Source: Utricularia gibba | Lineage: Eukaryota > Streptophyta > Magnoliopsida > Lamiales > Lentibulariaceae | Direction: 5' to 3' | DNA: 24,213 bases | Assembly: GCA_002189035.1 (NCBI GenBank) | Contig: NEEC01000207.1 | Location: forward strand, 1-24,213 | Part shown: positions 1-24,213 of the stretch, in pieces | Numbering within the stretch: position 1 is the stretch's first letter | Layout: the number at the start of each line of letters is the position of its first letter | The notes under the pieces: model-generated | What the model was told of the DNA's origin: nothing | Databases searched by the model: none | The model's input: the letters and a program-made list of their open reading frames with translations, nothing else | Position numbers and translations under genes: made by a program

Positions 1-2
1 TC

Positions 3-1056
3 TTGCATAACATGCAGATCCTTGCTCTTCATAGCACACGTTGGGAAGCCTTTTCGAGCTCCAAGTATTATAATTTGGAGTTACGTTTGTCCGATAACTG
101 TGGACATATTAAAAACAAGCCACAACGAAAAGTGTCTTAGGTGTCCTTTCTTGGTGGCTGCGTCTAAGAATGTGCTTCTCGTTCTCGACATTGATGCAAA
201 TGGGATACACGGCAAAAGAATCAAATAGCCACTAGAGACATGGTGTATGGGAATGGTGCATCAAGAATCAGAAGTATCATAGCAACTAATTGAATCAATC
301 AACAGCCAAAACATATGGTGTCAAACTTCATCGGATATGCGATCAAGATGGAAAAAAGTCACATGTTACATCATGAATTTCGTGGCATCACTTATCCAAC
401 ACTGTTATACACTCTGGATATGCGTAAATATTTATTTTTAATGAATCCGTGCACGTGTGATTTTTAGGATGCACCCCGAATGATGATGCGCAATGAAATG
501 ACTACGTCGCACATCCTGGTCCGCGAAGCACCTCTTGCATAACATGCAGATCCTTGCTCTTCATAGCACACTGTTGGGAAGCCCTTTCGAGCTCCAAGTA
601 TTATAATTTGGAGTTACGTTTGTCCGATAACTGTGGACATATTAAAAAAGGGCCACAACGAAAGGTGTCTCACGTGGCATTCCGTGGTGACTGCATTTAA
701 TAATGTGCTTCATGTTCTCGAAATTGATGCGAACAACATACAAGGCAAAAGAATCAAATAGCCACTAGAGACATGGTATACGGGAATGGTGCATCAAGAA
801 TCAGAAGTATCATAGCAACTAAATGCATCAACATATGGTGTCAGAATTCATCTACTATGCGATCAAGTTGGAAAAAAGTCACATGCTACATCATGAATTT
901 CGTGGCATCACTTATCCCAACACTGTTATACACTCTGGATATGCGTAAATATTTATTTTTAATGAATCCCGTGCACGTGTGATTTTTAGGATGCACCCCG
1001 AATGATGATGCGCAATGAAATGACTACGTCGCACATCCTGGTCCGCGAAGCACCTC
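3..1056 (+). repeat. A-B dimer 1 (1,054 bp)
   Basis: The A half (3-534) lacks a T in ACACGTTGGG and a C in AAGCCTTTT, and reads TTATCCAACA where other copies have CCC. Its 3' end is B-like. The B half (535-1056) is 522 bp because CCCTTTT is shortened to CCCTTT. Confidence 0.93.
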
Positions 1057-2111
1057 TTGCATAACATGCAGATCCTTGCTCTTCATAGCACACTGTTGGG
1101 AAGCCCTTTTCGAGCTCCAAGTATTATAATTTGGAGTTACGTTTGTCCGATAACTGTGGACATATTAAAAACAAGCCACAACGAAAAGTGTCTTAGGTGT
1201 CCTTTCTTGGTGGCTGCGTCTAAGAATGTGCTTCTCGTTCTCGACATTGATGCAAATGGGATACACGGCAAAAGAATCAAATAGCCACTAGAGACATGGT
1301 GTATGGGAATGGTGCATCAAGAATCAGAAGTATCATAGCAACTAATTGAATCAATCAACAGCCAAAACATATGGTGTCAAACTTCATCGGATATGCGATC
1401 AAGATGGAAAAAAGTCACATGTTACATCATGAATTTCGTGGCATCACTTATCCCAACACTGTTATACTCAGGATATGCGTAAATATTTATTTTTAATGAA
1501 TCCGTGCACGTGTGATTTTTAGGATGCACCCCGAATGGTGATGCGCAATGAAATGACTACGTCGCACATCCTGGTCGCGAAACACCTCTTGCATAACATG
1601 CAGATCCTTGCTCTTCATAGCACACTGTTGGGAAGCCCTTTTCGAGCTCCAAGTATTATAATTTGGAGTTACGTTTGTCCGATAACTGTGGACATATTAA
1701 AAAAGGGCCACAACGAAAGGTGTCTCACGTGGCATTCCGTGGTGACTGCATTTAATAATGTGCTTCATGTTCTCGAAATTGATGCGAACAACATACAAGG
1801 CAAAAGAATCAAATAGCCACTAGAGACATGGTATACGGGAATGGTGCATCAAGAATCAGAAGTATCATAGCAACTAAATGCATCAACATATGGTGTCAGA
1901 ATTCATCTACTATGCGATCAAGTTGGAAAAAAGTCACATGCTACATCATGAATTTCGTGGCATCACTTATCCCAACACTGTTATACACTCTGGATATGCG
2001 TAAATATTTATTTTTAATGAATCCCGTGCACGTGTGATTTTTAGGATGCACCCCGAATGATGATGCGCAATGAAATGACTACGTCGCACATCCTGGTCCG
2101 CGAAGCACCTC
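1057..2111 (+). repeat. A-B dimer 2 (1,055 bp)
   Basis: The A half is 1057-1588 and the B half 1589-2111. The 3' end of A is mixed: A-like TTATACTCAGG and GAATGGTG, but B-like TAATGAATCCG and AGGATGCACCCC. It also reads TGGTCGCGAAAC instead of TGGTCCGCGAAGC. Confidence 0.93.
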
Positions 2112-2703
2112 TTGCATAACATGCAGATCCTTGCTCTTCATAGCACACTGTTGGGAAGCCCTTTTCGAGCTCCAAGTATTATAATTTGGAGTTACGTTTG
2201 TCCGATAACTGTGGACATATTAAAAACAAGCCACAACGAAAAGTGTCTTAGGTGTCCTTTCTTGGTGGCTGCGTCTAAGAATGTGCTTCTCGTTCTCGAC
2301 ATTGATGCAAATGGGATACACGGCAAAAGAATCAAATAGCCACTAGAGACATGGTGTATGGGAATGGTGCATCAAGAATCAGAAGTATCATAGCAACTAA
2401 TTGAATCAATCAACAGCCAAAACATATGGTGTCAAACTTCATCGGATATGCGATCAAGATGGAAAAAAGTCACATGTTACATCATGAATTTCGTGGCATC
2501 ACTTATCCCAACACTGTTATACACTCTGGATATGCGTAAATATTTATTTTTAATGAATCCGTGCACGTGTGATTTTTCGGATGCACCCGAATGATGATGC
2601 GCAATGAAATGACTACGTCGCACATCCTGGTCCGCGAAGCACCTCTTGCATAACATGCAGATCCTTGCTCTTCATAGCACACTGTTGGGAAGCCCTTTTC
2701 GAG

Positions 2704-2725
2704 CTCCAAGTATTATAATTTGGAG
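2704..2725. other. Dyad symmetry in the shared segment (example copy)
   Basis: The arms CTCCAA and TTGGAG flank a 10-bp AT-rich centre, giving a 22-bp imperfect palindrome. It was intact in every monomer I checked, including the scrambled copy at 18922, for example at 59-80 in the first monomer. It could extrude a small cruciform or bind a dimeric protein. No function can be assigned. Confidence 0.8.
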
Positions 2726-3081
2726 TTACGTTTGTCCGATAACTGTGGACATATTAAAAAAGGGCCACAACGAAAGGTGTCTCACGTGGCATTCCGTGGT
2801 GACTGCATTTAATAATGTGCTTCATGTTCTCGAAATTGATGCGAACAACATACAAGGCAAAAGAATCAAATAGCCACTAGAGACATGGTATACGGGAATG
2901 GTGCATCAAGAATCAGAAGTATCATAGCAACTAAATGCATCAACATATGGTGTCAGAATTCATCTACTATGCGATCAAGTTGGAAAAAAGTCACATGCTA
3001 CATCATGAATTTCGTGGCATCACTTATCCCAACACTGTTATACACTCTGGATATGCGTAAATATTTATTTTTAATGAATCC

Positions 3082-3091
3082 CGTGCACGTG
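3082..3091. other. Overlapping CGTGCACG and CACGTG palindromes (example copy)
   Basis: CGTGCACG (3082-3089) overlaps CACGTG (3086-3091), and the combination recurs near the 3' end of essentially all monomers. A-type 3' ends read GGTGCACGTG, which changes the first base of the 8-bp palindrome but keeps CACGTG. B has a second CACGTG in its divergent block (2783-2788). CACGTG is the G-box/E-box core, but with no gene nearby a regulatory role is not supported. Confidence 0.6.
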
Positions 3092-3168
3092 TGATTTTTA
3101 GGATGCACCCCGAATGATGATGCGCAATGAAATGACTACGTCGCACATCCTGGTCCGCGAAGCACCTC

Positions 3169-3703
3169 TTGCATAACATGCAGATCCTTGCTCTTCATAG
3201 CACACTGTTGGGAAGCCCTTTTCGAGCTCCAAGTATTATAATTTGGAGTTACGTTTGTCCGATAACTGTGGACATATTAAAAACAAGCCACAACGAAAAG
3301 TGTCTTAGGTGTCCTTTCTTGGTGGCTGCGTCTAAGAATGTGCTTCTCGTTCTCGACATTGATGCAAATGGGATACACGGCAAAAGAATCAAATAGCCAC
3401 TAGAGACATGGTGTATGGGAATGGTGCATCAAGAATCAGAAGTATCATAGCAACTAATTGAATCAATCAACAGCCAAAACATATGGTGTCAAACTTCATC
3501 GGATATGCGATCAAGATGGAAAAAAGTCACATGTTACATCATGAATTTCGTGGCATCACTTATCCCAACACTGTTATACACTCTGGATATGCGTAAATAT
3601 TTATTTTTAATGAATCCGTGCACGTGTGATTTTTAGGATGCACCCCGAATGATGATGCGCAATGAAATGACTACGTCGCACATCCTGGTCCGCGAAGCAC
3701 CTC
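3169..3703 (+). repeat. Monomer A, reference copy (535 bp)
   Basis: This copy is used as the description of type A. In order it holds: the invariant first segment shared with B (3169-3283), including the CTCCAA/TTGGAG dyad; the A version of the 95-bp divergent block (3284-3378, beginning CAAGCCACAACG and ending GGGATACAC); a shared stretch; an A-only insertion ending AGCCAAAAC (3472-3480); the A words CAAACTTCATCGGATATG and AAGATGG; and a 3' part (about 3571-3656) that varies between A copies. In this copy that 3' part is close to B (TTATACACTCTGG, TAATGAATCCG, AGGATGCACCCC). A has no EcoRI site. It is non-coding. Confidence 0.93.
3472..3480 (+). other. A-only insertion relative to B (example copy)
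   Basis: AGCCAAAAC between CAAC and ATATGG is present in A and absent from B, where CATCAAC joins ATATGG directly. With the adjoining TTGAATCAATCAAC difference it accounts for most of the A-B length gap. It is bounded by AAC repeats, so slippage or short-repeat deletion can remove it, as seen in the A copy at 13741. Confidence 0.8.
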
Positions 3704-4226
3704 TTGCATAACATGCAGATCCTTGCTCTTCATAGCACACTGTTGGGAAGCCCTTTTCGAGCTCCAAGTATTATAATTTGGAGTTACGTTTGTCCGATAA
3801 CTGTGGACATATTAAAAAAGGGCCACAACGAAAGGTGTCTCACGTGGCATTCCGTGGTGACTGCATTTAATAATGTGCTTCATGTTCTCGAAATTGATGC
3901 GAACAACATACAAGGCAAAAGAATCAAATAGCCACTAGAGACATGGTATACGGGAATGGTGCATCAAGAATCAGAAGTATCATAGCAACTAAATGCATCA
4001 ACATATGGTGTCAGAATTCATCTACTATGCGATCAAGTTGGAAAAAAGTCACATGCTACATCATGAATTTCGTGGCATCACTTATCCCAACACTGTTATA
4101 CACTCTGGATATGCGTAAATATTTATTTTTAATGAATCCCGTGCACGTGTGATTTTTAGGATGCACCCCGAATGATGATGCGCAATGAAATGACTACGTC
4201 GCACATCCTGGTCCGCGAAGCACCTC

Positions 4227-5281
4227 TTGCATAACATGCAGATCCTTGCTCTTCATAGCACACTGTTGGGAAGCCCTTTTCGAGCTCCAAGTATTATAAT
4301 TTGGAGTTACGTTTGTCCGATAACTGTGGACATATTAAAAACAAGCCACAACGAAAAGTGTCTTAGGTGTCCTTTCTTGGTGGCTGCGTCTAAGAATGTG
4401 CTTCTCGTTCTCGACATTGATGCAAATGGGATACACGGCAAAAGAATCAAATAGCCACTAGAGACATGGTGTATGGGAATGGTGCATCAAGAATCAGAAG
4501 TATCATAGCAACTAATTGAATCAATCAACAGCCAAAACATATGGTGTCAAACTTCATCGGATATGCGATCAAGATGGAAAAAAGTCACATGTTACATCAT
4601 GAATTTCGTGGCATCACTTATCCCAACACTGTTATATACTCAGGATATGCGTAAATATTTATTTTTAACAATCCGTGCACGTGTGATTTTTCGGATGCAC
4701 CCGAATGGTGATGCGCAATGAAATGACTACGTCGCACATCCTGGTCCGCGAACACCTCTTGCATAACATGCAGATCCTTGCTCTTCATAGCACACTGTTG
4801 GGAAGCCCTTTTCGAGCTCCAAGTATTATAATTTGGAGTTACGTTTGTCCGATAACTGTGGACATATTAAAAAAGGGCCACAACGAAAGGTGTCTCACGT
4901 GGCATTCCGTGGTGACTGCATTTAATAATGTGCTTCATGTTCTCGAAATTGATGCGAACAACATACAAGGCAAAAGAATCAAATAGCCACTAGAGACATG
5001 GTATACGGGAATGGTGCATCAAGAATCAGAAGTATCATAGCAACTAAATGCATCAACATATGGTGTCAGAATTCATCTACTATGCGATCAAGTTGGAAAA
5101 AAGTCACATGCTACATCATGAATTTCGTGGCATCACTTATCCCAACACTGTTATACACTCTGGATATGCGTAAATATTTATTTTTAATGAATCCCGTGCA
5201 CGTGTGATTTTTAGGATGCACCCCGAATGATGATGCGCAATGAAATGACTACGTCGCACATCCTGGTCCGCGAAGCACCTC
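4227..5281 (+). repeat. A-B dimer 5 (1,055 bp)
   Basis: The A half is 4227-4758 and the B half 4759-5281. The A 3' end is mostly A-like (TTATATACTCAGG, TAACAATCCG, TTCGGATGC, GAATGGTG). CGCGAACACC lacks the G found elsewhere in CGCGAAGCACC. Confidence 0.93.
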
Positions 5282-6336
5282 TTGCATAACATGCAGATCC
5301 TTGCTCTTCATAGCACACTGTTGGGAAGCCCTTTTCGAGCTCCAAGTATTATAATTTGGAGTTACGTTTGTCCGATAACTGTGGACATATTAAAAACAAG
5401 CCACAACGAAAAGTGTCTTAGGTGTCCTTTCTTGGTGGCTGCGTCTAAGAATGTGCTTCTCGTTCTCGACATTGATGCAAATGGGATACACGGCAAAAGA
5501 ATCAAATAGCCACTAGAGACATGGTGTATGGGAATGGTGCATCAAGAATCAGAAGTATCATAGCAACTAATTGAATCAATCAACAGCCAAAACATATGGT
5601 GTCAAACTTCATCGGATATGCGATCAAGATGGAAAAAAGTCACATGTTACATCATGAATTTCGTGGCATCACTTATCCCAACACTGTTATACACTCTGGA
5701 TATGCGTAAATATTTATTTTTAATGAATCCGTGCACGTGTGATTTTTCGGATGCACCCGAATGATGATGCGCAATGAAATGACTACGTCGCACATCCTGG
5801 TCGCGAAGCACCTCTTGCATAACATGCAGATCCTTGCTCTTCATAGCACACTGTTGGGAAGCCCTTTCGAGCTCCAAGTATTATAATTTGGAGTTACGTT
5901 TGTCCGATAACTGTGGACATATTAAAAAAGGGCCACAACGAAAGGTGTCTCACGTGGCATTCCGTGGTGACTGCATTTAATAATGTGCTTCATGTTCTCG
6001 AAATTGATGCGAACAACATACAAGGCAAAAGAATCAAATAGCCACTAGAGACATGGTATACGGGAATGGTGCATCAAGAATCAGAAGTATCATAGCAACT
6101 AAATGCATCAACATATGGTGTCAGAATTCATCTACTATGCGATCAAGTTGGAAAAAAGTCACATGCTACATCATGAATTTCGTGGCATCACTTATCCCAA
6201 CACTGTTATACACTCTGGATATGCGTAAATATTTATTTTTAATGAATCCCGTGCACGTGTGATTTTTAGGATGCACCCCGAATGATGATGCGCAATGAAA
6301 TGACTACGTCGCACATCCTGGTCCGCGAAGCACCTC
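5282..6336 (+). repeat. A-B dimer 6 (1,055 bp)
   Basis: The A half (5282-5814) has a mixed 3' end: B-like TTATACACTCTGG, A-like TTCGGATGC, and TGGTCGCG missing one C. The B half (5815-6336) is 522 bp because CCCTTTT is one T short. Confidence 0.93.
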
Positions 6337-7392
6337 TTGCATAACATGCAGATCCTTGCTCTTCATAGCACACTGTTGGGAAGCCCTTTTCGAGCTCCAA
6401 GTATTATAATTTGGAGTTACGTTTGTCCGATAACTGTGGACATATTAAAAACAAGCCACAACGAAAAGTGTCTTAGGTGTCCTTTCTTGGTGGCTGCGTC
6501 TAAGAATGTGCTTCTCGTTCTCGACATTGATGCAAATGGGATACACGGCAAAAGAATCAAATAGCCACTAGAGACATGGTGTATGGGAATGGTGCATCAA
6601 GAATCAGAAGTATCATAGCAACTAATTGAATCAATCAACAGCCAAAACATATGGTGTCAAACTTCATCGGATATGCGATCAAGATGGAAAAAAGTCACAT
6701 GTTACATCATGAATTTCGTGGCATCACTTATCCCAACACTGTTGTATACTCAGGATATGCGTAAATATTTATTTTTAACAATCCGTGCACGTGTGATTTT
6801 TAGGCTGCATCCCGAATGTGATGCGCAATGAAATGACTACGTCGCACATCCTGGTCCGCGAAGCACCTCTTGCATAACATGCAGATCCTTGCTCTTCATA
6901 GCACACTGTTGGGAAGCCCTTTTCGAGCTCCAAGTATTATAATTTGGAGTTACGTTTGTCCGATAACTGTGGACATATTAAAAAAGGGCCACAACGAAAG
7001 GTGTCTCACGTGGCATTCCGTGGTGACTGCATTTAATAATGTGCTTCATGTTCTCGAAATTGATGCGAACAACATACAAGGCAAAAGAATCAAATAGCCA
7101 CTAGAGACATGGTATACGGGAATGGTGCATCAAGAATCAGAAGTATCATAGCAACTAAATGCATCAACATATGGTGTCAGAATTCATCTACTATGCGATC
7201 AAGTTGGAAAAAAGTCACATGCTACATCATGAATTTCGTGGCATCACTTATCCCAACACTGTTATACACTCTGGATATGCGTAAATATTTATTTTTAATG
7301 AATCCCGTGCACGTGTGATTTTTAGGATGCACCCCGAATGATGATGCGCAATGAAATGACTACGTCGCACATCCTGGTCCGCGAAGCACCTC
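6337..7392 (+). repeat. A-B dimer 7 (1,056 bp)
   Basis: The A half is 6337-6869 and the B half 6870-7392. The A 3' end is mostly A-like (TTGTATACTCAGG, TAACAATCCG, GGCTGCATCCC). GAATGTGATG has lost a base at the column where A has G and B has A. Confidence 0.93.
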
Positions 7393-8449
7393 TTGCATAA
7401 CATGCAGATCCTTGCTCTTCATAGCACACTGTTGGGAAGCCCTTTTCGAGCTCCAAGTATTATAATTTGGAGTTACGTTTGTCCGATAACTGTGGACATA
7501 TTAAAAACAAGCCACAACGAAAAGTGTCTTAGGTGTCCTTTCTTGGTGGCTGCGTCTAAGAATGTGCTTCTCGTTCTCGACATTGATGCAAATGGGATAC
7601 ACGGCAAAAGAATCAAATAGCCACTAGAGACATGGTGTATGGGAATGGTGCATCAAGAATCAGAAGTATCATAGCAACTAATTGAATCAATCAACAGCCA
7701 AAACATATGGTGTCAAACTTCATCGGATATGCGATCAAGATGGAAAAAAGTCACATGTTACATCATGAATTTCGTGGCATCACTTATCCCAACACTGTTA
7801 TACACTCAGGATATGCGTAAATATTTATTTTTAACAATCCGTGCACGTGTGATTTTTAGGCTGCATCCCGAATGGTGATGCGCAATGAAATGACTACGTC
7901 GCACATCCTGGTCCGCGAAGCACCTCTTGCATAACATGCAGATCCTTGCTCTTCATAGCACACTGTTGGGAAGCCCTTTTCGAGCTCCAAGTATTATAAT
8001 TTGGAGTTACGTTTGTCCGATAACTGTGGACATATTAAAAAAGGGCCACAACGAAAGGTGTCTCACGTGGCATTCCGTGGTGACTGCATTTAATAATGTG
8101 CTTCATGTTCTCGAAATTGATGCGAACAACATACAAGGCAAAAGAATCAAATAGCCACTAGAGACATGGTATACGGGAATGGTGCATCAAGAATCAGAAG
8201 TATCATAGCAACTAAATGCATCAACATATGGTGTCAGAATTCATCTACTATGCGATCAAGTTGGAAAAAAGTCACATGCTACATCATGAATTTCGTGGCA
8301 TCACTTATCCCAACACTGTTATACACTCTGGATATGCGTAAATATTTATTTTTAATGAATCCCGTGCACGTGTGATTTTTAGGATGCACCCCGAATGATG
8401 ATGCGCAATGAAATGACTACGTCGCACATCCTGGTCCGCGAAGCACCTC
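7393..8449 (+). repeat. A-B dimer 8 (1,057 bp)
   Basis: The A half is 7393-7926 and the B half 7927-8449. The A 3' end combines TTATACACTCAGG (half B, half A) with TAACAATCCG, GGCTGCATCCC and GAATGGTG. Confidence 0.94.
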
Positions 8450-9506
8450 TTGCATAACATGCAGATCCTTGCTCTTCATAGCACACTGTTGGGAAGCCCT
8501 TTTCGAGCTCCAAGTATTATAATTTGGAGTTACGTTTGTCCGATAACTGTGGACATATTAAAAACAAGCCACAACGAAAAGTGTCTTAGGTGTCCTTTCT
8601 TGGTGGCTGCGTCTAAGAATGTGCTTCTCGTTCTCGACATTGATGCAAATGGGATACACGGCAAAAGAATCAAATAGCCACTAGAGACATGGTGTATGGG
8701 AATGGTGCATCAAGAATCAGAAGTATCATAGCAACTAATTGAATCAATCAACAGCCAAAACATATGGTGTCAAACTTCATCGGATATGCGATCAAGATGG
8801 AAAAAAGTCACATGTTACATCATGAATTTCGTGGCATCACTTATCCCAACACTGTTGTATACTCAGGATATGCGTAAATATTTATTTTTAAAATCCGGTG
8901 CACGTGTGATTTTTCGGATGCATCCCGAATGGTGATGCGCAATGAAATGACTACGTCGCACATCCTGGTCCGCGAAGCACCTCTTGCATAACATGCAGAT
9001 CCTTGCTCTTCATAGCACACTGTTGGGAAGCCCTTTTCGAGCTCCAAGTATTATAATTTGGAGTTACGTTTGTCCGATAACTGTGGACATATTAAAAAAG
9101 GGCCACAACGAAAGGTGTCTCACGTGGCATTCCGTGGTGACTGCATTTAATAATGTGCTTCATGTTCTCGAAATTGATGCGAACAACATACAAGGCAAAA
9201 GAATCAAATAGCCACTAGAGACATGGTATACGGGAATGGTGCATCAAGAATCAGAAGTATCATAGCAACTAAATGCATCAACATATGGTGTCAGAATTCA
9301 TCTACTATGCGATCAAGTTGGAAAAAAGTCACATGCTACATCATGAATTTCGTGGCATCACTTATCCCAACACTGTTATACACTCTGGATATGCGTAAAT
9401 ATTTATTTTTAATGAATCCCGTGCACGTGTGATTTTTAGGATGCACCCCGAATGATGATGCGCAATGAAATGACTACGTCGCACATCCTGGTCCGCGAAG
9501 CACCTC
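8450..9506 (+). repeat. A-B dimer 9 (1,057 bp)
   Basis: The A half is 8450-8983 and the B half 8984-9506. The A 3' end is A-like (TTGTATACTCAGG, CCGGTGC, TTCGGATGCATCCC, GAATGGTG), but TTTAAAATCC is shorter than the full A form TTTAACAAATCC. Confidence 0.94.
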
Positions 9507-10564
9507 TTGCATAACATGCAGATCCTTGCTCTTCATAGCACACTGTTGGGAAGCCCTTTTCGAGCTCCAAGTATTATAATTTGGAGTTACGTTTGTCCGA
9601 TAACTGTGGACATATTAAAAACAAGCCACAACGAAAAGTGTCTTAGGTGTCCTTTCTTGGTGGCTGCGTCTAAGAATGTGCTTCTCGTTCTCGACATTGA
9701 TGCAAATGGGATACACGGCAAAAGAATCAAATAGCCACTAGAGACATGGTGTATGGGAATGGTGCATCAAGAATCAGAAGTATCATAGCAACTAATTGAA
9801 TCAATCAACAGCCAAAACATATGGTGTCAAACTTCATCGGATATGCGATCAAGATGGAAAAAAGTCACATGTTACATCATGAATTTCGTGGCATCACTTA
9901 TCCCAACACTGTTGTATACTCAGGATATGCGTAAATATTTATTTTTAACAATCCGGTGCACGTGTGATTTTTCGGATGCATCCCGAATGGTGATGCGCAA
10001 TGAAATGACTACGTCGCACATCCTGGTCCGCGAAGCACCTCTTGCATAACATGCAGATCCTTGCTCTTCATAGCACACTGTTGGGAAGCCCTTTTCGAGC
10101 TCCAAGTATTATAATTTGGAGTTACGTTTGTCCGATAACTGTGGACATATTAAAAAAGGGCCACAACGAAAGGTGTCTCACGTGGCATTCCGTGGTGACT
10201 GCATTTAATAATGTGCTTCATGTTCTCGAAATTGATGCGAACAACATACAAGGCAAAAGAATCAAATAGCCACTAGAGACATGGTATACGGGAATGGTGC
10301 ATCAAGAATCAGAAGTATCATAGCAACTAAATGCATCAACATATGGTGTCAGAATTCATCTACTATGCGATCAAGTTGGAAAAAAGTCACATGCTACATC
10401 ATGAATTTCGTGGCATCACTTATCCCAACACTGTTATACACTCTGGATATGCGTAAATATTTATTTTTAATGAATCCCGTGCACGTGTGATTTTTAGGAT
10501 GCACCCCGAATGATGATGCGCAATGAAATGACTACGTCGCACATCCTGGTCCGCGAAGCACCTC
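9507..10564 (+). repeat. A-B dimer 10 (1,058 bp)
   Basis: The A half is 9507-10041 and the B half 10042-10564. The A 3' end is A-like with TTAACAATCCGG, one A short of the full A form, and TTCGGATGCATCCC. Confidence 0.94.
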
Positions 10565-11623
10565 TTGCATAACATGCAGATCCTTGCTCTTCATAGCACA
10601 CTGTTGGGAAGCCCTTTTCGAGCTCCAAGTATTATAATTTGGAGTTACGTTTGTCCGATAACTGTGGACATATTAAAAACAAGCCACAACGAAAAGTGTC
10701 TTAGGTGTCCTTTCTTGGTGGCTGCGTCTAAGAATGTGCTTCTCGTTCTCGACATTGATGCAAATGGGATACACGGCAAAAGAATCAAATAGCCACTAGA
10801 GACATGGTGTATGGGAATGGTGCATCAAGAATCAGAAGTATCATAGCAACTAATTGAATCAATCAACAGCCAAAACATATGGTGTCAAACTTCATCGGAT
10901 ATGCGATCAAGATGGAAAAAAGTCACATGTTACATCATGAATTTCGTGGCATCACTTATCCCAACACTGTTGTATACTCAGGATATGCGTAAATATTTAT
11001 TTTTAACAAATCCGGTGCACGTGTGATTTTTCGGCTGCATCCCGAATGGTGATGCGCAATGAAATGACTACGTCGCACATCCTGGTCCGCGAAGCACCTC
11101 TTGCATAACATGCAGATCCTTGCTCTTCATAGCACACTGTTGGGAAGCCCTTTTCGAGCTCCAAGTATTATAATTTGGAGTTACGTTTGTCCGATAACTG
11201 TGGACATATTAAAAAAGGGCCACAACGAAAGGTGTCTCACGTGGCATTCCGTGGTGACTGCATTTAATAATGTGCTTCATGTTCTCGAAATTGATGCGAA
11301 CAACATACAAGGCAAAAGAATCAAATAGCCACTAGAGACATGGTATACGGGAATGGTGCATCAAGAATCAGAAGTATCATAGCAACTAAATGCATCAACA
11401 TATGGTGTCAGAATTCATCTACTATGCGATCAAGTTGGAAAAAAGTCACATGCTACATCATGAATTTCGTGGCATCACTTATCCCAACACTGTTATACAC
11501 TCTGGATATGCGTAAATATTTATTTTTAATGAATCCCGTGCACGTGTGATTTTTAGGATGCACCCCGAATGATGATGCGCAATGAAATGACTACGTCGCA
11601 CATCCTGGTCCGCGAAGCACCTC
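10565..11623 (+). repeat. A-B dimer 11 (1,059 bp), full A-type 3' end
   Basis: The A half (10565-11100) carries what looks like the undiluted A 3' end: TTGTATACTCAGG, TAACAAATCCGG, TTCGGCTGCATCCC and GAATGGTG. The copy at 16811 has nearly the same 3' end (with TTATACTCAGG). The B half is 11101-11623. Confidence 0.94.
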
Positions 11624-12683
11624 TTGCATAACATGCAGATCCTTGCTCTTCATAGCACACTGTTGGGAAGCCCTTTTCGAGCTCCAAGTATTATAATTTG
11701 GAGTTACGTTTGTCCGATAACTGTGGACATATTAAAAACAAGCCACAACGAAAAGTGTCTTAGGTGTCCTTTCTTGGTGGCTGCGTCTAAGAATGTGCTT
11801 CTCGTTCTCGACATTGATGCAAATGGGATACACGGCAAAAGAATCAAATAGCCACTAGAGACATGGTGTATGGGAATGGTGCATCAAGAATCAGAAGTAT
11901 CATAGCAACTAATTGAATCAATCAACAGCCAAAACATATGGTGTCAAACTTCATCGGATATGCGATCAAGATGGAAAAAAGTCACATGTTACATCATGAA
12001 TTTCGTGGCATCACTTATCCCAACACTGTTATACACTCTGGATATGCGTAAATATTTATTTTTAATGAATCCCGGTGCACGTGTGATTTTTAGGATGCAC
12101 CCCGAATGATGATGCGCAATGAAATGACTACGTCGCACATCCTGGTCCGCGAAGCACCTCTTGCATAACATGCAGATCCTTGCTCTTCATAGCACACTGT
12201 TGGGAAGCCCTTTTCGAGCTCCAAGTATTATAATTTGGAGTTACGTTTGTCCGATAACTGTGGACATATTAAAAAAGGGCCACAACGAAAGGTGTCTCAC
12301 GTGGCATTCCGTGGTGACTGCATTTAATAATGTGCTTCATGTTCTCGAAATTGATGCGAACAACATACAAGGCAAAAGAATCAAATAGCCACTAGAGACA
12401 TGGTATACGGGAATGGTGCATCAAGAATCAGAAGTATCATAGCAACTAAATGCATCAACATATGGTGTCAGAATTCATCTACTATGCGATCAAGTTGGAA
12501 AAAAGTCACATGCTACATCATGAATTTCGTGGCATCACTTATCCCAACACTGTTATACACTCTGGATATGCGTAAATATTTATTTTTAATGAATCCCGTG
12601 CACGTGTGATTTTTAGGATGCACCCCGAATGATGATGCGCAATGAAATGACTACGTCGCACATCCTGGTCCGCGAAGCACCTC
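11624..12683 (+). repeat. A-B dimer 12 (1,060 bp)
   Basis: The A half (11624-12160) is the longest, 537 bp. Its 3' end is B-like but reads AATCCCGGTGC, which holds both the extra C of B (CCCG) and the extra G of A (CCGG). The B half is 12161-12683. Confidence 0.94.
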
Positions 12684-13740
12684 TTGCATAACATGCAGAT
12701 CCTTGCTCTTCATAGCACACTGTTGGGAAGCCCTTTTCGAGCTCCAAGTATTATAATTTGGAGTTACGTTTGTCCGATAACTGTGGACATATTAAAAACA
12801 AGCCACAACGAAAAGTGTCTTAGGTGTCCTTTCTTGGTGGCTGCGTCTAAGAATGTGCTTCTCGTTCTCGACATTGATGCAAATGGGATACACGGCAAAA
12901 GAATCAAATAGCCACTAGAGACATGGTGTATGGGAATGGTGCATCAAGAATCAGAAGTATCATAGCAACTAATTGAATCAATCAACAGCCAAAACATATG
13001 GTGTCAAACTTCATCGGATATGCGATCAAGATGGAAAAAAGTCACATGTTACATCATGAATTTCGTGGCATCACTTATCCCAACACTGTTATATACTCTG
13101 GATATGCGTAAATATTTATTTTTAATGAATCCGTGCACGTGTGATTTTTAGGATGCACCCGAATGATGATGCGCAATGAAATGACTACGTCGCACATCCT
13201 GGTCCGCGAAGCACCTCTTGCATAACATGCAGATCCTTGCTCTTCATAGCACACTGTTGGGAAGCCCTTTTCGAGCTCCAAGTATTATAATTTGGAGTTA
13301 CGTTTGTCCGATAACTGTGGACATATTAAAAAAGGGCCACAACGAAAGGTGTCTCACGTGGCATTCCGTGGTGACTGCATTTAATAATGTGCTTCATGTT
13401 CTCGAAATTGATGCGAACAACATACAAGGCAAAAGAATCAAATAGCCACTAGAGACATGGTATACGGGAATGGTGCATCAAGAATCAGAAGTATCATAGC
13501 AACTAAATGCATCAACATATGGTGTCAGAATTCATCTACTATGCGATCAAGTTGGAAAAAAGTCACATGCTACATCATGAATTTCGTGGCATCACTTATC
13601 CCAACACTGTTATACACTCTGGATATGCGTAAATATTTATTTTTAATGAATCCCGTGCACGTGTGATTTTTAGGATGCACCCCGAATGATGATGCGCAAT
13701 GAAATGACTACGTCGCACATCCTGGTCCGCGAAGCACCTC
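12684..13740 (+). repeat. A-B dimer 13 (1,057 bp)
   Basis: The A half is 12684-13217 and the B half 13218-13740. The A 3' end is mainly B-like, with TTATATACTCTGG and shortened AATCCG and GCACCCG. Confidence 0.94.
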
Positions 13741-14267
13741 TTGCATAACATGCAGATCCTTGCTCTTCATAGCACACTGTTGGGAAGCCCTTTTCGAGCT
13801 CCAAGTATTATAATTTGGAGTTACGTTTGTCCGATAACTGTGGACATATTAAAAACAAGCCACAACGAAAAGTGTCTTAGGTGTCCTTTCTTGGTGGCTG
13901 CGTCTAAGAATGTGCTTCTCGTTCTCGACATTGATGCAAATGGGATACACGGCAAAAGAATCAAATAGCCACTAGAGACATGGTGTATGGGAATGGTGCA
14001 TCAAGAATCAGAAGTATCATAGCAACTAATTGAATCAATCAACATATGGTGTCAAACTTCATCGGATATGCGATCAAGATGGAAAAAAGTCACATGTTAC
14101 ATCATGAATTTCGTGGCATCACTTATCCCAACACTGTTATACACTCTGGATATGCGTAAATATTTATTTTTAATGAATCCCGTGCACGTGTGATTTTTAG
14201 GATGCACCCCGAATGATGATGCGCAATGAAATGACTACGTCGCACATCCTGGTCCGCGAAGCACCTC
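13741..14267 (+). repeat. Monomer A with 9-bp deletion (527 bp)
   Basis: This is a standard A in the divergent block, but it lacks AGCCAAAAC, so AATCAATCAAC runs straight into ATATGG at about 14042. The lost unit is bounded by AAC on both sides. The 3' end is B-like (TAATGAATCCCG, AGGATGCACCCC). It is the last regular A before the first disturbed block. Confidence 0.92.
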
Positions 14268-14782
14268 TTGCATAACATGCAGATCCTTGCTCTTCATAGC
14301 ACACTGTTGGGAAGCCCTTTTCGAGCTCCAAGTATTATAATTTGGAGTTACGTTTGTCCGATAACTGTGGACATATTAAAAAAGCCACAACGAAAGGTGT
14401 CTCACGTGGCATTCCGTGGTGACTGCATTAATAATGTGCTTCATGTTCTCGAAATTGATGCAAAATACAAGGCAAAAGAATCAAATAGCCACTAGAGACA
14501 TGGTATATGGGAATGGTGCATCAAGAATCAGAAGTATCATAGCAACTAAATGCATCAACATATGGTGTCAGAATTCATCTACTATGCGATCAAGTTGGAA
14601 AAAAGTCACATGCTACATCATGAATTTCGTGGCATCACTTATCCCAACACTGTTATACACTCTGGATATGCGTAAATATTTATTTTTAATGAATCCCGTG
14701 CACGTGTGATTTTTAGGATGCACCCGAATGATGATGCGCAATGAAATGACTACGTCGCACATCCTGGTCCGCGAAGCACCTC
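14268..14782 (+). repeat. B-like hybrid monomer (515 bp)
   Basis: Most diagnostic words are B (TCTCACGTGGCATTCCG, CAGAATTCATCTACTATG). The run GGGCC is reduced to AGCC, GCATTTAATAAT to GCATTAATAAT, and GCGAACAACATACAAGG to GCAAAATACAAGG. GGTATATGGG mixes A and B. It is 8 bp shorter than B, with the losses at A/B-discordant positions. Confidence 0.9.
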
Positions 14783-15281
14783 TTGCATAACATGCAGATC
14801 CTTGCTCTTCATAGCACACTGTTGGGAAGCCCTTTTCGAGCTCCAAGTATTATAATTTGGAGTTACGTTTGTCCGATAACTGTGGACATATTAAAAAAGC
14901 CACAACGAAAGTGTCTTAGGTGTCTTGGTGCTGCGTTAAGAATGTGCTTCTGTTCTCGAATTGATGCAAAATACACGGCAAAAGAATCAAATAGCCACTA
15001 GAGACATGGTATATGGGAATGGTGCATCAAGAATCAGAAGTATCATAGCAACTAAAATCATCAGGGTGTCAAATTCATCTATATGCGATCAAGATGGAAA
15101 AAAGTCACATGTTACATCATGAATTTCGTGGCATCACTTATCCCAACACTGTTATACACTCTGGATATGCGTAAATATTTATTTTTAATGAATCCGTGCA
15201 CGTGTGATTTTTAGGATGCACCCCGAATGATGATGCGCAATGAAATGACTACGTCGCACATCCTGGTCCGCGAAGCACCTC
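14783..15281 (+). repeat. A-like hybrid monomer (499 bp)
   Basis: The divergent block is A-like but eroded: GTGTCTTGGTGCTGCGTTAAG and GCTTCTGTTCTCGAATTGATG. Later it reads ACTAAAATCATCAGGGTGTC in place of the A or B linker, and CAAATTCATCTATATG between the two parental forms. It is shorter than either parent and lacks EcoRI. Confidence 0.88.
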
Positions 15282-15783
15282 TTGCATAACATGCAGATCC
15301 TTGCTCTTCATAGCACACTGTTGGGAAGCCCTTTTCGAGCTCCAAGTATTATAATTTGGAGTTACGTTTGTCCGATAACTGTGGACATATTAAAAAAAGC
15401 CACAACGAAAGTGTCTTAGTGTGGTGACTGCATTAATAATGTGCTTCTGTTCTCGAATTGATGCAAAAATACAGGCAAAAGAATCAAATAGCCACTAGAG
15501 ACATGGTGTACGGGAATGGTGCATCAAGAATCAGAAGTATCATAGCAACTAAATGCATCAACATATGGTGTCAAATTCATCTATATGCGATCAAGTTGGA
15601 AAAAAGTCACATGTACATCATGAATTTCGTGGCATCACTTATCCCAACACTGTTATACACTCTGGATATGCGTAAATATTTATTTTTAATGAATCCCGTG
15701 CACGTGTGATTTTTAGGATGCACCCCGAATGATGATGCGCAATGAAATGACTACGTCGCACATCCTGGTCCGCGAAGCACCTC
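15282..15783 (+). repeat. A/B hybrid monomer (502 bp)
   Basis: The block begins A-like (GTGTCTTAG), jumps to B-like TGGTGACTGCATTAATAAT, and then reads GCTTCTGTTCTCGAATTG with bases missing where A and B differ. GGTGTACGGG mixes both parents, and CAAATTCATCTATATG lacks EcoRI. It sits in the slot where a B is expected. Confidence 0.88.
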
Positions 15784-16287
15784 TTGCATAACATGCAGAT
15801 CCTTGCTCTTCATAGCACACTGTTGGGAAGCCCTTTTCGAGCTCCAAGTATTATAATTTGGAGTTACGTTTGTCCGATAACTGTGGACATATTAAAAAAA
15901 GCCACAACGAAAGTGTCTTAGTGTCCTTTCTTGGTGGCTGCGTTAAGAATGTGCTTCTCGTTCTCGAATTGATGCAAACATACAAGGCAAAAGAATCAAA
16001 TAGCCACTAGAGACATGGTGTATGGGAATGGTGCATCAAGAATCAGAAGTATCATAGCAACTAATTCAACATATGGTGTCAAATTCATCGGATATGCGAT
16101 CAAGTGGAAAAAAGTCACATGTTACATCATGAATTTCGTGGCATCACTTATCCAACACTGTTATACTCTGGATATGCGTAAATATTTATTTTTAATGAAT
16201 CCGTGCACGTGTGATTTTTAGGATGCACCCGAATGATGATGCGCAATGAAATGACTACGTCGCACATCCTGGTCCGCGAAGCACCTC
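15784..16287 (+). repeat. A-like hybrid monomer (504 bp)
   Basis: It carries A words (CCTTTCTTGGTGGCTGCG, GGTGTATGGG) with losses at discordant sites: GCGTTAAG, CTCGAATTG, ACTAATTCAACATATGG and AAGTGGAAA. The 3' part also shows shortened TTATCCAACA and TTATACTCTGG. It is followed by a clean B at 16288. Confidence 0.89.
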
Positions 16288-17344
16288 TTGCATAACATGC
16301 AGATCCTTGCTCTTCATAGCACACTGTTGGGAAGCCCTTTTCGAGCTCCAAGTATTATAATTTGGAGTTACGTTTGTCCGATAACTGTGGACATATTAAA
16401 AAAGGGCCACAACGAAAGGTGTCTCACGTGGCATTCCGTGGTGACTGCATTTAATAATGTGCTTCATGTTCTCGAAATTGATGCGAACAACATACAAGGC
16501 AAAAGAATCAAATAGCCACTAGAGACATGGTATACGGGAATGGTGCATCAAGAATCAGAAGTATCATAGCAACTAAATGCATCAACATATGGTGTCAGAA
16601 TTCATCTACTATGCGATCAAGTTGGAAAAAAGTCACATGCTACATCATGAATTTCGTGGCATCACTTATCCCAACACTGTTATACACTCTGGATATGCGT
16701 AAATATTTATTTTTAATGAATCCCGTGCACGTGTGATTTTTAGGATGCACCCCGAATGATGATGCGCAATGAAATGACTACGTCGCACATCCTGGTCCGC
16801 GAAGCACCTCTTGCATAACATGCAGATCCTTGCTCTTCATAGCACACTGTTGGGAAGCCCTTTTCGAGCTCCAAGTATTATAATTTGGAGTTACGTTTGT
16901 CCGATAACTGTGGACATATTAAAAACAAGCCACAACGAAAAGTGTCTTAGGTGTCCTTTCTTGGTGGCTGCGTCTAAGAATGTGCTTCTCGTTCTCGACA
17001 TTGATGCAAATGGGATACACGGCAAAAGAATCAAATAGCCACTAGAGACATGGTGTATGGGAATGGTGCATCAAGAATCAGAAGTATCATAGCAACTAAT
17101 TGAATCAATCAACAGCCAAAACATATGGTGTCAAACTTCATCGGATATGCGATCAAGATGGAAAAAAGTCACATGTTACATCATGAATTTCGTGGCATCA
17201 CTTATCCCAACACTGTTATACTCAGGATATGCGTAAATATTTATTTTTAACAAATCCGGTGCACGTGTGATTTTTCGGCTGCATCCCGAATGGTGATGCG
17301 CAATGAAATGACTACGTCGCACATCCTGGTCCGCGAAGCACCTC
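16288..17344 (+). repeat. Clean B-A dimer between disturbed blocks
   Basis: The B (16288-16810) is a full 523-bp copy with EcoRI. The A (16811-17344, 534 bp) has a strongly A-type 3' end (TTATACTCAGG, TAACAAATCCGG, TTCGGCTGCATCCC). The phase of alternation with the first 16 kb is kept. Confidence 0.94.
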
Positions 17345-17867
17345 TTGCATAACATGCAGATCCTTGCTCTTCATAGCACACTGTTGGGAAGCCCTTTTCG
17401 AGCTCCAAGTATTATAATTTGGAGTTACGTTTGTCCGATAACTGTGGACATATTAAAAAAGGGCCACAACGAAAGGTGTCTCACGTGGCATTCCGTGGTG
17501 ACTGCATTTAATAATGTGCTTCATGTTCTCGAAATTGATGCGAACAACATACAAGGCAAAAGAATCAAATAGCCACTAGAGACATGGTATACGGGAATGG
17601 TGCATCAAGAATCAGAAGTATCATAGCAACTAAATGCATCAACATATGGTGTCAGAATTCATCTACTATGCGATCAAGTTGGAAAAAAGTCACATGCTAC
17701 ATCATGAATTTCGTGGCATCACTTATCCCAACACTGTTATACACTCTGGATATGCGTAAATATTTATTTTTAATGAATCCCGTGCACGTGTGATTTTTAG
17801 GATGCACCCCGAATGATGATGCGCAATGAAATGACTACGTCGCACATCCTGGTCCGCGAAGCACCTC
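17345..17867 (+). repeat. Monomer B (523 bp)
   Basis: A full-length regular B. It is the last copy in phase with the upstream A-B alternation, because the next monomer is also B-like. Confidence 0.94.
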
Positions 17868-18386
17868 TTGCATAACATGCAGATCCTTGCTCTTCATAGC
17901 ACACTGTTGGGAAGCCCTTTTCGAGCTCCAAGTATTATAATTTGGAGTTACGTTTGTCCGATAACTGTGGACATATTAAAAAAAGCCACAACGAAAGTGT
18001 CTCAGGTGGCATTCTTGGTGACTGCATTTAATAATGTGCTTCATGTTCTCGAAATTGATGCAACAACATACAAGGCAAAAGAATCAAATAGCCACTAGAG
18101 ACATGGTATACGGGAATGGTGCATCAAGAATCAGAAGTATCATAGCAACTAAATGCATCAACATATGGTGTCAGAATTCATCTACTATGCGATCAAGTTG
18201 GAAAAAAGTCACATGCTACATCATGAATTTCGTGGCATCACTTATCCCAACACTGTTATACACTCTGGATATGCGTAAATATTTATTTTTAATGAATCCC
18301 GTGCACGTGTGATTTTTAGGATGCACCCCGAATGATGATGCGCAATGAAATGACTACGTCGCACATCCTGGTCCGCGAAGCACCTC
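17868..18386 (+). repeat. B-like hybrid monomer (519 bp), register break
   Basis: This copy follows a B directly but is itself B-like (CATGTTCTCGAAATTGATGC, GGTATACGGG, EcoRI in CAGAATTCATC). The block start has A-type features (AAAAAAAGCC, TCTCAGGTGGCATTCTTGG). It breaks A-B alternation, either by unequal exchange or by misassembly. Confidence 0.88.
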
Positions 18387-18921
18387 TTGCATAACATGCA
18401 GATCCTTGCTCTTCATAGCACACTGTTGGGAAGCCCTTTTCGAGCTCCAAGTATTATAATTTGGAGTTACGTTTGTCCGATAACTGTGGACATATTAAAA
18501 ACAAGCCACAACGAAAAGTGTCTTAGGTGTCCTTTCTTGGTGGCTGCGTCTAAGAATGTGCTTCTCGTTCTCGACATTGATGCAAATGGGATACACGGCA
18601 AAAGAATCAAATAGCCACTAGAGACATGGTGTATGGGAATGGTGCATCAAGAATCAGAAGTATCATAGCAACTAATTGAATCAATCAACAGCCAAAACAT
18701 ATGGTGTCAAACTTCATCGGATATGCGATCAAGATGGAAAAAAGTCACATGTTACATCATGAATTTCGTGGCATCACTTATCCCAACACTGTTGTATACT
18801 CTGGATATGCGTAAATATTTATTTTTAACAAATCCGTGCACGTGTGATTTTTAGGATGCATCCCGAATGATGATGCGCAATGAAATGACTACGTCGCACA
18901 TCCTGGTCCGCGAAGCACCTC
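18387..18921 (+). repeat. Monomer A (535 bp)
   Basis: A full-length A with a mixed 3' end: A-like TTGTATACTC, TAACAAATCC and GCATCCC, and B-like TCTGG, AGGATGC and GATGATG. It immediately precedes the scrambled monomer. Confidence 0.93.
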
Positions 18922-19387
18922 TTGCATAACATGCAGATCCTTGCTCTTCATAGCACACTGTTGGGAAGCCCTTTCGAGCTCCAAGTATTATAATTTGGAG
19001 TTACGTTTGTCCGATAACTACAAGGACAACGAAAGTGTCCACGTGGCAAATAATGTGTTCATTAAATTGATGTGTCTTTCGGGTGGTGCGTCTCAATGTG
19101 TATCATAGTTCAAATTAAATGCATCAACACGGCAAAAGAATTCAATACCACTAGAGACATGTTGGAAAAAAATCATGCAAGACATCAGAAGTTTCATAGC
19201 AACATAGCAACTCAATCAACAGCCAAAACATATGGTGTCAAACTTCATCTATATACACTCTCAAGTGGATATGTCACATAAATATTTATTTTTAATAATC
19301 CGTGCACGTGTGATTTTTAGGATGCACCCCGAATGATGATGCGCAATGAAATGACTACGTCGCACATCCTGGTCCGCGAAGCACCTC
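18922..19387 (+). repeat. Scrambled 466-bp monomer
   Basis: The first ~98 bp match the normal monomer (with one T lost) and the last ~110 bp from ATAAATATTTATTTTTAA are nearly normal. Positions 19020-19278 are a jumble. B words (CAAATAATGTG) are followed by A words (GGGTGGTGCGTCT), GCATCAAC appears before CACGGCAAAAG, and ATAGCAAC is doubled. It lacks about 60-70 bp. A new EcoRI word occurs at 19138-19143. It may be a failed consensus or a truly rearranged unit; no inserted foreign sequence is seen. Confidence 0.85.
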
Positions 19388-19901
19388 TTGCATAACATGC
19401 AGATCCTTGCTCTTCATAGCACACTGTTGGGAAGCCCTTTTCGAGCTCCAAGTATTATAATTTGGAGTTACGTTTGTCCGATAACTGTGGACATATTAAA
19501 AAACAAGCCACAACGAAAGTGTCTCACGTGGCTTTCCGTGGTGGCTGCATTTAATAATGTGCTTCATGTTCTCGAAATTGATGCAACAACATACAAGGCA
19601 AAAGAATCAAATAGCCACTAGAGACATGGTATATTGGTGCATCAAGAATCAGAAGTATCATAGCAACTAAATGCAATCAACATATGGTGTCAAATTCATC
19701 TATATGCGATCAAGATTGGAAAAAAGTCACATTTACATCATGAATTTCGTGGCATCACTTATCCCAACACTGTTATACACTCTGGATATGCGTAAATATT
19801 TATTTTTAATGAATCCCGTGCACGTGTGATTTTTAGGATGCACCCGAATGATGATGCGCAATGAAATGACTACGTCGCACATCCTGGTCCGCAAGCACCT
19901 C
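19388..19901 (+). repeat. B-like hybrid monomer (514 bp)
   Basis: It starts with an A-type block edge (AAAAAACAAGCC), then B words with single A bases (GGCTTTCCGTGGTGGCTGC). GGTATATTGGTGC lacks the GGAAT of both parents. CAAATTCATCTATATG and AAGATTGG show both parental bases retained or lost. Confidence 0.88.
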
Positions 19902-20428
19902 TTGCATAACATGCAGATCCTTGCTCTTCATAGCACACTGTTGGGAAGCCCTTTTCGAGCTCCAAGTATTATAATTTGGAGTTACGTTTGTCCGATAACT
20001 GTGGACATATTAAAAAACAAGCCACAACGAAAAGTGTCTTAGGTGTCCTTTCTTGGTGGCTGCGTTAATAATGTGCTTCTGTTCTCGAAATTGATGCAAA
20101 TATACAGGCAAAAGAATCAAATAGCCACTAGAGACATGGTGTATGGGAATGGTGCATCAAGAATCAGAAGTATCATAGCAACTAATGAATCAATCAACAG
20201 CCAACATATGGTGTCAAACTTCATCTATATGCGATCAAGATGGAAAAAAGTCACATGTTACATCATGAATTTCGTGGCATCACTTATCCCAACACTGTTA
20301 TACACTCTGGATATGCGTAAATATTTATTTTTAATGAATCCCGTGCACGTGTGATTTTTAGGATGCACCCCGAATGATGATGCGCAATGAAATGACTACG
20401 TCGCACATCCTGGTCCGCGAAGCACCTC
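19902..20428 (+). repeat. A-like hybrid monomer (527 bp)
   Basis: It is A-type through CCTTTCTTGGTGGCTGCG, then GTTAATAATGTGC and CTTCTGTTCTCGAAATTG are intermediate. ACTAATGAATCAATCAAC and AGCCAACATATGG are shortened A forms. The 3' end is fully B-like. Confidence 0.88.
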
Positions 20429-20950
20429 TTGCATAACATGCAGATCCTTGCTCTTCATAGCACACTGTTGGGAAGCCCTTTTCGAGCTCCAAGTATTATA
20501 ATTTGGAGTTACGTTTGTCGATAACTGTGGACATATTAAAAAACAAGCCACAACGAAAAGTGTCTCACGTGGCATTCCGTGGTGACTGCATTTAATAATG
20601 TGCTTCATGTTCTCGAAATTGATGCAACAACATACAAGGCAAAAGAATCAAATAGCCACTAGAGACATGGTATACGGGAATGGTGCATCAAGAATCAGAA
20701 GTATCATAGCAACTAAATGCATCAACATATGGTGTCAGAATTCATCTACTATGCGATCAAGATGGAAAAAAGTCACATGCTACATCATGAATTTCGTGGC
20801 ATCACTTATCCCAACACTGTTATACACTCTGGATATGCGTAAATATTTATTTTTAATGAATCCCGTGCACGTGTGATTTTTAGGATGCACCCCGAATGAT
20901 GATGCGCAATGAAATGACTACGTCGCACATCCTGGTCCGCGAAGCACCTC
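20429..20950 (+). repeat. B-like hybrid monomer (522 bp)
   Basis: An A-type edge (AAACAAGCC, GAAAAGTGTCT) is joined to B from TCACGTGGCATTCCG onward; EcoRI is kept, but AAGATGG is A. TTTGTCGATAAC lacks a C, a change shared with the next monomer. Confidence 0.88.
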
Positions 20951-21465
20951 TTGCATAACATGCAGATCCTTGCTCTTCATAGCACACTGTTGGGAAGCCC
21001 TTTTCGAGCTCCAAGTATTATAATTTGGAGTTACGTTTGTCGATAACTGTGGACATATTAAAAAAAGCCACAACGAAAGTGTCTCACGTGGCATTTGGTG
21101 ACTGCATTTAATAATGTGCTTCATGTTCTCGAAATTGATGCGAACAACATACAAGGCAAAAGAATCAAATAGCCACTAGAGACATGGTATACGGGAATGG
21201 TGCATCAAGAATCAGAAGTATCATAGCAACTAAATGCATCAACATATGGTGTCAAATTCATCTACTATGCGATCAAGTTGGAAAAAAGTCACATGCTACA
21301 TCATGAATTTCGTGCATCACTTATCCCAACACTGTTATACACTCTGGATATGCGTAAATATTTATTTTTAATGAATCCCGTGCACGTGTGATTTTTAGGA
21401 TGCACCCCGAATGATGATGCGCAATGAAATGACTACGTCGCACATCCTGGTCCGCGAAGCACCTC
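20951..21465 (+). repeat. B-like hybrid monomer (515 bp)
   Basis: A second B-like copy in a row. It has AAAAAAAGCC, GTGGCATTTGGTGACTGC with lost bases, CAAATTCATCTACTATG without EcoRI, and TTTCGTGCATC lacking one G. It shares TTTGTCGATAAC with the copy at 20429. Confidence 0.88.
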
Positions 21466-21980
21466 TTGCATAACATGCAGATCCTTGCTCTTCATAGCAC
21501 ACTGTTGGGAAGCCCTTTTCGAGCTCCAAGTATTATAATTTGGAGTTACGTTTTCCGATAACTGTGGACATATTAAAAACAAGCCACAACGAAAAGTGTC
21601 TTACGTGCTTTCTGGTGGCTGCGTTAAGAATGTGCTTCTGTTCTCGACATTGATGCAAACATACAGGCAAAAGAATCAAATAGCCACTAGAGACATGGTG
21701 TATGGAATGGTGCATCAAGAATCAGAAGTATCATAGCAACTGAATCAATCAACAGAAACATATGGTGTCAAATTCATCTATATGCGATCAAGATGGAAAA
21801 AAGTCACATGTTACATCATGAATTTCGTGGCATCACTTATCCCAACACTGTTATACACTCTGGATATGCGTAAATATTTATTTTTAATGAATCCGTGCAC
21901 GTGTGATTTTTAGGATGCACCCCGAATGATGATGCGCAATGAAATGACTACGTCGCACATCCTGGTCCGCGAAGCACCTC
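21466..21980 (+). repeat. A-like hybrid monomer (515 bp)
   Basis: It is A-like with many small losses: GTTTTCCGATAAC, TTACGTGCTTTCTGGTGG, GCGTTAAG, CTTCTGTTCTCG, GTGTATGGAATGG, CAACTGAATCAATC and CAACAGAAACATATGG. A second A follows it directly. Confidence 0.88.
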
Positions 21981-22512
21981 TTGCATAACATGCAGATCCT
22001 TGCTCTTCATAGCACACTGTTGGGAAGCCCTTTTCGAGCTCCAAGTATTATAATTTGGAGTTACGTTTGTCCGATAACTGTGGACATATTAAAACAAGCC
22101 ACAACGAAAAGTGTCTTAGGCCTTTCTTGGTGGCTGCGTCTAAGAATGTGCTTCTCGTTCTCGACATTGATGCAAATGGGATACACGGCAAAAGAATCAA
22201 ATAGCCACTAGAGACATGGTGTATGGGAATGGTGCATCAAGAATCAGAAGTATCATAGCAACTAATTGAATCAATCAACAGCCAAAACATATGGTGTCAA
22301 ACTTCATCGGATATGCGATCAAGATGGAAAAAAGTCACATGTTACATCATGAATTTCGTGGCATCACTTATCCCAACACTGTTATACACTCTGGATATGC
22401 GTAAATATTTATTTTTAACAAATCCCGTGCACGTGTGATTTTTTAGGATGCATCCCGAATGTGATGCGCAATGAAATGACTACGTCGCACATCCTGGTCC
22501 GCGAAGCACCTC
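21981..22512 (+). repeat. Monomer A (532 bp), return to regular array
   Basis: It is near-standard A, except that TTAGGTGTCCTTTC is reduced to TTAGGCCTTTC and one A is lost in ATTAAAACAAG. Its 3' end mixes TAACAAATCCCG, a T6 run before AGG, and GAATGTGATG. Confidence 0.92.
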
Positions 22513-23034
22513 TTGCATAACATGCAGATCCTTGCTCTTCATAGCACACTGTTGGGAAGCCCTTTTCGAGCTCCAAGTATTATAATTTGGAGTTACGTTT
22601 GTCCGATAACTGTGGACATATTAAAAAAAGCCACAACGAAAAGGTGTCTCACGTGGCATTCCGTGGTGACTGCATTTAATAATGTGCTTCATGTTCTCGA
22701 AATTGATGCGAACAACATACAAGGCAAAAGAATCAAATAGCCACTAGAGACATGGTATACGGGAATGGTGCATCAAGAATCAGAAGTATCATAGCAACTA
22801 AATGCATCAACATATGGTGTCAGAATTCATCTACTATGCGATCAAGTTGGAAAAAAGTCACATGCTACATCATGAATTTCGTGGCATCACTTATCCCAAC
22901 ACTGTTATACACTCTGGATATGCGTAAATATTTATTTTTAATGAATCCCGTGCACGTGTGATTTTTAGGATGCACCCGAATGATGATGCGCAATGAAATG
23001 ACTACGTCGCACATCCTGGTCCGCGAAGCACCTC
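22513..23034 (+). repeat. Monomer B (522 bp)
   Basis: It is B throughout except for AAAAAAAGCCACAACGAAAAGG at the block edge, which carries A bases, and a shortened GCACCCG. Confidence 0.92.
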
Positions 23035-24087
23035 TTGCATAACATGCAGATCCTTGCTCTTCATAGCACACTGTTGGGAAGCCCTTTTCGAGCTCCAAGT
23101 ATTATAATTTGGAGTTACGTTTGTCCGATAACTGTGGACATATTAAAAACAAGCCACAACGAAAAGTGTCTTAGGTGTCCTTTCTTGGTGGCTGCGTCTA
23201 AGAATGTGCTTCTCGTTCTCGACATTGATGCAAATGGGATACACGGCAAAAGAATCAAATAGCCACTAGAGACATGGTGTATGGGAATGGTGCATCAAGA
23301 ATCAGAAGTATCATAGCAACTAATTGAATCAATCAACAGCCAAAACATATGGTGTCAAACTTCATCGGATATGCGATCAAGATGGAAAAAAGTCACATGT
23401 TACATCATGAATTTCGTGGCATCACTTATCCCAACACTGTTATACACTCTGGATATGCGTAAATATTTATTTTTAATGAATCCCGTGCACGTGTGATTTT
23501 TAGGATGCACCCGAATGATGATGCGCAATGAAATGACTACGTCGCACATCCTGGTCCGCGAAGCACCTCTTGCATAACATGCAGATCCTTGCTCTTCATA
23601 GCACACTGTTGGGAAGCCCTTCGAGCTCCAAGTATTATAATTTGGAGTTACGTTTGTCCGATAACTGTGGACATATTAAAAAAGGGCCACAACGAAAGGT
23701 GTCTCACGTGGCATTCCGTGGTGACTGCATTTAATAATGTGCTTCATGTTCTCGAAATTGATGCGAACAACATACAAGGCAAAAGAATCAAATAGCCACT
23801 AGAGACATGGTATACGGAATGGTGCATCAAGAATCAGAAGTATCATAGCAACTAAATGCATCAACATATGGTGTCAGAATTCATCTACTATGCGATCAAG
23901 TTGGAAAAAAGTCACATGCTACATCATGAATTTCGTGGCATCACTTATCCCAACACTGTTATACACTCTGGATATGCGTAAATATTTATTTTTAATGAAT
24001 CCCGTGCACGTGTGATTTTTAGGATGCACCCGAATGATGATGCGCAATGAAATGACTACGTCGCACATCCTGGTCGCGAAGCACCTC
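23035..24087 (+). repeat. A-B dimer near the right edge
   Basis: The A (23035-23569, 535 bp) has a B-like 3' end. The B (23570-24087) is 518 bp through small run-length losses: CCCTTCG for CCCTTTTCG, TATACGGAATGG, GCACCCG and TGGTCGCG. Confidence 0.92.
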
Positions 24088-24213
24088 TTGCATAACATGC
24101 AGATCCTTGCTCTTCATAGCACACTGTTGGGAAGCCCTTTTCGAGCTCCAAGTATTATAATTTGGAGTTACGTTTGTCCGATAACTGTGGACATATTAAA
24201 AACAAGCCACAAC
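24088..24213 (+). repeat. Partial monomer A cut by the window edge
   Basis: 126 bp of shared first segment, ending in ATTAAAAACAAGCCACAAC, which is the A form of the divergent block. The array therefore continues to the right. At the left edge, positions 1-2 are the tail of the previous monomer. Confidence 0.93.

Follow-up and report, generated by a model that had tools for sequence, protein, structure and literature searches.

Dimeric higher-order repeat satellite DNA is a class of tandem repeat in which A and B monomers alternate in a homogenised array. The window analysed here (the entire 24213-bp contig NEEC01000207.1 of the Utricularia gibba assembly GCA_002189035.1, hereafter C293) is a satellite of alternating A (523 bp) and B (~535 bp) monomers. 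Its undisturbed monomers share both features of the class, but the class fits these monomers only, and four short units in the middle of the window differ. The second comparable system comes from long-read assembly, where a mosaic or collapsed consensus can be built from mixed alleles or from several copies of a repeat: the HiCanu paper (PMC7545148) describes mosaic consensus with frameshifting errors and the mixing of similar repeat copies by Canu. As far as the parts of that paper available here go, the likeness lies in a sequence that matches no real copy, indels at the differences between the sources and a permissive assembler, while the mixed sources here would differ in being two monomers of one dimeric satellite. 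Base loss at discordant columns of a satellite is not described in those parts, our literature search found no paper on this exact satellite signature, and the available part of PMC5100563 had no bearing on the question. Inferences about gene conversion and the evolution of arrays draw on satellite contigs, and blended monomers would count as recombinants and therefore inflate such counts. Judging from the sequence, the four short monomers very probably arose as a consensus artefact, from A and B reads that had been mixed.

Using an anchor word, 46 monomers were marked from end to end of the window, all features given below being on the forward strand unless noted. The first 25 anchor spacings strictly alternate between 522–523 bp (A) and 532–537 bp (B), followed by spacings of 527, 515, 499, 502 and 504 bp and then by 523, 534 and 523 bp. 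The regular dimeric array thus spans positions 1–14260 and includes a single 523-bp A sequence present in 11 letter-for-letter copies within the window. Its last B-type monomer (13734–14260, 527 bp) is A-like at the last four discordant columns and has lost 9 bases of a 13-bp B-specific stretch. Ordinary A, B and A monomers resume at 16281–17860, as judged from anchor spacing and sequence identity, and the sequence around 16281 equals that around 13211, the identity reaching back 119 bp and forward 834 bp. Tandem Repeats Finder, whose longest period is 500, returned no rows for the window. In the assembly (100.09 Mb, 516 contigs searched) the exact anchor was counted 396 + 778 times, and the same or a sister satellite fills the stretches examined in eight other contigs (20.8–32.3 kb). 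Majority sequences were built from 13 A monomers (523 bp) and 12 B monomers (535 bp); their alignment has 484 equal columns out of 536, and the list of these 536 columns used for scoring holds 52 discordant ones, 38 of them substitutions.

The four successive monomers between 14261 and 16280 mix A and B calls. The sequence-only reading had given their lengths as 515, 499, 502 and 504 bp, shorter than both parents, and anchor spacing confirms these values exactly. Because the longest common subsequence of A and B is 490 bp, the hybrids sit between that length and the parental lengths. Depending on the placement of alignment ties, the first monomer (14261–14775, 515 bp, A-leaning) has lost 2 to 8 of the 38 discordant columns, the second (14776–15274, 499 bp) 4 to 17, the third (15275–15776, 502 bp) 5 to 17 and the fourth (15777–16280, 504 bp, B-leaning) 1 to 14, with the losses of the block starting near 14382 and stopping near 16228. 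The same monomers switch between A and B 3, 7, 5 and 5 times under one tie placement or 6, 14, 14 and 14 times under the other, and no switch at all was found in 113 of the 161 ordinary monomers. Across the four monomers, just two bases agree with neither A nor B, and no insertion occurs. The sequence-only reading had illustrated the loss by a word running from CTTC to ATTG and shortened to CTTCTGTTCTCGAATTG; this form occurs at 14947 and 15444, in two of the four monomers, while monomer 1 keeps the A form (14439) and monomer 4 carries a half-lost B form.

We then aligned each monomer to the A/B columns with either parent's base cost-free and placed ties both ways. The non-indel columns lost by the four monomers number 70. 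With ties pushed towards discordant columns, 67 of them lie at most two columns from an A/B difference, and with ties pushed the other way, 56 do, where chance predicts 26.8% (140 of 522 eligible columns; binomial p of 1e-34 or 3e-20). The count strictly on a discordant column varies between 56 and just 12 of the 70, since the alignment often lets a loss sit equally well on the differing base and on the adjacent one. The earlier claim that losses fall at discordant columns therefore holds to within a base or two (56–67 of 70, p < 1e-19), and the strict on-column figure varies with tie placement (12–56 of 70). Errors concentrated where the sources differ (56–67 of 70) are what a mixed-copy consensus artefact would show.

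This distribution bears directly on two other explanations. If the block consisted of old, decaying monomers with random deletions, scattered losses of the kind seen in ordinary monomers would be expected, and the 161 ordinary monomers do bear 186–218 deletions far from A/B differences. The deletions of the four monomers are, however, non-random along the unit (p of 3e-20 or smaller) and come with only the two foreign substitutions and no insertion, so that random decay is contradicted by the column test and we regard it as vanishingly unlikely. Plain sequencing error from thin coverage, with no mixing of A and B, is favoured by extra deletions at concordant sites in some stretches, among them an end of C324 and portions of C79, C167 and C292, but such error should neither cluster at A/B differences nor switch between A and B, and just 3 to 14 of the 70 losses in the block lie farther than two columns from a difference. 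This explanation is accordingly given very little probability.

To place the block in a wider context, we scored 193 monomers of 490–545 bp in the window and seven other contigs, with anchors allowed to vary by substitutions only and units outside this length range (e.g. 466, 460 and 549 bp) left out. A variant with indel-tolerant anchors was set aside, as it gave 212 monomers with starts shifted by 5 bases and blurred counts. Two monomers with more than 20 insertions (one in C79 and one in C324) were dropped, leaving 191. Hybrids were defined by a threshold for the numbers of A and B calls, which selects the pooled hybrids for few such calls and so favours losses among them; the four target monomers had been chosen by their length and not by this cut-off. 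By this definition, 30 of the 191 monomers in 6 of the 8 contigs were hybrids, or 26 under the opposite tie placement. The counts were 10/44 in C293, 9/55 in C80, 4/13 in C292, 3/15 in C97, 3/13 in C322, 1/27 in C79, 0/15 in C324 and 0/9 in C167, and these rates do not represent the assembly fairly, C80, C97, C292 and C322 having been picked for holding the hybrid word. Hybrid lengths ranged from 499 to 533 bp, with 25 shorter than A and five of 523 bp or longer.

Beyond the four-monomer block, six hybrids are in the window and 20 in five other contigs. Those in the window make up a second disturbed stretch (17861–21973), with hybrids at 17861, 19381, 19895, 20422, 20944 and 21459 and an ordinary B monomer at 18380. 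At 18915–19380 the same stretch contains a 466-bp monomer with a scrambled inner sequence, long parts of which match neither A nor B; a poorly called consensus or a faulty stretch of read could explain it, and its scrambling near the hybrids fits a noisy consensus. Separately, 17338–18379 holds two successive A-type monomers, the second of which (519 bp) opens with B-like calls, which amounts to a switch of dimer phase. Neighbouring AA or BB monomers were also seen in C80, C79, C167 and C292, where left-out units may intervene.

No hybrid recurred as a whole monomer, all 30 sequences being distinct. Among ordinary monomers, three sequences account for 53 of the 161 and singletons for 100, so singleton status is weak evidence alone. 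That every instance differs agrees with a mixed-copy artefact and says little by itself. Recurrence was also followed by words, CTTCTGTTCTCGAATTG and GTGTCTTAGTGTGGTGACTGCATTAATAATGTGC being two hybrid forms. The longer hybrid word, a 22-mer, has 9 copies in the assembly, all inside hybrid monomers of 499–533 bp. The degenerate A-or-B word, to which B-like units such as those of C83 also conform, has 2812. A 34-bp word of the third monomer occurs only once in the assembly, and a word of the fourth occurs, by a narrow pattern, at three places including C97:34 and C391, both in unscored monomers.

The relation between switching and loss was measured by sorting the 191 monomers into groups according to how often they switch between A and B, so that hybrids were not selected by their losses. 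With 0, 1, 2, 3 and at least 4 switches, the mean number of losses at most two columns from a difference was 0.57, 1.80, 2.08, 3.50 and 12.05 (n = 114, 35, 12, 8 and 22) under one tie placement and 0.36, 0.83, 1.54, 2.50 and 7.71 (n = 106, 24, 24, 2 and 35) under the other. Losses and switches were correlated over the 191 monomers (Spearman 0.66), and the rise holds under both placements. Far losses averaged 0.71, 2.46, 1.83, 1.62 and 1.23 in the same groups, or 0.70, 2.17, 3.12, 3.00 and 2.80 with ties placed the other way; they were higher in switched than in unswitched monomers without the steep rise of near losses. Single-switch monomers carried at least one loss in 24 of 35 cases and, under one tie placement, the most far deletions of any group (2.46 each).

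Genuine A/B exchange, by gene conversion or unequal crossing-over, has to be weighed against this pattern. The sequence-only reading had argued that such exchange should give A and B blocks of parental length, and loss-free single-switch recombinants of parental length were found in the window at 3162–3696 (535 bp) and 11617–12153 (537 bp), from which the four hybrids differ. The former exemplifies a B subtype of parental length whose last four discordant columns are A-like and which is possibly a true A/B exchange. The two loss-free recombinants are what real exchange would look like in this array, and since one-boundary mosaics of parental length exist in it, A/B exchange probably happens. 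For the short monomers to have arisen in this way, repair would have had to leave small deletions at each mismatch. The occurrence of one word of the fourth monomer at two more places is in favour of this, but the four hybrids have 3–7 switches per 500 bp (or more, depending on ties) and about 70 scattered losses, and no hybrid was copied twice among the 30. In place of parental-length blocks with few boundaries, the block has units of 499–515 bp with 3–7 (6–14) switches. No repair process known to us removes a base or a few at every one of many mismatches, and we consider this origin very unlikely. A related proposal, that the short hybrids are real and that recombination or repair trims mismatched bases whenever A and B pair, leaving shortened singletons of common sequence, is likewise most improbable.

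An array without A monomers offers a comparison. The first 10,000 of the 20,891 bp of C83 (C83:1–10000, L012) hold no anchor match and are outside the hybrid counts; they form a regular B-like array with no A, its units mostly 94% identical to B, and represent a sister subfamily. Of 17 units seen there, 16 are of 534–535 bp and one is of 527 bp. Such near-constant units are expected if the losses need two different monomers in a pile-up, and a biological A/B process predicts the same.

As for how mixing of reads would produce the short monomers, noisy long reads, which we assume as the source, of a near-uniform A/B dimer array may have been stacked one monomer out of register, or arrays in opposite phase may have been combined. 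Reads of A and of B would thereby overlie each other. A clean consensus would result wherever the two monomers agree, whereas at their differences neither a base nor a gap position would win clearly and the caller would write A, B or nothing. Each dropped call would bring the monomer closer to the subsequence that A and B share. The mixing might have taken place at read correction, contig consensus or polishing.

We simulated this process by mixing noisy A and B copies and calling a consensus over three rounds. With a 50:50 mix, a mismatch costing as much as an insertion plus a deletion and a majority rule, consensus lengths were 497–515 bp (8 runs) and 495–513 bp (16 runs), and under a plurality rule with a substitution priced like a single gap, they were 512–529 bp (8 runs) and 513–529 bp (16 runs). 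A mixed pile-up alone can therefore give units below either parental length that lose bases where the parents differ, while unmixed A was also trimmed slightly by the caller (514–523 bp). Plurality and occupancy rules with costlier mismatches were the best predictors of the per-column losses of the 30 hybrids (Spearman 0.57–0.59 at 5% error and 0.45–0.47 at 12%), but gave 510–530 bp (16 runs each), longer than three of the four monomers. Majority rules gave 489–510 bp (16 runs each) with weak correlations of 0.27–0.44 (0.31 in the earlier 16-run set), and strict-majority callers lost a mean of 16.3 to 27.8 of the 38 differences against 14.0 in the four monomers and 8.5 in the 30 hybrids. The claim that consensus calling from a mixed pile-up yields such loss was thus reproduced for the lengths, and no single caller among those run fitted both the lengths and the column pattern. 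Overall, the assembly-artefact reading first proposed from the letters is supported by losses near differences under both tie placements, their rise with switches, the absence of any copied hybrid and the matching simulated lengths.

Units that look blended in this way warrant no evolutionary reading before a check against raw reads. Their signature, i.e. losses at the differences between sister monomers, many switches, lengths mostly below both parents and no recurrence of whole units, makes a simple read-free screen that could be tried on other assemblies of dimeric or higher-order satellites.

Two further observations were made outside the window. On the reverse strand of C80, a 549-bp monomer at position 12396 is longer than both parents; its extra piece resembles another part of the unit and adjoins losses of the A/B type. 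C515 (L014–L015) carries a plant-like mitochondrial cox1 in two pieces; the piece compared with solved structures is matched best by chain 7jro, from mung bean, which makes a flowering plant the likely source. The first part of the gene runs into a frame resembling a LAGLIDADG intron protein, with a motif that we take to be LAGLIDADG.
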